From Sorangium cellulosum So0157-2 (GTDB lineage: Bacteria; Myxococcota_A; Polyangia; Polyangiales; Polyangiaceae): 64,000 nucleotides of DNA. The notes under the pieces are model-generated. The model was not told where the DNA came from. It saw only the letters and a list, made by a program, of their open reading frames with translations, and made no database searches. Position 1 is the stretch's first letter; every line of letters starts with the position of its first letter. Location: the NCBI RefSeq assembly GCF_000418325.1, contig NC_021658.1, forward strand, positions 7,454,001 through 7,518,000, given 5' to 3'. Positions 1 to 64,000 of this stretch are shown piece by piece. A program made the position numbers and the translations under genes.

Positions 1-2
1 TC

Positions 3-620
3 GTCATGGAGAACGCCGGCTGCTTCGCCGACGCGATCCCGCGCGAGCTCGACCCGGACCCGCGCTTCTCCGCGGAGAGCCTGGAGCGCGTCCACCACGC
101 CTTCATGGACGAGAAGCCCCCGGCCGACGGGCACCGGCGCAACGTGCTCACAGCGTCGCACACGTCGCTCGGCGTCGGGCTCGCCAAGGCCAAGGGGCTC
201 GACATCGCCTGCATGGCGCAGGAGTTCGTCGACGACTACGGGACGTACCAGCCGCTGCCCAAGCGGGCCAAGGTCGGCGAGGTGATCCGGGTGGCCGGCG
301 AGATCGACGCGCCCGCGAAGATCGCGGGCGTCGGGATCTCGCGGGTCGAGGCGGGCAAGCCGATCCCGCCGGAGAAGCTGCTCAAGATGGGCGGATACGC
401 GATCCCGTCCCCTTACGCGACGTTCTTCCCGAAGGGCTTCAAGACGCCTATTCCTCTTCAGGTGAACGGCAATCGATTCGACATCCAGGTCCCGCTGGAC
501 GACCGGAAGCGCCCCGGCCTCTACGGCGTCAGCGTCTGGGCGACGTTCCCCCCCTCCAACGAGCTCAAGATGGTCTCGCTCCGCACGATCGACGTCGGCG
601 GCAAGGGAGGCGGCCGGTGA
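3..620 (+). CDS. CAP-domain (SCP-like) protein, 5' end outside the window
   Basis: The reading frame is open to the window edge, so the true start lies upstream; the first Met in view is at position 6. The visible 204 residues begin with the C-terminal half of a CAP/SCP-like domain: a conserved His-Arg-x-Asn-Val-Leu segment (about residues 43-48), a Leu-Gly-Val-Gly-Leu-Ala strand and an Ala-Gln-Glu-Phe strand. CAP proteins are usually secreted; bacterial members have poorly known roles. After the domain come about 120 residues, probably beta-rich, that I cannot assign. The stop overlaps the GTG start of the next gene (GTGA), so the two are probably translated together. The signal peptide, if any, is not in view. 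Confidence 0.75.
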   Translation, partial: VMENAGCFADAIPRELDPDPRFSAESLERVHHAFMDEKPPADGHRRNVLTASHTSLGVGLAKAKGLDIACMAQEFVDDYGTYQPLPKRAKVGEVIRVAGEIDAPAKIAGVGISRVEAGKPIPPEKLLKMGGYAIPSPYATFFPKGFKTPIPLQVNGNRFDIQVPLDDRKRPGLYGVSVWATFPPSNELKMVSLRTIDVGGKGGGR

Positions 621-1807
621 ACCACAGCCGTCCCCCCGCGTCCTCGGCGTCGGAGGAGCTCGACGCGGTCAAGGTGCTCGATCACCTGGTCCGCCGCGCG
701 GTCTCGATGGGCGCGAGCGACATCCACGTCGAGCCGAAGCGCGACGGCATCCGCGTGCGTTACCGCGTCGACGGCGTGATGGTGGCGCAGGGGCAGATCC
801 CGATCGAGATCGCGCCCGCGCTCACCTCGCGCGTGAAGGTGCTCGCGCGGATGGACATGACCGAGCGGCGCCTGCCGCAGGACGGCCAGTTCAGCCTGGA
901 GCTGTACGGCCACCCGCTCATCCACCTGCGCGCCTCGACGTTCCCCGCGATCCACGGCGAGACGCTGGTGATGCGCGTGCTGCTCAGCCACCAGCTGATC
1001 CCGCTCGACAAGCTCGGGCTCTCGGAGGGCGACCTGCCGCGGGTCCAGGGGCTCGCGGACCGCGCCTCGGGGCTCATCGTCGTGTGCGGGCCGACCGGGT
1101 CCGGCAAGACGTCGACGCTCTACTCGCTGATCAAGGTGATGAAGACCAGCGAGCTCAGCATCGTGACCCTGGAGGACCCGATCGAGGTCGAGTTCGCCGA
1201 AATCACGCAGGGGCAGACCAACCCGAGGCAGGGCTTCACGTTCGCGACGGGCCTGCGCGCGATCCTGCGGCAGGACCCGGACGTGATCATGGTCGGCGAG
1301 ATGCGCGACCCCGAGACGGCGCAGATCGCGCTGCAGGCGAGCCTCACGGGGCACCTCGTGCTGTCGACGCTGCACACCTCGGACGCGGTCGACACGGTCG
1401 CGCGGCTCGTGGACCTCGGCGCGGAGTCGTGGATCGTGGCGAACGCCCTGCTGGCGGTGATCGCGCAGCGGCTCGTACGGCGGCTCTGCGAGGAGTGCGC
1501 GGAGACGTACGAGCTCGAGGGCGACGTGACCGGCGAGGAGGACGAGGTCCTCATCGAGAAGGGCACCGAGCTGAAGCGCGCCGTCGGGTGCCAGACGTGC
1601 CACCTGACGGGCTACCGGGGCCGGATCGGGCTGTTCGAGATGCTGGAGCTCGACGACGACCTGCGGGATCTCGTCAAGGCGCGGGCGGGGAAGCGCGCGT
1701 ACCGGGAGGCCGCGCGCAAGGTGGGGCTCGTCCCGCTCCGGGAGGCCGGGCTCACCCGGGTGAAGGAGGGCGTCACCTCCCTGGACGAGGTGCTCCGCGT
1801 GACGTGA
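617..1807 (+). CDS. Short GspE/PilB-family secretion/pilus ATPase
   Basis: Hexameric traffic ATPase of the type II secretion / type IV pilus family, acting at the cytoplasmic face of the inner membrane. Seen: Walker A GPTGSGKTS (about residues 157-165), Asp box, Walker B region with DPDVIMVGEMRDPETA, a His box (LSTLHT), and two CxxC pairs (CEEC and CQTC) forming the zinc-binding module typical of GspE/PilB. At 396 residues it lacks the N-terminal N1 domain that docks GspE/PilB (usually 500-570 residues) to its partner, so it may be a stand-alone or accessory ATPase. GTG start overlaps the upstream stop. No other secretion genes are visible on this side, so the machine it serves is unknown. 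Confidence 0.9.
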   Translation: MNHSRPPASSASEELDAVKVLDHLVRRAVSMGASDIHVEPKRDGIRVRYRVDGVMVAQGQIPIEIAPALTSRVKVLARMDMTERRLPQDGQFSLELYGHPLIHLRASTFPAIHGETLVMRVLLSHQLIPLDKLGLSEGDLPRVQGLADRASGLIVVCGPTGSGKTSTLYSLIKVMKTSELSIVTLEDPIEVEFAEITQGQTNPRQGFTFATGLRAILRQDPDVIMVGEMRDPETAQIALQASLTGHLVLSTLHTSDAVDTVARLVDLGAESWIVANALLAVIAQRLVRRLCEECAETYELEGDVTGEEDEVLIEKGTELKRAVGCQTCHLTGYRGRIGLFEMLELDDDLRDLVKARAGKRAYREAARKVGLVPLREAGLTRVKEGVTSLDEVLRVT

Positions 1808-1852
1808 CGCGCTTCTGACGCAGAGGTGACGTGACGCGCTTCTGACGCAGAG
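1799..1852. repeat. 27-bp perfect direct repeat, two tandem copies
   Basis: Two adjacent identical 27-bp units (1799-1825 and 1826-1852). The first unit begins inside the last codons of the ATPase gene and includes its TGA stop, so part of the gene's 3' end has been copied downstream. Seen directly in the sequence; origin by slippage or unequal crossover is inferred. Confidence 0.9.
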
Positions 1853-1853
1853 A

Positions 1854-1883
1854 GCGGCGCTCGCCTGACGCAGCGAGCGCCGC
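1854..1883. terminator. Hairpin between convergent genes
   Basis: Perfect 11-bp inverted repeat (arms 1854-1864 and 1873-1883, 8-nt loop) sitting between the ends of the ATPase gene and the beta-glucosidase gene. No T-run follows on either side, so it is a terminator candidate by position and stability only. Confidence 0.5.
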
Positions 1884-1886
1884 CGG

Positions 1887-3278
1887 TCAGGTGGCCTGCG
1901 AGGCGCCGTCGTCGACGGCGTTTTCGGCGATGACGCCCTTGTACCAGAGCGCGCTGTCCTTCGGGGTGCGGCGCTGCGTCTCGTAGTCCACCCAGACGAT
2001 GCCGAACCGCTGGGAGTAGCCGCGGTCCCACTCGTAGTTGTCCATCAGCGACCACACGAAGTACCCGGCGAGCGGCGCACCGGCGTCCATCGCGCGCCGC
2101 GCCGCGACGAAGTGATCGCGCAGGAACTTCAGCCGCTGCTCGTCCGGGATGCGGCCGTTCTTGTCCGGCCCGGTCGAGTAGGCCGCGCCGTTCTCCGTCA
2201 CGTAGAGCTTCGGCACCCCGTACTCCACGTGCAGCCGGATGAGCAGCCGCCGCAGGCCTTCCGGGTACACCTCCCAGTTCATCTCGGTCTGCTCGGACGC
2301 GGGGGCGACGTGCACCGTCCTCGGCAGGTTCTGCTCCTCGGGGATCTTGGTGCTCCGCAGCACCGCGCGGGAGTAGTAGTTGAGGCCGAGGAAGTCGCAC
2401 TGCGTCGCGATGATCTCGAGATCGCCCGGCTTGCACACGGTCAGCCCCTCCGGCGGGAGGTAGCCCAGCTCGATGTAGTCCGCGATCATGTCCGCCGGGT
2501 AGTGCCGGCCGTAGAGCGGATCGAGGAACCAGCGGCTGAAATACCCGTCGTAGTGGCGGGCCGCGTCGTAATCGGCGGCGCTCGGCGACGCGGGCATCGC
2601 GTAGTTCATGTTCAGCGTGATGCCCACCTCGGCGCCGGGGCTGTTCTTGCGCAGCACGGGCACCGCGAGGCCGTGCGAGAGCAGGAGGTGATGGCTCACC
2701 GTCAGCGCCTTGCCGAAATCGCGCATGCCCGGCGCGTGGATCCCCTTCTCGTAGCTGAGGAACGCCGTGCACCACGGCTCGTTGTGCGTGATCCACTTCT
2801 TGACGCGATCGCCGAGCTTCCGCGACACCACGTCGGCGAACTCCACGAACGCGTCGGCCGTCGAGCGGTGCAGCCAGCCCCCGACCTCGTCCTGGAGCAC
2901 CTGCGGCAGATCCCAGTGGAACAGCGTCGCGTACGGCTCGATCCCGGCCTCGAGCAGGCCGTCCACCAGCCGGCTGTAGAAGTCGAGCCCCTTCTGGTTC
3001 ACCGCGCCCCGGCCGTTCGGGAGGATGCGCGGCCACGCGATCGAGAACCTGTAGGCCATCAGGCCCAGGCTCTTCATCAGCGCGATGTCCTCAGGCCACC
3101 GGTGGTAGTGGTCGCACGCGACGTCGCCGTTGGTCCCGTCCGTGATCTGGCCGGGCGTCTTCGCGAAGCGATCCCAGATCGACTCGCTGCGCCCGTCTTC
3201 GCTCGTGGCACCCTCGATTTGATAGGAGGACGTCGCGGCCCCCCAGACGAACTTGTCGGGAAATCTCAGAGACGGCAT
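1887..3278 (-). CDS. bglA: GH1 family beta-glucosidase
   Basis: Glycoside hydrolase family 1 enzyme of 463 residues, the usual length, with no signal peptide, so cytoplasmic. Likely splits cellobiose or related beta-glucosides to glucose. Seen: N-terminal F.WG.ATS.YQ.EG motif, acid/base Glu167 in THNEPW, nucleophile Glu362 in YVTENG, and the aglycone/glycone-site FVWSLMDNYEW motif near residue 415. Last gene of the six-gene operon that starts with the binding protein at 9035; only 18 bp separate it from the upstream ATPase gene. An AGGAG lies 14 nt before the ATG, further than usual. Substrate is inferred from family and context; phospho-sugar specificity is unlikely because no PTS gene is nearby. 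Confidence 0.95.
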   Translation of the reverse strand: MPSLRFPDKFVWGAATSSYQIEGATSEDGRSESIWDRFAKTPGQITDGTNGDVACDHYHRWPEDIALMKSLGLMAYRFSIAWPRILPNGRGAVNQKGLDFYSRLVDGLLEAGIEPYATLFHWDLPQVLQDEVGGWLHRSTADAFVEFADVVSRKLGDRVKKWITHNEPWCTAFLSYEKGIHAPGMRDFGKALTVSHHLLLSHGLAVPVLRKNSPGAEVGITLNMNYAMPASPSAADYDAARHYDGYFSRWFLDPLYGRHYPADMIADYIELGYLPPEGLTVCKPGDLEIIATQCDFLGLNYYSRAVLRSTKIPEEQNLPRTVHVAPASEQTEMNWEVYPEGLRRLLIRLHVEYGVPKLYVTENGAAYSTGPDKNGRIPDEQRLKFLRDHFVAARRAMDAGAPLAGYFVWSLMDNYEWDRGYSQRFGIVWVDYETQRRTPKDSALWYKGVIAENAVDDGASQAT

Positions 3279-3296
3279 GTTGTGTTGTGATTCTCC

Positions 3297-4352
3297 TCAG
3301 ACAGGCACGGCCTCGACGGAGGCGGGCACCGCGCGGTCGTAGTGCGCGGAGGGCGCGACCGAGCCGGGCGAGTAGAGGTGGCAGCGGACCCAGTGCCCCG
3401 ACCCGACGTCGACGGCGGCCGGCATGGCCTCCCGGCACGTGTTCATCACGCTCGGGCAGCGATCGGCGAACGGGCACCCCGGCGGCGGGTTGATGAGCTT
3501 CGGCGCGCCGGAGCGGGCCGGGAGCTCGCTGCGGATCGAGCCGTTCGGGTCCGGCACCGCCGAGAGCAGGAGCTTCGTGTACGGGTGCGCCGGCTGCTGC
3601 ATCAGCTCCTCGCTGGGCGCGCCCTCCACGATGTGGCCGGCGTACATCACCATCGTGCGATCCGCGACGTAGCGCGCGCTCGCGATGTCGTGCGTGATGT
3701 AGAGGTACGAGATGCCGCGCTCTTCCTTGAGGCGCTCCATCAGGTTGAGGACGCCCATGCGGATCGAGACGTCGAGCATCGAGATCGGCTCGTCCGCGAG
3801 GATCACGCTCGGGTCCACGGCGAGCGCGCGGGCGATCGCGACGCGCTGCCGCTGGCCGCCCGAGAGCTGGTACGGGAACTTGGCCGCGACCTCCGCCGGC
3901 GGGTTCAGATCGACCGTCTTGAGCAGCGCGTGCACCTTCTCCCGGAGGATCGCGGCGTTCGGCGCCTTGTTGTGGAGCAGGAGCGGCCGCTCCAGGTGGT
4001 AGCCGATCGTGTGCACCGGGTTCAGCGAGCCGAACGGATCCTGGAAGATCATCTGCACCTGCCCGCGGTAGGCGAGCGAGGCGCGGTTCGGCTCCTCCTT
4101 CAGCACGTCGCGACCCTTGAACAGGATCTGCCCGGCGCTCGGGGGCATCAGCCGCGCGAGCAGCCGCGCGATGGTGCTCTTGCCGCTGCCCGACTCCCCG
4201 ACCAGCGCGATGACCTCGCGCTCGGCCAGCGAGAACGAGGCGTCGTGCAGCGCCCGGAGCTGCTGCGTGCGCAGCCCGCCGCCGACGGGGAAGAACTTGG
4301 CGAGGCGCACCACGTCGAGGACAGGCGAGACATAAGGTTGCGTCATCGTCAT
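3297..4352 (-). CDS. ABC transporter ATPase, OppF/DppF type
   Basis: Second ATP-binding subunit of a peptide/oligosaccharide-type ABC importer, 351 residues. Seen: Walker [10 protein letters not shown], signature LSGGQRQRVAIA, Walker B VILADEPISMLD, switch His in YITHD, and the C-terminal oligopeptide-transporter extension with the Cys pattern CPFADRCP...C that is common in OppD/OppF. Start at 4352 chosen; an in-frame ATG two codons later (4346) is equally possible. Lies 2 bp after the OppD-like gene, so the two are co-translated and should form a heterodimer under the OppB/OppC permease. Confidence 0.93.
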   Translation of the reverse strand: MTMTQPYVSPVLDVVRLAKFFPVGGGLRTQQLRALHDASFSLAEREVIALVGESGSGKSTIARLLARLMPPSAGQILFKGRDVLKEEPNRASLAYRGQVQMIFQDPFGSLNPVHTIGYHLERPLLLHNKAPNAAILREKVHALLKTVDLNPPAEVAAKFPYQLSGGQRQRVAIARALAVDPSVILADEPISMLDVSIRMGVLNLMERLKEERGISYLYITHDIASARYVADRTMVMYAGHIVEGAPSEELMQQPAHPYTKLLLSAVPDPNGSIRSELPARSGAPKLINPPPGCPFADRCPSVMNTCREAMPAAVDVGSGHWVRCHLYSPGSVAPSAHYDRAVPASVEAVPV

Positions 4353-4354
4353 CG

Positions 4355-5314
4355 TCAGTAGAGGTGGCAGGCGCCGCGGTGCTCGGGCGCGATTTCACGG
4401 AGGACGGGCAGCTCGTTCTGGCAGGTCGCGAAGGCCTGCGGACACCGGGGGTGGAAGCGGCAGCCGGGCGGCGGGTTGCGCATGTCCGGCGGCGAGCCCG
4501 GGATGCCCTGCAGCTTGCGGCGCGGCCCGCGGACCGAGGGGAACGACCCGAGGAGCCCCTGCGTGTACGGGTGCTTCGGATCGCTGAACAGGTCCTTGGC
4601 GCGGGCCGTCTCCGCGAGCTTGCCCGCGTAGAGGATGGCGATGCGCGTGGAGAACTCGGCGATGAGCGAGAGGTCGTGCGTGATGAAGAGGATCGAGAAG
4701 CCCAGCCGGTCCTTGAGGTCGGCGATCTGCTGCAGGATCTCCTTCTGAACGACCACGTCGAGCGCCGTCGTGGGCTCGTCCATGATGAGGAACGGCGGCT
4801 TGAGCGCCATGGCGATGGCGATCACCACGCGCTGGCGCATGCCGCCCGACAGCTGGTGCGGGTAGCTCGACAGGCGCGACGTGTCGATGTTCACGAGCTT
4901 GAGCAGCGCGGCCGCGCGCTCCATCGCCTGCGCCGGGGTCACGCCGTCGTGCGCGATGATGGGATCCGCGATCTGCTCGCCGATCGTCAGCACCGGGTTG
5001 AGCGCGGTCATCGCGCTCTGGAACACGAGCGCCATCTTCCGCCAGCGGAAGGCGCGGAGCTGGTCCTCGGTCATGGACAGGACGTCCTGCCCGGCGAAGA
5101 GCACGCGTCCGCCCGTGATGACCGCCGGCGGGCGGAGCAGCCGCATGATGGCCATCGCCACCGTCGACTTGCCGCTGCCCGACTCGCCGGCGAGGCCGAG
5201 CACCTCGCCCGGGGCGATATCGAACGAGACGTTGTCGACCGCGCAGACCGGACCCGTCGGGGTCATGAACTCGACCCGCAGGTCCTGAACCGAGAGAATC
5301 GGACTAGGCGCCAT
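4355..5314 (-). CDS. ABC transporter ATPase, OppD/DppD type
   Basis: First ATP-binding subunit, 319 residues. Seen: Walker [10 protein letters not shown], signature [12 protein letters not shown], Walker [18 protein letters not shown] switch, and the C-terminal [14 protein letters not shown] cysteine motif. Its start overlaps the end of the permease gene by 11 bp, a sign of translational coupling. Family members energise import of di/oligopeptides, nickel or, in cellulolytic and thermophilic organisms, beta-glucan oligosaccharides; the linked beta-glucosidase favours the last. Confidence 0.93.
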
Positions 5315-6260
5315 GAGCCCTCACCACCGGCGTTGACGGACCAGCCGCGACCTTGCGGCTCTTGAGCATACGCGACCAGGCCCCCTCCGCGCGGAGCCGC
5401 GGATTCGAGATCTCGTCGATGGCATAGTTGATCAGGGTGAGCGCGAACCCGACGAGCGCGACGCACACGCCGGTGGGCACGATGGTCCACCAGGCGCCCG
5501 TGAGGAGCGCGGCGTTGTTGCTCGCCCAGTAGAGGTTCGTCCCCCACGTGATGGCGCTCAGGTCGCCGAGCCCGAGGAACTCCAGGCCGACCTGCGCGCC
5601 GATCGCGTAGATCGTTGCGCCGATGAAGCCGGACATGAGGAGCGACGTCATGTTCGGCAAGATCTCGAGGAAGATGATGCGCGCGCTGCCCTCGCCGCTC
5701 ACGAGGGCCGCGGAGACGAAGTCCTTGTCGCGCAGCGCGAGCACCTGCGCCCGGAGCACGCGCGCGTTCCACGCCCAGCCCGTAAGGACGAGGACGAACA
5801 GGATCGTCAGCGGCCCGGCCGGCAGGTAGGCCGCGATGACCACGGCCATCGGCAGGCCGGGGATGATCAGGAACACGTTCGTGAGCAGCGAGAGCACGTT
5901 GTCGACCCAGCCGCCGAAGTAGCCTCCGGCCATGCCGATCACCGCGCCGATCGCCATCACGGCGAAGCCGGTGGCGAAGCCGACGGCCAGCGAGGTCCGC
6001 GCGCCGACGATCGTCTGCGCGAGCACGTCCTGGCCCTGGCCCGTCGTGCCGAAGAGGTGCTCGGCCGAGGGCGCCTCGTGCGGCATGCCCACGAACGCGT
6101 GCGGATCCTGGCGCACGAACGTGGGGCCGAGCAGCGAGACGAGCAGGAAGAAGAGCACGATGAGCGTGCCCACCATCGCCTTGCGGTTCGAGAGGAGGAG
6201 GCGGAACCACCCCGCCGCGCGGGAGACACCGCCCCCGCTATTGCTTTGTTGCGCAGCCAT
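5304..6260 (-). CDS. ABC transporter permease, OppC/DppC type
   Basis: Inner-membrane permease subunit, 318 residues. Seen: a first membrane helix near residues 30-50 (MVGTLIVLFFLLVSLLGPTF) followed by a periplasmic loop with the OppC-type HLFGTTGQGQDV motif, then several membrane spans; the EAA-like coupling loop lies around residues 170-200 (ALVSGEGSARIIFLEILPN). Sits 21 bp after the OppB-like gene. It should pair with it as the heterodimeric channel; the N-terminal helix plus conserved DxxGRD-like segment separates OppC from OppB. Confidence 0.92.
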   Translation of the reverse strand: MAAQQSNSGGGVSRAAGWFRLLLSNRKAMVGTLIVLFFLLVSLLGPTFVRQDPHAFVGMPHEAPSAEHLFGTTGQGQDVLAQTIVGARTSLAVGFATGFAVMAIGAVIGMAGGYFGGWVDNVLSLLTNVFLIIPGLPMAVVIAAYLPAGPLTILFVLVLTGWAWNARVLRAQVLALRDKDFVSAALVSGEGSARIIFLEILPNMTSLLMSGFIGATIYAIGAQVGLEFLGLGDLSAITWGTNLYWASNNAALLTGAWWTIVPTGVCVALVGFALTLINYAIDEISNPRLRAEGAWSRMLKSRKVAAGPSTPVVRAHGA

Positions 6261-6281
6261 CGCTTCTCCTGGAGCCAGACC

Positions 6282-7259
6282 TCAGCGCGCGCGGGCGCGG
6301 GGGTCAAGGAAGACGTAGATGATGTCGACCAGGAAATTCGCCCCCAGCACGGCGAACGTGATGGTGAGGAAGATCCCCTGCATGAGCGGGTAATCCTGGT
6401 TACGGACCGCCTGGATGAGCAGGTAGCCCTGCCCCGGGTACGAGAAGACGATCTCGGTGAGGAGCGAGCCGGCGAGCACGAACCCGAGCGCCATGCCGAA
6501 GCCGGTCACGTTGGGCAGGAGGGCGTTCCGCGCGGCGTAGGTGAACATGACCCGCCACTGCGAGAGCCCCTTGGCCTGGGCCATCGTGATGTACTCCTCG
6601 GACAGCACGGTGACCATCGCGCTGCGCATGCCGAGCATCCAGCCGCCGATGGTGGCGACGACGATCGACAGGCCGGGCAGGACCATGTGCGACAGCACGC
6701 TCCCGATGAACTCCAGGCTCCACTCGGGCGAGAGCGTGTCGCTGTAGGCGTGGCGCAGCGGGAAGAGCCCGAGCACGAAGCCGAGGATGTAGAGCGACAC
6801 CATCGCGAGCCAGAAGTACGGGAACGCGCCGAGGAACATCAGGACGGGCGGCATCACCGAGTCGAGCAGGCCGCCCCGCTTCCACGTCGCGATGATGCCG
6901 AGCAGCGTCCCCAGGCCGAAGCTGATGATCACGGCGGCGCCCGACAGGAGCAGCGTCCAGCCGAGCCCCGTCGCGATCACCTCCGTCACCTTCGCGGGGA
7001 AGTGCGCGACGGAGGTGCCGAGATCGCCCGTCAGGGTGTGGCCCAGGTAGGTGATGTACTGCTTGTAGAGCGGCTCCCCCGTGAACCCGAACGCCTTCCG
7101 CAGCGCGTCGATCGCCTCCGGCTGGAGCTGGCCGCGGAAGCGCGCGAACATCGCCGAGGCGGGATCGCCCGGCATGAGCCGCGGGATGATGAAGTTCAGG
7201 GTGAGCGAGGCCCACGCCGCGATGAAATACAAGCCCAGCTGTCGAAGAAGGTAACGCAC
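6282..7259 (-). CDS. ABC transporter permease, OppB/DppB type
   Basis: Inner-membrane permease subunit, 325 residues. Seen: an N-terminal helix followed by the family motif FIIPRLMPGDPAS, hydrophobic spans through the rest, and the coupling loop YITMAQAKGLSQWRVMFTYA with the downstream RNALLPNVT typical of OppB. Gap of 48 bp to the binding-protein gene upstream. Expected to form the substrate channel with the OppC-like subunit. Confidence 0.93.
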   Translation of the reverse strand: MRYLLRQLGLYFIAAWASLTLNFIIPRLMPGDPASAMFARFRGQLQPEAIDALRKAFGFTGEPLYKQYITYLGHTLTGDLGTSVAHFPAKVTEVIATGLGWTLLLSGAAVIISFGLGTLLGIIATWKRGGLLDSVMPPVLMFLGAFPYFWLAMVSLYILGFVLGLFPLRHAYSDTLSPEWSLEFIGSVLSHMVLPGLSIVVATIGGWMLGMRSAMVTVLSEEYITMAQAKGLSQWRVMFTYAARNALLPNVTGFGMALGFVLAGSLLTEIVFSYPGQGYLLIQAVRNQDYPLMQGIFLTITFAVLGANFLVDIIYVFLDPRARAR

Positions 7260-7307
7260 AGAAGCTCTCTCTTCTAACCTGCTCTCCGGATCAGATCACG
7301 CCCGACG

Positions 7308-9035
7308 TCACTTCGGCTTGAGCTCGGTGAGGACGAGCAGGTACTCGGGCGGGTTGTTGGGCGACAGCTTCGCGTACGGGTTCTCCTTGCTGGGGAACCC
7401 GGTGAAGCGGCGGGTGTTGAACTCGCCCCACGACGGCCCGGGGAACAGCGGGACCGAGGGCGCCGTCTCGGAGAAGATCTCCTGGAGCTGCTCGAGCAGC
7501 TTCTTCTGCTCCGCGGGATCCGTGGCGGCCTCGAACGCCTCGAAGAGGCCGTCCGCCTGCTTGGCGCCGAACCGGTGCCAGTTGCGCGCCGACGACTCGC
7601 CGACCGGCTTCACGGTCGCGGAGCCGAGGAGGTCGCGGTAGAAGTTGTACGGCGTCGGCTCCTCGTTCGACCAGCCCATCGACAGGTCGAAGGTGCCCTT
7701 CTGGAGCGCCTCGAAGAACGCGCTGAAGTCGTACGTCTTCAGCGTGGCCTCGACGCCGATCTGCTTCACCTGCTGCGTGACGATCTGCGCCGCGCGCACC
7801 CAGTCGGACCAGCCCGTGACGACGTTGATGTCGAAGCGCAGCGGCTTGCCGTCCTTCGCGCGGATGCCGTCGGCGCCCTTGGCGTAGCCCGCCTCGTCGA
7901 GGATCTGGTTCGCCTTGGCCACGTTGAACTTCACCCAGTCGCCGCCCTCGACGACCTTCTGGCTGCGCCAGCGCTCGTGCGCGTCGCTGAGCGCCGTCGC
8001 GTCCGCCGGCCGCGTGTAGTTGTTCATCGCGACCTTGACGATCTGCTCGCGGTCGAGCGACATGCTGATCGCCTTGCGCACCCGCACGTCGTCGAGCGGC
8101 TTCTTCGTCGTGTTCGTGTAGACGAACACGGTGCTGCCGACGAGGGGGAACCAGTAGTGGTGATTCGTCGGATCCTTGCCGACGTAGACCTTCTCGATCT
8201 CCGGGACGAAGTTGCCGGCCCAGTCGACCTCGCCGTTCAGGAGCGCCAGGTTCGCCTGGTCGTTGCCCGGATAGGCCGGGAAGCGGAGCCCCTTGATCGC
8301 GGGCTTGCCCTGCTGCCAGTAGTTCGGATTACGACCGAGCTCGTAAATCTGGTTCTGGAAGTTCTTCACCTCGGTGAAGGGCCCCGTCGCGACCGGGTTC
8401 TCGTTCGTGAAGGTGACCGGATCGGCCACGTCCTTCCACTTGTGCTCCGGCACGATCGGCTGGTGCCCGAGGAAGACGAGCCCGGGGACGTACGGCCGCG
8501 TGAGCGAGAACTCGACCGCCGCGTCGCCCTTGGCCTCAACCGCGGTCAGCCACTTCCAGACGCCCTGCAGGTCGAGGGCGGCGTGCTTCTTCAGGAGCCC
8601 GAAGGTGAAGGCGACGTCCTTCGCCGTGAACGGTTGGCCGTCGGACCACTTCACGCCGGGGCGAATCGTGAAGGTGAGCGTCTTGTTCCCGTTGCTCCAC
8701 TCGTATTTCGAGGCGAGCCAGGGGGTGAACTCGCCCTTCATCGTGTTGTAAACGAGGAGCGGCTCGTAGATGCCAGCGACGGTTGGCCAGCGAACGTTGC
8801 CTGGGGCCAGCAGAGGATTGAAGTTGCGCACCCACGACGCTTGCTGCTCAATCGAGACGGTCAGGAAGGTGTCCGCCGTGGGGTTCTTGACGGCCCCGGG
8901 AGCTGTCGGGGCGGTGCCCGCGCCGCCCGCGGGGTCCTTCTTCGCGTCGGGCTTCGTGCAACCTGCCGCGGCGCCGACCGAAAGAAGCAGCGCCGAGAGA
9001 ACCAACGTTCGACGCGGCAACAACCAGTTCCTCAT
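7308..9035 (-). CDS. Family-5 extracellular solute-binding lipoprotein of the ABC importer
   Basis: Substrate-binding protein of 575 residues, family SBP_bac_5 (OppA/DppA/cellobiose-binding type), anchored outside the inner membrane as a lipoprotein: signal sequence MRNWLLPRRTLVLSALLL and lipobox ending AAAGC, then a Pro/Gly/Ala linker. The ATG at 9035 is preferred over longer readings because AGGAG stands just before it and the signal peptide begins there. Body shows family features such as FTIRPGVKWSDGQPFTAKDV and the DVRVRKAISMSLDR segment. First gene of the operon. The substrate cannot be read directly; the beta-glucosidase at the end of the operon suggests cello-oligosaccharides or other beta-glucosides rather than peptides. 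Confidence 0.92.
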   Translation of the reverse strand: MRNWLLPRRTLVLSALLLSVGAAAGCTKPDAKKDPAGGAGTAPTAPGAVKNPTADTFLTVSIEQQASWVRNFNPLLAPGNVRWPTVAGIYEPLLVYNTMKGEFTPWLASKYEWSNGNKTLTFTIRPGVKWSDGQPFTAKDVAFTFGLLKKHAALDLQGVWKWLTAVEAKGDAAVEFSLTRPYVPGLVFLGHQPIVPEHKWKDVADPVTFTNENPVATGPFTEVKNFQNQIYELGRNPNYWQQGKPAIKGLRFPAYPGNDQANLALLNGEVDWAGNFVPEIEKVYVGKDPTNHHYWFPLVGSTVFVYTNTTKKPLDDVRVRKAISMSLDREQIVKVAMNNYTRPADATALSDAHERWRSQKVVEGGDWVKFNVAKANQILDEAGYAKGADGIRAKDGKPLRFDINVVTGWSDWVRAAQIVTQQVKQIGVEATLKTYDFSAFFEALQKGTFDLSMGWSNEEPTPYNFYRDLLGSATVKPVGESSARNWHRFGAKQADGLFEAFEAATDPAEQKKLLEQLQEIFSETAPSVPLFPGPSWGEFNTRRFTGFPSKENPYAKLSPNNPPEYLLVLTELKPK

Positions 9036-9190
9036 GAGAATGCTCCTCGCGGGGCCCTCGTGGACACGCCCGAGCGCCCACCGTCCCTCTCCCACTCAAC
9101 TGATCTTCCTGGAAGCCGCCACGTGACCCAGCGACTCGCCGGACCCCTTCACTGCGACGCAGCGCACCATACCGGCATCCAGCCGTCGGC

Positions 9191-9220
9191 ACTGTAGCCG
9201 TCTTCGCACAGCAGTGTCAA
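9191..9220 (-). promoter_or_regulatory. Sigma70-type promoter of the transporter/beta-glucosidase operon
   Basis: On the minus strand TTGACA (9215-9220), an 18-bp spacer and TACAGT (9191-9196). Predicted start about 9184, leaving a leader of about 150 nt before the ATG at 9035. No clear LacI-type operator palindrome seen next to it. Confidence 0.6.
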
Positions 9221-9781
9221 CGGGGATTCGAGGTCGCTACCAAGTTCTCGTGCCGCTCACTCAGGCGCGTTTTCAAGGGAGGTGTCGTGGCGCGTCATGT
9301 ATCGCGGCAGCACTTCCGTCTCATGTTGTCATCGCGCGTCATGACACCTGAGCACTCTGGCGCTCACACTGTTATTTTCTTCGTTCGCAGCAAGAAAGGG
9401 GCAGTCGATGACGCAGCGTGGACGCATCGTGGACGCATCGTTGACGCATCGTTTCAGGGAACGGCCGGGGCACGTCTATACAGATGTCCGCGAGCGATGA
9501 CAAGACCAGATTTTTCCGGCTCGTCCCTGCGCGCGGACGGGCACTCCACGGGCGGGCGAGGCGCGGCGCGCCGCCTGCGCAGGCGGCGGGAGATCGTGTC
9601 CGGAGCTCGCGGCGACGCCCGCGATACGCATGTGCGCGCGGCCCCGATTCGGGGCGCGCGATTCGACGTGTGGAGCCTCGATCCGCGCGGCCGTGCCCCG
9701 ACTACGATGTATCGGGGGAGATTCCGTTCCATGTCTTCTAGGTTTCGCGCGGCGGGCGCGGCGCGATCCGGCGGGCGCGCT
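9221..9781. other. Gene-free stretch with short repeats and a palindrome
   Basis: About 560 bp with no convincing gene. It holds three near-tandem copies of a GACGCATCGT unit (about 9421-9453, with a related GACGCAGCGT just before) and a perfect 20-bp palindrome at 9569-9588 (half-site CGCCGCCTGC). The palindrome lies about 190 bp downstream of the beta-helix gene's stop and could end its transcript. Otherwise nothing recognised. Confidence 0.5.
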
Positions 9782-12127
9782 TCACGGAAGCGAGGGAGCG
9801 GACGCGGGCACGAGGAGGCCGGCGTCGAAGCGCTCGTCTGCCGCGATGTTGCCGGTGAACGCGTTCTCGCCGTCCTTCTTCAGCTCGGGCGCGGGCGAGC
9901 CCTGTACCACCAGCCCGAAGAGGTTGTCCCAGGCGCGCACCCGGGAGAGGCGACCCGAGCTCCGATCGAACAGGATGCCGGACCGCGCGCAGCGGGTCAC
10001 CCGCACGCCGTCGAGGGTGGCTGTGGATCCGGCGAGCGCGAGGACGCCGTCGGCGACGAGGTCGCCGTGGGGCGCGCCGTTCCCGGCCTGGCCGCCCCCG
10101 GTCACGCCGTCGATGACGGTCTCCGCGATCTCCGCCTCGGCGGCGAACAGCGCCACGCCGGCCGTGCGGCTCGCGCGGATGAGGGACGAGGCGAGCCGCA
10201 GCTGGTAGCCGGCGGCGGCGACGCCGATGCCGGCGCCGTCGTCGCCCGACGCGCCCTCGATGAGGTCCCCGGTGATCTCGACCTTGCCGCCCGGGAGCTC
10301 CGCGCCGGCGAGGACGCCGACCGAGCGGCTCCCGCGGATCAGATTGCCCGAGAGCGCCGCGGTGGCCCCGCGGTAGATGACGATCCCCTGCCCGGCCGGC
10401 GCGCGCCGGTCCGGCGCGACATGCCCCTCGACGAGGTTGCCTGTCACGGTCGCCTCGGCTCCGGCATACCCCACCGAAAGGCCGGTCCCCTCGTTGTCGC
10501 GAAGGACGTTCGACGCGAGCGTCGCGCGGCCCTCCATCACGGACACCCCGGCACCGTCGCCCCAGGCCCCTCCGGCGATCGTCCCCTCGACGAGGTTGCC
10601 CGTGGCGACCAGCTCGGCGGAGAGATCGCTCACGTGAACCCCGGTCCCGCGGTTGCGGACGATGGCGCTGTCGTGCAGACGCAGCGCCGCGCCGCGGGCC
10701 ACGGCGACGCCGAACCCGCCGAGCAGCGACAGGGACGCGGCCGCCACCGTCTCCTGGACGAGGCTCCGCGTCATCGTCGCCGCCGTGCCCTCGCCGAGGA
10801 CGGCGACGCCGATCTCCGCGTTGCCGAGGAGCACGCTCGAGTCGATCGCGACGCGCGCGCGGCTCGCCGCGTACACGCCGACGCCGTAGCTCGGATCGAG
10901 GCTCCCGGGCATCGTCCCCTCGACGAGCACGCCGGAGATCGTCGCCGACGCGCTCCCCGTCGCGACGATGCCCGACAGGCGGTTTCCGACCACGGCCGTG
11001 CGCTCGACGGACACCTCGGCGCCGTCCCGGGCGACGATCCCCTCGCCGTCCCGGAGGCGCTCCGACGGCGAGGTCCCCTCGACGAGGCTGCCCACCACGG
11101 CCGCGGAGGCGCCCGCGTCGAGCGCGGCCACGCCCGCCGCGCGGCTGCCGGTCACGGCGCTCTCCCGCACGAACAGCGCGCCGCCGGCGTCCGCGAGCGC
11201 GCCCATGCCGTCGCCCGCCGCGCCGGCGCGCGTGCCCTCGATCCAGCTCTCTGCCACGGAGACCCGCGCGCCGTCGCCCGAAAGGACGCCGGCGTGGGCA
11301 GCGCCCTTGATATGCACGCGCTCGAGCGTCACGGCGCTCGAGCCCTTCGCGACCACGCCGGCGCCATCGCCGCCGATCTCCAGCCCCCGGAGCGTCACCT
11401 CCCCTGCGCCGAGCACGGCCACGATCGCGGGCGGGACGACCAGCGGGCTCACCCCGCGGATCCGCACGCGCGAGGCGCACCGGCCGGCGATGGCGACGGG
11501 CCTCGTGATGACGGCCGGCTCGTCGTAGGTGCCGTCCGCGAGCGCGATGGTCCCGCCGTCGGCGACGCGCTCGAGCGCCGCCTCGAGCGTCGTGACCGGC
11601 CTCGCCTCGGAGCCGTCGCCGTCCGCGCCGGCGTAGCTCGGGTCGACATACACGTTGCCGGGCGCCCGGGGCACGTCCCCCCACGGCCCGCGCCCGCAGC
11701 CGTCGGGGCCATCGACGCTCACACACCCCGCTTCCGGCGTCGCGAACGTGCCCGCCGGACACTTCGCCATGGCCGGCCTGCATAGCCCGTCGTCGCCGAC
11801 GAGCTCGGGAGCGCAGCGCGGCAGGCCGACGGGAATGCACCCCTCGTCGAACTTCGGGATCGTCCCCGGGGGGCATTGGGCCATCGAGGGGTGGCAGAGA
11901 TCGTCTTTCTCCACGAACAGCTCGGCGCACCCCTGGATGCCCACCGGCATGCACGCGCCCCCGGGCCCGAGGACGTGCCCGCGCGCGCAGGGCGGCGTGA
12001 CGGTCCAGCGGTCGAGCGGAGTGTCGGAGCTGCGCGAGGGGTCGCTGCACGCCGCGGCGAGCGGCGACAGGACCGCGATGCCGGCGGCCAACCAAGACGA
12101 ACCCGGGCGCGTCGCGCAGAAGCGCAT
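9782..12127 (-). CDS. Large right-handed beta-helix lipoprotein with Cys-rich N-terminal repeats
   Basis: 781-residue predicted surface or periplasmic lipoprotein. ATG at 12127 is preceded by AGGAGG and opens a signal peptide ending in the lipobox LAAAC. Next comes a Cys-rich zone of about 100 residues built on three similar units (a C-P-x-G start, Asp/Glu-rich middle, C-P or C-R-P end). From about residue 155, after NVYVDPSYAGADGDGS (a DUF1565-like opening: 'parallel beta-helix, A.DG....P..TL..A'), the rest is a long series of about 22-residue turns rich in V/A/G with G-N-x-V/L-E-G-T motifs, typical of parallel beta-helix (PbH1) proteins. No catalytic site of pectate lyases was recognised, so a binding or structural role is as likely as polysaccharide cleavage. 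Longer upstream starts lack a signal peptide. Confidence 0.8.
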   Translation of the reverse strand: MRFCATRPGSSWLAAGIAVLSPLAAACSDPSRSSDTPLDRWTVTPPCARGHVLGPGGACMPVGIQGCAELFVEKDDLCHPSMAQCPPGTIPKFDEGCIPVGLPRCAPELVGDDGLCRPAMAKCPAGTFATPEAGCVSVDGPDGCGRGPWGDVPRAPGNVYVDPSYAGADGDGSEARPVTTLEAALERVADGGTIALADGTYDEPAVITRPVAIAGRCASRVRIRGVSPLVVPPAIVAVLGAGEVTLRGLEIGGDGAGVVAKGSSAVTLERVHIKGAAHAGVLSGDGARVSVAESWIEGTRAGAAGDGMGALADAGGALFVRESAVTGSRAAGVAALDAGASAAVVGSLVEGTSPSERLRDGEGIVARDGAEVSVERTAVVGNRLSGIVATGSASATISGVLVEGTMPGSLDPSYGVGVYAASRARVAIDSSVLLGNAEIGVAVLGEGTAATMTRSLVQETVAAASLSLLGGFGVAVARGAALRLHDSAIVRNRGTGVHVSDLSAELVATGNLVEGTIAGGAWGDGAGVSVMEGRATLASNVLRDNEGTGLSVGYAGAEATVTGNLVEGHVAPDRRAPAGQGIVIYRGATAALSGNLIRGSRSVGVLAGAELPGGKVEITGDLIEGASGDDGAGIGVAAAGYQLRLASSLIRASRTAGVALFAAEAEIAETVIDGVTGGGQAGNGAPHGDLVADGVLALAGSTATLDGVRVTRCARSGILFDRSSGRLSRVRAWDNLFGLVVQGSPAPELKKDGENAFTGNIAADERFDAGLLVPASAPSLP

Positions 12128-13129
12128 GCAATCCCCTCCTCGGACATCGCTGCCCCGGCGCGCGCCCCGCGCGCCTCCGCGCGCCCGGGTGGGCGAACGG
12201 GGCCGAGGAGCCGCCGCCGCGGCGCGAAGACCGCTTGTCGTGCATGAACCGGCGCTCCGAGCGCCGGAGATCACCGTCGAGTCCGCGGCAGGATGACGAG
12301 GACAGCGCCTCAACGGCGCCGCGCGAACTCCTTCGGAGTAATGAATCCTACAACAGGAGCCAGCCTCCGGCCAGGCAGAGGAATCGCGATCGCGCCGACT
12401 TTCCCTGCGTCGCCGCGGACGTCTGCGCGGCGCCGAGGTCCCGGGCGCGCGCGCGGGTCTCTCCGAGCGCGGGGCTCGCGCGCGCCGCCGATCGTGCGGG
12501 TCGCACGCCTTCTGTCAACCACGTTGGGCCGCGCCGAGCGCCGCCGGGACGCTCCGCGGAGGAGGCCGTTCCCGCCGCCTCGCGGGGCCGCCGTCCGCGG
12601 CCGAAGCCCGCGCCGGCGCCGGCGTTCCGGACGACGTGGCGACGGCGCGCGGCTCGGGCGCGCGCTGCGCCGGCGCGGTCGCGGCAGGGGGAGCGCCGCC
12701 CTGGGCCTCTGTCGGCTCACGTGGGCTGCGCAGGGCGTGACCAGAGGGCGCTGGGCCGCGGGACGTTGCCGCCCATCAGCGATGATGTCGAGTCCGCAGC
12801 CCTCGATTGCAGAGATCGACCAGGTCTTCGGAAATGCGGTTTGCAGGGCCCGATAAAGCTGCAAGTCGGGTCGCCCGCGTCCCGTCCCGCCGCGCGCCGC
12901 GCGCCGCGGGCGCCCCGCTGCGCGCGTCGACATTTGCCTTTCTCCAGCGCCCGGGAGCCTCCCACATCGGCGCTGCGAGGCGGCCTCGGAGCGCGCCGGC
13001 GCGGCGGCGCTCGGGCGCGATGAAGCGGGGCTGGGCTCCCACACGGCGCGGATTCAGACAATGCACTTTCGCCGTCGCCGTCCGGCAGGCGCAGAGGGCC
13101 GACGCGGCAGGCTCTGCACACGCGCTGTC
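12128..13129. other. 1-kb divergent intergenic region
   Basis: No convincing gene on either strand: the open frames here have no family resemblance and no ribosome site. Holds a short hairpin at 12249-12267 (9-bp arms around one base) and AT-richer tracts near 12330-12360. It separates two divergent lipoprotein genes and probably carries the promoter of the beta-helix gene, which I could not pinpoint. Confidence 0.5.
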
Positions 13130-13145
13130 AGGCACGCAGCCTGCT
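13130..13145 (+). promoter_or_regulatory. Sigma54-like promoter (-24/-12)
   Basis: AGGCACGCAGCCTGCT matches the sigma54 consensus TGGCACGNNNNTTGCW at all defined positions but two, with the invariant GG and GC at the right spacing. It lies 65 bp upstream of the ATG at 13210. Activator unknown; an FHA-type sigma54 activator is encoded 2.6 kb away but such regulators often act elsewhere. Confidence 0.55.
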
Positions 13146-13209
13146 CTCCACGCCGCTCAACATGCCACCGCGGCTCTGACTGCCATCGCGGGGCATGGAA
13201 GGAGGACGG

Positions 13210-13949
13210 ATGGTTAGCTCGATCGATATGAAGATGGCGCAAGCGGCGATGCTCTTGTCTGCGTTGATGACCGGGTGCGCGGTCGGCGCGGTGACGCCGG
13301 AAGAGGCCGACTTGGAGCAGGCCGACGTCGACGTGGCGTCGAGCGAGCAGGCATTGGAGGGAGATACAGCGGGAGATACGGAGGAGACGCGGGGCGGCGG
13401 CCTGATCCCTCCCGGCAAGACCGATCTCGGCGGGCCGCTCGTCCAGGGCCCCGTCGGCAAGGGCGTCCCCCTGGGCCCGGGCCTGGGCGGGCCGATCCAG
13501 GGCCCTGGCCAGGCTCCCATCGGCAAGGGCCCTGTCGGCCAGGTCCCTGGCGGCATCCCCGGCGGGCCGTTCGGCGGCATCCCCGGCGGGCCGTTCGGCG
13601 GCCTCGGCGGGCCGTTCGGCGGCATCCCCGGCGGGCCCGGCGGCCTCGGCGGGCCCTACGGCGGCCTCGGCGGGCCCTACGGCGGCCTCGGCGGGCCCTA
13701 CGGCGGCCTCGGCGGGCCCTACGGCGGCCTCGGCGGGCCCTACGGCGGCCTCGGCGGGCCCTACGGCGGCCTCGGCGGGGCCTCGGCGGCTTCGGCTCCC
13801 CCTATGGCGGGCTCGGCGGGCTCGGCGGCGGCCTCGGCATCCCGGGTGGCGGCCTCGGCATGCCGGGCGGCGGCTTCGGGTGGCCGGGCGGTCTCGGCGG
13901 CTTCGGCTCCCCCTACGGCGGCGCGACCCCCGGGATGTTCTCCCCCTGA
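13210..13949 (+). pseudogene. Gly-rich GGLGGPY-repeat lipoprotein, frameshifted in its 3' part
   Basis: ATG at 13210 follows AAGGAGG. The product starts with a short signal peptide and lipobox LMTGC, then an acidic stretch ending SSEQAL (a motif often seen after myxobacterial signal peptides), then a Gly/Pro-rich low-complexity region. Six perfect 21-bp units (13639-13764) code GGLGGPY. In the original frame the protein then turns into Ala/Ser-rich sequence and ends at 13962. The Gly-rich sense (GFGSPYGGLGGLGGGLG...GATPGMFSP) continues instead in the -1 frame to the TAG/TGA at 13949. Restoring one G in the GGGG run at 13777-13780 rejoins the two. This is either a real lesion, a sequencing error in a homopolymer, or a slippage-controlled gene. 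Function unknown; a surface structural or adhesive protein is a guess. Confidence 0.65.
13639..13764 (+). repeat. Six tandem 21-bp units coding GGLGGPY
   Basis: Six identical 21-bp copies followed by a partial seventh that runs into the frameshift site. Such perfect coding minisatellites change copy number easily, so the length of this protein region should vary between strains. Confidence 0.9.
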
Positions 13950-14008
13950 CGTCATGTCCTGAGGGCGCCGGCCACGCTGCCGGTCGGGGACAGCCGTGAC
14001 CGACGCGA

Positions 14009-14066
14009 CGGGCCGCCGGAATCTCCGCGGGGGGCCGCACCAGCTCCCCGCGAGGCCGGCGGCCCG
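14009..14066. terminator. Nested inverted repeat between the Gly-rich lipoprotein and gdhA
   Basis: Perfect 11-bp outer arms (14009-14019 CGGGCCGCCGG and 14056-14066) enclose a second, inner GC-rich stem (CCGCGGGG region with CCCCGCG). About 60 bp after the lipoprotein stop and 100 bp before the glutamate dehydrogenase start, so either terminator or leader structure. No T-run. Confidence 0.4.
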
Positions 14067-14166
14067 TGGTCGATCGACATCACTCCAAGATCGCGCGCCC
14101 GCGCGGCGCCCGGGGGCCGCGCGGAAAGGTTGGACCCCCGCCGCGTGGACGAGGCAGCATAAGGCG

Positions 14167-15708
14167 ATGGAAGACGCCCCCCTCCTAGAGCGCGAGCCGG
14201 AGACCAACATCTTCGGTGAGTCCATGGCGGTGTTTCACACGGCCGCGGACCTCATCGGCCTGGCCCCTCGCATCCGGCTGGAGCTCGAGCAGCCCGACTA
14301 CGAGCACATCTTCTACATCACCACGCAGCTCCAGGACCGCCTCGTCCCCTTCCGCGGGGAGGCGGCCGCGACCTACGAGCGGCTCCCTGCCTCGGTGATC
14401 CCGAACCGCGCCGCCATCACCCCGCTCTTCAACGGCAAGCTCATCCTCCGCCCCGAGGCGCTCCGGAGCGGCTCGATCCACGTGCAGGACGGCGTGATCC
14501 GCCTCGTCGACCAGGGGCTTTACCGGATCCAGCCCGGCGGGTTCGTCCGCTTCAAGGCCTATCGGGTCCAGCACAACCAGGCGAGGGGGCCTTACAAGGG
14601 CGGGCTCCGCTTCCACAAGGCCGTGTCGCTCGACCTGTTCAACGCGCTCGCCGCCGAGATGACCTGGAAGACCGCCATCGCGCATGTCCCGTTCGGCGGC
14701 GCCAAGGGGGGTATTCGCATGGATCCACGCGAGCACAGCAAGGAAGAGCTCGAGGCGATCTCGCTCCGGTACATGTACCGGCTCAAGCAGCTCATCGGGC
14801 CCAACGTCGACATCCCCGCGCCCGACGTGGGCACGAACGGCGAGGTGATGGCGTGGCTCCTGCGCCAGTACAGCGACGGCGAGCGCGAGCGGCACAACCA
14901 CCGCGGCGTCGTCACGGGCAAGGACGTGCGCATCGGCGGCTCCGAGGGGCGCGCCAAGGCGACGGGCCAGGGGCTCGCGTACTGCATCGAGGAGTGGTAC
15001 GCGCAGCGCGGCGCCTCCCTCGCCGGGGCGCGCTTCATCGTGCAGGGCTTCGGCAACGTCGGCTCCGCCGCGGCCGAGATCCTGTGCAGGATGGGGGCCC
15101 GGTGCGTCGCGGTGCAGGACGCCGACGGCGCGGTGTTCGACCCGAACGGCATCGACGTCGGCGCGCTGATGGCCTACGTCAACGAGAACCCGCAGAACCT
15201 CCGGCGGTCGGTCGCCGGCTACGCTGGGGCCCAGGCGATCGCGCGCGACGACTTCTGGAGCGTCGACGCGGAGATCTGCGTCCCCGCCGCGCTCGGCGAC
15301 GCCATCACCGGCGAGGTGGCCGAGCGGCTCAAGGCGAAGCTCGTGGCCGAGGGCGCCAACCGCCCGACCACGACCGAGGGGGACAAGGTGCTGGCGGAGC
15401 GCGGCATCAGCGTCATCCCCGACATCATCGGCAACGCGGGCGGCGTAACCGTCTCGTACTACGAGTGGATCCAGAACAAGCGCATGGAGCACTGGACCGA
15501 GGGCGAGGTGAACGCGCGCCTCGAGCGCGCCATCAAGAGCAACTACCGCCTGATCTGCGACATCGCGGAGGACCGGCCGCGCCGCACCGAAGATCACGAC
15601 TCGTCGGGGCTCGTCGTCGGAAAGCGCCTGCCGATGCGGCTCGCCGCGATGGTGCTCGCGCTCAAGCGCATCGAGGCGCACTACATGCTGGAAGGGTTCT
15701 CCCAGTAG
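14167..15708 (+). CDS. gdhA: Glutamate dehydrogenase (Glu/Leu/Phe/Val dehydrogenase family)
   Basis: 513 residues; interconverts glutamate and 2-oxoglutarate plus ammonium in the cytosol. Seen: substrate-site motif GPYKGGLRFH, catalytic Lys in PFGGAKGGI, and the Rossmann nucleotide-binding motif VQGFGNVGSAAAEIL near residue 290. The C-terminal GNAGGVTVSYYEW motif is also present. The ATG at 14167 is chosen because homology starts soon after it; the open frame continues upstream but codes Arg/Pro-rich nonsense. About 60 residues precede the usual family N-terminus, so this is a somewhat extended version. Cofactor (NAD or NADP) not decided from sequence. Single gene, convergent with the sigma54 activator. 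Confidence 0.93.
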   Translation: MEDAPLLEREPETNIFGESMAVFHTAADLIGLAPRIRLELEQPDYEHIFYITTQLQDRLVPFRGEAAATYERLPASVIPNRAAITPLFNGKLILRPEALRSGSIHVQDGVIRLVDQGLYRIQPGGFVRFKAYRVQHNQARGPYKGGLRFHKAVSLDLFNALAAEMTWKTAIAHVPFGGAKGGIRMDPREHSKEELEAISLRYMYRLKQLIGPNVDIPAPDVGTNGEVMAWLLRQYSDGERERHNHRGVVTGKDVRIGGSEGRAKATGQGLAYCIEEWYAQRGASLAGARFIVQGFGNVGSAAAEILCRMGARCVAVQDADGAVFDPNGIDVGALMAYVNENPQNLRRSVAGYAGAQAIARDDFWSVDAEICVPAALGDAITGEVAERLKAKLVAEGANRPTTTEGDKVLAERGISVIPDIIGNAGGVTVSYYEWIQNKRMEHWTEGEVNARLERAIKSNYRLICDIAEDRPRRTEDHDSSGLVVGKRLPMRLAAMVLALKRIEAHYMLEGFSQ

Positions 15709-15711
15709 GCG

Positions 15712-15765
15712 GCGCCTCCGGCCGCCGGACCGCGGGCGCCGCCGGCGGTCGGTGACCGGAGGCGC
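15712..15765. terminator. Bidirectional hairpin between convergent genes
   Basis: Arms 15712-15721 (GCGCCTCCGG) and 15756-15765 are perfect complements, with an inner CCGCCGG/CCGGCGG stem. It begins 4 bp after the gdhA stop and ends about 40 bp before the stop of the activator gene, a good place to end both transcripts. Confidence 0.5.
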
Positions 15766-15804
15766 GCGGGCGCGCGCCCATCCTCGACCGGGCTCCGGGC
15801 GGCG

Positions 15805-17769
<1,965 letters not shown>

Positions 17770-17881
17770 GGGGCCGGTTCTTTGACCGCTCACACTGCCC
17801 AACTACGCCTCATTGCTCCAAGCGGCAACCGGGAAGCAACGGCGCGGCCGGTCTTCGACGAAAGCGCGGCTGAACGCCGGG

Positions 17882-17933
17882 CACGCCTTCGCGCCCGCGC
17901 GCCCTCCTCGCGCGGCGCGGGCGCGAAGGCGTG
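17882..17933 (+). promoter_or_regulatory. 19-bp perfect hairpin just upstream of a ribosome site
   Basis: Arms 17882-17900 and 17915-17933 are perfectly complementary over 19 bp, with a 14-nt loop. The right arm ends immediately before AAGGTGG, the ribosome site of the gene at 17947. If transcribed, this stem would be very stable and could block or expose the start. It may instead be the terminator of an unseen short transcript. Confidence 0.6.
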
Positions 17934-17946
17934 GTAAGGTGGTCGC

Positions 17947-18273
17947 ATGCTCCGTCTCAACGCCGAATGGACAGAGGTGCTCCGCCGTTACAAGGAAGAC
18001 CACCAGGATCCACGCAACCAGGCGTGTCACAAGGTCGGCATACCGCTCATCGTCGCGAGCTTCCCCGTGGGCGCCACCCTCATCGGCCTCCCGCTCGCGG
18101 CCGCGATGTTCGCGACGGGCTGGGGCTTCCAGTTCGCGGGCCACTATTTCGAGGGGAAGAAGCCGTCGTTCGTGGACGACAAACGGAGCCTGATCATCGG
18201 CGTGCTCTGGTGTCTCGAGAAATACGGCGTGCGCGTCTTCGAAGAGACGCCCGCTCCTGACGCGTCGCGCTAG
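17947..18273 (+). CDS. Mpo1-like / DUF962 membrane protein
   Basis: 108 residues. Family signature seen: an N-terminal HQDPRNQACHKVGIPLI with the conserved Asn and His, two hydrophobic spans (about 32-62), and QFAGHYFEGKKPSF with the conserved His. Yeast Mpo1 is an Fe(II) dioxygenase that oxidises 2-hydroxy fatty acids; bacterial homologues are mostly untested. The conserved histidines are present, so activity is possible. Good ribosome site AAGGTGG. Single gene between the divergent sigma54 activator and the SDR gene. Confidence 0.85.
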   Translation: MLRLNAEWTEVLRRYKEDHQDPRNQACHKVGIPLIVASFPVGATLIGLPLAAAMFATGWGFQFAGHYFEGKKPSFVDDKRSLIIGVLWCLEKYGVRVFEETPAPDASR

Positions 18274-18609
18274 ACTCGTCATCCCTCCCGTCCCGCGCGC
18301 AGCGGTCCGACGTGGACACACGGTCCGCCCCCGCCCGCTCGATTGCGGAAAATCTGGAATTACCCACTTCACGCCCGTGCTGCGATGCGCCAAGCTCGCT
18401 TGACGTGATGTGTGCATGGTCGTACCTGTGTCGCGGGCGGGGGGACGACGACTCTTCTCTTCGGGGTTTCCAGCGGGCACCGCGCCGCTCCGGCGCTCCG
18501 GCGCGCGCCGCTGACGGCTCCAGTCGCCGACGCGCTCCCGGAGCGTCGTGACCGGCCCGCCGCCGCAGGCGATGACATGGACGAGGACGGCGAGACGAGG
18601 AGACGGCAG
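18274..18609. other. Intergenic region before the SDR gene
   Basis: About 340 bp with no gene. A possible weak sigma70-type promoter on the plus strand: TTGACG (18400-18405), 17-bp spacer, TACCTG (18423-18428). The -10 match is poor, so low confidence. Confidence 0.3.
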
Positions 18610-19476
18610 ATGGGGTGTGCGCAAAGCATGAGGGGGAAAGTCGCCGTGATCACCGGGGGGACCTCGGGGATCGGGCTCGCGACGGCATCCGCGCTGGCGC
18701 GGCAGGGCGCCCGGGTGACCGTGCTCTGCCGCAAGACCGGCTCCGAGGGCGCGAGGAAGCTCGCCGCGCTGAAGGTGCAGGGCGAGGTCCACCTCGTCGA
18801 GTGCGACCTCGGCCGGCTCGCGTCGGTGCGCGCCGCGGCCCGGCAGGTGGCCGACCGGTGCGGGGCCGTCCACCTGCTCGTGAACAACGCGGGGGTGTTC
18901 CTGCGCGAGCGCGCGGAGTCCGCGGACGGCCTCGAGATGACGTTCCAGGTGAACTACCTGTCGCATTTCCTGCTGTCGAACCTCCTGCTCGACCGGCTCA
19001 AGGCCGCGCGCGACGCGCGCGTGGTCAACCTGGTCGCGCCGGTGGACAGCATCCGGCTCGACTTCGACGACCTCATGTCGAAGCGCTCCTATTCGTTCCT
19101 CGCCGCCTCCGCGCGGTCGAAGCTCGCGCTCGTGCTCGCGGCGCGGCGGCTGTCGGACGCGCTCTCGGGCAGCGGGGCGCAGGTGCTCTGCTACTACCCC
19201 GGGCTCGTGCGGTCGGGGCTCTTCGACGGGACCTCGCGCGTGCTCAAGACGCTGATCGACGTCGTGGGCGCGACCCCGGCGCAGGCCGCCGCGAACCTCC
19301 TCGCGATCCTGGCCGACGCGCCGCCCGCCGCGAGCCCCGCCTTCTTCGAGCGGACCCGGGCGAGGCCCCTCAAGGGGATGGCGACCGACGCCGAGGCGGC
19401 CGCGCGGCTCTGGGACATGAGCGCGCGGCTCGCCGGCCTCACCCGCGCGGACGTCACCGCAGCCCCCGCTTCTTGA
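18610..19476 (+). CDS. SDR-family protein lacking the catalytic Ser and Tyr
   Basis: 288 residues, resembles the retinol-dehydrogenase-like classical SDRs. Cofactor motifs are intact: TGGTSGIG near residue 15 and NNAG near 90. The active site is not: the serine segment, normally V-S-S, reads LVAPVDS, and the Y-x-x-S-K motif reads S-A-R-S-K, so Tyr is replaced by Ser while Lys is kept. It probably binds NAD(P) but may not be an oxidoreductase. Start ATG 18610 chosen for the GAGGAG before it; 18628 is an alternative that begins right at the Rossmann strand. The last 23 bp overlap the 3' end of the minus-strand gene. Confidence 0.85.
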   Translation: MGCAQSMRGKVAVITGGTSGIGLATASALARQGARVTVLCRKTGSEGARKLAALKVQGEVHLVECDLGRLASVRAAARQVADRCGAVHLLVNNAGVFLRERAESADGLEMTFQVNYLSHFLLSNLLLDRLKAARDARVVNLVAPVDSIRLDFDDLMSKRSYSFLAASARSKLALVLAARRLSDALSGSGAQVLCYYPGLVRSGLFDGTSRVLKTLIDVVGATPAQAAANLLAILADAPPAASPAFFERTRARPLKGMATDAEAAARLWDMSARLAGLTRADVTAAPAS

Positions 19477-21667
19477 GGTCCGCCGCGAGCGAGGACTGCA
19501 CGCGCCCGACCTCCCGGGCGATGGCCTGCACCGCCTCGGTCGCGCTCTCGATCGTCCCGGCGCGCGCCTCCCGATCGAGCCGCGCGCAGAGCTCCTTCAG
19601 GTTGAACGCCGCGAGCTCGTCGGCGCTCTCGTAGAGCCCCCAGGCGAGCCGCTCGAGCTCGCCGAGCGCGCCCCGCGCCGCGGCCTCGCCCATCGCGGCC
19701 ACCCGGCTCGGCGCCTCCGTGAGGAACAGCTCGGTCACCTCGCCGACGACGTCCGGCGGGGCCGCGCGCAGCCCGGCCCGCGGCCTCCCCGACGCCGCCG
19801 CCTGGACGCGCGCCCCGCCCGGCGGCGGCGGCGAGGGCGTGACCAGCGTCGGCGGCGGGAGCTCCACGCTCGGCGGCGCGCTCTCGGGGCGCACCGCCTC
19901 GTACGCGCCGGACCGCGACGCCGCGGCGAAGGTCCGCAGCGCGCGATCGACCTCGTCCTGCCTCAGCGGCTTCGACAGCGCGTCGTCCATCCCCGCCGCG
20001 AGGCACCGCTCCCGCGCGTCGCGCCCCGCGCTCGCCGTCATCGCGATGATCGGCGTCCGCCGGTCCGGCCGCTCGGCGCGGCGGATCTCCTCGGCCGCCG
20101 CGTAGCCGTCGAAGCCGGGCATGTGGCAGTCCATCAGCACCGCGGCGTAGCCGCCGCGACGCACCGCCTCGACGGCCGCGCGGCCGCTGTCCACCACGTC
20201 GGCGCGGTAGCCGCGCTTCTCGACCATGAACGCCGCGACCTTCTGGCTCACCGCGTTGTCGTCGACCACGAGCACCCTCGCGCGCGACGAGCTCCGCGCC
20301 TCGGACGCCGGCGCCCCCCGCCGCGACCTCGGCGCGTGCGCGCGCGCCCCGGCGGCCAGGTGCTCCGGCGAGAGCCCCGCGAGCAGCCGCAGGATCGAGT
20401 GCAGCTGCGCGCGCCGGATCGGCTTGATGAGCACCGAGTCGGCCTCGGCGCGGCTGGGCGCCTCCCTGCCGGGGTAGGCCATGAGCACGCTGCGCGCGGG
20501 CGCGATCGCGGCGTCCGCCTTGATGCGCTGGAGCAGCATCAGCCCGTCGAGGTCGGCCAGCTCGAGGTCGATCAGCACCATGTCGTACGGCGCGCCGGCG
20601 CCCGCCGCCTCGCGCAGCGCGGCGAGCGCGGCGGCGCCGCTCTCCGAGGTGCGGCACGCGAGCCCGAGCTCCTCGATCAGCTTCTGCACCACGCGGCGCA
20701 CCGAGCCGCTGTCGTCGACGACGAGCACCCGCTTGCCGGGCAGGTCGATGCGCGGGATGGGCGCGCGCTCCGGGGCGCGCCCGCGCCGCTCGAACGGCAG
20801 CACGAACGAGAGCCCCCGGCGGCGCGCGCCGGCGTCCGTCGCGGCGCGGAGCTCGCCGCCCATCGCGGCGATGAGGCGCCTCGCGATCGCGACGCCGGGC
20901 GCCGCGCGCAGCTCCGCGGCGCGCGCGTCCTGCTCGGGCAGCGGCCGCGCAGCGCCGCCCGGCGCGCCCGCCCTCGCCGGCGCCTCCGCGCCGCCGGCGA
21001 GCCCCGCCGCGGCCGCGAAGCGCACGTCGAAGAAGCGCACGTCGAAGCGCACCCGCGCGGTCGCGCCCTCGGCCGCGCCCGGCGGATCGCCCTCCCGGCC
21101 CGCCTCCAGCGCGGCGCGCACCAGCACCTCGCCCCGGGGCGCCGCGCGGAGCGCGGAGGTCCCGACGCTCAGCAGGACCTGCCGCAGCCGCGCCGCGTCG
21201 CCGCGCACCGCGCCCGGCACCTCGGGCTCGACCTCGAGCACGAGCTCGGTCCTGTCGTCGTGCGCGCGATCGGCGAGCAGCTCCGCCGCGTCCTCGACGG
21301 TCCGGCGCAGGTCGAAGTCGACGCGGTCGACGTGCAGCCCGCGGCCGCCGGGCTGACCGAGATCGATGAGCTCGTCGATCATCGAGAGCACCACGTCGCC
21401 GCTGCTCCGGATGCGCCGCGCGAAGGCGCGCTGCTCCGGATCGAGCTCGGTGTCGAGCAGGAGGCCGCTGATGCCGACGATCCCGCTGAGCAGCGTCCGG
21501 ATCTCGTGCCGCACCTGCGCGAGGACGCCCTCGTCCCCCTCCGCGTCGGCGAGCGCGGACGGCCACGCCCCCGGCTCGTGCGGCGCGAGCGCGCGCTCCG
21601 CGGAATCGCTGCTCCTCGTGGCCGGGCTGCTCTCTGGGCCGCTCCGGCGCTGCTCCTTGCCTGCCAT
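19454..21667 (-). CDS. Degenerate hybrid histidine kinase with two receiver domains and an HPt-like end
   Basis: 737 residues. Order seen: DHp helix with His (VRHEIRTLLSGIVGISG, about 53-70); an ATPase region that has lost both N-box asparagines (LSVGTSALRAA where LNLVGNAIKF is usual) and the DxGxG and GxGLGL motifs; receiver 1 (VLVVDDSG...DMVLIDLE, phosphoacceptor Asp present); receiver 2 (VLVVDDN...AVLMDCHMPGFDG, Asp and Lys present); and an HPt-like helix bundle in which the phospho-His is replaced by Trp (LAWGLYESA). It therefore should not autophosphorylate and is better seen as a phosphoacceptor scaffold or sink driven by another kinase. No membrane segment. Overlaps the SDR gene tail by 23 bp. 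Confidence 0.85.
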   Translation of the reverse strand: MAGKEQRRSGPESSPATRSSDSAERALAPHEPGAWPSALADAEGDEGVLAQVRHEIRTLLSGIVGISGLLLDTELDPEQRAFARRIRSSGDVVLSMIDELIDLGQPGGRGLHVDRVDFDLRRTVEDAAELLADRAHDDRTELVLEVEPEVPGAVRGDAARLRQVLLSVGTSALRAAPRGEVLVRAALEAGREGDPPGAAEGATARVRFDVRFFDVRFAAAAGLAGGAEAPARAGAPGGAARPLPEQDARAAELRAAPGVAIARRLIAAMGGELRAATDAGARRRGLSFVLPFERRGRAPERAPIPRIDLPGKRVLVVDDSGSVRRVVQKLIEELGLACRTSESGAAALAALREAAGAGAPYDMVLIDLELADLDGLMLLQRIKADAAIAPARSVLMAYPGREAPSRAEADSVLIKPIRRAQLHSILRLLAGLSPEHLAAGARAHAPRSRRGAPASEARSSSRARVLVVDDNAVSQKVAAFMVEKRGYRADVVDSGRAAVEAVRRGGYAAVLMDCHMPGFDGYAAAEEIRRAERPDRRTPIIAMTASAGRDARERCLAAGMDDALSKPLRQDEVDRALRTFAAASRSGAYEAVRPESAPPSVELPPPTLVTPSPPPPGGARVQAAASGRPRAGLRAAPPDVVGEVTELFLTEAPSRVAAMGEAAARGALGELERLAWGLYESADELAAFNLKELCARLDREARAGTIESATEAVQAIAREVGRVQSSLAADLKKRGLR

Positions 21668-21883
21668 CGACGCCCCGACTCGACCTTCCGCCCGCCCCGC
21701 GCGAGCCCACGACGCCGGAGGTAAAAGTGTACTGCTTACAATGTTCCGGTGAAAAGTTTACCGTGGATACTGGAATGGCCGTCCGCCGCCATGGCGCCGG
21801 CGCGCATCACGCATCACGCATTGCATCGCGCCGCGCTGCGTCACGACTCCTTGACGCGCGGGTGTTCGCGCGTCTCGCGCGCG

Positions 21884-22807
21884 TCATGCGTCGCGCGCGC
21901 CGCCGAGCGCCGTCACGACGACGCGCTCGCGATCGACCGCGGCCTCCGCCGAGAGCACGCTGATGGCGGAGGGGTCGTCGGACGACGCGAGCGCGCGCCG
22001 GCTGTGCCCGAACAGGCGCAGGAGCAGCTCCGGCGGGGCGAAGTCGAGGTCGCTCTCGTGGACGAAGAGCCGGCCGAGGTGCTCGGCGTAGGCGCCCGCG
22101 AGCACCCGGAACGGGATCCTGTCGAAGGCGAGCGCGCGCCGGCGGCTCGCGGCCGCGGAGCCGAGGAGCGCCGCGAAGAGCGCCGTGTAGATGGCGCGCA
22201 GCTTGAGGCGCATCGAGGGCGGGCTGCGCTTCAGCGCCTCGCGCAGGAAGTGGACGTTGAGCGGGACGTGGAACGACTCGTCGCGCGTCAGGATCGTGAG
22301 CATCTGCCGCACGGCCGGGTAGCGGGCTTCCCGCAGCGCGAGGCGGTACGTCGTCGAGCCGATGGTCTCGAACATGAGGTTCGTGAGCACGATCGTCTCG
22401 ACCCGCTCCGCGCGGCCGTACAGGCGATAGAAGGTGCCGGTGACGCGGCCCATGGGCCGGACCTCGCCGCCGATGTGCGCGAGGAACTTCGTGAGCAGCT
22501 CGCGGTGCCACCCCTCCTCGTCGCCGTAGAGCCGCAGGCACTCGCCGAGCTCCGGGTCCCAGGCGCTCACCTCGTCGGCGAGGGCGTGGGCCTGCGTCAG
22601 GCCGGACTCCTCGGCGCGGAACGCGGCGTTGAAGAAGGCGATCGCCGCCTGGCGCTCGGCCTCGCTCTCCCACGGGATCGGCCGCGAGAGGTCGAGCTCT
22701 TCGTCGTACATCCGCTCCGCGCGGCGGCGCAGCATGCTGAGCCACCACGACGTGGGGCGCTGGACGGGGGGCTTGCGAGAGACCGGCTGGGGCGCTGCGA
22801 AAAGCAT
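21884..22807 (-). CDS. Ferritin-like diiron protein (AurF-like oxygenase type)
   Basis: 307 residues, helical. Metal-ligand pattern seen: Glu in FRAEESG (about 55), EEGWH (ExxH, about 87-92), a third Glu in MFETIG, and DESFH (DExxH, about 173-177). Two ExxH-type pairs on four helices is the pattern of diiron carboxylate proteins; the AurF/CmlI N-oxygenase family is the closest I can suggest. Substrate unknown. No strong ribosome site precedes ATG 22807; the minus-strand leader reads CACCTCC instead, so the start is uncertain. Stands alone between regulatory and nucleotidase genes. Confidence 0.65.
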   Translation of the reverse strand: MLFAAPQPVSRKPPVQRPTSWWLSMLRRRAERMYDEELDLSRPIPWESEAERQAAIAFFNAAFRAEESGLTQAHALADEVSAWDPELGECLRLYGDEEGWHRELLTKFLAHIGGEVRPMGRVTGTFYRLYGRAERVETIVLTNLMFETIGSTTYRLALREARYPAVRQMLTILTRDESFHVPLNVHFLREALKRSPPSMRLKLRAIYTALFAALLGSAAASRRRALAFDRIPFRVLAGAYAEHLGRLFVHESDLDFAPPELLLRLFGHSRRALASSDDPSAISVLSAEAAVDRERVVVTALGGARDA

Positions 22808-22985
22808 CGAAGGAGGTGCCCGTCGGCGACGGATGGGATCCGCCTCCGCGATCGCACGAGACGGGACCGGGGCGCACCATAGCGCAGTTTTTCGGCGCGG
22901 CGCACCAGGAGCGCGCCTGTGCGCCGGCGCCGGCGGAGGACGCCGGGCGGACGAGCCCGGGCCGCGACGGCGCGCGGCTAGGCGC

Positions 22986-23015
22986 GGCTAGGCTAGGCTA
23001 GGCTAGGCTAGGCTA
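22986..23015. repeat. Six tandem copies of GGCTA
   Basis: Perfect pentanucleotide microsatellite, flanked on the left by two CGCGGCTA copies. It lies 75 bp upstream of the start of the 5'-nucleotidase gene. A pentamer upstream of a gene can vary in length and shift promoter spacing; no evidence here beyond its presence. Confidence 0.9.
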
Positions 23016-23090
23016 GCCGAGGCGACGCGACGCGAACCGTGACGCTGCGACGCGTTCGTCGAGGAGGCGCCCTTTGTATGCCTCCTGGGC

Positions 23091-24674
23091 GTGGGATACC
23101 ATAGTCGACCCACTGTGTTCTTCGAGCAGCTCCAGCTCCCCCTCGGAGGGCTCACTCCCCAGACTGAGCCCACGCGCATCCCGCGGACCCGGCGCGTCTT
23201 CGTCAACCGCAACCTCAAGCTCGCGGGGATCGACTGGGTCGGCTTCGACATGGACTACACCCTGGCCATCTACAACCAGACCGAGATGGACAACCTCTCG
23301 ATCCAGGGGACGGTCACGAAGCTCGCCGCGCGCGGTTACCCCGAGGATCTCCTGCGCGGCCTCCGCTACCCGATCCACTTCCCCATCCGCGGCCTGCTGA
23401 TCGACAAGCGCTTCGGCCACGTGCTCAAGATGGACCGGTTCAAGGTGGTCCAGCGCGGGTACCACGGCCTGCGCGAGCTCACGAAGGAAGAGCTCCGGGC
23501 GCTCTACCAGCACCGCAAGATCCGGCCGAACACGGCCCGCTACCACTGGATCGACACGCTGTACGCGCTCAGCGAGGCCACGCTCTACGCCGGCATCGTC
23601 GACGCCCTCGAGGCGCGCGGCGTCCCGCTCGACTACGCGCGGCTCTTCACCGACATCCGCGAGTGCATCGACGAGGCGCACCGCGACGGCACCATCCTCG
23701 ACGTCGTCCGCTCCGACCTGCCGCGCTTCGTCGAGCGCGACCCGAACCTCGCGCAGACGCTCCACAAGTTCCGCTCGGCGGGCAAGAAGCTCTTCCTGCT
23801 CACGAACTCGCGCTGGCCGTTCACCGAGAAGATGATGACGTACCTGCTCGGGGACGCGATGCCCGAGTACCCGAGCTTCCGGCACTACTTCGACGTCATC
23901 GTGGTCGCCGCGCAGAAGCCGGCGTTCTTCCAGGAGCGCCGCCCGCTGCTCATCCGGGACGGCGCCGAGGTCCGCCCCGCCACGGCGCCGCTCGAGCGCG
24001 GCGCCATCTACGAGGGGGGCAACCTCCACGACTTCGAGAAGTTCCTGAACATCTCCGGCGATCGCGTCCTCTACGTGGGCGATCACATCTACGGCGACAT
24101 CCTCCGCTCGAAGAAGGAGAGCGCGTGGCGCACGGCGATGATCATCCAGGAGATGGAGGCCGAGGTCGCCGCCCACGAGTCGTGCCGCCGCGAGCACATG
24201 GAGAGCGCGCTGCTCGAGGGGCGCCGCGAGGAGCTCGAGGACCAGCTCCGCTTCTACCAGCAGCGCTACAAGGACCTCACCCGCAAGATCGAGGAGGAGC
24301 AGCAGAAGAAGAACGGCTCGTCGAACGGCGGCGGAGGCGCGCTGCACGCGGAGGCGGGCGGCGACCACGTCCCGATCGACTACGCGACGTCGTTCTACGA
24401 GGCCGAGCGCGGCCGCACGAAGCGCGCGGTCGAGCGCATCCGCGGCCAGCTCCGGGCCGTCGACGCCGAGGTCGCCAAGCTGGAGCGCGAGATCGCCCGC
24501 CGCTTCCACCCCTACTGGGGCTCGCTGCTCAAGGAGGCGAACGAGACGTCCAGCTTCGGCGATCAGGTCGAGGAGTACGCGTGCATCTACACGTCGCGCG
24601 TCTCCAACCTGCTCGCCTACTCGCCGCTGCAGTACTTCAGGAGCCCGCGCGACCTGATGCCGCACGAGCTCTGA
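23091..24674 (+). CDS. HAD-type purine 5'-nucleotidase (NT5C2/NT5DC-like)
   Basis: 527 residues, cytosolic. HAD motif 1 DMDYTLAIY with nucleophile and acid Asp (about residues 54-58), motif 2 LLTNS, motif 3/4 YVGDHIYGDI. This is the HAD-IG family related to eukaryotic cytosolic IMP/GMP 5'-nucleotidase, and its length agrees. A charged region about 360-420 (EEQQKK, EELEDQLRFYQQRYKDL) is probably a coiled coil, followed by a Gly linker. Start unclear: GTG 23091 gives the longest reading; GTG 23115 (Met-Phe-Phe-Glu-Gln) is an alternative and neither has a clear ribosome site. Expected role: dephosphorylating purine mononucleotides. Confidence 0.88.
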   Translation: MGYHSRPTVFFEQLQLPLGGLTPQTEPTRIPRTRRVFVNRNLKLAGIDWVGFDMDYTLAIYNQTEMDNLSIQGTVTKLAARGYPEDLLRGLRYPIHFPIRGLLIDKRFGHVLKMDRFKVVQRGYHGLRELTKEELRALYQHRKIRPNTARYHWIDTLYALSEATLYAGIVDALEARGVPLDYARLFTDIRECIDEAHRDGTILDVVRSDLPRFVERDPNLAQTLHKFRSAGKKLFLLTNSRWPFTEKMMTYLLGDAMPEYPSFRHYFDVIVVAAQKPAFFQERRPLLIRDGAEVRPATAPLERGAIYEGGNLHDFEKFLNISGDRVLYVGDHIYGDILRSKKESAWRTAMIIQEMEAEVAAHESCRREHMESALLEGRREELEDQLRFYQQRYKDLTRKIEEEQQKKNGSSNGGGGALHAEAGGDHVPIDYATSFYEAERGRTKRAVERIRGQLRAVDAEVAKLEREIARRFHPYWGSLLKEANETSSFGDQVEEYACIYTSRVSNLLAYSPLQYFRSPRDLMPHEL

Positions 24675-24724
24675 TCGCCGAGGCCGCCCGCGCCCGCGCG
24701 CGGCCGCCGCTCCAGGAGATCGCC

Positions 24725-25057
24725 ATGAGCACCGTCAGCCTCCGCTCGCTGTTCCTCGCGCTCGCCGCCCCCGCCTTCCTCTCGCTCGCCGGCGGCGGCT
24801 GCGGCAAGCGGGCCTGCTTTCACTGGACCGAGCTCGAGGGGGCGTGCCCGTCCAGCGACGACGCGTACGTCTTCTTCCAGAACCCCGGGTGTCTGAGCTC
24901 GATCGAGTCGATCGACAGCGAGGGCGACTTCGACGGTGAGCTCTGCTGCTACGACGTCACCACGGTCGACACGGGCGACGAGGAGTGCACGCCCGGGCAG
25001 AGCCCCGTGCCCGGCGGCAGCGGCGTCGGCGGCTTCTCCGGGCCCACGCCCAGGTAG
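24725..25057 (+). CDS. Small Cys-rich lipoprotein
   Basis: 110 residues, no known family recognised. ATG follows AGGAGATCGCC. Signal peptide with a hydrophobic core (LFLALAAPAFLSLA) and a C in GGGC as likely lipidation site; a further eight cysteines (including a CC pair near residue 75) and a Gly/Pro-rich tail. Likely sits in the envelope with disulfide bonds. Lies 50 bp after the nucleotidase gene; may be co-transcribed. Confidence 0.75.
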   Translation: MSTVSLRSLFLALAAPAFLSLAGGGCGKRACFHWTELEGACPSSDDAYVFFQNPGCLSSIESIDSEGDFDGELCCYDVTTVDTGDEECTPGQSPVPGGSGVGGFSGPTPR

Positions 25058-25140
25058 CCGCGGCGCTCCCGGGCGCGCGCGTTCGCCGCTGCGCGCTCGC
25101 CGCTGGACGCCGGGGCGATTTCGGTCACGCTGGCGCTCCC

Positions 25141-26361
25141 ATGACCACCACCGCCCCGCCCGCCGTTGCCCCCGCGGCCGCGGGCCCGCACGGCGACCTC
25201 CCCACGGCCGTGCTCCGGAGCTCGCCCGCGGATTTCGTCGTCGAAGAGCTCCCCGCCTACGCGCCGAGCGGCCGCGGCGAGCACGTGTTCGTGACCTTCC
25301 GCAAGACGGGCCGCACCACGCCCGACGCGGTGCGGGCCATCGCGCTCGCGCTCGGCGCCGACCCGGGCGGCGCCGGCTTCGCGGGCATGAAGGACCGGCA
25401 CGCGATCACCACGCAGACCGCGTCGGTCCAGGTCCCGCTCGCGCGGGATCCCGCGCCGCTGCTCGAGCAGGCCGAGCTGCCCGGGATCGAGATCCTCTCG
25501 GTCGCGCGCCACGACCACAAGCTCAAGCCGGGGCACCTCCTCGGCAACCGGTTCCGGATCACGCTCCGCGGGATCGCCCCCGCGGCGCTCCCGCTCGCCG
25601 AGCGCCGCCTCGACGACATCGGCCGCGCCGGCGTGCCGAACGCGTTCGGGCCGCAGCGGTTCGGGAGGAACGGCAGTAACCCCGAGCGCGCGCTCGCGTG
25701 GATCGCGGGCCGGGAGCGCGGGCCGCGCGACCGGCGCGAGCAGCGGCTGCTCTTCTCGGCGCTCCAGTCGCTCTGGTTCAATGAGGTGCTCGCGCGCCGC
25801 GAGGCGGACGGCACCTGGAGCACCGTGCTCCCCGGCGATCTCGCCAAGAAGCACGACACCGGCGGGCTGTTCCTCGTGCCCCTCGAGGGCCCGGAGGTCG
25901 CGGACGCCGAGGCGCGCGCCGCCGCGCTCTCGATCTCGGCGACGGGCCCGATGTTCGGCCGGAAGATGCGCTGGCCCGAGGGCGCCCCGGGCGCGCTGGA
26001 GCTCGAGGTGCTCACGGCGGCGATCGGCGACCCCCGCAAGCTCGACGCGTTCGCCCACGCCGGGGAGGGCACGCGGCGCCCCCTGCGGCTGGAGGTGGAC
26101 GGCCTCGAGGTGTCCCCCGCCGGGGAGGCGGCGAGCGGCGGCGCGCCGGAGCCCGCGGGCGGTCCAGGCGCAGGGCAAGGAATTGTCGTCTCGTTTGTGC
26201 TACCGAAGGGCGGCTACGCGACCACCGTCCTTGGGCGAGTCTTCCGGCTCGTCGACGCCTCCGCCCCCCAGCCGTCCGTCGGCAGGCCGGGCGCGGCGGG
26301 CGCCCCCCCTCCGGAGGAGGAGGACGCAGTCGAGGAAGGGCGGCCCAGCGCCGAACCGTAG
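25141..26361 (+). CDS. truD: tRNA pseudouridine(13) synthase TruD
   Basis: 406 residues. Makes pseudouridine at position 13 of tRNA-Glu and some other tRNAs. Seen: DFVVEELPAY opening, catalytic Asp in GMKDRHA (about residue 83), the family motif PNAFGPQRFG near 185, and the central TRUD insertion. A Pro/Glu-rich, poorly conserved tail of about 45 residues follows the fold and looks like a lineage extension. It is 61 bp upstream of the exbB-like gene. Confidence 0.95.
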   Translation: MTTTAPPAVAPAAAGPHGDLPTAVLRSSPADFVVEELPAYAPSGRGEHVFVTFRKTGRTTPDAVRAIALALGADPGGAGFAGMKDRHAITTQTASVQVPLARDPAPLLEQAELPGIEILSVARHDHKLKPGHLLGNRFRITLRGIAPAALPLAERRLDDIGRAGVPNAFGPQRFGRNGSNPERALAWIAGRERGPRDRREQRLLFSALQSLWFNEVLARREADGTWSTVLPGDLAKKHDTGGLFLVPLEGPEVADAEARAAALSISATGPMFGRKMRWPEGAPGALELEVLTAAIGDPRKLDAFAHAGEGTRRPLRLEVDGLEVSPAGEAASGGAPEPAGGPGAGQGIVVSFVLPKGGYATTVLGRVFRLVDASAPQPSVGRPGAAGAPPPEEEDAVEEGRPSAEP

Positions 26362-26421
26362 AACGAACGTCTCGGCGCGGCCCCCACCCACCCCACCATC
26401 GGAAAGGCACCAAGGAAGAAG

Positions 26422-27186
26422 ATGAACCTCGTCGAGTGGCTGCAGCGCATCATGGTCGGCTTCGGGGCCGCCTGGGTCATGTGGTTGATGATCGGCCTCA
26501 GCGTCATCTCGGTCGCCATCATCCTGGAGCGCGCCTGGTTCTTCTGGTCGCTCCGCGACGATCTCGCCGTCCTCGCGCGGGATCTCCGGACGTCCCTCGA
26601 CGACTCGATCGAGGCCGCGCGGAAGCGGATGGAGGCCTCGCCCTCGGCCGAGGCCGCGGTCGTCTCGGCCGGCCTCGCGGTGGCGCACCAGGGGCCCGAC
26701 GCGGCCGAGGAGGCCATGGCCGGCGCCGCGGCGCTCCAGCGCATGAAGCTCGAGCGGCGCCTCGCCTACCTCGGTACGCTCGGCAACAACGCGCCGTTCA
26801 TCGGGCTGTTCGGCACCGTCATCGGCGTCGTCGGCGCCTTCGACGCGCTCGGCCAGGCGGCGAAGACGCCGGTCGCGCAGGCCGCGTCGCAGGCCATGGC
26901 GCCGCAGGCCGTCATGTCGAGCATCGCCGAGGCGCTCGTCGCGACCGCGGTCGGCCTCGCGGTCGCCATCCCCGCCGTCGCGGCGAACAACTACTTCCAG
27001 CGCATGATCAAGTCGACGCTGGCCAACACCGAGGCGCTCACGCGGGTCCTGCTCGCGCACCTCAAGATCGACCCGGCGTTCGCCGGGGCCGCGCCCGCCG
27101 TCGCCGCCGAGCCGCGCGTCAAGGCCGCGCGGGCGCCGCGACAGGAGGAGAGCAGGAAGGGCGGCGCGGGCGAGGAGGAGCGCTGA
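26422..27186 (+). CDS. exbB: ExbB/TolQ/MotA family proton-channel protein
   Basis: 254 residues with three membrane spans: about 13-35, 115-138 ([18 protein letters not shown]) and 170-195 ([19 protein letters not shown]). These segments carry the family's conserved small-residue and Thr patterns. With ExbD it forms the inner-membrane motor that uses the proton gradient to energise TonB or Tol/gliding-type machines. TGATG overlap with exbD. The basic C-terminal tail (about 230-254) is cytoplasmic. Confidence 0.93.
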
Positions 27187-27689
27187 TGGCCGCCACGAGC
27201 CGCAACGACGATGACGACATGATCAGCGGCATCAACGTCACGCCGCTGGTCGACATCACCCTCGTGCTCCTCATCATCTTCATGGTGACCGCGAAGATCA
27301 TCGTCTCGCAGTCGCTCCCCCTCGATCTGCCGAAGGCGGCGCAGGGGCAGGAGGTGCAGCTCGTCTTCGGGCTCGAGCTGCACGCGAACGGCGACACGTT
27401 CGCCGACGGCAAGAAGCTCGCGGGCGAGGACGCCATCCTCCCGATCGCGCGCGAGGCCCAGGCGAAGAACCCGGAGCTCCGCGCCGTGATCCGCGCCGAC
27501 ACGACGGTCCCGCACGGCCGGGTGATCCGCGCGCTCGATCTGCTGAAGCAGGCGGGCGTCTCCAAGATCGCGTTCGGCGTGACGCCGATCGCGCCCGAGC
27601 CCGGCGCGGCGCCCGGCGCGACGCCAGGCGCCCCGGCCGCGCCGCCCCCGGCCGCCCCCGCGCCGGCAACACCGAGCCCCGCGCCCTGA
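27186..27689 (+). CDS. exbD: ExbD/TolR family protein
   Basis: 167 residues. Single N-terminal membrane span NVTPLVDITLVLLIIFMV carrying the essential proton-carrying Asp, then a periplasmic domain with the ExbD fold and a Pro/Ala tail. Partner of the ExbB-like protein; start ATG overlaps its stop. ExbD rather than TolR assigned because a TonB-like gene follows 19 bp later. Confidence 0.93.
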   Translation: MAATSRNDDDDMISGINVTPLVDITLVLLIIFMVTAKIIVSQSLPLDLPKAAQGQEVQLVFGLELHANGDTFADGKKLAGEDAILPIAREAQAKNPELRAVIRADTTVPHGRVIRALDLLKQAGVSKIAFGVTPIAPEPGAAPGATPGAPAAPPPAAPAPATPSPAP

Positions 27690-27708
27690 GCGCGCCGAGC
27701 GAGAGCTT

Positions 27709-28728
27709 ATGAGCCAGGCCACGAGCCATCGCGCCGCGGGGGCGCTCCACGACGGGCGCCGCCGCGACAAGCGCCCCGACCCTGGGGGCGCCAAGGAGCC
27801 CCCGAACGCCGTCGGCGCGCCGGCCGCGGGTCGCCCCGGCGATCGGCGGCGCGCCGCGGATCCGCTCGCCGCGGTGCTCGGGCTCGGCGACCGGGCCTCG
27901 CGCGTGGGCGCCTTCCTCGGGGTCACGCTGGCGCTCACCAGCCACAGCGCGGCGTCCGCTCAGGCGATCGTCTCGGGGTCGCTGCGCGACATGCGGCAGA
28001 TGGTCGAGGAGATGCGCGTCGGCATCCACGACTACCTCTGGGCGATCTACGAGGTCGACGTCACGCCGCCGAAGGCCGAGGAGCCCAAGCCGCCCGAGCC
28101 CGAGCCGCCGCCCGAGCCCGAGCCGGAGCCCCAGCCGGTCGTGAAGGCCCCGCCGCCTCCGCAGGCGAACACGCCGCCGCCCAAGGACGACCCGTACGAG
28201 CCGCCCCCCGCCGCCGCCGAGGCCGCGAAGGTCCTCACGCGCGAGCCGGATCCGGACGAGGTCCTCGACATGACCGACCGCGGGATCGCGAGCGGCGAGG
28301 GGCAGGGCGTCGGCTACGGCCAGGTGGCCGGCGCGGGCACGGCCAAGTCCCCCACGTTCAACCCGAACGCCAAGGTCGGCGGCGTCGTCGGCGGCAAGGG
28401 CACGGGCGACCCGGTCCCGCCGCCTCCGGCCGTCGCGGGCCCGGACCGCTCCGCCCCGGCCGGCCTGGTCGGCAGCAGCAGCTGGAACTGCCCTTTCCCT
28501 CCGGAGGCCGACGTCGACCAGATCGATCAGGCGAAGGTCGTCCTCATGGTCACGGTGCGCCCCGACGGCAGCCCGCTTTCCGTCAAGGTCGTCAGTGATC
28601 CCGGTCACGGTTTCGGTCGCGCCGCGCGCATGTGCGCGCTCAGCCGGCGCTACTCGCCTCAGAAGGACCGCGCGGGCTCCCCGATCACCGGCACGACCCC
28701 GCCCATCACGGTGAACTTCACGCGCTAG
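27709..28728 (+). CDS. TonB-like energy-transducing protein
   Basis: 339 residues. A basic N-terminus of about 65 residues, one membrane span (about 66-85, VGAFLGVTLALTSHSAA), a long Pro-rich stretch with repeated E-P/K-P (about 120-170), and a C-terminal domain with a V.VRPDGSPLSVKVVSDPG strand resembling TonB/AgmG-type C-terminal domains. Follows exbB and exbD directly. It would carry energy to outer-membrane receptors; in myxobacteria TonB-like proteins also work in gliding machinery (AgmX/GltJ type), which I cannot exclude. Confidence 0.8.
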   Translation: MSQATSHRAAGALHDGRRRDKRPDPGGAKEPPNAVGAPAAGRPGDRRRAADPLAAVLGLGDRASRVGAFLGVTLALTSHSAASAQAIVSGSLRDMRQMVEEMRVGIHDYLWAIYEVDVTPPKAEEPKPPEPEPPPEPEPEPQPVVKAPPPPQANTPPPKDDPYEPPPAAAEAAKVLTREPDPDEVLDMTDRGIASGEGQGVGYGQVAGAGTAKSPTFNPNAKVGGVVGGKGTGDPVPPPPAVAGPDRSAPAGLVGSSSWNCPFPPEADVDQIDQAKVVLMVTVRPDGSPLSVKVVSDPGHGFGRAARMCALSRRYSPQKDRAGSPITGTTPPITVNFTR

Positions 28729-28795
28729 CGCGTCGCGATAGCTCCCGGAAAATTCGCTCCGCGGCCGGCGCCTCGGCTATTCTCCGCGGCAGCTT

Positions 28796-29269
28796 GTGTT
28801 CGTCCCCGAACGGATCGAGCAGCTCTCGAAGGTTCCCCTGTTCAAGGGCCTCACCCCGGCCGCGCTCGAGCTCATCTCGCGCGTCGCGAGCGAGGAAACG
28901 CACGCCCTCGGCACCAAGATCTTCGAGCACGGTGATCCGGGCGACAAGCTCTACATCCTGCTCGAAGGCAAGGTCCGGATCAGCCGCGAGATCGCCGGGA
29001 TCGGCGAGGAAGCGCTCGCGGTGCTCGGCCCGGGCGCGGTGTTCGGCGAGATGGCGCTGCTCGACGAGGCCCCGCGCTCCGCCGACGCGCGCGTGCACGA
29101 GCGCTGCCGGCTGCTCACCGTGTCGAAGGACGCTTTCGAGGATCTGCTCTTCTTGCACAAAGAGCTCGCGTACGAGGTCCTCTGGAACGTCGTCCGGATG
29201 CTCGTCCAGCGGCTCCGCGAGACCAACAACAAGCTCACGTTCCTCTCTGTCTCGGGCAAATTCGAGTAG
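28796..29269 (+). CDS. Cyclic-nucleotide-binding domain protein
   Basis: 157 residues, one CRP-type effector domain with the phosphate-binding cassette FGEMALLDEAPRSADAR, including the Arg that contacts the cyclic phosphate. No DNA-binding helix-turn-helix follows; a helical tail of about 40 residues ends the protein. Probably a cAMP or cGMP-responsive adaptor. GTG start at 28796 chosen; no clear ribosome site. Lies between the tonB-like gene (67 bp) and the triheme gene (106 bp). Confidence 0.85.
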   Translation: MFVPERIEQLSKVPLFKGLTPAALELISRVASEETHALGTKIFEHGDPGDKLYILLEGKVRISREIAGIGEEALAVLGPGAVFGEMALLDEAPRSADARVHERCRLLTVSKDAFEDLLFLHKELAYEVLWNVVRMLVQRLRETNNKLTFLSVSGKFE

Positions 29270-29375
29270 AGTGCGGCCCGATCGCCCGGCGACCGCGGGA
29301 GCGCGCCCCTGCCGGCGCGCCCTGCTGCACGGGCAGCGGCGTTCTGCTCACGATCAACGGTTCCTTTGGAGGAGT

Positions 29376-30071
29376 ATGGCAGCCAGGATGAAGCACGCAG
29401 CGCTCGCCCTCGCGCTCTGGATGGGCGCCTTCGCAGGAGCATGTGGCTCCGCCACGCCGCCGCCCGAGACGGCGGCCGACAAGGACGATTTCGACGGGGA
29501 GACGCTCCCGAGCGAGGACAAGGCGACCGCCGAGGCGGAGAGCGCGAAGCCCGCCAAGGCGGAGAAGACGGCGGAGGCCGACGAGGGCGAGGAGCACGAG
29601 GCGCCCGCCAAGTCGACGCCGATCCAGGCGACCAAGTTCGAGGCAGATCTGAAGAAGATCGGGATCAACCTCAAGAAGATCCCCGCGCTCGAGAAGCTCC
29701 CGACGGCGCAGAAGAAGAAGGTGATGCCGCTGCTCCAGAAGGCGCTCGGCTTCGACACCTGCGAGGGCTGCCACGCCGAGGGCGACTTCAAGAAAGAGAC
29801 GCGCGACATGAAGGTCGCCCGCGAGATGTGGCGCAACTTCGTGGTGCCCCTCCGCAGCGAGAGCGGCGGCACCCTCTTCTGCGACAGCTGTCACGCCGGG
29901 AACGAGCACGTCCTGAACCGCAAGGACAAGAAGGCCCTGCAGGCGTTCATGGAGGAGGAGTACCAAAACAAGCTCGCGCGGGCGAACAAGGAGGACATGG
30001 AGTGCGGCACGTGCCACGGCGACGCCATGGAAACCAAGATCATCGAGAAACTCTGGAACATCCCGAAATAA
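29376..30071 (+). CDS. Triheme c-type cytochrome lipoprotein
   Basis: 231 residues. ATG preceded by GGAGGAG; signal peptide and lipobox ending FAGAC. An acidic/Lys-Ala-Glu linker (about 25-85) precedes a small domain with three haem-attachment sites: CEGCH (129), CDSCH (169), CGTCH (210), with nearby His and Met that could be distal ligands. Likely a periplasmic electron carrier tethered to a membrane, of the small cytochrome c7/c3-like kind. The neighbouring cNMP-binding and exb/tonB genes do not tell its redox partner. Confidence 0.88.
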   Translation: MAARMKHAALALALWMGAFAGACGSATPPPETAADKDDFDGETLPSEDKATAEAESAKPAKAEKTAEADEGEEHEAPAKSTPIQATKFEADLKKIGINLKKIPALEKLPTAQKKKVMPLLQKALGFDTCEGCHAEGDFKKETRDMKVAREMWRNFVVPLRSESGGTLFCDSCHAGNEHVLNRKDKKALQAFMEEEYQNKLARANKEDMECGTCHGDAMETKIIEKLWNIPK

Positions 30072-30159
30072 CGGGGATCGTCCAGCTGCCTCGAACCGCC
30101 GTCCTCCTCCAGCAGCGGAATCCATCGCGCTCTCGCGCACCCAGCGCCCCGCGCCCGCC

Positions 30160-30177
30160 GCAGATTCGTTAATCTGC
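30160..30177 (+). terminator. Small inverted repeat after the triheme gene
   Basis: GCAGATT-CGTT-AATCTGC, 7-bp arms and a 4-nt loop, followed by TTACCTT; about 90 bp after the cytochrome stop. A weak intrinsic terminator or an operator for purF. Confidence 0.4.
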
Positions 30178-30196
30178 TTACCTTCCAGACGCGATC

Positions 30197-30225
30197 GCGC
30201 TCCGGACCTGCCCGCTCCGGAGCGC
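30197..30225 (+). terminator. GC-rich hairpin upstream of purF
   Basis: Arms 30197-30206 (GCGCTCCGGA) and 30216-30225 are perfect complements over 10 bp, loop of 9. Together with the repeat at 30160 it separates the cytochrome gene from purF. Confidence 0.4.
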
Positions 30226-30331
30226 GCCCCGGCGCCGGCCTCCGGCCCGGCGCCGGCGCTCGGCCGCCTCATCATGACGACGGATCGCCATGACGGTGGG
30301 TCATGCCCCGTTTTCGTACTAGATAGGCGGC

Positions 30332-31771
30332 ATGTGCGGTGTGTTCGGAATCTTTGGCCACCCCGAGGCGGCCAACATGACCTACCTCGGGTTGCACGCG
30401 CTCCAGCATCGAGGGCAGGAATCTGCGGGGATCGTCAGCAGCGACGGGGAGCGCCTCTTCGGCCACCGCGCCATGGGGCGGGTGCAGTCCGGCTTCGCGC
30501 CGTCCGATCTCGCGTCGCTGCCCGGCGACCGCGCCATCGGCCACGTCCGCTACTCCACCGCGGGCGGGTCGCACCTGAAGAACGCGCAGCCGCTCGGCGT
30601 CGACTACGCGCGCGGCTCGCTCGCGGTCGCGCACAACGGCAACCTCACGAACCACGAGACCCTGCGCGAGCAGCTCGAGGCGCGCGGCTCGATCTACCAG
30701 ACCGCGAGCGACACCGAGTCGATCGTCCACCTCATCGCGATGAGCAAGAAGGACGATCTGCGCCAGCGCATCGCCGAGGCGCTGAAGCAGGTGGAGGGCG
30801 CCTACTCGCTGCTCTTCCTGACGGAGCGGGAGCTCATCGCCGTGCGCGACCCGCGCGCCATCCGGCCGCTCTGCCTCGGCGAGATGACGAGCGGCGGCGG
30901 CGTCGCCCACGTGGTCGCCAGCGAGTCGACGGCGTTCGATCTGATCGGCGCGCGCAAGGTGCGCGACGTCGCGCCGGGCGAGATGGTGATCATCAGCGCG
31001 GACGGGGTCCGCTCCGAGTTCCCGTTCGCGCCGGAGTCGCGCAAGCTCTGCATCTTCGAGCACGTCTACTTCGCCCGCCCCGACTCGACGATCCAGGGCG
31101 TGAGCGTCTACGAGGTCCGCAAGGCGTTCGGCCGGCGCCTGGCCATCGAGCAGCCGGTCGAGCCCGGCGACGATCTCGTCGTGATCCCCGTGCCCGACTC
31201 GGGCGTGCCGGCGGCGATCGGCTTCGCCGACCGCGCGCGCGCCCCGTTCGAGATGGGGCTCATCCGCAGCCACTACGTCGGCCGCACGTTCATCGAGCCG
31301 CAGCAGTCGATCCGGCACTTCGGCGTCCGGCTCAAGCTCAACCCGAACCGGGCGGTGATCGAGGGCAAGCGGGTCGTCGTCGTCGACGACTCGATCGTCC
31401 GCGGGACGACGAGCCGCAAGATCGTCAAGATGATCCGCGACGCGGGCGCCCGCGAGGTGCACGTCCGCATCTCGAGCCCGCCCACGCGCTGGCCCTGCTA
31501 CTACGGCGTCGACACGCCGACGCGATCGGAGCTCATCGCCTCGAGCCACTCCGTGGACGAGATCCGCAGCTACCTGACGGCCGACAGCGTCGGGTACCTG
31601 TCGCTGGAGGGCCTGGTCGAGGGCGTGCGGTCGATCGAGGCGCGCGAGGGCGACCCGGCGGCCGCGCGGCCGTCGGCGGACAGCTACTGCCACGCGTGCT
31701 TCTCCGGCAGCTACCCGATCCCCTTCACGCCGGCCGCGCCGAGCCGGCAGCTCCGGATGGTGAGCGGTTGA
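30332..31771 (+). CDS. purF: Amidophosphoribosyltransferase
   Basis: 479 residues; first committed step of purine synthesis (PRPP plus glutamine to phosphoribosylamine). Seen: Cys2 as N-terminal nucleophile (MCGVFGIFG; the precursor form has no propeptide), [13 protein letters not shown]-binding motif [16 protein letters not shown], and the C-terminal SYCHACFSG. Spacing of the ATG 8 nt after GATAGGCGG is adequate. Overlaps the next gene by 4 bp (TTGA). Confidence 0.96.
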
Positions 31772-32787
31772 CGCTGCCCCGCCCCTTCGCCGAGGGCCCG
31801 CCGGCGACCGAGGGCTCGGCCGAGCGCCCGAGCGCGGGCGGCGCCGCGTCCGCGCCGCTGTTCGCGCGCGTCGCCGACGAGGTCTCGATCTACGAGGTGA
31901 GCCCGCGGGACGGGCTCCAGAACGAGGCGGCGATGATCCCGATCGAGGGCAAGCGGCGGCTCATCGCGGCGCTCGTCGCCGCCGGCCTCCGCCGGATCGA
32001 GATCACGAGCTTCGTCTCGCCGAAGTGGGTGCCGCAGCTCGCCGACGCCGAGGAGCTCGCGAGGACGATCGCGGCCGAGCCGGGCGTGACCTTCAGCGCC
32101 CTGTGCCCGAACGCGCGCGGCCTCGAGCGGGCGCTCGCGGTGGGCCTGCGCGAGATCGCCGTCTTCCTGAGCGCGAGCGAGGCGCACAACCGCGCCAACG
32201 TCAACAAGTCGATCGACGACACGCTCTCGGTGTTCTCGGAGATCGTCCCGCCGGCGCGCGAGGCGGGCGTCGCCGTGCGCGCGTACGTCTCGACCGTGTG
32301 GGGCTGCCCGTACGAGGGCGACGTCGACCCCGCCCGCGTCGTGCGCATCGCGGAGCGGCTCATCGAGCTCGGGTGCTACCAGGTGTCGCTCGGCGACACG
32401 ATCGGCATCGGCACCCCGCGGCAGACCCACGACATCGTCCGCCGCTTCCTGGACGCGATGCCGCCCGAGCGGTTCGCGCTGCACCTGCACGACACGCGGG
32501 GCACGGCGCTCGCGAACATCCTTGTCGGCCTGGAGCTCGGCGTGCGCGACTTCGACGCGTCGGTGGCGGGCGTGGGCGGCTGCCCCTACGCGCCGGGCGC
32601 GGCCGGCAACATGGCGACCGAGGATCTCGTGTTCATGCTCCACGGGATGGGCGTCCGGACCGGCGTCGATCTCGACAAGCTCATCGAGGCGGGCAACGTC
32701 GCCGAGCAGGTCATCGGCCGCCCGCTGCCGGGCAAGGTCCACCGCGCCGGCCCGTTCCGGCTGCGCCGCCTGCCGACCCGGGGCTGA
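31768..32787 (+). CDS. Hydroxymethylglutaryl-CoA lyase
   Basis: 339 residues; cleaves HMG-CoA to acetoacetate and acetyl-CoA, the last step of leucine breakdown. Seen: metal/substrate motif [10 protein letters not shown] near residue 43, the HLHDTRG metal-ligand motif, and the active-site loop [14 protein letters not shown] with the catalytic Cys. TTG start at 31768 overlaps the purF stop; no in-frame ATG precedes the domain. About 35 non-conserved residues come first. Pairing with purF has no metabolic logic I know, so it is probably just a shared transcript. Confidence 0.92.
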
Positions 32788-32901
32788 GCGCCGCGCCGCG
32801 CCCTGCCTCGAGGCGGAGCGCGCCGCCGGCCCGAGGCCGAGCGCTGGGCCGAGCTCGGCGCCGAGGCCGAGCGCGCCGCCGCGCGCTCGGCCGTCGGGGC
32901 G

Positions 32902-34581
32902 TCAGTCGCCCGCCCTGCACTCGAGCCGGGTGAAGAAGACGTGGTGCTCGCCGCCCTCGCGATCGTCGCGGAAGAGGATGCCCACGTCCCCCTCCGGCCC
33001 GAACGTGGCGACCGGGCCGATGCTGTCGCGGCGCGCGAAGGTGAGCCGCTGCTCGTCGCTGATCGGCACGAGATCCGCGCTCACCGTGACCGCGTAGAGC
33101 TCGTAGCCGTCGTTCTGGTCGCGATCGTCCGAGTAGATCGCGAGCAGCCGATCGCCGAGCGGGCGCAGGAACGGGTACCGGGAGCGGAAGGGGCCCGGGC
33201 TCGAGATGGCCCTCGGCCGGACGAGGATCTCGCCGTCCTCCGAGACCGCGGCGGCGTAGATCGCCTTGGGGCTCGCCGACTTGTCGTACCACGCGATGAC
33301 GTAGCGATCGCGGTTCCACACCACCGTCGGATAGACCGCGTCGGTGTCGCCGTTCGTCAGCGAGACGATCTCCGAGCGCGGCTGGAGCTCGGCGTCGAAC
33401 GTCTGGAACTGGATGAGGTGCGTGACCGCGTCGCCCGCCGACCACGCGACGCCGATGCCGCTCTGGCCCGCCGCCACGGAGGGCGCCTCGTTGTCGAAGC
33501 CGCTCGATCCGTCGGTGAGCTGGACGTTCTCGCCGATCAGGTTGCCGTCGACGTCGATGCGCTGGGCGAACAGGTCGAAGGCGCCGTTGCGCTCGTCCTG
33601 CCAGACGGGGATGAACTCCGCGTCGTTCCACGCGAGCGACACGTTGACCGAGAAGCCTGGCGCGCTCGAGAGCCGCCGGTCGCCGCCCTCCACCTTCTCG
33701 CCGTTCTCGTCGAGCAAGGAGAAGTACACCTCGTAGTCGCCGTCGCGCCGGTCCTGCCAGGCGGCGCCGTACCGATCGCCGACCCACACGATCGGCCCGC
33801 CGGAGGCGTCGCCGTTCTTCGGGGTGATGATCTCCTCGCCGGGCGCGAGCGGCTCCCCGCCGGCGCTGATCATCGTGCGGTACACGTTGAAGCCCCGCGT
33901 GGTGCCGGTGTAGAGCGCCGCGTACGACGTCCCGCTCCAGGACAGGCCGCCCGAGCCGGCCGGCGCGATGTCGCCCGAGATGCGGATCGCGTCCAGGTCG
34001 CGCGGCACGAAGCGCGCCCCGTTGTCGACCGTGCCGTCACAGTCGTTGTCGACCCCGTCGCAGATCTCCCTCCCGCCGGGGTGGGCCGCGGCGTTCGAGT
34101 CGTCGCAGTCGTCGCCGCACGCGAGCGGCTCGCCGGGGATCGTGCCGGGCAGCGGCGCGCGGAAGCCGTCGGCGTCGAGATCGAGCGTCGACGGCCCGTA
34201 GGTGCAGAGCCCCGTCGCGCTCTCGCAGGTGTCGCGGGTGCACGGATCGCCGTCGTCGCAGTCGACCGGCATCAGGGACACGCACGTCCCGCCGCGCCGG
34301 GGGGCGGCGCCGCCCGCCCCGCCCTCGGGCGAGGGCGCCGCGCCGCCCTCGGGCTGCCCCGCCTCGAACAGCTGGCAGACCACCGGCTCGCAGAGATCCT
34401 CGGCGCCGGGGCAGTCGGCGTCGACCTCGCACTCCGGCGCGGGCGGCGGGATGTTCAGCCCCGTCCGCGCCCCGCACCCCCCCGAGAGCGCGGCGCCGCC
34501 GGCGGCGGCCCCGAGCAGCACCAGCGCGAGGGCCGTCCTCCGATGCGCGCGCGGACCCACGGAGCGCGTCGTCACAGGCAT
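32902..34581 (-). CDS. Lipoprotein with MopE-like metal-binding motif and beta-propeller-like body
   Basis: 559 residues. ATG at 34581 follows GGAGGGGATGGGCGG; signal peptide and a Cys in SGGCG as lipidation site. Cys-rich zone (about 40-130), then a MopE-like 'putative metal-binding' motif: LDADGFRAP...CDDSNAAAHPGGREICDGVDNDCDG. The rest is a series of about 50-residue units with W.G..Y...W.D.R (SWSGTSYAA, VWVGDRYGAAWQDRRDGDYEV, AWNDAEFIPVWQDERNG, VWNRDRYVIAWYDKS) suggesting a propeller. Common in myxobacterial envelopes; role unknown, perhaps adhesion or metal binding. Start overlaps the end of the next upstream lipoprotein gene by 10 bp. Confidence 0.85.
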   Translation of the reverse strand: MPVTTRSVGPRAHRRTALALVLLGAAAGGAALSGGCGARTGLNIPPPAPECEVDADCPGAEDLCEPVVCQLFEAGQPEGGAAPSPEGGAGGAAPRRGGTCVSLMPVDCDDGDPCTRDTCESATGLCTYGPSTLDLDADGFRAPLPGTIPGEPLACGDDCDDSNAAAHPGGREICDGVDNDCDGTVDNGARFVPRDLDAIRISGDIAPAGSGGLSWSGTSYAALYTGTTRGFNVYRTMISAGGEPLAPGEEIITPKNGDASGGPIVWVGDRYGAAWQDRRDGDYEVYFSLLDENGEKVEGGDRRLSSAPGFSVNVSLAWNDAEFIPVWQDERNGAFDLFAQRIDVDGNLIGENVQLTDGSSGFDNEAPSVAAGQSGIGVAWSAGDAVTHLIQFQTFDAELQPRSEIVSLTNGDTDAVYPTVVWNRDRYVIAWYDKSASPKAIYAAAVSEDGEILVRPRAISSPGPFRSRYPFLRPLGDRLLAIYSDDRDQNDGYELYAVTVSADLVPISDEQRLTFARRDSIGPVATFGPEGDVGILFRDDREGGEHHVFFTRLECRAGD

Positions 34582-35120
34582 CCGCCCATCCCCTCCACGT
34601 CGATCGGCTCGCACACGAGCCCCGGAGCGCAGCTGTCGTCGCCGCTGAGCGCGCAGAGCTCCACGCACTGCGTGCCCGAGCCGGTCACGACACAGGCGAA
34701 CCCGGCGCCGCACTCGCCGCCGCCGCTGCACGGATCGCCCTGTCCGCCCGGGCCGGCCGGCGCGCAGAAGGCGCCGTAGATCTCCTGCCCGCACGGCTCG
34801 CTCGGATACTGCACGTAGATGAAGCACCCCTCTCCGGGGGCGCAAAAGCCGCTCGACTGATCGTAGGGATCGCACGCGAAATCGGTGATCGGCGGCTCCA
34901 TGTCGGGACAGCCGGGGTCCTCGTACTCCTCGAGCGGGTCCGGGCCCGCGTCCGCGCCGCCGCCCCCGACGCCCGGAACGGGAGGCGCGCCGGCCTGGCC
35001 GCCCCCGCCTTCCGCGGACGGATCGTCCACGATGACGGTCTGTCCGCAACCGACGGCGAGGCCCAGACCAGGGAGCGGCACGCAGAGGAGTGTCAGGAAG
35101 AGCGAGGAGCAGCGTCGCAT
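34572..35120 (-). CDS. Cys-rich lipoprotein
   Basis: 182 residues. Signal peptide with core LFLTLLCVPLPGLGLA and a Cys in AVGC. A Gly/Pro linker (about 35-60) leads to a domain with fourteen or more cysteines in C-x(5-9)-C spacing (DPCSGGGECGAGFACV, CAPGLVCEP), like EGF/Dickkopf-type Cys-rich repeats common in myxobacterial exoproteins. Same transcript as the MopE-like lipoprotein downstream (10-bp overlap). Function unknown. Confidence 0.85.
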   Translation of the reverse strand: MRRCSSLFLTLLCVPLPGLGLAVGCGQTVIVDDPSAEGGGGQAGAPPVPGVGGGGADAGPDPLEEYEDPGCPDMEPPITDFACDPYDQSSGFCAPGEGCFIYVQYPSEPCGQEIYGAFCAPAGPGGQGDPCSGGGECGAGFACVVTGSGTQCVELCALSGDDSCAPGLVCEPIDVEGMGGCL

Positions 35121-35265
35121 GGCGCCATGCTATCGATTCCACGCGCGCCCGCCACGCCTTTGGCAGCGCGGGCAGCGTCCTGACGCGGTCGCGCGAGGTG
35201 GATCCTTTCCCCCAGGCTGCAATCCCACTTGCCTGTTGGCCGGCGCTCTGATGTATCTCTCAACA

Positions 35266-36228
35266 ATGCACAAACGCAACCTGCTCAGTATCGCGCTCCT
35301 CGCAGCTTCCCCTCTGACGCTCGCCCACCTTATGGCTTGCGGCGGTGACGACGCGACCGGAGGCGGCGGGGCGAGCTCTTCCAGCACCACCTCCTCGAGC
35401 AGCGCCGGCGAAGGCGGCGGCGGCGGCGAGGCCGGCGGCGGCGGCGAGGCCGGCGGCGGCGGGGGCGGCGGCGGCGGCGGCGAGGCCGTCGGTGAGCCCG
35501 CCGGCCACCTGCTGATCTCGGAGGTCGTCGTCCGGCCCGGAGCGGCCGAGTTCGTCGAGATCTGGAACCCGACCGACGAGGCCGTCGACCTCACCAACTA
35601 CTACCTTTCGGACAACGCCGTTTATTATGCCATCACCGAGGGGAAGGCCTGGGCCCCGGTCGGCAGCGAAGGGACCGACTTCCTCGTCCAGTTCCCTCCC
35701 GGAACCATGATCGCGGCGGGGGCGCGCCTCGTGCTCGCGAGCGACGAGTCGTTCGAGCTCGAGTACGATCGCTGCGCCGACTTCGCGCTTGACGAGTCGT
35801 CCATCCCCTGCGAGGGGGACGACGTGCCGCCGATGATCGCGCCTACGAACGGCGCCCTCGGCGCGCAGGCCGGCGCGCTGCTCACCGACGGTGGGGAGAT
35901 GGTGATCCTCTTCGAGTGGGACGGGACCGAGGGCAGCCCGCTCAAGGACATCGACTACGTCATCTGGGGCGCGGAGCTGGGGAACTCGGCGATGGCGTAC
36001 AAGACGGGGAAGACCGGCTACGCCGACGACACCGCGCGCAACAGCCAGCGGCCGACGGCGGCGCACGGCAGCGGGGAGAGCATCGTCCGCTGTAGCGATC
36101 GCGAGGTCGGCGAGCTCTTGACCGAGGGCAACGGCATCATCGGGCACGACGAGACGAGCGAGTGGCTCGACGTCAGCTTCACCGTGTCGAGCTCGCCCTC
36201 GCCCGGCGAGGACAACGACTGCGAGTAG
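35266..36228 (+). CDS. Lamin-tail-domain (LTD) lipoprotein
   Basis: 320 residues. Signal peptide MHKRNLLSIALLAAS and lipobox LMAC; an in-frame ATG at 35251 would add five residues. A Ser/Thr then Gly/Glu low-complexity linker (about 28-80) leads to an LTD domain: LLISEVVVRPGAAEFVEIWN and VDLTNYYLSDN, the typical opening of the immunoglobulin-like lamin tail fold. LTD proteins of bacteria are secreted and often sit beside nucleases or on the surface; no enzymatic domain is seen. Divergent from the Cys-rich lipoprotein, about 145 bp apart. Confidence 0.85.
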   Translation: MHKRNLLSIALLAASPLTLAHLMACGGDDATGGGGASSSSTTSSSSAGEGGGGGEAGGGGEAGGGGGGGGGGEAVGEPAGHLLISEVVVRPGAAEFVEIWNPTDEAVDLTNYYLSDNAVYYAITEGKAWAPVGSEGTDFLVQFPPGTMIAAGARLVLASDESFELEYDRCADFALDESSIPCEGDDVPPMIAPTNGALGAQAGALLTDGGEMVILFEWDGTEGSPLKDIDYVIWGAELGNSAMAYKTGKTGYADDTARNSQRPTAAHGSGESIVRCSDREVGELLTEGNGIIGHDETSEWLDVSFTVSSSPSPGEDNDCE

Positions 36229-36253
36229 CCCCCTCCCCGCCGGGCTCGGCCCC

Positions 36254-36265
36254 GCGCCGCGGCGC
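36254..36265. terminator. Palindrome between convergent genes
   Basis: GCGCCGCGGCGC, extended by flanking CCCC/GGGG with a small bulge, in the 78-bp gap between the LTD and cyclophilin genes. Candidate bidirectional terminator; no T-run. Confidence 0.35.
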
Positions 36266-36306
36266 GGCGGGGGCGCGAGCTCGGCGCGGCGAGCGCCGGG
36301 GCGCGC

Positions 36307-37107
36307 TCACTGCCGGGTGATCGTCACCTTCTTGATGACTGGCGGGTTGACGGGGCGCTCGCCCTTGACCTCGACGCCGGCGAGCTTGTGGACGAGCTCC
36401 TCGGGCCCGCACTCACCGAAGATGGTGTAGCCGTTGTCGAGGTGGAACGCCGCCGCGTCGGTGATGAAGAACTGCGCGGAGTTCGTGTTCTTGCCGCGGT
36501 TCGCCATGCACAGCAGGCCCGGGCGGTCGTGGCTGCCGTCCTCCCAGACCTCGTCCGGGATCACGTAGCCGGCCTCGCCGGTGCCGTTCTTCTTCGCGTC
36601 GCCGCCCTGGATCATGAATCCCTGGATGATGCGGTGGAAGATCGTCCCGTCGTAGGCGGGCTTCTTCTCCCATTTGCCCTCGGGCGTCTTCCAGGGCCTG
36701 ATCCCGCGCGCCAGGCCGACGAAGTTGGCGACCGTGATCGGCGCCTTGTCGTCGAACAGCTTGCAGGACAGCGTGCCGAGGTCGGTCTCGATCGACGCTG
36801 TCAGCGTCTTGCCCGGCGGGAGCCCCTTGGTCGCGTCCTCGAGCGTCCACTTGCCCTTCACCGGGTCGTCCTCGCTGGGCTTGACCTCGGCGACCGGCTT
36901 CGCGGAGACCTTGCGGCGCTGCGGCGGGGGGCGCTCCTTCTCGGTCTTCTCCGTCTTGCTGCCGGCCGCCCCCGTCGACGCCGGCGTCGTCGTCTTCGTC
37001 TTCGGCGACTCTTCGGCCGTGGGCTCCGGGGTCTTCGAACAACCGGCGAGGACCGCCAGCGCGGCGAGCGCGGCGACGGGCTGCATGGCGAGGGTTCGAG
37101 CGATCAT
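36307..37107 (-). CDS. Cyclophilin-type peptidyl-prolyl isomerase lipoprotein
   Basis: 266 residues. Signal peptide and lipobox LAGC, a Pro/Lys/Thr linker of about 60 residues, then a cyclophilin domain: FHRIIQGFMIQGGD with the catalytic Arg, MANRGKNTNSAQFFIT, and the hydrophobic pocket residues. Probably helps fold proteins in the periplasm or at the cell surface. ATG at 37107 used; the ATG at 37086 also gives a full signal peptide. Divergent from the DUF192 gene by 66 bp. Confidence 0.92.
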   Translation of the reverse strand: MIARTLAMQPVAALAALAVLAGCSKTPEPTAEESPKTKTTTPASTGAAGSKTEKTEKERPPPQRRKVSAKPVAEVKPSEDDPVKGKWTLEDATKGLPPGKTLTASIETDLGTLSCKLFDDKAPITVANFVGLARGIRPWKTPEGKWEKKPAYDGTIFHRIIQGFMIQGGDAKKNGTGEAGYVIPDEVWEDGSHDRPGLLCMANRGKNTNSAQFFITDAAAFHLDNGYTIFGECGPEELVHKLAGVEVKGERPVNPPVIKKVTITRQ

Positions 37108-37173
37108 CGGGGGACGGTTTCGCGCGTCGCGGTCCGGCGGTCAAGGGCGAGCCTCGCCGTGGTAGGAAGCGGC

Positions 37174-37875
37174 ATGAGCTCGCGCTGCGCCCTCGCGACC
37201 CGTCCGTTCTCGCTCGCCTCGCTCGCCCCGCTCGCGCCCGCCCTGGGCGCGCTGCTGCTCGCGGCCGCCCTCGGCGCGTGCGAGCGCCGCGTCGACGAGC
37301 CGCTCCAGGTCGCGCCCCGCGGCGACGTGACGCCGCCCCGCTCGGCCGAGGCGCCGCCCGCCGCGACCGAGGCGCCGCCCGCCGTCGCCGAGGCGCAGGA
37401 CGCGGGCCGCTGCATCGAGCCGACCCGGGAGGCGCCGGAGCGGCCCACCCCGACGGCCGGCCCGGATCCGGCGTGCCCCGAGGACCCGACCGGCCCGTTC
37501 CAGCTCGCGACCGGCAAGGTGATCTTCCTCGAGGCCCAGGCGCCCGACGTCCTCGTCGAGATCGCGCGAAAAGAGAAGGAGCGCGCCCGCGGGCTCATGT
37601 ACCGGAAGAGCATGGGGGAGAACCGCGGGATGATCTTCGTCTTTCAGCAGCGGACCCAACACTCGTTCTGGATGCACAACACCTGCATCCCGCTCGACAT
37701 GCTGTTCATCGACAGCGATGGAACGATCGTCGGTATCGAGGAGAACACCCCGACGCTCAACGACTCGAGCTTCGACGTCGGCTGCCCCTCGACGTACGTC
37801 CTCGAGCTGAACGCCGGCTGGGCGCGGCGCCACGGCGTCCGCGCGGGCCAGAAGGTCCGGCTCGAGGGGATCTGA
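37174..37875 (+). CDS. DUF192 lipoprotein
   Basis: 233 residues. Signal peptide with lipobox LGAC, then about 70 residues of Pro/Ala-rich linker containing two isolated cysteines, then a DUF192 domain: ARGLMYRKSMGENRGMIFVF and FWMHNTCIPLDMLFID, the two family signatures. DUF192 proteins are small secreted beta-proteins of unknown function. ATG preceded by GGTAGGAAG. Confidence 0.9.
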   Translation: MSSRCALATRPFSLASLAPLAPALGALLLAAALGACERRVDEPLQVAPRGDVTPPRSAEAPPAATEAPPAVAEAQDAGRCIEPTREAPERPTPTAGPDPACPEDPTGPFQLATGKVIFLEAQAPDVLVEIARKEKERARGLMYRKSMGENRGMIFVFQQRTQHSFWMHNTCIPLDMLFIDSDGTIVGIEENTPTLNDSSFDVGCPSTYVLELNAGWARRHGVRAGQKVRLEGI

Positions 37876-37935
37876 CGCTCGCCCGCGCGGCGGCGTCGCC
37901 TCGGTCGACGCACGCGCGCACGCGCGCGCGCGGCG

Positions 37936-38781
37936 CTACATCCCCGGGAACAGGCCGAGCTGGCGCGGGGGCGCCGGCGGGCCGAGCGCCGAGCGCGCCG
38001 CGCCGGGCGGCGGGGCCGGCGGCGCGGCGTCGAGGACGAGCGGCCCCCGCGGCGGCGCGGCGAGCAGGCGCGCGCGCTTGCCGAGGAGCGCGTCGCGGGC
38101 GGCGTCGAGGGCGAGATCCGGGCGGTTGTTGACCTCGGACAGGTGCATCAGCGCGACCGTGTGCGTGCCGCCGGGAAGCGCCGCGAGCAGCGCGCACGCC
38201 TGCGCGTTCGACAGGTGGCCCCGCGCCGAGCGGATCCTGCGCTTGAGGTGCTGCGGGTACGGGCCGACCTCGAGCATGTCGGCGTCGTAGTTCGACTCGA
38301 GCAGCAGCACGTCGCAGCCGGCGACGTGCTCGAGGAGCCCCGGCGGGACCTCCCCGAGGTCGGTCACGAGCGCGGCGCGCCGCGCCCCGTCGTCGACGAC
38401 GAGCGCGACCTGCGCCGCGTCGTGCGGCAGCGGCCTCGGCGAGATCGTGAGCGCGCCGATCGCGAACGGCTCGCGCGGCGAGAAGCTCCGGACGCGCTCC
38501 GGGTCGCCGAGCTCCGCGGCGCGCGCGGTCGCCTCCGAGGCGTAGATCGGGATCTTGTGCTTCTTGTTGTACTTGGCGGCCACGCCGACGTGGTCGGCGT
38601 GCGCGTGCGTGATCACGATCGCGTCGGGGGCCCAGCCGAGCGGGCCGCCCGCGCCCGCCGCCGAGAGGCATTGCTCCAGCACCCGGGGCCCGACGCCCGC
38701 GTCCACGAGGACCCGCGTGCCCCGGGAAGAGAACAGGGTGGCGTTGCCTCCGCTCCCGCTCGCGACGATGGTGATCTTCAT
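37936..38781 (-). CDS. MBL-fold metallo-hydrolase (WalJ/YycJ-like)
   Basis: 281 residues, cytosolic. Zinc-ligand motif THAHADHV (about 59-66), upstream Asp in VLVDAG, further His in RPLPHD and HLSN. The GSGGNATL opening matches the WalJ/YycJ group of MBL hydrolases, some of which act as exonucleases. The last 40 residues are Pro/Ala-rich and not part of the fold. Single gene, convergent with DUF192. Confidence 0.85.
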   Translation of the reverse strand: MKITIVASGSGGNATLFSSRGTRVLVDAGVGPRVLEQCLSAAGAGGPLGWAPDAIVITHAHADHVGVAAKYNKKHKIPIYASEATARAAELGDPERVRSFSPREPFAIGALTISPRPLPHDAAQVALVVDDGARRAALVTDLGEVPPGLLEHVAGCDVLLLESNYDADMLEVGPYPQHLKRRIRSARGHLSNAQACALLAALPGGTHTVALMHLSEVNNRPDLALDAARDALLGKRARLLAAPPRGPLVLDAAPPAPPPGAARSALGPPAPPRQLGLFPGM

Positions 38782-38918
38782 ACCGGGCTCCGCGGAACGG
38801 GAACGACGACGGACGGCTCCTGTGACCCGTAGCGCAGCCGAGGGCCTGGCCGCAAGCGCGCTGAGCCGCGCGAAGCGCTCGCGAGCGCGCTGGAACGACG
38901 CTAGAGGGATCCCACGTC

Positions 38919-40364
38919 GTGGTGCCCACCTCCCGCCCCTCCCCTGACACCCCCACGGAGGCGCCGCTCGCCGCGCCGCGTGCCCCCGGCGACGGCGGCG
39001 GCGCGCCGCGTGCCCCCGGCGATGGCGCCGCAGCCGCCGCCCCCGGCGACGGCGCCGCAGCCGCCGCCCTCGGCGCCGCGCCGCGCGGAAAGCGCCGCCG
39101 CCGCGCCCTCATCGCGGCGCTCGTCGTCCTCGTCGCCGTGGCGGCGGCCGTCGCCGCGCTCCTCGTGCTCGGTCCGCCCGCGCTCCGCCGGCACATCGTC
39201 GCCGAGGCCCGCGCGCGCGGCGTCGCGCTGGATCCGGGCGCGATCGACGTCGGCCTCGGCGAGGTCCGCCTGCGCGGCGCGCGCTTCTCCCTGCTCGGCG
39301 TGCGCGGGCTCTCGGGCACGGTGGCGCGCGCCACGATCGCGCTGCGCGGGCTCTCGCCCGCCGGGATCGCGGCGGATGGGGTCGAGCTCACCGCCGTGGG
39401 GGTCGACGCCCTGGAGGGCCTGCCGGCGTGGGTCGCGCAGCACGGCCCACGCGCGGCGTCGCTGCCGCTCACCACGGGCCGCGTCCGCCTCGGCCTGCGG
39501 GATCGCGACGGGGGGCCGGAGGTGCTCGCGCTGGCGGACGCCTCGCTCGTGCGGCGCGCGGCCGGCGCGGTCCAGGGCGCCGCGGCGCCGCCGCCGGGCG
39601 CGCCGGGGCTTCAGGCCGGCGTCCTGAAGCAGGCGCGCGTGCTGGTCGCCGGCAAGGACGTGGCGCGCACCGACGTCGCCTGGTCGATCGGCCCGGCCTC
39701 CATCTCCCTCGGCTTCGGCGGCGAGGACGCCGCCTCGGCGCCGCTCCGGGCCGAGCTCCGGCCGCGGCCGTCGCCGAGCGCCTCGATCGAGCTCGCGCCG
39801 ACGCAGCTCGCCGCCGTGGGCGCGCTCCTCGGCGTGGACGTGGGCGCCTCGACGATGGTGGTCTCCGGCACGTTCGAGCTGCGGCTCGCGGCCGGGGCGG
39901 ACCGGACGGCCCTGTCCGAGGCGCCGCTCGAGGGCCCGATCGCGCTCACGGTGAAGGGCTTCACCCTGCCTCACCCGAGGGAGCTCGACGGGCTCCTCTT
40001 CGGCGACACCACCACCGTCAAGGCGGACGCGCAGCTCTCGGGCGACCGCCGGCGCATCGCGCTGAGCGGGGTGGAGGTCGCCGCCGGCGCGCTGAAGCTC
40101 AAGGGCACGGGGGCGATCCAGCGCGACGGCGCGGACGCCTCGATCGGGATGGATTTATCCGGATCCATCCCGTGCTCGCTGCTGGCCGGCTCCGCGGCGA
40201 TGGCGCACCTGACCGGCGCCGTGGGCCTGCTCGCGCGCGATCTGGTGAGCCGCACGCTCGCGGGCTCGGTAGCGGTCCAGGTGCGCGTCGACGCCCGCGC
40301 GAGCCGGCTGACCGCCGCGCGGGTCAGCCCGAGCGCTGTCCTCCGCTGCAAGCTCCGCCTGTAG
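38919..40364 (+). CDS. AsmA-like membrane-anchored protein
   Basis: 481 residues. A Pro/Ala/Gly-rich cytoplasmic N-terminus with PGDGA repeats (about 20-60), a basic RKRRRR stretch, one membrane span (about 66-88), then a large periplasmic part that opens with RRHIVAEARARGVALDPGAIDVGLGEVRLRGARFS-type strands, the pattern of AsmA/DUF748 (bridge-like lipid-transfer) proteins. Later beta-strands repeat the 'x-V-x-L-x-G' pattern. It is shorter than typical AsmA proteins (600 or more). Role suggested: envelope lipid handling; moderately sure of the family only. GTG start at 38919 (a second GTG follows). Confidence 0.6.
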   Translation: MVPTSRPSPDTPTEAPLAAPRAPGDGGGAPRAPGDGAAAAAPGDGAAAAALGAAPRGKRRRRALIAALVVLVAVAAAVAALLVLGPPALRRHIVAEARARGVALDPGAIDVGLGEVRLRGARFSLLGVRGLSGTVARATIALRGLSPAGIAADGVELTAVGVDALEGLPAWVAQHGPRAASLPLTTGRVRLGLRDRDGGPEVLALADASLVRRAAGAVQGAAAPPPGAPGLQAGVLKQARVLVAGKDVARTDVAWSIGPASISLGFGGEDAASAPLRAELRPRPSPSASIELAPTQLAAVGALLGVDVGASTMVVSGTFELRLAAGADRTALSEAPLEGPIALTVKGFTLPHPRELDGLLFGDTTTVKADAQLSGDRRRIALSGVEVAAGALKLKGTGAIQRDGADASIGMDLSGSIPCSLLAGSAAMAHLTGAVGLLARDLVSRTLAGSVAVQVRVDARASRLTAARVSPSAVLRCKLRL

Positions 40365-40416
40365 CGCGGAGATCGAGGCGTCTGGCACGGCAGTACGGCG
40401 GCTGGGAACCGGGAGA

Positions 40417-40503
40417 AGAGAACCGCCAAAGCGCCAAGTACGCCAAGAGGAGAAATTTTCAATTCGGAATCTCCCGGCGTCCTTGGCGCCGGGGCAGTTC
40501 TCT
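40417..40503. repeat. REP-like imperfect inverted repeat
   Basis: Two arms of about 35 bp (40417-40453 and 40470-40503) match as imperfect complements around the core GGCGCCAAGGACGCC, with a 16-nt AT-rich centre (40454-40469). Located in the 356-bp gap between the AsmA-like and FGE-like genes. Looks like a dispersed extragenic palindromic element; could also end transcription. Confidence 0.65.
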
Positions 40504-40720
40504 TCCTTACGCGCATGAGCGCCGTGCGCGGTCGGTGCCGCCCCCGGCGGGTGGCTCCGTCCGGGCACAGCGAGGGTCGATGAAGGAGGAAGGCGGAGGA
40601 CGAAGGTCCGTGTCGAGGACGATCTGGCGCGACGAGCCACGGCGGAGAGCGCGCAGAGGGCGGCGCGCGCGCTCGACGGGAGAGCGCGGCTCTGGCACGC
40701 TGATCGGCGAGAAGCCCGCC

Positions 40721-41647
<927 letters not shown>

Positions 41648-41812
41648 CGGGGTGACGGGCCCACCGCCGCCGCCCCGGCCCGCGCCGCGGCGGCCTCGCT
41701 CGCGAAGGTCCCCTGCGCCGCGAGCGAGGCCCCGCGCCGCGAGCCCGGCGGCCGGCGCCCCGGACGAACCGCTTCCCCTCGGTCGCGCCGCAGGCTAGGG
41801 CACCGGGACACG

Positions 41813-42712
41813 GTGCTGACCCTGCCAAGAGAGCCCCGCCCCAGCCTCGACCTCGTGCGGGACGCCATCGCCGCGTTCTCGGCCAAGGGCCGCGAGCGCG
41901 CGCGCCCGGACGACCTCGACGCGCGCGACCCGGCGTTCATCGCCCGCGTGCTCCCGCTGCTCGGCTTGCTCTACGACGACTACTTCCGCTGCGAGACGGA
42001 GCTCGAAGCGGCGCTGCCCGACGGCCCCTTCCTCGCGGTCAGCAACCACAACGCGATGACGGGAATGCCCGATATGTACTGCCACATGACGGCGTTCTGG
42101 CGCCTTTATGGGCCCTCGCGCCTGTCCTACGGGCTGATGCACGATCTCCCGTTCAACGTCCCGAAGGCCGGCCCCTGGCTCAACGCCTGCGGGGCCATCG
42201 CCGCCAGCCCGGAGAACGCGCGGCGGGCGCTCGCCCGGGGCGCGGCGGTCCTGGTCTTCCCCGGCGGCGATCTCGACGCCTGCAAGCCCACGTCGGCGCA
42301 GTACACGATCCGCTTCGGCCGGCGCCGCGGCTTCGTCCGGCTCGCCATCCGCGAGGGCGTGCCCATCGTGCCGATCGTGAGCGCGGGCGCGCACCAGTCG
42401 CTCTACATCGCCACGGACGGGCGCAGGGTGGCCGAGTGGCTCCGCCTCCCCCAGCTCGCGCGCTCGAACGTCGCGCCGCTCGGCCTCGCGCTGCCGTGGG
42501 GGCTCATCGTCGGCGTCCCGATCCCCCATGTGCCCCTTCCGGTGAAGATCCACACGCGCGTGCTCCGCCCGCTGCACCTCGGCCTCCCGCGCGAGGCCGC
42601 GGACGACCCGGACGAGGTCGAGCGCGCGTTCGCGCGGATCGTCGCGCGGATGCAGGCGGGGCTCGACGAGCTCCGGACGGCCGGCAGGCACGGCCTCTTC
42701 CCGCGCGGTTGA
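41813..42712 (+). CDS. Acyltransferase of the lysophospholipid/DGAT2-like family
   Basis: 299 residues. Seen: FLAVSNHNAMTGMPD (acyltransferase His motif, though the spacing to Asp is longer than the usual H-x4-D), and VLVFPGGDLDACKP, the 'FPGG' block of DGAT2/MGAT-type enzymes in place of the FPEGTRS of PlsC. Also PIVPIVSAGAHQ. Would acylate a lipid acceptor at the inner membrane; substrate unknown. GTG start at 41813; no strong ribosome site. Confidence 0.8.
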   Translation: MLTLPREPRPSLDLVRDAIAAFSAKGRERARPDDLDARDPAFIARVLPLLGLLYDDYFRCETELEAALPDGPFLAVSNHNAMTGMPDMYCHMTAFWRLYGPSRLSYGLMHDLPFNVPKAGPWLNACGAIAASPENARRALARGAAVLVFPGGDLDACKPTSAQYTIRFGRRRGFVRLAIREGVPIVPIVSAGAHQSLYIATDGRRVAEWLRLPQLARSNVAPLGLALPWGLIVGVPIPHVPLPVKIHTRVLRPLHLGLPREAADDPDEVERAFARIVARMQAGLDELRTAGRHGLFPRG

Positions 42713-42878
42713 CAAGGGCACCGCAGCAGCATGGCGGCGCGGTGGCGCCCGAGAGCGCCCATGACACCAGCGGGCAGCGCCCTGCCGCGGCGAAACCTGC
42801 CGGCGCATGACAAAGGGCGCTGGGGCGCGCGCGGCTCTCGGAAAACCGAGTCCGTTCATGTAGGCTTGAGCGCCAGCC

Positions 42879-44363
42879 GTGACCCCCGACCGCACCGCGC
42901 AGCTCCTCGCACCGGTGGCCCAGCCCGGAGAGCTCATCGCGGCCAAGTACCGCGTCGAGCGGGTCGTGGCCATCGGCGGAATGGGCGTCGTCCTCGCGGC
43001 GCGCAACGAGGATCTCGACCAGCAGGTCGCCATCAAGATCCTGCGCCAGGACGCCCTCAGCAACCAGGAGGCGGTCGCGCGCTTCCTGCGCGAGGCGCGC
43101 ACGGCGGCCCGCCTGCAAGGCGAGCACGTCGCGCGCGTGTTCGACGTCGGCACCACGGAGAGCGGCGTGCCCTTCATGGTGATGGAGTTCCTGAGCGGGC
43201 TCGATCTCCAGCAGGTCATCGAGACCCACGGCCCGCTGTCCATCCAGGACGCCGTCGACTACGTATTGCAGGCGCTGGAGGCCGTGGCCGAGGCGCACGC
43301 GGCCGGCGTCGTGCACCGGGACATCAAGCCTTCGAATCTGTTCCTCGCCGAGCACCCGGACGGGACACGGCACATCAAGGTCCTCGATTTCGGCATCTCG
43401 AAGGGGCAAGGGCTCGACTCGCCGGCGGAGCCGGGGCTCACGTCGACGAAGCAGGTGATGGGCTCGCCCGGGTACATGTCGCCCGAGCAGATGATGGCCC
43501 CGAGGACCGTCGACGGGCGCGCCGACGTGTGGTCGTTCGGCGTGCTGCTGTACACGCTGGTGACGGGCGAGCCGCCGTTCCAGGGCGAGACGGTCGCCGC
43601 GGTGATGGCGAACATCCTCCACCAGCCGGTGCCGCGGCTGCGCGACAAGCGCAGCGACGCGCCCGCCATGCTGGAGCGGATCGTCGCGCGCTGCCTGGAG
43701 CGCGACGTGAGCGCCCGCTACGCCAACGTCGGCAAGCTCGCGCAGGCGCTCGAGCCGCTCGGGTCGAGCTTCGCGAAGCTCTCGACCTCGCGCATCCAGA
43801 GCGCGATCGGCGCGGCGTCGCCGGCCGGACAGACGCTGCTCAACTCGAGGGCGGCCGAGGACAGCGACCGGCTGTCCGGCGCGTCGTGGACGCACACGGG
43901 CTTCCGCCGCCGGTCGCGGCGCAGGCTGCTCGTGGCCGCCGGCGTGGCCGCGCTGCTCGCCAGCGCGGCCGGCGCGGGCGTGTGGCTCGTCGGGGGCGTG
44001 CGCGTGGCCCCGGAGGCGCCGAGCTCCGCCGCGGCGGGCGAGCCCGATCGGCCCGGCGGCGGCGCCCTCGTCCCCGGCACGGCGGCCGCGGCGCCGGGCG
44101 CGCCCGCGGCAGCGCCGAGCGCGCCGCCCGCGGCGAGCGCCGCGCCGCCCGCGGCGAGCGCCGCGCCGCCCGCGGCGAGCGCCGCGCCGCCCGCGGCGAG
44201 CGCCGCACCCCCGAGCCCCGCGCCGAGCGCGGCCCCCGCGGGCAGCGCTGCGACCGGCGCGCGACCGAAGGCGACCGCGTCGGGCGCGCCGCACAGGCCG
44301 GGCCCCGTGCCCCGGCCGCAGGGGCCGACAAGCGAGGACGAAATGCTGAGGAGCCGCCATTGA
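42879..44363 (+). CDS. Membrane Ser/Thr protein kinase with AAPPAAS-repeat tail
   Basis: 494 residues. Hanks-type kinase, all key residues present: Gly loop with GGMGVV (first Gly replaced by Ala), Lys53 in VAIKIL, HRDIKPSN with Asp148, DFG with Asp170, APE-region GYMSPEQ. One membrane span at about 351-372, then an extracytoplasmic tail of about 120 residues that is Ala/Pro/Ser low-complexity with three full seven-residue AAPPAAS units. GTG start at 42879. Forms a cluster with the PEGA/TPR-like and YWTD lipoprotein genes. Its last 68 codons are duplicated downstream. Confidence 0.93.
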   Translation: MTPDRTAQLLAPVAQPGELIAAKYRVERVVAIGGMGVVLAARNEDLDQQVAIKILRQDALSNQEAVARFLREARTAARLQGEHVARVFDVGTTESGVPFMVMEFLSGLDLQQVIETHGPLSIQDAVDYVLQALEAVAEAHAAGVVHRDIKPSNLFLAEHPDGTRHIKVLDFGISKGQGLDSPAEPGLTSTKQVMGSPGYMSPEQMMAPRTVDGRADVWSFGVLLYTLVTGEPPFQGETVAAVMANILHQPVPRLRDKRSDAPAMLERIVARCLERDVSARYANVGKLAQALEPLGSSFAKLSTSRIQSAIGAASPAGQTLLNSRAAEDSDRLSGASWTHTGFRRRSRRRLLVAAGVAALLASAAGAGVWLVGGVRVAPEAPSSAAAGEPDRPGGGALVPGTAAAAPGAPAAAPSAPPAASAAPPAASAAPPAASAAPPAASAAPPSPAPSAAPAGSAATGARPKATASGAPHRPGPVPRPQGPTSEDEMLRSRH

Positions 44364-44950
44364 GATCGTTTCGAGCGCGACACGCGGGCGCATGGCTCGC
44401 GCTGATCGTCGGTATCGAGGAGAGCGGCGAGCGCCGCGCCGCCCGCGGCGAGCGCCGCGCCGCCCGCGGCGAGCGCCGCGCCGCCCGCGGCGAGCGCCGC
44501 GCCGCCCGCGGCGAGCGCCGCGCCGCCCGCGGCGAGCGCCGCGCCGCCCGCGGCGAGCGCCGCGCCGCCCGCGGCGAGCGCCGCGCCGCCCGCGGCGAGC
44601 GCCGCGCCGCCCGCGGCGAGCGCCGCGCCGCCCGCGGCGAGCGCCGCGCCGCCCGCGGCGAGCGCCGCGCCGCCCGCGGCGAGCGCCGCGCCGCCCGCGG
44701 CGAGCGCCGCGCCGCCCGCGGCGAGCGCCGCGCCGCCCGCGGCGAGCGCCGCACCCCCGAGCCCTGCGCCGAGCGCGGCCCCCGCGGGCAGCGCTGCGAC
44801 CGGCGCGCGACCGAAGGCGACCGCGTCGGGCGCGCCGCACAGGCCGGGCCCCGTGCCCCGGCCGCAGGGGCCGACAAGCGAGGACGAAATGCTGAGGAGC
44901 CGCCATTGAGATCGTTTCGAGCGCGACACGCGGGCGCATGGCTCGCGCTG
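44198..44950. repeat. 546-bp-offset tandem duplication with a 15-copy 21-bp array
   Basis: 44198-44404 and 44744-44950 are identical over 207 bp except for one C/T change. Each copy carries the end of the kinase gene, its TGA stop and the first 15 codons of the next gene. Before the second copy stand fifteen perfect 21-bp units (44429-44743); the same unit occurs three times in the intact kinase gene (44135-44197). A unique 24-bp stretch (44405-44428) joins the copies. The result is a kinase-tail remnant of about 480 bp with no start of its own between two genes. Confidence 0.95.
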
Positions 44951-45931
44951 CTCTCCGGGATGAGCCTGACCTCGCCGCTCCGGGCGCAGCCGACGGCGGC
45001 GGACAAGGCGCTCGCCGAGGGGCTGTTCCAGGACGGCAAGAAGCTCATGGACGAGGGCAAGCTGACGGAGGCATGCCCCAAGCTCGCCGAGAGCCAGCGG
45101 GTGGATCCCACGGTCGGGACGCTGCTGAACCTGGCGGTGTGCCACGAGAAGGAGGGCAAGACCGCCAGCGCGTGGGCCGAGTTCAAGGAGGCGTCCGCGC
45201 TCGCGGCGACCGCCGGGCAGCAGGATCGCTCCCAGTTCGCGGCCAAGCGCGCGGCCGAGCTCGAGGCTCGGCTGACGCGCCTCGTCCTGGAGGTCGCGCA
45301 GGCGGCGCCGGGGATGTCGATCACGCTGAACGGCCAGCAGCTGAGCGCCGCTGCGGCCACGGGCTCGGGCATCCCCGTGGATCCGGGCACGGCGACGATC
45401 GAGGCCAAGGCGCCGGGCAAGCAGCCGTGGTCGCAGCAGGTGACGCTCGAGCCCGGCCCCAGCGCGCCGCGGGTGGTCATCCCGCCGCTCGCGGACGCCG
45501 CCGTTCAGCGGCCGGCGCAGGCCGCTCCCCCTGCCCCGGCGCCGGCCGTCCGGCCGGGGCCCGCCCAGCCCGAGGCGAGCGGCAGCCCGGTTCGCACGCT
45601 CGGCTTCGTCGCCGGCGGGGTCGGGCTCGCCGGGCTCGGCGTGGGCGCGGTGTTCGGGATCATGGCGATCCAGAAGGCCGGGGACGTCGAGGTGGGCTGC
45701 AGCGGCAATTTCGGCTGCAGCCGCGCGGACGTCGAGGCGAACGAGAGCGCCCGGACGACGGCGATGGTCTCGAACATCGCCGCCGGCGCGGGGCTCCTGT
45801 GCCTCGGGGCCGGCGTGGCGATGGTGCTGCTGTCGCGGTCGCCGGAGGCGCCGGCCGCGGGCGAGCGCGTCTGGCTCTCGCCGACCGTCGCCTCGGACGG
45901 GGGGCGCATGACGCTCGGAGGGAGGTGGTGA
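44906..45931 (+). CDS. TPR/PEGA-like exported protein
   Basis: 341 residues. TTG start at 44906 overlaps the TGA of the duplicated kinase tail and opens a signal peptide (about 28 residues, ending LRAQ). Then a TPR-like helical region (ADKALAEGLFQDGKKLMDEGKLTEACPKLAESQRVDPTVG-type, about 32-110), a PEGA-like beta domain (about 115-165), a Pro/Ala linker and two membrane spans near the C-terminus (about 205-230 and 260-285). This architecture is common next to Ser/Thr kinases in myxobacteria. The duplicated TTG at 44360 is also in frame, giving a possible 182-residue Arg-rich extension, which I consider a by-product of the duplication. Confidence 0.8.
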   Translation: MRSFRARHAGAWLALLSGMSLTSPLRAQPTAADKALAEGLFQDGKKLMDEGKLTEACPKLAESQRVDPTVGTLLNLAVCHEKEGKTASAWAEFKEASALAATAGQQDRSQFAAKRAAELEARLTRLVLEVAQAAPGMSITLNGQQLSAAAATGSGIPVDPGTATIEAKAPGKQPWSQQVTLEPGPSAPRVVIPPLADAAVQRPAQAAPPAPAPAVRPGPAQPEASGSPVRTLGFVAGGVGLAGLGVGAVFGIMAIQKAGDVEVGCSGNFGCSRADVEANESARTTAMVSNIAAGAGLLCLGAGVAMVLLSRSPEAPAAGERVWLSPTVASDGGRMTLGGRW

Positions 45932-46950
45932 TGCGGGGGTCGAAGCGCTCTGCCGCGACGCTCGCGCTCGCCGCCCTCGCGCCGGGCCTCCACGCCTGCG
46001 CGGAGATCGCGGGGATCGAGGATCGCCAGGTGATCCCGCTGATCGTGATCGCCGAGAACCAGGGGGCGCCTCGGGGCATCGCGCTGGACGAGGAGGCGAT
46101 CTACTGGACCAGCGCGAGCGCCGACGGGAGCCAGGGCGGCGCGCTCCGGCGGCAGATCAAGGACGACCGGGAGGTCATCGACCTGCTCGCGCCCTCCAGC
46201 GAGGTGCCCGACGTCATCGCGCTGGACGCGACGCACATCTACTGGTCGAGCACCGACGCGGCGTTCACCGGGGACTGCGACAGCGCCAAGCATCAGCGCG
46301 ACAAGGTGCGGAAGCTGCCGAAAGCCGCGAGGTTTCCGGCTGCTTTCGAGGAGCCGCTGTGGGGCAGCTGCGGCGCCGCGGAGGCGATCGCGCTGAGCGC
46401 CGACAACGTCTACAGCGCTCGCCCGAACGGCAGCCGCATCACCTGGGTCCCGAAGGCCGGCGGCACGCGAAAGGATCTGATCGTGGGCGACGAGCCCGCC
46501 GGGGTCGCGACCGACGGCGCCCTCGTCTACTGGACCGATCGCGCCGACAACACGCTCTCCGTCGACAACACGGGCGACGCCGACGAGGCGGAGCAGCTCC
46601 GCGCAGACCTCGTGGAGCCGGGCCTGCTCGTGCTGGACGAAGCCAATCTCTACTGGCTCACCCCGGACAGCGTGATGCGGTATCCGCGGAGCCCGTCGGG
46701 GGGGGAAGCCCCGTCGCCCCTCCTCGCCGACCTGTCCGGCCCCCCCACCGGGATCGCCACGCACGGGGACTACCTCTACGTGACCGTCAGGTCGGCGGGG
46801 ACCGTGTACCGGATTCGCAAGGACGGGACCGCCGATCGGGAGCTCCTCGCGGAGAATCAGGGCGGCCCGACGGGCATCGCCGCGGACGGGTCAGGCGTCT
46901 ACTGGACGAACACCGACGCCGGGCAGATCGTCAGGTTCACCGACGAGTGA
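45931..46950 (+). CDS. YWTD-repeat (beta-propeller) lipoprotein
   Basis: 339 residues. Signal peptide and lipobox LHAC. Repeats with the YWTD-like strand: IYWTSAS, IYWSSTD, VYWTDRA, LYWLTPD, VYWTNTD, each followed by about 45 residues, six in all, predicting a six-bladed propeller as in LDL-receptor-type domains. Likely a surface binding protein. ATG overlaps the upstream stop (TGATG), so it is expressed with the TPR/PEGA protein and probably with the kinase. Confidence 0.85.
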   Translation: MRGSKRSAATLALAALAPGLHACAEIAGIEDRQVIPLIVIAENQGAPRGIALDEEAIYWTSASADGSQGGALRRQIKDDREVIDLLAPSSEVPDVIALDATHIYWSSTDAAFTGDCDSAKHQRDKVRKLPKAARFPAAFEEPLWGSCGAAEAIALSADNVYSARPNGSRITWVPKAGGTRKDLIVGDEPAGVATDGALVYWTDRADNTLSVDNTGDADEAEQLRADLVEPGLLVLDEANLYWLTPDSVMRYPRSPSGGEAPSPLLADLSGPPTGIATHGDYLYVTVRSAGTVYRIRKDGTADRELLAENQGGPTGIAADGSGVYWTNTDAGQIVRFTDE

Positions 46951-46998
46951 GCCGCGGCGCCAGCGGCCGCGCCGCGCGGACCGCCCGGCCTCCCGGGA

Positions 46999-47811
46999 TC
47001 AATCGATCTGCAGATGGTAGTGGGGCGGCCGCGACTCCTCGAGCGCGAACACGCCCCCGACCTCGTCGAGCCCTTCGAGGAACGCGCGCTTCTCGGCCGG
47101 GGTCATGTCCCGGTTCCGGATGTCGACCGCGCCCTCCCTGAGGTGCGCCGAGATGAACACGCCGCGGTCGATCTGGGCGCGGATCACCCGCTCGAGGGCC
47201 GCGATCACGGCCTCGGTGGGCTCGTCGGCCGAGAGCCCCTCCTCGTATGCGCTCTTGATCTCGCGCGCAGCCGCCTTGTCCTTGTAGAGGCCGAGGACGT
47301 CGGCGCCGTGCCGGAAGAGATCGAGCATCGCCTCGGCCTGCCGCGCGGGGTCGCGCGTGCCGCTCGTGACCACGAGCTCCTTTCCGGTCCGCCGATGGTA
47401 AGCGGAGGCGATCTCCGCGACCTTCTGCTCCACGGCGGGCGCCAGATCGACGCCGGGCAGGAGCACGTAGCGGCGCTCCTCGTCGGCCTCGGCCGACGTC
47501 ACGCCCCGCCGCGGCCGGGCGAGCGCGGGCGGCTCGTCGTCGGGGCGATCGACGTCGGACGGGTCGTCCTCCGTGCTCTCCGGGACCTGCAACGACAGCA
47601 CCCGGGCCGCGGGGCCGTCGGGCACCCAGAAGTCGAGCTCCCCGTGGTCGCCGGGAGCGCGGGCGGCCGCGGGCGAGCGCCGCGGCCCGGCGGCGTCGGG
47701 CTCCCGGGCGACGCGGGAGACGCAGCCTCCGGCGGCGAGCGCGAGGGCGAGGACGGCGGCGCGGCGGGCGCGCCAGAGCAAGGCGAGGTGCGAGCGCAAC
47801 ATGCGAGCCAC
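46999..47811 (-). CDS. Peptidase M15-like lipoprotein
   Basis: 270 residues. Signal peptide and a Cys in AAGGC. Acid/Pro-rich linker of about 90 residues, then a D-Ala-D-Ala carboxypeptidase (M15/VanY-like) fold: LVVTSGTRDPARQAEAM, the SAHLREGAVDIR motif with zinc-ligand His and Asp, and the C-terminal HYHLQID with the third His. Expected role: trimming peptidoglycan peptides or sensing wall. Gap of 9 bp to the DUF2914 gene upstream; same transcript. Confidence 0.82.
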   Translation of the reverse strand: MARMLRSHLALLWRARRAAVLALALAAGGCVSRVAREPDAAGPRRSPAAARAPGDHGELDFWVPDGPAARVLSLQVPESTEDDPSDVDRPDDEPPALARPRRGVTSAEADEERRYVLLPGVDLAPAVEQKVAEIASAYHRRTGKELVVTSGTRDPARQAEAMLDLFRHGADVLGLYKDKAAAREIKSAYEEGLSADEPTEAVIAALERVIRAQIDRGVFISAHLREGAVDIRNRDMTPAEKRAFLEGLDEVGGVFALEESRPPHYHLQID

Positions 47812-47820
47812 GGGCGCCTC

Positions 47821-48522
47821 CTACGTCGCGATCGTGAACGAGGCGCGCGCGAGCTCCTTGCCCGCCGCGTCGTTGACCGTCACCGACCAGAGCCCCGCCG
47901 CGCGCGCCTTCCGCGTGGCCGCCCAGGTGCGAAAGCGCCGCTCCGCGCCGACCGCCAGCGGGATGCGCAGCGGCGCGCCCCCGTCGGGCGGCGTGAAGAC
48001 GACGGTGATCTCCGAGGCGGCCCGGTCCTTGTTCGAGAGCTCGACGAACGCGTAGAGGCGATCGATCTCCGCGCTCGCGAACGACGTCGCCGGCTCGACC
48101 GGCTCGCGGCCGGCGATGCCCTTCGCGACGACGAGCCGCATCACCTGGAGCTCGGGCGCCGCGGCGGCCCCCTCGCCAGCGCCGCTGTCCTGCGGCCCGC
48201 GCCCCGCGCCGCGCGCCTCGAGGGCCGACCCCGACCTGCGGCGCCGCTCCCGCGCCGGGCCGCGGGCCGCGATCGCCGCGTCGCTCCGGCCCTCCACGGC
48301 AGCGCCGTCCGCCGCCGACCGCGCCTCCGCGTCCTCCGCGGCCCCGCTCGCCTGCCCGTCGCCCGGCTGCCCGCGGGCGGCGCGGCTCAGCGCGGGAGGC
48401 TCTTCCCGGGCGATCCGCGCGATCGCCTCGCTCGCGTCGCTGCAACCGAGCGCCCCTCCGCCGAAAGCGGCGACGGCGAGCGCCAAGACCATGGTTTTCC
48501 GCGTCGTTCCCCGGGTATGCAC
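47821..48522 (-). CDS. DUF2914 lipoprotein
   Basis: 233 residues. Signal peptide with Cys in ALGC. A long Ala/Gly/Arg-rich low-complexity middle (about 30-115), then a DUF2914 domain (about 125-233): IDRLYAFVELSNKD, FRTWAATRKAR, GLWSVTVNDAAGKEL. Members are usually secreted; function unknown. An ATG ten codons later (48492) is the alternative start. Co-transcribed with the M15-like gene. Confidence 0.8.
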   Translation of the reverse strand: MHTRGTTRKTMVLALAVAAFGGGALGCSDASEAIARIAREEPPALSRAARGQPGDGQASGAAEDAEARSAADGAAVEGRSDAAIAARGPARERRRRSGSALEARGAGRGPQDSGAGEGAAAAPELQVMRLVVAKGIAGREPVEPATSFASAEIDRLYAFVELSNKDRAASEITVVFTPPDGGAPLRIPLAVGAERRFRTWAATRKARAAGLWSVTVNDAAGKELARASFTIAT

Positions 48523-48787
48523 ACCGACGAGGTGCCACGATTCGGCGGGGCGGGCGAAAAAACGGCGACGCAGCGGCCTGAGGCCCCGTCGCCTACGCCG
48601 AGCTCACCGCGCTGGGCTCACGAAGAGCCGCCGGCGCGGAGCGGACGCGGAGCTCGGGCGAAACGCCGCCAGCGCGGCGGGGCCGGAGCCTTCTCAAGAA
48701 TGACAACGCACCGCGTCACAACGATGTGGTGTGCCCGCGCTCCACGGGAGCACGGCCACGAGGGTGCGTACGTCGAGGCGCCCGGTG

Positions 48788-48982
48788 TCAGCGCTTCGGG
48801 CGGGACCAGCGCGGGCTGTTGGCCGATTCACCCTCCTGGGTGGGCCCGAAGCTCGTGATCGCGCTGTCTTCGATCATCAGGATGAGCAGGCCTCCGCTGG
48901 CGCCTCGTGCCGTCGTCGCCCGGGATCCCTGGCTTGTCTCCCGTGACGAGTGGTCCGAGCCTTCCGCTGCGATCTGCTTCAT
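48788..48982 (-). CDS. Candidate small peptide gene (64 residues) with strong ribosome site
   Basis: ATG at 48982 preceded by GAAGGAG at 7 nt. The peptide has a polar, charged first half (residues 1-27), then GASGG, then a hydrophobic/acidic run LLILMIEDSAITSFGP, and a charged C-terminus. The double-Gly followed by a distinct segment resembles a leader-core layout of exported or modified peptides, but no processing or transport gene lies next to it. Third codon positions are G/C in about 80%, less than neighbours yet above chance. No family recognised; could be a chance frame. Confidence 0.4.
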   Translation of the reverse strand: MKQIAAEGSDHSSRETSQGSRATTARGASGGLLILMIEDSAITSFGPTQEGESANSPRWSRPKR

Positions 48983-49230
48983 CTCCAACTCCTTCAACAC
49001 TTCAGTCCGACTGTTATCGCCCCGGCTGGCTGGCCAGCCTGTACTTCCGTGCACCGCGTCTGAGGCGAAAAACGGACCTGGGCGCGAATGCGCCAATGTT
49101 CGCAGAATAGTCACGGCTTCGAGGGAAAATCATCAGGAAAGAGCTCGCCCGATGTTTTCTGTCCGGTACAGCCTGCGCGCTCGCGTTCACCTTGCGCGCT
49201 TCTGCCCGCGCGCGCAAGCGCACGAGCGCT
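48983..49230. other. Intergenic region upstream of the small peptide gene
   Basis: About 250 bp between the candidate peptide gene and the zinc-ribbon gene, AT-richer than surroundings, presumably carrying the promoter of the peptide gene on the minus strand. The 265 bp from 48523 to 48787 on the other side hold no gene I can support. Confidence 0.4.
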
Positions 49231-49467
49231 TCAGCGGCGGCCGAAGCCGGGCAGCTGGCGGGCTCTGGCCACCACCTCGTCGCAGTCGATGCAGCGCATG
49301 AGGCCGTCGACCAGCTCCATGCTGCCGAGGCTACCGCACTCCGGACAGCGGTTCGCGAGCTGGTGCTTGCTCTCCTCGCAGAGCCGGTTCTGCTCCGCCT
49401 CGGCCTCCGCCTCGGCGCGGAAGATCTCGGCCGGCGTGCGAGCGTCGCGCTTTCGGTCAGCATCCAT
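49231..49467 (-). CDS. Small zinc-ribbon protein
   Basis: 78 residues. CPECGSLG...LMRCIDCDE: two CxxC knuckles of a zinc ribbon near the C-terminus, preceded by an acidic Ala/Glu helix (FRAEAEAEAEQN). ATG at 49467 fits the length; a longer in-frame reading upstream has no support. No function known; such proteins often bind nucleic acid or protein partners. Confidence 0.65.
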   Translation of the reverse strand: MDADRKRDARTPAEIFRAEAEAEAEQNRLCEESKHQLANRCPECGSLGSMELVDGLMRCIDCDEVVARARQLPGFGRR

Positions 49468-49583
49468 GGCGCGCAACGTATCACGCGCGCCGAGCGCCCC
49501 GCGAGCGCCGCGCGCCTCCCGCTCGCCGCGCCGCCGACGCGGCGAGCGGGAGGCGCGGCGCTCGCAGGGCGCTGGCCGGACCG

Positions 49584-50177
49584 CTAACGCACCGACTCGA
49601 GCAAGCCCCGGAAGCCCGAGCGCGCCGACTGCACCGTCTCGTCCGGGCCGACCATCCTGAAGAACCAGTTGCCGCGATCGGGCGTCCTCACCGCCGCGCC
49701 GACGAGCCGGTAGCCGTCCTTCACCATCTCCACGGGCGCGCGCCTGCGGGCGCCCCCCTGGGGCCCGAGCGGGATCTTGTAGGTGCCGGCCACCTCGACA
49801 AGCTCGACCCGCATGCCGCGGACCTCGAACGACTCCCGCCGGGCCTTCGCCCCGACGTCCCCGTCGAACTGCGCGAACCACTCCCTGAAGTTCGCCTCGA
49901 CGTCCCCCTTGCTGCCCAGGCCGAACGACAGGACCTGCACCTCGACGTCGTCCGTGTCGTCCGCCGCCCTCGGCACCTTGTAAAGCGCCTTGCGCGGGCC
50001 GGCGCGCGGCGCCTCGAGCGCGGCCCAGCTCCCCGGGGCGTCCCACGCGAGGGGCGCGGCGACCGGCGCGCCGGAGGCGGCCGGCGGCGGCTCCGGCTCC
50101 GCCACCGTCCGCGAGCAGGCCGAGACCGCGAGCGAGAGGATCGCGGCTCGGGCGAGCGAGGCCCGACGTGGGTGCAT
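49584..50177 (-). CDS. Lipoprotein of unknown family
   Basis: 197 residues. Signal peptide (RASLARAAILSLA) with Cys in VSAC, Pro/Ala linker, then a beta-rich domain (about 45-197) with KALYKVPRA, VEVQVLSFGLG and NWFFRMVGPDETV. Seems a conserved 'hypothetical lipoprotein' of myxobacteria; I cannot name the family. Divergent from the kinase gene at 50277, 99 bp apart. Confidence 0.75.
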   Translation of the reverse strand: MHPRRASLARAAILSLAVSACSRTVAEPEPPPAASGAPVAAPLAWDAPGSWAALEAPRAGPRKALYKVPRAADDTDDVEVQVLSFGLGSKGDVEANFREWFAQFDGDVGAKARRESFEVRGMRVELVEVAGTYKIPLGPQGGARRRAPVEMVKDGYRLVGAAVRTPDRGNWFFRMVGPDETVQSARSGFRGLLESVR

Positions 50178-50276
50178 GGAGGCCAGTTCTACCACCGGAC
50201 ACGAAATCGGGTGTAAGCCCTTGGTACCGCTCGCACGTAGAAGAGACGCTCCGGCCAGGGAGAGGAGACGGCGCGC

Positions 50277-51458
50277 ATGGACCAGATCGGCGAGTACCTC
50301 GTTCGACGCCTCGTCGGCGAGGGGGGGATGGGCAAGGTCTATGAGGGCGAAGAGCGCCTGTCGCGCCGGCGCGTCGCGCTGAAGGTGCTCCGCCCGGAGC
50401 TCGCCCGGAGCGAGCAGGGGCGGCGGCTCTTCCTGAACGAGATGCAGATCCTCGCGCACCTCGAGCACCCGAACATCGTCCGGAGCCTCGCCAGCATCGA
50501 GGCCTCCGGCGAGCTCGTGATGGTGCTCGAATACCTGGACGGCCAGACGCTGCGCTCCCTCCTCGGCGCCGCCGGCCGCCTCCCCTGGCCGGAAGCGGTG
50601 CGGATCACGGCCAGCGTGGCGAGCGCCCTCGCGGCGGCCCACGGGCAGCAGCCGCCCGTGATCCACCGCGATCTCAAGCCCGAGAACATCATGGTGCAGA
50701 AGGACGGCGCCGTGAAGGTGATGGATTTCGGCATCGCCAAGGTCGTCGAGGCGATGAACCAGACGAACACGCAGAGCGTCGGGACCCTGCAGTACATGAG
50801 CCCGGAGCAGATCGACGCGCGATCCATCGATCACCGCTCGGATCTCTACTGCCTCGGGCTCATCCTGTACGAGGCGCTCTCCGGGCGCCCGCCGTTCCAG
50901 TCGGCCTCGCCGCGGGAGCTGCTCAACCTGCAGTGCACGGCCGAGCCCCCGCCGCTCGACGACGACGTGCGGAGCGGGCTGCCCCGCGGCGTCGAGCAGC
51001 TGCTCTTCCAGCTGCTCGAGAAGGCGCCCGAGGATCGGCCGTACCTCGCGCAGGACGTCGTGGATCGGCTAGAGCCGTTCCAGACCGCCGCGGCCGCGCC
51101 GCGCGGGGCGGCGAGCGGCGAGCGCGCCGCCGGAAGCCGGGATCGGGCGAGCGCGCCGCAGCGGACCGACGACCACGGCCGCGCGAGCGCGCCGCAGCGG
51201 GCCGACGACCACGGCCGCGCGAGCGCGCCGGGAGCAGCGCGCGTCACCGGCGGAGCGGGCGCGCCGCGCGCCGACACCATCGCGCTCGTCGAGCAGATCG
51301 ACCGGAGGCGCGACGTCCCGGCCGGGATCGCGATCGCCATCATCGTGGCGCTGTCGGCGCTCGCGGGCCTCGGGACGTACGCGCTGCGCTCGACGGGCGG
51401 CGCGCCGGAGCCGCCCGCCAGCGCCGCGACGCCGGCGCCGCCTCCGGAGGCGCGGTGA
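50277..51458 (+). CDS. Membrane Ser/Thr protein kinase
   Basis: 393 residues. All catalytic motifs intact: GEGGMGKV, Lys36 in VALKVL, HRDLKPEN with Asp132, DFG Asp150, QYMSPEQ, SDLYCLG. A Ser/Arg/Asp-rich juxtamembrane segment (about 265-335) contains a duplicated APQRTDDHGRAS-like unit; one membrane span at about 345-367; a very short Pro/Ala tail outside. ATG preceded by GAGAGGAG. The stop overlaps the GTG of the next gene (GTGA), coupling it to the pseudokinase-cytochrome fusion, which it may phosphorylate or answer to. Confidence 0.94.
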   Translation: MDQIGEYLVRRLVGEGGMGKVYEGEERLSRRRVALKVLRPELARSEQGRRLFLNEMQILAHLEHPNIVRSLASIEASGELVMVLEYLDGQTLRSLLGAAGRLPWPEAVRITASVASALAAAHGQQPPVIHRDLKPENIMVQKDGAVKVMDFGIAKVVEAMNQTNTQSVGTLQYMSPEQIDARSIDHRSDLYCLGLILYEALSGRPPFQSASPRELLNLQCTAEPPPLDDDVRSGLPRGVEQLLFQLLEKAPEDRPYLAQDVVDRLEPFQTAAAAPRGAASGERAAGSRDRASAPQRTDDHGRASAPQRADDHGRASAPGAARVTGGAGAPRADTIALVEQIDRRRDVPAGIAIAIIVALSALAGLGTYALRSTGGAPEPPASAATPAPPPEAR

Positions 51459-54400
51459 GGCGCGCGTCGCCGGAGCAGGCGGGCTACGCGGAAGGCGCGC
51501 CCCTCCCGGCCGTGGGCTCCGCGGCGCGGTGGCGCTGCGGCGCGGCGGAGGAGCTGTGGCGGCTCGGCGAGGCGGACCAGGGCGGCCCGGCAGGGCCCGA
51601 GCGCGAGGCCGTCGCGGCGCGGCTCCTCGCGCTCGGCAGCGCTGGCGTCGGCGGCTTCGTCGACGGCGGCGTCGACGGGCTGGCCGAGGGCGGGCCCGCC
51701 GCGGGCCCGGGCGGCGCGCGCGTCTGGCTCGTGCGGAGGCTCGCGGGCGCCCCGCTCGCGGATCGGATGCGCGCGCGGCGCGGTCCCTTTCCGTTTCAAG
51801 AGGCGCTCCGGCTCGCCCTCCCGCTCGCCCGCGCGCTCGCCGCCTGCGAGCGGGCCAGCCTGTTCCCAGGCCCGCTCTCGCCCGACGCGGTCCTCGTCGA
51901 CGACGCAGGCCAGGTGACGCTGCCCGCGAGCGCGCTCGTCGCGGCGCTGGTCGGGGCCCCCGCGAGCGGCGGCGCCGGCGCCTCGCCCCGCGCCGCGGGC
52001 GCGCGGGTCTCGTCGGAGATCCCGCCGCTCTGGACGCCGCCGGCGCAGGCCGACGGCGCGATCTGGGACAGCGCCGCGAACCGGTACGCGCTCGGGCTCG
52101 CGCTCTACCGGCTGCTCGCGGGAGAGCACCCATTCGCGGGCGCGGGCCTGCGGCACGCGCTCGGCGAGGCCGCTCGCCGAGAGCCCCCGCCGTTCGTCGA
52201 GAGCGTCGCGACGGCGCTGCCCCCGGGCCTGCAGGGCCACGTCCTGCGGCTGCTCCATCCGGATCCGGCGCAGCGGCCGCCGCGCGCCGAGGCGATCGCG
52301 GATGCCCTGAGCGGGTTCCTCGAGGGCGATCCGCCGGCGCGGCCGGCGCAGGTCGCCCGGACCTCGCGCCGCGCCGGGGCGGCGGCGCAGACGAGCGCCG
52401 GCCCATCGCCGCAGACGAGCGCCGGCGCCGCGGCGCAGGCGAGCTCCGGCGCGCCGGCGAGCGCGCCGCGGCGCGACGCGGCCGCCCGCCGCGCGCCGCC
52501 TGGGCCCGCCAGCGCCGGGGCGCGTCTGTGGCGGCTCGCGCCGCTCGGCGCCGGCGCGCTCGTCGCGTCGGCCGCGCTCGCGATCTCGCGGGGCGCGCCC
52601 GAGCCGGCCGCGCCGCGGGCCGTCGCCGTGGCGCCGGTCGCGCCGCTCGCGCAGGCGCGGACGGCGGCGGAGGACTGCGCGGCGTGCCACGGCCGCCAGG
52701 CCTCGGAGTGGCGCCGCTCGGTGATGGCGCACTCGGTGAAGAGCCCGCTCTTCAACGCGCTCGAGAGCCTCATCGAGGAGCAGGTCGGGCGCGACGCCGA
52801 CTGCCCGAACGGCGCGGGCATCCTGCGCAAGGTCGACCCCGCGCGCGCCTGCCGCGACCGGCAGAGCGGCGTCGTCGTGACCGGCTCGGGCGGCGAGCAC
52901 TGGTGCGTGAACTGCCACAGCCCGGCCGAGAACCTCGACGCCGCCATGCCCGCGTGGGACGGCCGCCCCGGCGGCGACCCCCGCGCGCGCCTGCCGGTGC
53001 GCGACCTGCTCACCCGCCGCGGTCTCGAGGGGATCTCCTGCGGCTTCTGCCACCAGGTGCACGGCCCGGTCGGCCCGCGCGGGCGCCCCGGGTACCAGGG
53101 CAACGCGACGTGGACGTCGTTCACGACCGGCGCCGTCTTCGCGGCGCGCCCCGAGGACGCGCGCGGCCTGTTCGGGATCGCGAACAGCGGCTACGACCTC
53201 CGCCCCGAGGAGCTCTTGCTCCCCGCCGGCCAGCGCGCGGACCGCCGCGCCGGGCCCTCGCCGGCGCGGCCGCCCGTCGGCGACGACCCGGTCGTGCACG
53301 GCCGGCCGTCGGCGAGCGCCAGCGCGTACCTGCGCTCCAGCGAGTTCTGCGGGGCCTGCCACGACGTGCGCCTCTTCGGCACCGACAGCCTCGCGGCGGC
53401 GCGGGGCGAGCATTTCAAGCGGCTGCGCAACGCCTACACCGAGTGGGCGGAGTGGGCGAGATCCGAGGAGCGCGCGGGCCGCGCCGCGGCGAGCTGCCAG
53501 GACTGCCACATGAGCACCTACCCGGGCGTCTGCGAGGCGGCCCCGGCCGGCGCCGCGCAGGCGGCGGCGCCCGATCCCGAGTGCCCGCCCGGCACGCGCT
53601 TCGCCCCGCGCGCGCCGGGGGCGCGGCCGCGGGGCCGGATCGCGGATCACTCCACCGCCCCGGCGGACGTCGCGACCCACTACTTCTCTGGCGTGGATGT
53701 GCCGCTGTCGGACGAGTTCCCGGAGGCGCTCATCGACGAGCCGTCGCTCGACGCGCACGGCATCCCCACGAGCGCCCGCCGCCGCCGCGATCTGCTGCTC
53801 CGCCACACCTTCCGCTTCGCGCTCGGCGCCGCGCGGCGCGCCGGCGCGGCCGGCGGCCGCGTCGAGATCCCGATCGAGATCGAGAACGTCGGCGCCGGGC
53901 ACAAGGTGCCGGCAGGCTTCAGCCAGGAGCGCGAGATCTGGGTTCACCTCGCGGTCAGGGACGCAGATCGTCGGGTGATCTACGAGGTCGGCCGCGTCGA
54001 CCGCGCGGATGAGGACCTGAAAGACAAGGTGTTCACCCGGGTGACCACCCACCCGGACGCGAACAACCCTCTTGGGCGCCCGGGCGCCCAAGGAGGGTTG
54101 TTCGGGGCCGACGTGCGCGACGGGCCGGACGTCCCCCTCTGGGCGCCGCCTCCGCGGCTCGGCGGCACCTCGTTCCGCGGGCGAGGGCTCATCAACTTCC
54201 AGAACGGGTTTCTGCGTTGCGTCCGCTGCGTCGGTGTCGTCGCCGCGGACGGCAGCTGCCAGCCCGGGCCCGGCCAGGGGCTGCACCACGCCGACCGGTA
54301 CGCGGACGGGGACTACGATCCGGACACGGGCGCGTGCGGCTCGAACCTCGCGGGGCAGAACGCCTTTCTGGAGACCTATTTCCCCGTCGGCGCGCTCGAC

Positions 54401-54697
54401 GCGAGCCGCGGGGCCGTGAAGGGCCCGGACGCGATCATCGACACGCGCTCCGCGCCGCCCGGCGTGCCGATCCGGTACACGTACGACCTCCCGGCCGGCG
54501 CGCTCCGCGGCCCGCTCCGGGCCGAGGCGAGGCTGCTCTTCCGGGCGTTTCCCCCCTTCCTGATCCGCGCCTTCGCCGCGTACGAGCGGGAGCAGGCGCG
54601 GCGCGGCCTCAGGCCGACCGGCCCGCTGGTCACCGAGTCGATGCTCGGCCGCCTCGAGGTCGTCGAGCTCGCGCGGGCCGAGATCGAGATCCCCTGA
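51455..54697 (+). CDS. Pseudokinase fused to a five-heme cytochrome c
   Basis: 1080 residues. First about 300 residues have the outline of a Hanks kinase (VWLVRRLAGAPL strand, LARALAACERAS..PLSPDAVLV in the place of the catalytic loop, NRYALGLALYRLLAGEHPF of the F-helix, DPAQRPP of the C-lobe) but HRD, DFG and APE are all missing. After a Ser/Ala/Gln linker comes one membrane span (about 358-380), then a periplasmic cytochrome with CxxCH at C408, C484, C529, C632 and C681, plus CVRCV at 922 where His is lost. The opening DCAACHGRQASEW is like cytochrome c554-type proteins. Start GTG 51455 overlaps the kinase stop. The fusion of a dead kinase with a multihaem domain is, to my knowledge, not a described architecture. 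Confidence 0.88.
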   Translation: MRRASPEQAGYAEGAPLPAVGSAARWRCGAAEELWRLGEADQGGPAGPEREAVAARLLALGSAGVGGFVDGGVDGLAEGGPAAGPGGARVWLVRRLAGAPLADRMRARRGPFPFQEALRLALPLARALAACERASLFPGPLSPDAVLVDDAGQVTLPASALVAALVGAPASGGAGASPRAAGARVSSEIPPLWTPPAQADGAIWDSAANRYALGLALYRLLAGEHPFAGAGLRHALGEAARREPPPFVESVATALPPGLQGHVLRLLHPDPAQRPPRAEAIADALSGFLEGDPPARPAQVARTSRRAGAAAQTSAGPSPQTSAGAAAQASSGAPASAPRRDAAARRAPPGPASAGARLWRLAPLGAGALVASAALAISRGAPEPAAPRAVAVAPVAPLAQARTAAEDCAACHGRQASEWRRSVMAHSVKSPLFNALESLIEEQVGRDADCPNGAGILRKVDPARACRDRQSGVVVTGSGGEHWCVNCHSPAENLDAAMPAWDGRPGGDPRARLPVRDLLTRRGLEGISCGFCHQVHGPVGPRGRPGYQGNATWTSFTTGAVFAARPEDARGLFGIANSGYDLRPEELLLPAGQRADRRAGPSPARPPVGDDPVVHGRPSASASAYLRSSEFCGACHDVRLFGTDSLAAARGEHFKRLRNAYTEWAEWARSEERAGRAAASCQDCHMSTYPGVCEAAPAGAAQAAAPDPECPPGTRFAPRAPGARPRGRIADHSTAPADVATHYFSGVDVPLSDEFPEALIDEPSLDAHGIPTSARRRRDLLLRHTFRFALGAARRAGAAGGRVEIPIEIENVGAGHKVPAGFSQEREIWVHLAVRDADRRVIYEVGRVDRADEDLKDKVFTRVTTHPDANNPLGRPGAQGGLFGADVRDGPDVPLWAPPPRLGGTSFRGRGLINFQNGFLRCVRCVGVVAADGSCQPGPGQGLHHADRYADGDYDPDTGACGSNLAGQNAFLETYFPVGALDASRGAVKGPDAIIDTRSAPPGVPIRYTYDLPAGALRGPLRAEARLLFRAFPPFLIRAFAAYEREQARRGLRPTGPLVTESMLGRLEVVELARAEIEIP

Positions 54698-54856
54698 GCC
54701 GAGGCGACCGCGATGGAGCCACCCGCGCCGCAGTCCTCTCGCCGCGCCGGCGCACAAAAAGGGGCGAGCCCTCACCCCGGCACGCGGGGTAAGGGCTTCG
54801 CTGGTCAAGAGCTGAAAGGCTCAGCTCGCGGTGATCGTGAAGCGCGGCCCCGGCGA

Positions 54857-55711
54857 TCAGGGAGGGGGCGGCGGCTCGTCCTCGACCGGGTCCACGGGCA
54901 GCTTGAACAGCCGGCCGATCCGGTAGGGCCGCGTCGAGGGGGAGTAGTAGCTCGTCATCGACGGCGTGACGCTCCACGTGTAGCCGAGCAGGTGGTTCGT
55001 GATCGCGTCGGTGTACACGCGCATGGTGCCCGTCCCGGCCCCCGCCGCCATGTAGCCGCCGGTGCACTCCCCTTGCCACCGGCTGTCCGCGTACTCGCTG
55101 CCCGCGTCGAAGCACCCGTGCGGCGAGCTTGTCGAGTCCACGATCGGAACGGCGTACTGCCTCGTCCCGGAGTAGCGCGGCATGACCGGGCTGATCTCCT
55201 TGGCCGGGCCCGTGATGATGACCGTGTGACCGGCATAGGTGGCCGTGGCGTCGATGACGAGGACATCGCCCTTCTGGATGTCGATCGCCCTGTTGATGCG
55301 GCGGAAGTAGGTCTCGGGCTCCCGCTCGAGCCCGCCGTACACCGGGCTGTCGTTGATGATATCGTAGAGCTCGGCGGACGAGGGGCGAGACTTCACCCAC
55401 AGGTACCTGATGTCGTCATCCGAGTAGCCCATCGACTTCTTCAGCGACAGCACGAAGAAGCACGCGCCCTTGGTCCTGCCGGTCCAGGGGCTGATCTCGA
55501 CGTCCTCGCCATCGATCTTGATGACCTCGGGGTCATCCCAGGTCATGTAGCACTTCTCGTCCCCGACGGTCGCGTCGTTGGTGACGGCGTTGTCGATGAA
55601 ATCGAGGGCCCAGTCCGTGTGGTCCTTGGCGCTCGCGGGCGCCGAGCCCAGCATAACGAAGGACGCGGCAACCAGCGATGCAACAGCCAAACTCGTCGTG
55701 CGCCTGCTCAT
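54857..55711 (-). CDS. Secreted protein, possible NlpC/CHAP-like cysteine hydrolase
   Basis: 284 residues. ATG at 55711 after GAGGTAG; cleavable Sec signal peptide ending APASA. A central GACFFVLSLKKSMGY (Cys at a helix start), GDVLVID and AGHTVIITG order of Cys...Asp...His is like papain-fold NlpC/P60 or CHAP peptidases, but no family match is sure. Two other cysteine pairs may form disulfides; C-terminal Pro-rich end. Codons and leader are less GC-rich than around. Faces the CNB-ferredoxin gene across a promoter region. Confidence 0.6.
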   Translation of the reverse strand: MSRRTTSLAVASLVAASFVMLGSAPASAKDHTDWALDFIDNAVTNDATVGDEKCYMTWDDPEVIKIDGEDVEISPWTGRTKGACFFVLSLKKSMGYSDDDIRYLWVKSRPSSAELYDIINDSPVYGGLEREPETYFRRINRAIDIQKGDVLVIDATATYAGHTVIITGPAKEISPVMPRYSGTRQYAVPIVDSTSSPHGCFDAGSEYADSRWQGECTGGYMAAGAGTGTMRVYTDAITNHLLGYTWSVTPSMTSYYSPSTRPYRIGRLFKLPVDPVEDEPPPPP

Positions 55712-55829
55712 ACTTCTACCTCGTTGATGTGAATGACCTTGCATGTGCACTCTGGAACAGATGCTAGTCATTTCATGCTGAACCATCAAAGCAACCCTGG
55801 CGCCGAACATGCCGAGTCTAGCAGGATGG

Positions 55830-55858
55830 ATATTCTCTATGATCGGCTTAGGTGTCAA
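55830..55858 (-). promoter_or_regulatory. Sigma70-type promoter for the secreted protein
   Basis: On the minus strand TTGACA (55853-55858), 17-bp spacer, GAATAT (55830-55835). Predicted start about 55823, leader about 110 nt. Confidence 0.5.
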
Positions 55859-55894
55859 GGCTTTTTCGGGTCGCTCTTCCTTTTTTTGCAGTTT

Positions 55895-55908
55895 TTCGAG
55901 CGCTCGAA
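55895..55908. promoter_or_regulatory. 14-bp perfect palindrome TTCGAGCGCTCGAA
   Basis: Lies between two divergent starts (55711 and 56021), flanked on the left by a T-run. Suited to a dimeric regulator; no other copy noticed in this window. Might alternatively be a terminator-like stem. Confidence 0.45.
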
Positions 55909-56020
55909 CGTGGAGTAAGACCATGTCGTCCCTTACGACAGCTGATGCGCGATGGTATGGAGCGAATCGCGCGCCAGGAGCCGCATTTCCGGCTGTGCTC
56001 GGCGACCGGGAGCCCTGCTG

Positions 56021-58396
56021 ATGCCCTCATCGGACCACACCTACATCGATGCGCGCGATGCGGCGCCCGGCGGCCCCGACGCCTGGCCGCCGGCGGTGTT
56101 CGACGCCCCCTTGCTGCGAGGGCTCGACGAGCGCGCGCGGCGCGAGATCGCCGAGGCAGGGCGGCTCCGCACCCCCTCGACCGACGAGGTCGTCTATCGC
56201 GCCGGCGACGCCGGCGACGCGCTCTTCGTCGTCGCTTCCGGGCGCATCGCGCTGCGCGCGACACGCCGCGGAGACGATCGCGATACGGAGGTGCGCACCG
56301 CCGCTGTGGGCGATGTCCTCGGCGAGGAGGCGGTCGTGGGCATGTCGCGCAGGACCACCGCGATCGCCCTCGCACCCAGCGTCCTCGCGGAGATCCCCGT
56401 CCACCTGTTCCGGCGCGCCGCCGGCCGCTCCGGCAAGGCCGAGATCGCCGAAAAGCTCGATCGCGCGCTGCGGAGGAGCGCCACGCGCGACCTCCTCGGC
56501 ACCCTCGCCTTCACCCGCGACCTCGATCCGGAAGACATCGACATGCTCCTTGACGCGGTGAGTCATCGCCGCTTCGAGCGCGGTCAGGCCATCTATCGCG
56601 ACGGGGATCCCGCGACCGAGCTGTGGCTCATCGCCGACGGGATGGTGCAAATCCAGACCGAGGAGGGAGATCGGATTCATGTGCGGGCGTACCTCACCCG
56701 GGGCGATTTCTTCGGGGACGTCGAGCTCGACGAGGGTCGCCGCCGGACGGCGAGCGCCGTGGCCAGCGGCGCGGCGACGCTCCTGTCGGTACCGTCGAAG
56801 ACGTTCGCCGGCCTGGCGCGGAAGCACCCTGATCTGATCCCGCGACTCCGGCGCATCACCGGCGACCAGCGCGCCGCCCAGGGAGCGATCGTCGCCGGCC
56901 AGGCGCGCAACCACACTGCACATCTCTTCCGGGACCTCTATCGCCTTCAGGTGGCGCGGTCGCTCCTGGTCATCGATCTCGATACGTGCGCTCGCTGCGG
57001 ACACTGCGCGTGGTCGTGCGCCGACGTACACGGGATCTCGCGACTCGTCCGCCGCGGCGACAAAATACGCGCCCGGGTGGACGACGACGCGGCCGACACG
57101 CCGGCCGACGCGCCCGCGGAAGCGCCGCGGAGCCTGCTCCTGCCGAACTCCTGTCAACATTGCGAGAGCCCCGCCTGCATGATCGAGTGTCCGACCGGCG
57201 CCATCGGCAAGGACACAGGAGGCGAGGTGTTCATCCGCGACGCGCTCTGCACCGGCTGCGGCGCCTGCGCCAAGGCGTGCCCGTGGGAGAACATCGCGAT
57301 CGCGCCGCGCCCCCCCGCCGCGCAGCGCCCGGGCGGCGCGGGCTTCGCGGACATCGCGGTGAAATGCGATCTCTGCCGCGAGCACGACGGCCCCGCGTGC
57401 GTGAAGGCCTGCCCCACGGGCTCGATCTTCCGCGTGAACCCGGCGGAGGAGATCGCCGACGTGCGCGATCTGCTCGGCGGGGCGCGGCGCGAGCAGGAGC
57501 GCTCCGCAGGGCAGCGGGGCGGCGCGGCGCTCCTCGCCGGGAGCGCGATCGCGGCGGCGGGGCTCGGCGCGGCGGGGCTGTCGGCGCACGCGCGCGGCGG
57601 GGCGCGGCCGGGCGACGGCGCCGCGCTCGGGGCGGGCGTCGCCGCGGCCGTGGGGGTCGCGCTGCTCCTCGGGTACGCCGTCCCGAAGCGCGCCGGGCGG
57701 CGGCTGTGGATGCGGCCCAGGCGGCGCGGCGCGGCGGACGCGGCCGGCGAGGCGGACGACGCCGCGCCGATCCGGAGCCGGCTGCGCCCGCAGCTCTCCG
57801 CGCACCTCGCGATCGGCCTCGTCACCGCCGGCCTCGCGCTCGCGCACGCGCCGTGGCCGCGGTCCGGCCGCCCGACGCTCGGCGCGGCGCTCCACCTCGC
57901 GTTCTGGGCGACCGCGGCGGCCGGCGCCTTCACGGCGCTCGCGTACCGGCTCGCGCCGCGGCGCCTCGCCCGGATCGAGCGCACCGCCGCGCTCCCCGAG
58001 GACTTCGCCGCCGCCCGCCGCGAGCTCCTCGACCGCTTCTACCGCGAGGTGAGCGGGCGCAGCGATCTGGTCAAGAAGATCGTCGAGAAGGTCCTCGTGC
58101 CCTACCTGAAGAGCCCCCTCGGCCCGCTCGCGCTCCTCGCCTCGGGGCGCGGGCTGCGCGAGGAGGAGCGCGCGCTGCGCGCCCGCATCGACGCCGTCCT
58201 CGAAGGCCGCGGCAGCGAGCGGCTGGCCGGCCTCTCGGAGCTCCTCCGCATCGCCGTGGAGCTGCGCGCGCTCCCGGCCCAGCGCGCGCTCCTCGCCGCG
58301 CTCCGCGGCGGGCTGCCGGCGCACATCATCACGTTCGGCGTCGCCGCCGCGCTGCTCGTGCTCCACGCGATCACGGCGGCGAGCGTGCCCCGATGA
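56021..58396 (+). CDS. Two cNMP-binding domains fused to a four-cluster ferredoxin and membrane domain
   Basis: 791 residues. CRP-type domains at about 25-135 and 165-280 (the second has GDFFGDVELDEGRRRTAS, near the canonical cassette; the first is weaker). Then a polyferredoxin like the electron-transfer subunit of molybdo-oxidoreductases: CARCGHCAWSC (323-333), CQHCESPACMIECP (378-390), CTGCGACAKACP (410-420), CDLC...CVKACP (449-464), in all sixteen cysteines for four [4Fe-4S]. About five membrane spans follow (501-520, 533-553, 590-607, 618-637, 770-787) with His residues that could bind haem b. No catalytic molybdo-subunit is nearby. ATG 56021 preceded by GGGAG. A nucleotide-gated electron conduit is the best guess. 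Confidence 0.9.
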   Translation: MPSSDHTYIDARDAAPGGPDAWPPAVFDAPLLRGLDERARREIAEAGRLRTPSTDEVVYRAGDAGDALFVVASGRIALRATRRGDDRDTEVRTAAVGDVLGEEAVVGMSRRTTAIALAPSVLAEIPVHLFRRAAGRSGKAEIAEKLDRALRRSATRDLLGTLAFTRDLDPEDIDMLLDAVSHRRFERGQAIYRDGDPATELWLIADGMVQIQTEEGDRIHVRAYLTRGDFFGDVELDEGRRRTASAVASGAATLLSVPSKTFAGLARKHPDLIPRLRRITGDQRAAQGAIVAGQARNHTAHLFRDLYRLQVARSLLVIDLDTCARCGHCAWSCADVHGISRLVRRGDKIRARVDDDAADTPADAPAEAPRSLLLPNSCQHCESPACMIECPTGAIGKDTGGEVFIRDALCTGCGACAKACPWENIAIAPRPPAAQRPGGAGFADIAVKCDLCREHDGPACVKACPTGSIFRVNPAEEIADVRDLLGGARREQERSAGQRGGAALLAGSAIAAAGLGAAGLSAHARGGARPGDGAALGAGVAAAVGVALLLGYAVPKRAGRRLWMRPRRRGAADAAGEADDAAPIRSRLRPQLSAHLAIGLVTAGLALAHAPWPRSGRPTLGAALHLAFWATAAAGAFTALAYRLAPRRLARIERTAALPEDFAAARRELLDRFYREVSGRSDLVKKIVEKVLVPYLKSPLGPLALLASGRGLREEERALRARIDAVLEGRGSERLAGLSELLRIAVELRALPAQRALLAALRGGLPAHIITFGVAAALLVLHAITAASVPR

Positions 58397-58555
58397 GCGC
58401 GCGGCGGCCGGCCGACAGGGCGCGTGACTCGCTATGAAATCGTTGCGGGGCACGGCATTTCTTTGTGCGTCGCGCGCCGCCCGCCGCGCGGCGAGGCCGG
58501 CGCCCGCGCGCGGCGACCGCGTTTCGCGCGGCAGGCGGCGCGCGGGCGAGAGGCC

Positions 58556-58585
58556 TGGACTTTGCCTTCAGCGCCCAGGTACAAT
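58556..58585 (+). promoter_or_regulatory. Sigma70-type promoter for the VWA lipoprotein
   Basis: TGGACT (58556-58561), 18-bp spacer, TACAAT (58580-58585); start about 58592, 31 nt before the ATG at 58623. The -10 is close to consensus. Confidence 0.5.
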
Positions 58586-58622
58586 TTTCCCGACACCACC
58601 CCAGTAGAAGGTAGAAAAGCTG

Positions 58623-61526
58623 ATGGCTGGTCCCTCGACCAAGTGGATGCGAGCGCTCTCCCGAGCAGGCTTCGCCGAGGCGTGGGCGCCGAGAGCGCTG
58701 CTGCTCGTCACGTTGTCCTCGGCGGCGGCGGTGATCGCCGGGGCGTGCAGCGGAGACGACAGCGGCCCTCCGGGGCCGCAGGGCGGGACGGGCTGGCCCG
58801 ACGCGGGGGCGGAGGCGGGCGACCCGTGCGTCGATGGCGAAGAGGTGGAGTGTCACATCACCGTCGGCGAGAACGCGGGCGTGCTGACCTGCATGGACGG
58901 CATCCGCCGGTGCCAGGACGGGCGCTACGGCAGCTGCGAGGGGACGATGACGATGCGGAGGTCGCCGTTCGGGCCTTCGCCCGGCGGGGACGGCGAGAGC
59001 GGGTATCCGCGCCCGCTCGCCAACTCCGAGGCTTCGGACGGGGGTCTCTGCGCGACGAACCCGTGCGATCCGTCGTGCCAGTCGTTCGAGGAGACGCCGG
59101 ACGGGGGGCCCATCGATCTCTCGGGGACCGGCATCACGTACACGTGGTCGGTCGGGGACATCAACGAGCTGCCCGAGTCCGTCGCGCGGCAGGGCACGCA
59201 CCAGCCCTGCACGACCAGCGAGGATTGCCAGTTCGACCAGTACTGCGAGCACCCCGCGCAGAGCGCGTGCGCCCACAGCCCGTGCGACACCGGCGGCCCC
59301 CTGCTGACGACCTGCAGCGGCTGCATCGCGAAGGTCTGCGACGCTCGGCCGAGCTGCTGCTACCAGCCGACGATACCGGCCGACTGTGGACATGACGCCT
59401 GCCAGACCGGCACGGCGACCAACATGACCACGACCTGCGGCGACCCGTGCATCGAAGCCATCTGCGCGACCGACCCGCTCTGCTGCGAGATCCACCCCAC
59501 GAGCTCGGCGGAGTGCGCGACGCTCATCGGAGCAGGCAGCACCTTGTTGCTCGGCGGCAGGTGCCGTGTGCCTACCTCCGGTATCTGCCCCCCGCCGACC
59601 CAGCCCATCGACGGCGCGTGCGTGCCGAATTGGACCGCCTACTGCAGGGACCGCGTCGCGACCCGGTGCGCCCCCAAGACGTGCACCCCGCCGACCAATA
59701 CGTGGGACGCGACGTGCGTCGCCCTGGCCGAGCAGGAGTGCGGCGCCGCGTGCGGCACCGAGCCAGGCGTGCAACAGGGCCTCTGCAAATCCTACCTGCC
59801 GAACCAGACGAACCCCGCGTGCGGCGGCGTGGATCTCACGGTCGGCGTGCCCTGCGACGGGACGATCCCGGTCTGCAACCGCGGCACCATGCCGGCGCCC
59901 GCGAACATCGAGATTCACCGCTATCCCGCGGGCGCGGGCCAGCTCCCCTCCTCGGCGCCGGGCCGCATCCTGAACTCCTGCAGCCCGACCGGCGGGACCC
60001 TCGCCTGCACGACCGCGCAGCCGATCGCCCCGGGCGAGTGCATCAGCGTGGCCGGCTGCACGGGCCTCGCCAACGGCATGGAGCTCATCGTCAACCCGCC
60101 GGGCCCGGAGCAGATCGCCGAGTGCCAGTGCGGCAACAACGGGAGCATCTATCATCCGTTGGCCATGTGCGAGTCGCCGGGCTGCATCGCCACGGCCAGC
60201 GTCTCGATGATCAGGCCGGCCACCCTGTTCGTGACGCTCGATCGGTCCGCCTCCATGACGGCGAACTCGGCGAGCACCTCGCGATGGAACCCGGCGCGCG
60301 CCGCCCTCAGGGCGTTCTTCGAGGATCAGGCGTCGGCGGGGCTCGGCGTCGCGCTCCGGTTCTGGCCGCACGACAACCCCGGCCCGTGCAACGACTCCGC
60401 CGGCACCTGCCCGGGCTACGCTGTCGCCGGGTGCTCCCTGGCGATCGTCCCCTTCGATGGCTCGACGGCCCGGAGGCTGACCGCGGACGCCGCGCCGACG
60501 GATCAGCAGGAGCTCGCGCTCGTCAACGCGCTCTACCCCGGCCCCGGCACCAACGGCGATACCCCCATGTACCCGGCGCTGGACGGCGCCACGACCTGGG
60601 CGATCAACTACAAGAACATGCACCCCGAGGAGGAGGTCGCGGTCGTGCTCGTGACCGACGGCATCCCGTCGAACTGCGACACCGTCCCGAACCACATCGG
60701 GGAGGTGGCGCGCAATGCCTACGAGAACCACGGCATTCGCGTGCACGCGGTCGGCTTCGGCAACTCGAGCACGGAGATCATCAACCTCATCGCGACGCGC
60801 GGCGGCGGGCGGGCGTTCAACCTCACCGCCGGCGCGGGGCTGGAGACGACCCTCCGCGACGCGCTCGTCGCGATCCGCGGCCAGGCGCTCCCCTGCGACG
60901 TGACGGTCCCCCTCGCCGGCGCGTCGGATCCCGCCTCGGTGTCGGTCGTCCACGTGAACAGCGCCGGCACCGAGACCGTGCTCACGCCCCGGGCCGACCT
61001 CGCCAGCTGCGGCCAGGGCTGGTACTTCACCGACGCGACGAACACGAGCGTCAAGCTCTGCCCGCAGACGTGCACGGCGCTCCGCGACACCCCGGGGAAG
61101 GTCCGCGCCACCGTCCCGTGCGTGACCACGACGCTCACGCCCATGACCACGAGCTGGGAGCGCTACCGCGGCGTCTGCCCGCCGGGGACCAAGACCCAGT
61201 GGGGGTTCCTCCGGTACAGGACGGCGACGCCGGGCGACTCGAGCGTCGAGTTCTTCGTGCGCGCGGCCGACGACCCCGCCGAGCTCGCCGGGGCCACGGT
61301 GCGGCTCGCCGCCACCGCCCACGCGGTGCCCACCGACACCCGGATCTGCGATGAGGACTCGACGCCGCCGTGCGCGATCAACCTCTTCGACGTGCTGCAA
61401 GAGCTGCCGGACGCCCGGACCGAGTACCTCGAGATCCAGATGAGGCTCAACCCGACGAGCACGGGCGGCGGCGGTGTTCAGGTGCAGGACTGGGAGATCA
61501 CGTATTCATGTCCGGATTCCGAATGA
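58623..61526 (+). CDS. VWA-domain Cys-rich lipoprotein
   Basis: 967 residues. Signal peptide with Cys in AGAC. First about 530 residues are Cys-rich (over 60 cysteines in CC and C-x(2-9)-C spacing) with small repeated modules (CIAKVCDARPSCC, CIEAICATDPLCC; CRDRVATRCAPKTC). Then a von Willebrand factor A domain (about 540-760) with intact MIDAS LDRSASM, DGDTPM and VLVTDGIPS. The C-terminus is beta-rich. A calcium- or magnesium-dependent adhesin or sensor on the surface is likely. ATGA overlap with the next gene. ATG 58623 after AGAAGGTAG. Confidence 0.88.
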   Translation: MAGPSTKWMRALSRAGFAEAWAPRALLLVTLSSAAAVIAGACSGDDSGPPGPQGGTGWPDAGAEAGDPCVDGEEVECHITVGENAGVLTCMDGIRRCQDGRYGSCEGTMTMRRSPFGPSPGGDGESGYPRPLANSEASDGGLCATNPCDPSCQSFEETPDGGPIDLSGTGITYTWSVGDINELPESVARQGTHQPCTTSEDCQFDQYCEHPAQSACAHSPCDTGGPLLTTCSGCIAKVCDARPSCCYQPTIPADCGHDACQTGTATNMTTTCGDPCIEAICATDPLCCEIHPTSSAECATLIGAGSTLLLGGRCRVPTSGICPPPTQPIDGACVPNWTAYCRDRVATRCAPKTCTPPTNTWDATCVALAEQECGAACGTEPGVQQGLCKSYLPNQTNPACGGVDLTVGVPCDGTIPVCNRGTMPAPANIEIHRYPAGAGQLPSSAPGRILNSCSPTGGTLACTTAQPIAPGECISVAGCTGLANGMELIVNPPGPEQIAECQCGNNGSIYHPLAMCESPGCIATASVSMIRPATLFVTLDRSASMTANSASTSRWNPARAALRAFFEDQASAGLGVALRFWPHDNPGPCNDSAGTCPGYAVAGCSLAIVPFDGSTARRLTADAAPTDQQELALVNALYPGPGTNGDTPMYPALDGATTWAINYKNMHPEEEVAVVLVTDGIPSNCDTVPNHIGEVARNAYENHGIRVHAVGFGNSSTEIINLIATRGGGRAFNLTAGAGLETTLRDALVAIRGQALPCDVTVPLAGASDPASVSVVHVNSAGTETVLTPRADLASCGQGWYFTDATNTSVKLCPQTCTALRDTPGKVRATVPCVTTTLTPMTTSWERYRGVCPPGTKTQWGFLRYRTATPGDSSVEFFVRAADDPAELAGATVRLAATAHAVPTDTRICDEDSTPPCAINLFDVLQELPDARTEYLEIQMRLNPTSTGGGGVQVQDWEITYSCPDSE

Positions 61527-63223
61527 GCCGCCGCATCGCGACGATCGCCCTGCTCTCCGCCGCGGCCCTCGCCGCGGCGTGCGGCGCAGACGACGACAAC
61601 CGGCCGAGGCCTCCGTCTCCCTCCGGCGGCGCCGGGGCCGCCGGAGGTGCGGGCGGCAGCGGCGGCGGCGACGGCGGCCGGGGCGGCGGCGCCTGCGGCG
61701 ACGGCGTCGCCGCGCCGGACGAGGCGTGCGACGGGGCCGATCTCGGGGGCGCCACGTGCGAGAGCCTCGGCTTCGACGGCGGCGAGCTCCGGTGCAGCCC
61801 CGAGTGCACCGCCGACACGTCGGGCTGCACGGGCGTGGAGGTGTGCCAGGACGGCCGCGACAACGACGGCGACGGCAGCGCCGACTGCGCCGACCCGGAG
61901 TGCGAGGCGGCGTGCGCGGACCTGTGCGCCGCCCCGGTGGCGCTCTCGGATCCCGCGCTCGTCACCGGCGACACGAGCGGCCACGCGGCGGTCGAGGGCG
62001 GGTGCGCGGCGGGGGCCCCGGGCGTCGCCTACACGTTCACCGCGACCGCCACCGGGTTCCTCGACGTGGTGCTGACCTCGGAGACCGACGCCGCGCTCAT
62101 GGCGGTGCTGCGCGGCGACTGCGCCAGCGCCGGGACGCAGCTCGCGTGCGGCGTCGCCAGCGCCGGCGCGGGCATCGAGAACCGCCTCACCATCCCGGTC
62201 AGCGAGGGCGACGCGTTCCACGTGATCGTCACGAGCGCGAGCGCGGACCAGGCGGGCGCGTTCGAGCTCGCCGTGAGGAGCCGCGTGCCCGCCTGCGGCG
62301 ACCGCATCCAGGATCCGGACGAGGCGTGCGACGACGGCAACGACGAGCCGGGCGACGGGTGCAGCGACGAATGCCGGCTCGAGGCGACCGAGGTCGAGCC
62401 GAACGGCACCATCGCCACGGCCAACCCCTACGAAGACCCGTTCTTCGCCAGCATCGATCCGCCCGGCGACGAGGACGTCGTGCGCGTCACCGTGCCGACC
62501 GGGCCCACGGCGCTCGTCGTGGAGACCGGCGATATCACGAGCTCCGACTGCCTCGAGGGCCGGCTCGACACCATCGTCGAGATCCTGGACGAGAGCGGCG
62601 CGCTGATCGTGCGGCGCGACTCCGGGGGGGTCGGCCACTGCGCCCGAGCCGTCGCGCCGGCGCTCCCGGCGGGCGACTACTACGTCCGCGTCACGGCGCG
62701 CGTCGGCCCCGAGCAGCGGGCTCCGTACGGGCTCCTCGTGACGCTCGTCCCCGAGGTCTGCGGGGACGGGGACACGACCGCCGGCGAGCAGTGCGACGAC
62801 GGCAACACGACCGCCGGCGACGGGTGCAGCGCCGCCTGCCGCTTCGAGCTCCACGAGGCGGAGCCGAACGACGCGCCGGCGCAGGCAAACGCCCACGCCG
62901 CGCCGTGGCTCGCGGAGATCTCGCCGGCAGGCGACGTCGACGTGGTCGCCGTGAACGTGCCCGGGCCGAGCTCGACCTTGATCGCGACCGTCAGCGACAA
63001 CGGCACCGAGGCGTGCGCGACGAACCGGCTCGACAGCTTCGTCGAGATCCTCGGCGGCGGCGGGGCCGACGTGCTCGCCTCGGACGACGACTCGGGGGCC
63101 GGCTACTGCTCCTCCGCGTCGGTCACCGACCTGCCCGCGGGCACCTACCACGTGCGGGTCAGGGCGGCGGACCTCGTCCCCGACGCGACCTTCTTCTATC
63201 GACTGAATGTCACGATCCTCTAG
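61523..63223 (+). CDS. Lipoprotein with DUF4215-type Cys repeats and PPC-like domains
   Basis: 566 residues. ATG overlaps the upstream stop (ATGA); another in-frame ATG at 61508 would add five residues. Signal peptide with lipobox AAAC, Gly-rich linker. Two clear 'myxococcus Cys-rich' units: CGDRIQDPDEACDDGN...DGCSDEC and CGDGDTTAGEQCDDGN...DGCSAAC, plus an earlier related CGDG...DEACDG. They alternate with beta-sandwich domains (AEVEPNGTIATANPY, ...GDVDVVAVNV, LPAGTYHVRV) of pre-peptidase C-terminal type. Likely surface protein made with the VWA partner. Confidence 0.88.
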   Translation: MSRRIATIALLSAAALAAACGADDDNRPRPPSPSGGAGAAGGAGGSGGGDGGRGGGACGDGVAAPDEACDGADLGGATCESLGFDGGELRCSPECTADTSGCTGVEVCQDGRDNDGDGSADCADPECEAACADLCAAPVALSDPALVTGDTSGHAAVEGGCAAGAPGVAYTFTATATGFLDVVLTSETDAALMAVLRGDCASAGTQLACGVASAGAGIENRLTIPVSEGDAFHVIVTSASADQAGAFELAVRSRVPACGDRIQDPDEACDDGNDEPGDGCSDECRLEATEVEPNGTIATANPYEDPFFASIDPPGDEDVVRVTVPTGPTALVVETGDITSSDCLEGRLDTIVEILDESGALIVRRDSGGVGHCARAVAPALPAGDYYVRVTARVGPEQRAPYGLLVTLVPEVCGDGDTTAGEQCDDGNTTAGDGCSAACRFELHEAEPNDAPAQANAHAAPWLAEISPAGDVDVVAVNVPGPSSTLIATVSDNGTEACATNRLDSFVEILGGGGADVLASDDDSGAGYCSSASVTDLPAGTYHVRVRAADLVPDATFFYRLNVTIL

Positions 63224-64000
63224 CCCGACCGGCGGGCGGAGCCGGACGGAGGCCCCGTCCGGTGACGCCGCGGGGGAGGGCCCGTCCGGCGGCGCCGCGG
63301 GGGAGGCCCCCTCCGGCGGCGCAGCGGGAGAGGCGGCGCGGTCGCCCGACCCATCGAGGACGCTCTACCGCGCCGACCTGTCCGATCCGCGCCAGCGCGC
63401 CGCCCAGCCGCGCGAGATCGTGCGCGGTCGCGCCGCGCGCCGCGCCGAGTCGACGTCCGACGTCACCCGCTTCCGGGGCGTGCTGCCGGCCGCGCTGGCG
63501 GGCGCCGTCGCGACCGGCGCGGCGGCGCTGCTCTTCCCGCCGCCCGGGGGGCACGCGGCGCCGGGGCCGCTCTCGCTGCCCCACGCGCGCGCGCAGCTCT
63601 CGTGCGCGTCGTGCCACGCCGAGGAGGCGACCGCGGGGCCGCGGGGGGCTGCGGAAGCCGCGCCGCGCGGGTCCGCGGCGGGCGCGCGCCTGGACCGGGC
63701 CTGCGCCGGGTGCCACGGCGACCACGGGTCCACCCGCGCGCGCCACGGGCAGCTGCTCGCGAGCGGCGCGATGAGCTGCGCCACGTGCCACCCCATCCAC
63801 CGCGGCGACCAGGGCGTCGTGTTCGACCCCGCGGGTCCGCCGGTGCGCTTCGCGCCGGGCGCCGAGGTCGAGCTCCCGAGGGCGGCCTTCCGCCCGAGCC
63901 AGCCGGCCACGGTCGCGATCGTCACCGCAGGGAGCTGCGCGCCGTGCCACGACCTCCGCGCGCCGCGCGACCCGATCGCGCGCTGCCTGGTCGAGGCGCA
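63207..64000 (+). CDS. Multiheme cytochrome c, 3' end outside the window
   Basis: Open frame of 264 codons without a stop, cut by the right edge. ATG at 63207 overlaps the previous gene by 17 bp; no strong ribosome site, so the start is tentative. First about 90 residues are Ser/Gly/Ala-rich and basic, then a membrane span (about 93-110, VLPAALAGAVATGAAALLF), then four haem sites in view: CASCH (133), CAGCH (166), CATCH (191), CAPCH (244). Membrane-anchored periplasmic cytochrome. Third multihaem gene in the window, and 4.8 kb from the CNB-ferredoxin gene that would need such a partner. Confidence 0.85.
   Translation, partial: MSRSSSPTGGRSRTEAPSGDAAGEGPSGGAAGEAPSGGAAGEAARSPDPSRTLYRADLSDPRQRAAQPREIVRGRAARRAESTSDVTRFRGVLPAALAGAVATGAAALLFPPPGGHAAPGPLSLPHARAQLSCASCHAEEATAGPRGAAEAAPRGSAAGARLDRACAGCHGDHGSTRARHGQLLASGAMSCATCHPIHRGDQGVVFDPAGPPVRFAPGAEVELPRAAFRPSQPATVAIVTAGSCAPCHDLRAPRDPIARCLVEA

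Follow-up and report, generated by a model that had tools for sequence, protein, structure and literature searches.

A conserved pseudokinase–cytochrome fusion with five haem-attachment motifs, linked to a Ser/Thr kinase in Sorangium cellulosum, suggests a tie between phosphorylation signalling and transmembrane electron flow

To our knowledge, the inputs sensed by bacterial Ser/Thr kinases are mostly unknown. Pentahaem TorC, which acts on the histidine kinase TorS, is a loose precedent for the arrangement described here. In the available text of a 2025 review of bacterial pseudokinase families (PMC12599244), MviN of M. tuberculosis is described as a membrane-bound pseudokinase; PknB phosphorylates it, and it forms back-to-back dimers in the manner of some kinases. 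By the criteria given there, MviN (ActPs3) and the fusion protein analysed here (P2) are alike in having a head with all motifs degraded followed by a membrane region, and in being linked to a PknB-type kinase; compared by description, MviN differs in having no haem part, in acting on peptidoglycan synthesis through FhaA and in its family, ActPs3, being mainly actinobacterial. EssB/YukC, as presented in the same text (PMC12599244), is likewise a pseudokinase anchored in the membrane, has every motif degraded and works for a membrane machine; unlike P2, it is found in Firmicutes and belongs to type VII secretion, and neither haem nor a neighbouring kinase is described for it there. Sensors with c-type haem (Geobacter GSU0582 and GSU0935; DcrA; Tll0287/DUF3365) resemble P2 in that a predicted periplasmic, covalently bound haem is tied across the membrane to a signalling part; in the available portions of the sources (PMC8396549, PMC12889525) these are PAS/Cache folds on chemoreceptors or two-component proteins, whereas P2 combines a Ser/Thr pseudokinase with five haem motifs in a different fold. 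The pentahaem cytochrome c552 of Thermochromatium tepidum (PDB 5ze8) has five haems according to its entry title, as P2 has five motifs, but it is 385 residues long, has no kinase part and matches P2 only weakly in structure. DsrO and NrfC share a four-[4Fe-4S] ferredoxin-type region with P3, a further protein of the locus, which unlike them adds two cNMP domains and a membrane part of its own with two His pairs. The parts are known, and their combination appears undescribed in the literature searched, where no account of a pseudokinase–multihaem cytochrome protein or of this gene make-up was found, in agreement with the initial annotation of the locus; words that start with "cytochrome", "heme" or "myxo" are absent from the available text of the 2025 review (PMC12599244). 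The functions discussed below are predicted.

The window, that is, the whole stretch of DNA that was analysed, comprises 64,000 nucleotides of the Sorangium cellulosum So0157-2 genome. The kinase gene (P1) and the fusion gene (P2) are located in it as follows:

50277..51458, + strand: P1, PknB-like Ser/Thr kinase of active type; a single membrane helix is predicted at its C-terminal end, with a 28-aa tail (Pfam Pkinase 1e-55; hydropathy scan)
51446..51450, + strand: Shine-Dalgarno-like GGAGG, 4 bases ahead of the P2 GTG start (sequence)
51455..54697, + strand: P2, fusion of pseudokinase, membrane helix and predicted pentahaem cytochrome, 1080 aa (single ORF in 29/35 loci)
51455..52333, + strand: pseudokinase head of P2, residues 1–293 (AlphaFold2; Foldseek to PknB/PknA; hhalign to neighbouring kinases)
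52535..52591, + strand: predicted membrane helix of P2, residues 361–379 (hydropathy scan; segment present in 34 rows)
52640..54694, + strand: pentahaem domain of P2, predicted periplasmic, residues 396–1080 (33-row alignment; model; Foldseek to 5ze8)
52676..52690, + strand: CxxCH 1 of P2 (residue 408)
52904..52918, + strand: CxxCH 2 of P2 (residue 484)
53039..53053, + strand: CxxCH 3 of P2 (residue 529)
53348..53362, + strand: CxxCH 4 of P2 (residue 632)
53495..53509, + strand: CxxCH 5 of P2 (residue 681)

The P2 GTG at 51455 overlaps the TGA of the kinase gene (50277–51458) as GTGA. The coordinates, frame, length and overlap agreed with the initial annotation, as did the intact Ser/Thr kinase gene in front of P2 (Lys, HRD, DFG and SPE of P1 are all intact) and the five CxxCH sites of its outer half. 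The start is supported by six relatives, in which a Met occupies the same alignment column. GC3 was 0.954 for P2, 0.947 for P1 and 0.814 for an ORF on the opposite strand (50846–54808). Because the kinase-like stretch and the five CxxCH share one ORF in 29 of 35 loci, a frameshift join of two genes, which the initial annotation had named as a possible artefact, was excluded, as was a spurious ORF. A further CxxC without His occurs at residue 922. In 10,000 residue shuffles of P2 residues 376–1080, CxxCH was found 0.01 times on average and once at most, compared with five in the real sequence. The membrane helix is no more than moderately hydrophobic in the window copy (Kyte–Doolittle mean 1.47; 1.21–2.56 across 34 rows) and is preceded by a long, low-complexity linker. 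Lys and Arg were richer before than after the helix in 26 of the 34 rows, with six ties and two reversals; from these features, P2 would have its head in the cytoplasm and its haems in the periplasm, with one helix between them.

Kinase likeness of P2 was detected by phmmer (PknA, 4e-9, residues 86–348) and by the NCBIfam models for MAD6 kinase (7e-13) and PknB (1.5e-10), both far under their curated cut-offs; no Pfam kinase model was listed at E 0.05. An AlphaFold2 model of residues 1–299 was obtained with pLDDT 88.6 and pTM 0.88. The best 50 Foldseek matches listed for it were all protein kinases, headed by M. tuberculosis PknB and PknA (best E 1.9e-12), at TM-scores of only ~0.55 and rmsd of 7–11. 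As modelled, the head is a kinase fold, remodelled, and the structure prediction bears out the fold that had been claimed for residues 1–310. A profile of 29 heads (A1: the window and 28 of the 35 loci; L001, L013, L023 and L032 were left out for want of an N-terminus, L002 of the domain, L018 as cut and L030 as frame-broken) was compared by hhalign with a profile of 26 neighbouring kinases (A3: the window and 25 loci, without the L014 copy, which is cut by a contig end), and gave a probability of 99.8 with E 1.2e-28 over kinase residues 77–268.

The catalytic motifs are lost throughout the family. At the HRD position, His is replaced by Pro in 26/29 heads and Arg by Gly in 27/29, Asp is present in 0/29, and a new motif, P-G-P/x-L, is conserved. 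DFG is absent from 29/29 heads, and so is the Lys aligned with VALK, in an N-lobe that aligns poorly. A remnant of SPE is retained (Pro 29/29, Glu 18/29), as is a late Arg-Pro (Arg 29/29, Pro 28/29). The loss of HRD and DFG reported initially therefore extends to all heads, whereas that of APE is true of the window copy, which reads PPA, and not of the 18 heads that keep the Glu. The predicted two-lobed kinase fold is present but the Lys, the HRD Asp and DFG are missing; the head is therefore classed as a pseudokinase. It varies more than its neighbour (mean column identity 43% in the head versus 77% in P1) and is under purifying selection. In seven pairs, which are not independent, at least five of them being drawn from the same four close Polyangium genomes, dN/dS was 0.07–0.35 for the head, 0.03–0.12 for the kinase, 0.08–0.32 for the cytochrome and 0.18–1.24 for the linker; the head value was below that of the linker in each pair, and the highest head value, 0.35, was that of the window–L003 pair. 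Fold, profile comparison and selection together rule out kinase likeness from composition alone. An anti-phage kinase was also considered, on account of MAD6, PglW and PD-T4-6 models that match kinase-like parts, and was rejected: these matches reflect generic kinase likeness, with NCBIfam scores far under cut-offs. PADLOC called no anti-phage system, and PHROGs gave no match.

For the outer half of P2, two Pfam haem models were listed, both under their cut-offs. All five CxxCH are invariant in 33/33 rows of an alignment (A2) made up of the window and 32 loci; L028 (a near-copy of L007), L030 (frame-broken) and L032 (cut) were left out. Identity of the cytochrome half to the window was 54–90% across the 32 aligned loci, with 90, 85 and 85% for three Sorangium cellulosum loci. 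With five conserved CxxCH, where two or more mark a multihaem c-type cytochrome, the outer domain is a predicted multihaem c-type domain carrying a haem at each site. His 220, 347 and 421 never vary, and His 31 and 258 are almost invariant (numbering of the first row of A2); as putative ligands, this set would fit five bis-His haems. The model of the haem domain (pLDDT 74.7, pTM 0.83) was weak in several stretches, and its sole significant Foldseek match in the PDB was 5ze8 (E 1.4e-7, TM 0.33/0.52, rmsd 11.5). Sequence and profile searches of the PDB gave no significant relative of the domain (best E 1 and 0.11), and there was no PAS/Cache chain among the best 50 structural matches listed for its model. 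A search for plasmid-borne relatives gave no match. Five ORFs neighbouring the distant solo cytochromes L075, L076 and L078 were assigned to NadA, an amine oxidase, a class IV aminotransferase, a mechanosensitive channel and CDGSH/Fer4, among which no common theme was seen.

The distribution of the fusion was determined by searching residues 399–1080 against the genome contigs of 84,980 species genomes, which yielded 59 pattern matches and 35 loci. Named genera were Sorangium, Minicystis, Byssovorax, Polyangium, Labilithrix, Enhygromyxa, Plesiocystis and Paraliomyxa; further loci lie in metagenome bins labelled Polyangia, Polyangiaceae, Nannocystaceae, Myxococcales, delta/Deltaproteobacteria, proteobacterium or bacterium. 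In the NCBI taxonomy, Sorangium, Labilithrix, Enhygromyxa and Plesiocystis are placed in Polyangia, and Paraliomyxa in Myxococcia, incertae sedis. The pseudokinase is present in 30 of the 31 loci with enough upstream DNA (in L018 as a partial copy, in L030 in a broken frame), the exception being L002, and it is kept across two orders; the homologues are thus not always separate proteins, the outcome that the initial annotation had set against its own reading. Among 377 Myxococcota genomes, the cytochrome profile matched in 59 at 1e-10, of which 23 gave near-full-length or long matches (E <1e-170) and 36 weak and partial ones. The 23 strong genomes all fall in the class to which the window belongs, where three families contribute 14, 7 and 2 of them. 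Two of them are cut before the head; of the remaining 21, 20 have the head and one (G120) does not. The two surveys overlap, and their counts were not summed.

The headless cases differ in structure. In L002 (Sorangium So ceGT47), the overlapping GTG start is followed by ~19 residues and then straight by the helix, without a head; in L079 (genome G120), the headless cytochrome opens with a lipoprotein-like signal, its start lying in an ATGA overlap. An intact kinase precedes the cytochrome in both, so P1 needs no head there.

The C-terminal helix of P1 with a tail of 2–37 residues was predicted by hydropathy scan in 26/26 complete copies. Because it leaves so short a tail, P1 would be a membrane-anchored kinase lacking an outer sensor. 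In the L005 copy, an additional weak hydrophobic segment was seen inside the kinase domain. Of 27 testable loci, 26 have P1 next to P2, 23 of them with both genes on one strand and three with divergent transcription (L021 and L033 of Enhygromyxa, L027 of Plesiocystis); no kinase was found in the 4.7 kb before the fusion of L016. As to whether the kinase always precedes the fusion, adjacency is therefore the rule, but L016 and the three divergent loci depart from it. An obligate kinase–pseudokinase pair was ruled out by L002 and L079, which have no head, and by L016, which has no kinase.

The window genome contains 154 matches to the kinase family. The head profile scored 315 bits against itself, 117.8 against P1 and 92.3 against the next protein, so that P1 was its best non-self match among the 149 matches listed (150 of 727 first-look candidates were scored). 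Since P1 outscores the other kinases, this ranking suggests that the head may be a degenerate copy of the neighbouring kinase. In an 81-row tree, which is unrooted and has three groups and long branches, the heads group together, the neighbouring kinases form a group (85/80) and 22 other kinases split off (100/97); row OTH_L036_1545 is the window's own pseudokinase from L036. With no root and with long branches, this tree does not decide where the head came from, and local duplication, which is suggested by the score ranking alone, was dropped as a settled origin.

The P1–P2 pair was found to sit within a larger conserved redox gene set, to which the initial annotation did not refer. Two further genes of the set are:

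55952..58396, + strand: P3, protein that has a cNMP-binding domain in two copies, four [4Fe-4S] motifs and, in its membrane part, two His pairs (Pfam; 30-row conservation)
63207..64000, + strand: first part of P4, the haem domain of a tetrahaem–[4Fe-4S]–flavoprotein whose gene extends past the end of the window (relatives in 27 loci)

The true start of P3 may be a later Met at 56021. Pfam identified cNMP_binding (9e-33) and 4Fe-4S models in P3, and the NCBIfam matches to DsrO (1e-20) and NrfC (7.5e-16) were far under curated cut-offs. The 16 Cys of the four [4Fe-4S] motifs are kept in 29–30 of 30 rows. The membrane His residues 618/632 and 791/805, 14 apart in each pair, are kept in 29/30 and may form a di-haem b module. 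P3 is present in 32 of 34 testable loci (missing from L004 and L018), separated from P2 by ≤36 bases or a small overlap in most loci and by 1.2–1.4 kb in Sorangium and L027.

The domains of P4 were read from three relatives (L005, L009 and L011). Four CxxCH and two [4Fe-4S] motifs are present, with all Cys kept in 23–24 of 24 rows, and the flavoprotein part is of the TrxR/YpdA type (Pyr_redox_3, 1e-29 to 6e-28 in the three relatives). P4 was found in 27 of 29 loci with at least 4 kb downstream; L027 has a partial match at a contig end. In L001, P4 was not seen within 9.1 kb downstream, where Sorangium genes intervene, and in L004 it was not seen on the same strand, an other-strand match being present at the locus edge. 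Judged from their motifs, P3 and P4 may lead electrons from NAD(P)H, by way of flavin, iron-sulfur clusters and possibly b haems, to c haems in the periplasm.

The reading tentatively preferred here is that P2 spans the membrane as the regulatory subunit of a four-gene transmembrane redox complex and that it forms with P1 a split receptor working from outside to inside. It is suggested by the linkage of a sensorless kinase to a pseudokinase bearing a large periplasmic redox domain. P1, P2, P3 and P4 would constitute one transmembrane redox complex, in which P4 and P3 would carry electrons between NAD(P)H in the cytoplasm and the haems in the periplasm, and both would exchange electrons with the pentahaem domain of P2. 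The head of P2, which may be a degenerate copy of P1, would pair with this kinase; the state of the haems in the periplasm, whether of redox or of ligand, would alter this pairing and so set phosphorylation inside. Against a split receptor stand the loci without a head (L002, L079), that without a kinase (L016) and the greater variability of the head relative to P1; the haem domain of P2 could be a plain electron carrier. The direction of control is the least certain step, and the opposite direction is probably almost as likely.

Control from inside to outside would have P1 phosphorylate the P2 head or linker, P3 and P4 and thereby gate electron flow, together with cyclic nucleotides acting on P3, the head serving as a docking platform as MviN does for FhaA. 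As a complete account this is rather unlikely, although several features fit it. The kinase is retained where the head is lost, for which reason the target of P1 may be the complex itself; P3 bears two cNMP domains, by which the complex would have a second regulatory input; and the long low-complexity linker lies ahead of the P2 helix. MviN, as presented in the available text of PMC12599244, is a precedent. Such docking is not favoured by the scans for FHA domains, which gave no match in any of the four conserved proteins (P4 by way of its three relatives), and a kinase with no sensor would require another input.

A structural role is improbable: the head would assemble or anchor the redox complex without taking part in signalling, and the kinase would regulate something else. 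The precedent is EssB/YukC, a pseudokinase that builds a secretion apparatus in the available text of PMC12599244, and the conservation of the head, which is looser than that of the kinase, would agree with it, as would the replacement of the head by a lipoprotein-like start in G120 and its absence from So ceGT47 while the rest is retained. Nothing in a scaffold role, however, calls for the neighbouring kinase to be the head's best match in the genome (among the 149 matches listed), or for linkage to that kinase in 26/27 loci. That the head is a decaying kinase duplicate which rode into the cytochrome gene and is now merely a membrane anchor, as the two natural head losses and the dN/dS of up to 0.35 in the window–L003 pair might suggest, is very improbable given its retention in 30/31 testable loci and two orders, dN/dS well under 1 in all seven pairs, the new conserved motif in place of HRD and a confidently predicted fold.

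On the preferred reading, that of a split receptor acting from outside to inside, P2 would represent a bacterial pseudokinase whose outer domain bears a cofactor; no published example of such a protein was found in the literature search. In P1, a Ser/Thr kinase comes with a defined gene set and with a conserved partner whose redox domain is predicted to be periplasmic; the input of this kinase thereby becomes directly testable, and the two natural losses of the pseudokinase provide ready comparison strains. The gene set suggests a link between phosphorylation signalling and transmembrane electron flow. It is conceivable, though rather doubtful, that the live and the dead kinase are integrated as a pair in a complex of respiratory type, and that the dead kinase, covalently tied to a periplasmic multihaem wire, reports the outer redox state or the supply of electron acceptor to the live one, with the cNMP domains of the same complex as a second-messenger input. 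If so, these bacteria would possess redox receptors of a class distinct from the haem sensors found on chemoreceptors and histidine kinases.

The pseudokinase domain was cleanly absent from the counterpart of the pseudokinase-cytochrome fusion protein (P2) in Sorangium So ceGT47 (L002:9806-12112), which retained the kinase start overlap, the membrane helix and the cytochrome. In the cytochrome of genome G120 (L079:9022-12263), the pseudokinase was replaced by a lipobox-like start, and an intact kinase gene preceded it.

Three further genes of the window lie outside P2 and its conserved partners, namely the live kinase (P1), the cNMP/[4Fe-4S]/membrane His-pair protein (P3) and the tetrahaem/[4Fe-4S]/flavoprotein (P4):

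42870-44363, further intact Ser/Thr kinase gene, outside the conserved gene set
58623-61526, gene between P3 and P4, weak VWA match
61370-63223, gene between P3 and P4, Cys-rich protein

The further kinase gene shared ∼93% identity with copies in two other Sorangium loci (L002 and L003). Relatives of the two genes between P3 and P4 were found only in L001-L003, all Sorangium, among the 35 loci encoding the P2 cytochrome half. The 1.25 kb interval between P2 and P3 (54698-55951) contained candidate coding ORFs on either strand with 50-56% matches to the same three loci.

P4 was split in the So0157-2 genome, with the haem part and the iron-sulfur/flavoprotein part in different frames (window 63207-64000; L074:1208-3662), whereas its relatives were single ORFs; the split may be a sequencing error or a real break. 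In two divergent members, P4 was followed by a VWA-domain gene (L081:15548-17107; L082:16041-17513).
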